NCBI GenBank assembly: GCA_020430675.1
Contig: JAGQJJ010000231.1
Location: 1 to 6,581 of the forward strand
Reading direction: 5' to 3'
DNA from: Myxococcales bacterium
Lineage (GTDB): Bacteria; Myxococcota; Bradymonadia; UBA7976; UBA1532
Length of the DNA: 6,581 bases
Position 1 is the first letter of the stretch, and each line of letters opens with the position of its first letter. The translations under genes were made by a program, and so were the position numbers. The notes under the pieces were generated by a model. The model worked only from the letters and a program-made list of their open reading frames with translations. It was not told the origin of the DNA and ran no database searches. Below are positions 1 to 6,581 of this stretch, piece by piece.

Positions 1-519
1 ATCGTTCTCGTTGGCCTTGCGGGCCAGCGCCGCGCTCAGATGGCGCAGCGCGGGCAGCAGGTGCTCGTGCGCCAGCAGCGCCGCCGCGACGTGAATCGCC
101 GTCGGGATCACGTCATTGCTCGACTGGCTCATATTGACGTGATCGTTGGGGTGCACCTTCTCGCCGAGCAGCGCCGTGGCGCGGGTCGAGATCACCTCGT
201 TGGCGTTCATGTTCGACGAGGTGCCCGAGCCGGTCTGGAAGATGTCGATCGGGAAGTGCGCGTCGTGATCGCCGCGCGCGACCTCTTCGGCCGCGAGGCG
301 GATGACCTCGGCGCGCTTCTCATCGATGAGCGCCAGGTCCAGGTTGGCGCGGGCCGCGGCGCCTTTGATCAGCCCCAGCGCCCGGATCATCGCCCGGGGC
401 ATGGGCAGGCCGCTGACCGGAAAGTTGTCGACGGCCCGCTGCGTCTGGGCCTGATAGAGCGCCCCGGCGGGCACCCGCACTTCGCCGAGGCTGTCCTTCT
501 CGATGCGATACTCGCTCAT
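1..519 (-). CDS. fumC: Class II fumarate hydratase, N-terminal 173 residues (runs off left edge)
   Basis: Fumarase catalyses reversible hydration of fumarate to L-malate in the TCA cycle, in the cytoplasm; the class II form is an iron-free homotetramer. Reading the minus strand from the ATG at 519-517 gives a protein starting [17 protein letters not shown]. It has two family hallmarks: [13 protein letters not shown] at residues 97-109 and [14 protein letters not shown] at residues 123-136, which carry substrate-binding Ser, Thr, His and Asn residues. The frame is open to the window edge, so about 290 residues of the usual ~460 are missing, including the second catalytic region and the GSSxMPxKxNP signature. 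An AGGAG Shine-Dalgarno (530-526) sits 6 nt before the ATG and fixes the start. It is transcribed divergently from the DUF2330 genes. Aspartase and argininosuccinate lyase share the superfamily fold, but the N-terminal motifs fit FumC best. Confidence 0.95.
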
Positions 520-555
520 CGCGCGCTCCTCTCTCGTCTGCGGATCGGCCGCGCC

Positions 556-564
556 GTCATAGCA
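556..564 (-). promoter_or_regulatory. Possible extended -10 promoter element for fumC
   Basis: On the minus strand this reads TGCTATGAC, that is TGn followed by a -10-like TATGAC. It would start transcription near position 549, about 30 nt before the fumC ATG. It lies in the only locally AT-richer part of the divergent region. No convincing -35 element is seen at the expected spacing, so this is a weak prediction. Confidence 0.3.
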
Positions 565-596
565 CTTCTCGACAAAAATCTGTGCCGCCCCGCGCG

Positions 597-612
597 GGAT
601 TTCGCGAGATCC
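597..612. promoter_or_regulatory. 16-bp near-perfect palindrome, candidate regulator-binding site
   Basis: The sequence GGATTTCGCGAGATCC is an inverted repeat of form GGATnTCGCGAnATCC, with one non-pairing position per arm. It sits between fumC and the first DUF2330 gene, centred about 69 bp upstream of the start site predicted from the sigma-54 element at 648-663. A dimeric activator or repressor could bind here; for a sigma-54 promoter this would be a close upstream activating site. A second, shorter palindrome, CCCGCGCGGG, abuts it at 589-598. In GC-rich DNA short palindromes arise by chance, so the role is inferred from position only. Confidence 0.35.
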
Positions 613-647
613 GTCATCGCCTCGCCGCCGGCACGGGCATCCCGCGT

Positions 648-663
648 CGGCACGGCATTTGCG
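648..663 (+). promoter_or_regulatory. Sigma-54 (-24/-12) promoter of the first DUF2330 gene
   Basis: CGGCACGGCATTTGCG matches the RpoN consensus TGGCACG-N4-TTGCW except at the first and last positions. The invariant GG (649-650) and GC (661-662) are separated by exactly 10 nt, as required. The implied start site is near 674, leaving a leader of about 22 nt that contains the GGGAGG ribosome site (683-688) before the ATG at 696. A related element sits at the equivalent place before the downstream paralog, which strengthens the call. Transcription would need an AAA+ enhancer-binding protein; none is encoded in the window. Confidence 0.75.
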
Positions 664-695
664 ACCGCCCCGGCCAACCCCCGGGAGGTTCGCTC

Positions 696-2408
696 ATGAT
701 GAAGGACGCATCGAAGGCCGGCGCGACGCTGCTGCTCGCCGCCGCCGCCCTCACCCCCACCTCGGCGCTCGCCTGCGGCGGGTTCTTCTGCGGAACCCAG
801 CCGGTCGATCAACAGGCCGAGCGCATCATCTTCGTTCAAGAAGACCCCGACACCGTCACCAGCTACGTCGAGATCGCCTACCAGGGCGCGCCCGAAGACT
901 TCGCCTGGGTGGTGCCGGTGCCGGCGCTGCCCGAGCTTGATGTCTGGCATGGCCGCGCCTTCAACGCGCTCGACCTGGCCACCCAGCCCCAGTATCGCGG
1001 CCTCGATTGGTGCTTCCTCGACGCCGACGCCGATGGGATCCCCGAGGCGGACGAGAACGGTGGCGACGGCGAGGTGCAGGTGCTGGCCGAAGAGCGCGTG
1101 GGCCCCTTCGACACGGCCACCATCGAGTCCCGCGACCCGCGCGCGCTGGTCGAGTGGCTGCGACTCAACGACTACCGCATCCCCCCGGCCATGGAGCCCT
1201 TCATCGCGCTGTACACCGACGAAGGCATGAAGTTCCTGGCCATGAAGCTGGCCCCCGGCGAAGGCACCGAAGGCATCCAACCGATCAAGATGACCTATCG
1301 CGCCGGCGGGCCCGCGGTGCCGTTGCGCCTGACCGCAGTCGCCGCCCTGCCCGAGATGGGGGTCAAGGTCTGGATTCTCGGCGAGTCGCGCTACGGGCCA
1401 TTGAACATGCCCGAGGTGCTCATCCCCGACGCCGAGGTGCGCTTCGATCCCTTCAGCGGACAGGTCAACTACCCCTCGCTGGTGGCGCGCAAGGTCGACG
1501 ACGCGGGTGGGCATGGCTTCGTGACCGAGTTGGCCGCCCCGACGGCGCCGCTGCTACAGACCATTCGCAACCAGCGGGTGCCGGCGCGCTTCGGCCAGGA
1601 GGGCATCGACGCCCAGCAGGCGTTGATCACGCTGTTGGAGAGCCGGCCCTATATCACGCGGCTCTATACGCGCCTGAGCCCCGGCGAGATGGACCTCGAC
1701 CCGCTCTTCGGCCCTGTCGCGGGTGGCGAGGTTTCGAACATTCACGACCTGCCGGGCGATCCCGCCGAGATCGGCTGCGGCTTTGACGCCGACGCCGATG
1801 CGCTGCGCGCGGCGGCCTGCGACCGGGCCACCTGCGGCGCGGCGGGCACCTGCGTCGCGGTCGGCGTCGACAACTGGCGTTACAACGCCGGCTGCGCCTG
1901 CCCCGAGGGCACCGTCGCCCGCGCGCTGCCCGACGTGCAGTACGGCGTCGCGACCTCGTGCGTCGACGTGCGGCTGAACTTCACCGCGCCCGCGCTCGAT
2001 CAGGGCGTGCTCTCGCTGCCCGACGCCTGCGCCAGCAACCCCTGCGGCGACCACGGCGAGTGCGTGACGCATAACGGCTTCCCGAGCTGCCGCTGCGAAC
2101 GCGGCTTTGTGGCGGTCGCCGGCTATAACGCCGAGCGCATGCCGGTGCCGATCTGCGTCGCGCCCGCGGTGCCGGTGCCGGCCGCGGCCTATCAGCGCGC
2201 GGTGCGCGAGCCGAACCTGCCCTATCCGGGGCGCGTCAGCCCGTTGCAAGGCCCCGGAGTACAGATCCCAGTCAACCCGCCCGACGGCGGCGGCCTGCCC
2301 GGCGTCGCCGAGGGCTGCACCAGCGCGCCCGGTGCGCCGACGAGCCCGCTCTGGGCCCTGCTGATCCTGCCGCTGGGCCTGGTCGCCCGCCGGCGTCGGA
2401 TCCGATGA
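696..2408 (+). CDS. Secreted DUF2330 protein with two EGF-like modules and MYXO-CTERM-like anchor (paralog 1)
   Basis: The product has 570 residues and no known biochemical function. A signal peptide (about 1-26) ends Ala-Leu-Ala, so the mature protein would begin CGGFFC (Cys27, Cys32). Residues ~27-345 resemble DUF2330 (Pfam PF10092), including AERIIFVQED (41-50) and FAWVVPVP (69-76). An acidic loop, DADADGIPEADE (109-120), resembles a thrombospondin type 3 calcium site. Two EGF-like modules follow, with six Cys each: 375, 380, 386, 400, 402, 422 and 445, 450, 456, 465, 467, 487. A Pro-rich motif VREPNLPYPGRVSP (503-516) precedes a Gly/Pro linker, Cys541, a hydrophobic stretch (552-564) and RRRR (565-568), a MYXO-CTERM-like sorting signal. 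The ATG at 696 is chosen because GGGAGG (683-688) lies 7 nt before it and the signal peptide starts there; ATG at 699 is an alternative. The frame stays open upstream to 582, but that extension lacks support. A surface-anchored role is inferred. Confidence 0.9.
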   Translation: MMKDASKAGATLLLAAAALTPTSALACGGFFCGTQPVDQQAERIIFVQEDPDTVTSYVEIAYQGAPEDFAWVVPVPALPELDVWHGRAFNALDLATQPQYRGLDWCFLDADADGIPEADENGGDGEVQVLAEERVGPFDTATIESRDPRALVEWLRLNDYRIPPAMEPFIALYTDEGMKFLAMKLAPGEGTEGIQPIKMTYRAGGPAVPLRLTAVAALPEMGVKVWILGESRYGPLNMPEVLIPDAEVRFDPFSGQVNYPSLVARKVDDAGGHGFVTELAAPTAPLLQTIRNQRVPARFGQEGIDAQQALITLLESRPYITRLYTRLSPGEMDLDPLFGPVAGGEVSNIHDLPGDPAEIGCGFDADADALRAAACDRATCGAAGTCVAVGVDNWRYNAGCACPEGTVARALPDVQYGVATSCVDVRLNFTAPALDQGVLSLPDACASNPCGDHGECVTHNGFPSCRCERGFVAVAGYNAERMPVPICVAPAVPVPAAAYQRAVREPNLPYPGRVSPLQGPGVQIPVNPPDGGGLPGVAEGCTSAPGAPTSPLWALLILPLGLVARRRRIR

Positions 2409-2417
2409 ATTTCTGTG

Positions 2418-2428
2418 TCGATCATCGA
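2418..2428. repeat. 11-nt perfect inverted repeat after paralog 1
   Basis: TCGATCATCGA has 5-bp arms around a single central base. It starts 9 nt after the stop codon of the first DUF2330 gene. With so short a loop it is unlikely to form a stable RNA hairpin, so a protein-binding site or chance is more likely than a terminator. Confidence 0.25.
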
Positions 2429-2434
2429 GAAACC

Positions 2435-2451
2435 ACCCCGCCGCGCGGGGT
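2435..2451 (+). terminator. GC-rich hairpin between the paralogs, terminator-like but without a T-tract
   Basis: A perfect 7-bp stem (ACCCCGC and GCGGGGT) closes a 3-nt loop CGC, 26 nt after the stop of paralog 1. It is followed by AAAA instead of a run of T, so it is not a classical intrinsic terminator in the plus direction. It could act as a transcript-end stabiliser or weak terminator. Because it is centred about 54 bp upstream of the start site predicted for paralog 2, it could instead be an upstream binding site. A similar CCCCGCGCGGG run lies upstream of paralog 1 at 588-598. Confidence 0.35.
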
Positions 2452-2470
2452 AAAACGGCGCTGCGGGCGA

Positions 2471-2486
2471 TGGAACGCAACTTGCT
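2471..2486 (+). promoter_or_regulatory. Sigma-54 (-24/-12) promoter of the second DUF2330 gene
   Basis: TGGAACGCAACTTGCT matches TGGCACG-N4-TTGCW at all defined positions but one (A for C). The GG (2472-2473) and GC (2484-2485) are 10 nt apart. The implied start site is near 2497, giving a leader of about 17 nt with GGGAGG at 2501-2506 and the ATG at 2514. The element lies in a 105-bp intergenic gap, so paralog 2 can be expressed independently of paralog 1. GG-to-ATG distance is 42 nt here and 47 nt at paralog 1, a 5-nt difference within otherwise alignable leaders. Confidence 0.78.
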
Positions 2487-2513
2487 AGCGCCCACCCGCC
2501 GGGAGGTTTATTC

Positions 2514-4244
2514 ATGAAAAAGCGCGCACTCGCTTCTTTTGCCGGCGCCGGGCTCCTCGCCGGCGCTCTCGCCCTGCCCTCCGCGGCGCTCGCCTGCGGT
2601 GGCTTCTTCTGCAACTCGACGCCCGTCGACCAGTCGGCGGAGCGCATCATCTTCGTGCAGGAAGACGCCAACACGGTCACCAGCTACGTCGAGATCACCT
2701 ACCAGGGTGACCCCGAGGCCTTCGCCTGGGTGGTGCCCATCCCCTCGGTGGCCGAGCTGGGCGTGCTGCCCGGCGGCGCGTTCAACGCGCTCGATCTGGC
2801 CACGCAGCCCCAGTTCGAGATTCCGTGGGGCGGCTGCTTCGAAGCGGCGGCCGGCGGGGTCGACGACGCCGACGGCAACGGCGCACCGCCGCCGGGCGAG
2901 GTCAACGTGCTCGACCAGCAGCGCGTGGGCCCCTTCGACACCGCGACCATCGAGAGCGATGACCCCCGGGCGCTGATCGAGTGGCTGCGGCTCAACGAGT
3001 ACCGCATCACCGAAGAGATGGAGCCCTTCGTGGCGCTCTATACCGCCGAGGGCATGAAGTTCCTGGCGATGAAGCTGGCCCCGGGCGAAGACACCGCGTC
3101 GATCCAGCCCATCAAGATGACCTATCAGGCCGCCGGCCCCGCGGTGCCGCTGCGCCTGACCTCGGTCGCCGCGCAGCTTGAGATGGGGGTGAAGATCTGG
3201 ATTCTCAGCGAGGGCCGCTACGGGCCGCTCAACGTGCCCGATCTGGCCATCGAAGACGCCGATCTGGTCTTTGATCCGCGCAGCTACTCGACCAATTACC
3301 TGGCGCTGGTCGCCCGCAAGGTTGATGAGAACAACGGCCACGGCTTCGTGACCGAGCTCTCGCAGCCCTCGGCGCCGCTGGCCCAGACGGTGCGCGAGAG
3401 CTTCGTGCCCGAGTGGGCCGGCCAGGAGGCGATCGACGCCCGCGACTCGCTGGCCAAGCTGCTGGAGAGCAAGCCCTATATCACCCGCCTCTACACGCGC
3501 CTCAGCCCCGAAGAGATGGACCTGGATCCGGTCTTCGGCCCGGTCGGCGGCGGCGACGTGTCGAACCTGCACCGCGTCGAGGTACCCGAAGACCAGCAGG
3601 ATCTGTGCGGCTGGGAGCCCGAGGCGGCCGAGGCCTTTGACGCCTGCGACTTCGCCGCCTGCGGCGCCGGCGGCGCCTGCGCCGAGGTCGCGGTGGGCGA
3701 CGGCAACGGTGGCTTCAACCAGGCCGGCTGCGCCTGCGCCGAGGGCATGCTGGCCCGCGCCGGCATCGATCCGGCGGGCCTGCCCTTCGTCTCGTGCGGC
3801 GACGCGCGCCTCAACTTCACCGCGGTCGGCCTCGACAACGGGCCGGTGAGCTTCCCCGACGCCTGCGCGGCCAATACCTGCGGCGACAACGGCGAGTGCG
3901 TGATGCTCAACGGCTTCCCGAGCTGCCGCTGCGCCACCGGCTACGTCGCGGTCGCCATCGCCGACGCCGAGGGCATGCCGTCGGCGACCTGCGCCGCGCC
4001 CATCGCCCCGCTGCCGGCCAACGTGCTCGCCGGCCTGACCGTGCGCGAGCCGAACCTGCCCTACCCCGGCCGCGTCTCGCCGATGGAGCCCTACAGCCCG
4101 ATGATGCCCCCGGTCGCCGGTGATGGCGGCGGCATGAAGGGCTCGGGCGGCGGCGGCTGCACGTCGACGCCCGGCGCCCCAGGCGCGCCCGCCGGCCTCA
4201 TCGCGCTGCTGCTGGCCCTTCCGTTCATTCGCCGTCGGCGCTGA
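2514..4244 (+). CDS. Secreted DUF2330 protein with two EGF-like modules and MYXO-CTERM-like anchor (paralog 2)
   Basis: The 576-residue product is a close paralog of its upstream neighbour. In the block starting VGPFDTATIES (residues 138-220 here, 135-217 in paralog 1) I count 69 of 83 identical residues. The signal peptide has a basic start (MKKR) and ends Ala-Leu-Ala before CGGFFC (28-33). DUF2330 covers about 28-347, with FAWVVPIP at 70-77. An acidic loop, DADGNG (118-123), follows Cys108. EGF-like module 1 uses Cys 378, 383, 389, 406, 408 and 428; module 2 uses 451, 456, 462, 471, 473 and 493. VREPNLPYPGRVSP recurs at 510-523, followed by a Gly-rich linker, Cys549, a hydrophobic segment (560-572) and terminal RRRR, as in MYXO-CTERM proteins. 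A GGGAGG ribosome site lies 7 nt before the ATG. The function of DUF2330 is unknown; export and surface anchoring are inferred. It differs from paralog 1 mainly around residues 98-137 and in the linker. Confidence 0.93.
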   Translation: MKKRALASFAGAGLLAGALALPSAALACGGFFCNSTPVDQSAERIIFVQEDANTVTSYVEITYQGDPEAFAWVVPIPSVAELGVLPGGAFNALDLATQPQFEIPWGGCFEAAAGGVDDADGNGAPPPGEVNVLDQQRVGPFDTATIESDDPRALIEWLRLNEYRITEEMEPFVALYTAEGMKFLAMKLAPGEDTASIQPIKMTYQAAGPAVPLRLTSVAAQLEMGVKIWILSEGRYGPLNVPDLAIEDADLVFDPRSYSTNYLALVARKVDENNGHGFVTELSQPSAPLAQTVRESFVPEWAGQEAIDARDSLAKLLESKPYITRLYTRLSPEEMDLDPVFGPVGGGDVSNLHRVEVPEDQQDLCGWEPEAAEAFDACDFAACGAGGACAEVAVGDGNGGFNQAGCACAEGMLARAGIDPAGLPFVSCGDARLNFTAVGLDNGPVSFPDACAANTCGDNGECVMLNGFPSCRCATGYVAVAIADAEGMPSATCAAPIAPLPANVLAGLTVREPNLPYPGRVSPMEPYSPMMPPVAGDGGGMKGSGGGGCTSTPGAPGAPAGLIALLLALPFIRRRR

Positions 4245-4251
4245 CCTTGCC

Positions 4252-4272
4252 ATCGGCCGCCGGGCGGGCGAT
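4252..4272 (+). terminator. Imperfect hairpin between paralog 2 and the methyltransferase gene
   Basis: A 21-nt inverted repeat with arms ATCG-G-CCG and CGG-G-CGAT, broken by one mismatch, lies 7 nt after the stop of paralog 2. No T-tract follows, so efficient intrinsic termination is not supported. It may attenuate read-through into the methyltransferase gene or protect the upstream transcript end. It also fills the space where a ribosome site for that gene would lie. Confidence 0.3.
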
Positions 4273-4280
4273 ACCGGGGC

Positions 4281-5267
4281 ATGCAACCCGGTCGCTGTCC
4301 CTGCCATCCTGACGCCGCCCTGCGCCCCGTGGTGCGAGACGCGCCCGACACCTTCTGGGGGTGTCCGGGCGCGTTTTCGTATGGACGCTGCCCCGAATGC
4401 GGCTCCTGGGTGCTCGATCCGCGCCCCGCGCCCGACGAGATGGGCCCGTTCTACGCCCACTATTACAGCGACGACGAGCTGGCGGCGGCGCGCAAGGCCT
4501 TCGCTGACAAACCCGCAAAAGCCGCGCTCGGCCTCGACGGGCTGCGGGCCCAGGTCGTCGCAAAACAGTTGCAGCACCTGGGGTTGGCGCTGAAAGGTGC
4601 GCGCCTGCTCGACGTGGGCTGCGGGCTCGGCGGATTTGCGCGCGCCCTGCGCGATCAAGCGGGCGTCGAGGCGCGCGGGGTCGACTTCAACCCCACCTGC
4701 CGCGCCGTCGCCGCCGAGCTGCACGGGCTCACCGTCGATGTGGGCGAGCTGGCCGCGCAAGGCTATGCCGAGGGCAGCTTCGACCTGATCACGAGCTGGC
4801 ATTGCCTGGAGCACACCTACGACCCGGGCGCCGAGCTGCGCGAGATGGCCCGCGCGGTGCGGCCCGGGGGTCTGGTCATGGTCGAGGTGCCCACCCCGAC
4901 CTTCTGGGCGCGCCTGTTCCGCGGGCGCTGGTTCTTCCTGCAGGCGCCGACCCATCTCTACCACCTGCGACCGGCCACGCTGCGCGCGCTGGTCGAGGGC
5001 GCCGGGTTGTCAGTGGTGCAGCTCTCACGGCCCTACGTGCCCACCGAGCTGGCGGGCAGCGTGCTCGCCGCGCTGGGGCTCCGCGGCTTTGCGCCGCGGC
5101 TGCTTTTTGGTCCCCGTACGCTCGCTGATCATCTCTGGCGTATGCTGTTCTGGACGCTTTTGCCTCTCGACTTCGCGCTCACCGCCGGGCAGGCTCTGTT
5201 CGGCGGCGCCGGTGTTTTGCGGGTGTTCGCCCGCCGCCCGTTGCGCGATGATGCGGGGTCCGGCTGA
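4281..5267 (+). CDS. Class I SAM-dependent methyltransferase with Cys-rich N-terminus
   Basis: This 328-residue protein should transfer a methyl group from S-adenosylmethionine to an unidentified substrate. The N-terminus carries Cys6, Cys8, Cys28 and a CPEC pair (Cys37, Cys40), followed by DPRPAPDE. This resembles the small zinc-binding segment preceding the catalytic domain in many Methyltransf_23-like proteins, though the first pair is spaced C-x-C rather than C-x2-C. Motif I is LLDVGCGLGGFA (109-120), the acidic ribose-binding strand is GVDFNP (133-138), motif II is FDLITSWHCLEH (167-178) and motif III is VRPGGLVMVEVP (193-204). THLYHLRPATLRALVEGAGL (224-243) is typical of the family. Residues ~284-312 are hydrophobic and may sit at the membrane. 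The ATG at 4281 is the only plausible start: the frame is closed by the upstream gene's own TGA at 4242-4244, and no GTG or TTG intervenes. No good Shine-Dalgarno is visible. Relatives often act in cell-surface glycan or lipid pathways, but that role is a guess here. Confidence 0.9.
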   Translation: MQPGRCPCHPDAALRPVVRDAPDTFWGCPGAFSYGRCPECGSWVLDPRPAPDEMGPFYAHYYSDDELAAARKAFADKPAKAALGLDGLRAQVVAKQLQHLGLALKGARLLDVGCGLGGFARALRDQAGVEARGVDFNPTCRAVAAELHGLTVDVGELAAQGYAEGSFDLITSWHCLEHTYDPGAELREMARAVRPGGLVMVEVPTPTFWARLFRGRWFFLQAPTHLYHLRPATLRALVEGAGLSVVQLSRPYVPTELAGSVLAALGLRGFAPRLLFGPRTLADHLWRMLFWTLLPLDFALTAGQALFGGAGVLRVFARRPLRDDAGSG

Positions 5268-5285
5268 CACTTCCTGGGAGGCCCG

Positions 5286-6560
5286 ATGGAGACGACCGCC
5301 CTGGCGCATACTCATATCGGGCAGGTCAAGCCCACGAATGAGGACGCCTGGCTCATCGAGCCTTCGCTTCAGTTGTTCATGGTCGCCGATGGCATGGGCG
5401 GGCACGCCGCGGGCGAAGTGGCCAGCGCGATGGCGGTTGATGAGGTGCGGCGCATCATCGGCGCCGAGGAGGCCCTGCTGCGACGCTTCGCCGAGACCGG
5501 GAAGGGGCGGGGCGAGATCCTGCAACTGCTCGAAGACGCGGTGCGCAACGCCGGGCGGGCCATCTATGACACCGCGCAGGCCGACGCCAGCAAGCGTGGC
5601 ATGGGCACCACCAGCTCGCTGCTGCTGCTGACACCGACGCGCGGCTTCATCGCGCACGTCGGCGACAGCCGGGTCTATCTCATCCGCCAGGGCGAGGTCT
5701 TTCAGCTCACCGAGGATCACTCGCTGATCAACGAGATGATCCGGCGCGGCCGCCTGAAGCCCGAAGAGGCCAAGCGCGCGCCCTACAAGAACGCGGTGAC
5801 CCGCGCGGTGGGCGTCTACGCCGATGTGCAGGTCGACACGCTCGACTTCGAAGTGGCCACCGGCGACCAGTTCCTGCTGTGCAGCGACGGCCTGACCGAG
5901 CACGTCGACGTGCTGGCCGAGGTGGTCGGCGTGCTCGACGGCAAACAACCGGGCGGGCCGGCCGCGGCGCTGGTCGACATGGCCAACAAGCGCGGCGGCA
6001 AGGACAACATCACCGCGCTGGTCGTGCGGGTCGAGAGCGGCGGGCAGGACGCGCGGCGGGTCAAGGGCCCGCACGAGATCTCGCTCAAGCTCAACGTGCT
6101 GCGGCATATGCCGCTGTTCCAGCACTTGACCTACGTCGAGCTGGTCGAGGTGCTCAACGTCAGCGACGTGCACACCTTCGGCGCGGGCGAGCTGGTCTTC
6201 GACGAAGGCTCGCTCGGCGAAGAGATGTTTGTGGTGCTCGAAGGCATGGTGAGCATTCGCAAAGGCAACGTCGAGCTGGCTCGGCTGGGGCCCGGCGGGC
6301 ATTTCGGCGAGATGGCGATCATGGACAAGGGCCCGCGCTCGGCCCGCGTGACGGCCGAGCAGGCCTCGCGGCTGATCGCGGTCGGCCGGCGGCCGCTTTT
6401 TGCGCTGATGCGGCGCGACAAGGAGATCGCGGTCAAGCTGCTGTGGTGCTTCGTGCAGGTGCTCAACCAGCGGCTGCGCGTCACCAACGCCGATCTGCTG
6501 CGGGCGCGGCTCGACAAGAACGAGCTGCAGGGCCTGCTGCACCTCGATGACTTCGACTGA
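5286..6560 (+). CDS. PP2C-type Ser/Thr protein phosphatase fused to a cyclic-nucleotide-binding domain
   Basis: The product has 424 residues and no signal peptide, so it is probably cytoplasmic. Residues ~1-250 form a PP2C (PPM) phosphatase, which uses two metal ions to dephosphorylate Ser/Thr. Visible motifs are PTNED (16-20), VADGMGGH (33-40), GMGTT (105-109), HVGDSRVYLI (124-133), TEDHS (142-146), LCSDGL (198-203) and GGKDN (237-241). They supply the metal-binding acids Asp35, Asp127, Asp201 and Asp240. Lys15 stands where most relatives have the phosphate-contacting Arg. After a linker, residues ~270-395 form a cNMP-binding domain. Its phosphate-binding cassette GEMAIMDKGPRSARV (341-355) has the ribose-contacting Glu342 and phosphate-contacting Arg351, so it looks competent to bind ligand. 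A GGGAGG site (5276-5281) lies 4 nt before the ATG, and the gene begins 18 nt after the methyltransferase stop, suggesting one operon. Ligand-gated control of phosphatase activity is inferred. Likely partners are Hanks-type kinases, none of which are in the window. Confidence 0.95.
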   Translation: METTALAHTHIGQVKPTNEDAWLIEPSLQLFMVADGMGGHAAGEVASAMAVDEVRRIIGAEEALLRRFAETGKGRGEILQLLEDAVRNAGRAIYDTAQADASKRGMGTTSSLLLLTPTRGFIAHVGDSRVYLIRQGEVFQLTEDHSLINEMIRRGRLKPEEAKRAPYKNAVTRAVGVYADVQVDTLDFEVATGDQFLLCSDGLTEHVDVLAEVVGVLDGKQPGGPAAALVDMANKRGGKDNITALVVRVESGGQDARRVKGPHEISLKLNVLRHMPLFQHLTYVELVEVLNVSDVHTFGAGELVFDEGSLGEEMFVVLEGMVSIRKGNVELARLGPGGHFGEMAIMDKGPRSARVTAEQASRLIAVGRRPLFALMRRDKEIAVKLLWCFVQVLNQRLRVTNADLLRARLDKNELQGLLHLDDFD

Positions 6561-6571
6561 GCCGAGGTCCG

Positions 6572-6581
6572 ATGCGCAAGG
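6572..6581 (+). CDS. Start of a downstream gene (first three codons only)
   Basis: An ATG 11 nt after the phosphatase stop is preceded by GAGG (6564-6567) with a 4-nt spacer, the same spacing as at the phosphatase start. It reads Met-Arg-Lys and then leaves the window. The basic start could belong to a signal peptide or membrane protein, but three codons cannot identify it. The short gap suggests translation from the same transcript. Confidence 0.45.

Follow-up and report, generated by a model that had tools for sequence, protein, structure and literature searches.

Two DUF2330 genes in tandem

The window, by which we mean the whole stretch of DNA analysed (6581 bases), begins with part of a class II fumarase gene, encoded on the minus strand (1-519). 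Two DUF2330 genes follow on the plus strand, gene A at 696..2408 (+) and gene B at 2514..4244 (+). Beyond them lie a methyltransferase gene (4281-5267) and a gene for a PP2C phosphatase that also has a cyclic-nucleotide-binding domain (5286-6560). Genes A and B are tandem paralogs with an identity of 61%, and both score above the Pfam gathering cut-off of 24.7 for PF10092 (DUF2330), with 111.9 bits for A and 122.7 bits for B. Such multiplicity is frequent in the family. About 10 DUF2330 genes each are present in genomes G001 and G005, where 15 and 13 matching stretches were found, some of them being fragments of one gene.

The product of gene A has a signal-peptide-like start, a DUF2330 domain, a Cys-rich region and a MYXO-CTERM-like tail. 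Gene B encodes a DUF2330 domain, for which a P35-like fold is predicted, and a MYXO-CTERM tail. In both proteins a candidate mature N-terminus, CGGFFC, lies directly after an Ala-Leu-Ala signal-peptidase-like site. MYXO-CTERM surface proteins are sorted by myxosortase, according to the passages of PMC11980579 on this class, and the window proteins resemble the proteins described there in their signal-peptide-like start, Cys-bearing C-terminal motif, hydrophobic helix and Arg cluster. They differ in that only gene B (21.0 bits) exceeds the curated cut-off of 20 for TIGR03901 (MYXO-CTERM), whereas gene A (18.4 bits) falls just below it and is MYXO-CTERM-like rather than a filed member. By this likeness the DUF2330 products would be exported and anchored at the surface via the MYXO-CTERM tail.

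Predicted sigma-54 promoters

Each of the two genes is preceded by a predicted sigma-54 core promoter of the -24/-12 type. Site A (CGGCACGGCATTTGCG) is located at 648..663 (+), with its GG at 649-650 and its GC at 661-662. Site B (TGGAACGCAACTTGCT) is located at 2471..2486 (+), with GG at 2472-2473 and GC at 2484-2485. Counted from the first G, the ATG is 47 nt away in gene A (696) and 42 nt away in gene B (2514), and transcription is predicted to start near 674 and 2497, respectively. The initial annotation had described exact GG-N10-GC elements at these distances from both start codons, together with a ribosome-binding site common to the two leaders. Both descriptions are correct, the shared site GGGAGGTT being found at 683..690 (+) for gene A and 2501..2508 (+) for gene B.

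Matching in the window was done with TGGCACGNNNNTTGCW, which we take to be the sigma-54 consensus (TGGCACG-N4-TTGCW). Site A has 2 mismatches to it and site B has 1, which makes them the top two of the window's 7 matches with at most 3 mismatches. These 7 matches are not above chance (shuffles expect 10.9). The count therefore proves nothing alone, and the case rests on the positions of the sites and on their conservation elsewhere. When scored with a weight matrix approximated from the same consensus, for which a score of at least 12 was called a site, site B reaches 17.8 and site A 13.4. Site A, the lower-scoring of the two, has a C in place of T before the GG and a G, not A or T, after the GC. 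This weakness would suit an arrangement in which only site B works, site A being a decayed remnant and gene A being expressed otherwise. However, site A keeps its GG, ACG, TTGC and spacing, and no sigma-70-like alternative was found when one was sought in 500-2560. Moreover, two relatives with a neighbouring fumC (L006 and L007) carry TGGCACG...TGCT at the place of site A. A lone working site B is thus rather improbable.

Between the -24 box and the ATG, the leaders of genes A and B align with a score of 19.5, compared with a mean of -3.6 for shuffles (sd 3.0, maximum 5.5). The 55 nt upstream of the -24 box align at -1.5, which is no better than shuffles (mean -3.8, sd 3.2). The initial annotation was right that the leaders are alignable, although the string they share is GGnACGnnAnTTGC and not GGnACGnCAnTTGC, as leader A has C at position 8 where leader B has A. 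It had further argued that two independent matches at the same relative place are unlikely by chance. Independence is not strictly right here, as the genes are paralogs and one promoter may have been inherited by both; the rejection of chance is upheld by the recurrence of sites in other genomes.

Recurrence before DUF2330 genes of other genomes

As a first comparison set, 70 DUF2330 loci were taken from named genomes, and the 200 nt lying between 60 and 260 nt before the CGGFF codon were scanned. Sites scoring at least 12 were found in 16 of 80 DUF2330 genes, this being the number left of 85 without four rows that lack the anchor and one with a short upstream region. Random windows of the same loci reach this score in 0.36% of cases, which corresponds to 0.29 expected genes. 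The set was enlarged with paralogs from related genomes, merging duplicates and leaving out six anchorless rows. In this set 21 of 125 genes score at least 12 and 16 at least 14, and the other 104 are below 12; the 21 include the near-identical L061 and L067 and the window's own two genes. Further sites were missed by the anchor or the range, namely in L016 (14.0) and L017 (15.1), both among the anchorless rows, and in L087 (16.7; TGGCACGAAGTATGCT). The L087 site is just 37 nt before the CGGFF codon of the mature protein, which leaves no room for a signal peptide and is perhaps due to an assembly fault. Base composition was taken per locus in the first set and was fixed later, which moves the scores of a few genes by about 1 unit (L055 from 12.5 to 11.8, L041 from 10.7 to 12.1).

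A phylum-wide scan searched 282 genomes, of which 26 matched at a strict E-value. Among previously unused DUF2330 genes, with one anchorless row left out, 5 of 11 have a site scoring at least 12 in a slightly wider range (L217, L219, L230, L231 and L232), the L231 site being 140-164 nt from candidate ATGs; the remaining 6 have no site of that score. Three records with myxobacterial-type DUF2330 loci are titled Klebsiella pneumoniae or Prochlorococcus (L036, L047 and L070), and these titles or bins look wrong. The upstream site of L070 has the same letters as that of L020.

Spacing and gene identity served as controls. In 114 upstream regions, GGnnn and TGCW occur together at the sigma-54 spacing in 22 cases, and twelve other spacings give 0-6 cases each. 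Genes other than DUF2330 in these loci that have an intergenic region of 60 nt or more score at least 12 in 11 of 320 cases; L016 and L017, DUF2330 genes that were misfiled, account for two of the 11. The DUF2330 genes in that count do so in 19 of 96. Sites A and B could in principle be chance matches in GC-rich DNA that were paired through duplication of one leader, as loose matches (up to 3 mismatches) are no commoner in the window than in shuffles and the two genes are paralogs. Nevertheless, the recurrence across genomes far exceeds that in random windows, before other genes and at other spacings, which renders a chance origin extremely improbable. A lack of conserved GG and GC dinucleotides in orthologous leaders had been named in the initial annotation as one outcome that would refute its reading; instead, sites recur in the clade of the window and beyond it.

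Distribution on the DUF2330 tree

A tree of DUF2330 domains was built from 113 of the 125 genes (more than 200 bits and at least 200 residues). The presence of a site, with 20 genes so labelled, is clustered on this tree. It takes 13 changes, compared with a mean of 18.5 after shuffling, and none of 500 shuffles was as low. In the clade of the window, sites are found in 10 of 16 genes, or in 11 when L087 is counted from the wider scan. The five members without a site are L003, L004, L009, L005_3 and L077_7, of which L005_3 and L077_7 each stand second in a tandem pair. This clade probably inherited the promoter from its ancestor. The gene order around it is partly kept as well: L006 and L007, the relatives mentioned above, have fumC across the promoter as in the window, and the methyltransferase and phosphatase genes are kept downstream in L001 and L006, in the latter after other genes. 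A different arrangement is seen in L003 and L004 (~5700-6100), in which divergent DUF2330 genes of different subfamilies have one common intergenic space without a sigma-54 site.

Tandem pairs were defined by a distance of less than 400 nt from the stop codon to the next CGG codon, which gave 12 distinct pairs. A site scoring at least 12 precedes the first gene in 7 of them (window, L005, L238 (= L087/L077), L038, L040, L230 and L139) and is lacking there in the other 5 (L018, L059, L031, L063 and L056). Only in the window does a site also precede the second gene. For a recent duplication of A and B the result is mixed: the two do not form a pair on the tree, although a grouping of them is not rejected (p-AU 0.136).

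RpoN and perfect sites in related genomes

Of 45 genomes that carry DUF2330, 38 have a match to PF04552, the RpoN DNA-binding domain, among them every one of G001-G015. One site-bearing gene, L061, belongs to a 3.5 Mb genome (G033) without an rpoN match. In eight related genomes, perfect consensus sites number 59 with N4, compared with 7 for the backwards pattern and 10 with N5, a spacer one base longer. By gene calls from a simple in-house script, 2 of 60 distinct perfect sites fall inside genes; with L066 left out (n=59), 2 are inside genes and 8 have no called gene downstream.

The genes behind perfect sites (L101-L210) lean towards exported-looking products. By a crude script rule for export, and with controls drawn from the flanks of DUF2330 loci rather than from the same eight genomes alone, 31 of 47 distinct non-DUF2330 products look exported, compared with 120 of 315 controls (p 3e-4), and 12 of 47 look like lipoproteins, compared with 39 of 315 (p 0.02). 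This lean agrees with PMC3162934, in which sigma-54 is put forward as controlling the exterior of bacteria, lipoproteins included. A 2025 survey (PMC12316311) reports that, in Myxococcia, functions of the cell wall and of type II secretion are enriched. MYXO-CTERM proteins were considered as the regulated class and set aside, as they make up 1 of 48 proteins behind perfect sites (possibly a DUF2330 gene itself) and 4 of 315 controls. Since MYXO-CTERM-like tails are not enriched, the link seen is with DUF2330 and not with the tail. In L160, two identical perfect sites lie 15 bases apart (1001-1031) before one lipoprotein-like gene, which looks trypsin-like by eye.

Activators and candidate regulator sites

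Activator domains (PF00158) are numerous in the relatives of the window, with 59 in G001, 61 in G002 and 62 in G006. No activator gene was seen beside the DUF2330 loci of these three genomes among the matches listed. The window itself has two possible regulator sites. A perfect 7-bp inverted repeat (ACCCCGC-CGC-GCGGGGT) at 2435..2451 (+) ends 19 nt before site B and could be either a regulator site or a hairpin, and a near-palindrome (GGATTTCGCGAGATCC) is found upstream of site A at 597..612 (+). A search for a common enhancer motif, based on the enrichment of 6-mers in 79 promoters, had no strong result (best uncorrected p 1.2e-3).

Three kinds of dyad recur in a minority of promoters. CCCCG/CGGGG dyads are found in window B, L001 and L075 and are rare in the background (0.007 per 120 nt). 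GTGAA/TTCAC dyads are found in L012, L062 and L139, with a similarly rare background rate of 0.003 per 200 nt; dyads or half-sites of this kind lie upstream of the sites in these three promoters and in L099, which belong to different DUF2330 subfamilies. GTGAA/TTCAC is a possible activator site. The third, TCGCGA, is shared by window A, L038, L054 and L065, and is not rare in the background (0.064 per 150 nt). As each dyad is present in at most 4 of 21 site-bearing promoters, they stay leads.

That no enhancer site was found at DUF2330 promoters would also fit another kind of conserved element, such as a repressor site or the site of another sigma factor, that resembles -24/-12 by accident. 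Against this, both boxes match at the exact spacing, rpoN is widespread in the genomes concerned, and perfect sites lie mostly outside genes and in front of them. Such an accidental resemblance is very improbable. Taken on their sequence and its conservation, sites A and B are very likely genuine RpoN core promoters, each starting the transcription of its own DUF2330 gene.

A P35/P49-like fold predicted for the DUF2330 domain

The predicted structure of the DUF2330 domain gave an unexpected resemblance to the P35/P49 caspase-inhibitor fold. The Foldseek E-values of the model for P35/P49 are weak taken alone. A profile search of PDB sequences with DUF2330 (E<=10) had no P35 match among those listed, and none is listed among the Pfam matches of 58 DUF2330 members; a remote kinship would still be compatible with these results. 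Unlike baculovirus P35/P49, to which their identity is about 10%, DUF2330 proteins are bacterial and probably exported. In an alignment of 58 of the 109 domains listed, an N-terminal C is found in 58 of 58, the CGG anchor having been used to pick them. The model has a hypervariable, low-confidence loop at domain residues 79-100, and residues 1-7 are also of low confidence.

The mechanism of P35 is treated in PMC3375223, a passage of which also mentions inhibition of the bacterial protease gingipain-K. By analogy, the mature N-terminal Cys of DUF2330 may correspond to the amino terminus of P35, and loop 79-100 may correspond to the reactive-site loop. DUF2330 would then be a bacterial surface branch of the P35/P49 protease-trap fold, partly switched by sigma-54, in which the N-terminal Cys and the loop capture cysteine proteases from prey, rivals or hosts. 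We consider this unlikely. If the P35-like fold were confirmed, it would raise the question of the origin of the viral caspase inhibitors.

A probable switched surface-protein regulon

Sigma-54 RNA polymerase bound at GG(-24)/GC(-12) remains in the closed state and needs an ATP-driven enhancer-binding protein for opening. The on/off switch proposed in the initial annotation is supported to this extent, as a step from the promoter that follows from established sigma-54 biology. In the window, where the host would have rpoN and both sites would be active, the two promoters would be held closed until such an activator acts. DUF2330 expression would thus be off unless a signal is present. With a promoter of its own, gene B could be separated from gene A in dose or timing.

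The DUF2330 promoters resemble known RpoN promoters in their GG-N10-GC, their TGGCACG-N4-TTGC and their short distance to the start codon, and the relatives of the window resemble known RpoN systems in having rpoN and many enhancer-binding proteins. The difference lies in the genes regulated, which here belong to an uncharacterised family. In the open-access literature searched, no mention of DUF2330 or PF10092 was found, and nothing was found on MYXO-CTERM together with sigma-54; the former is consistent with the novelty that the initial annotation had claimed. Sigma-54 control of surface proteins is already known, and the DUF2330 genes are new as its members.

It is thus very probable that some members of the DUF2330 family form part of a tightly switched regulon of surface proteins, in keeping with the published view (PMC3162934) that sigma-54 regulons lean towards the cell exterior. 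An uncharacterised and often multi-copy family hereby gains a regulatory handle. Expression of these genes should require RpoN together with one of roughly 60 activators, which opens the way to a search for the inducing signal.
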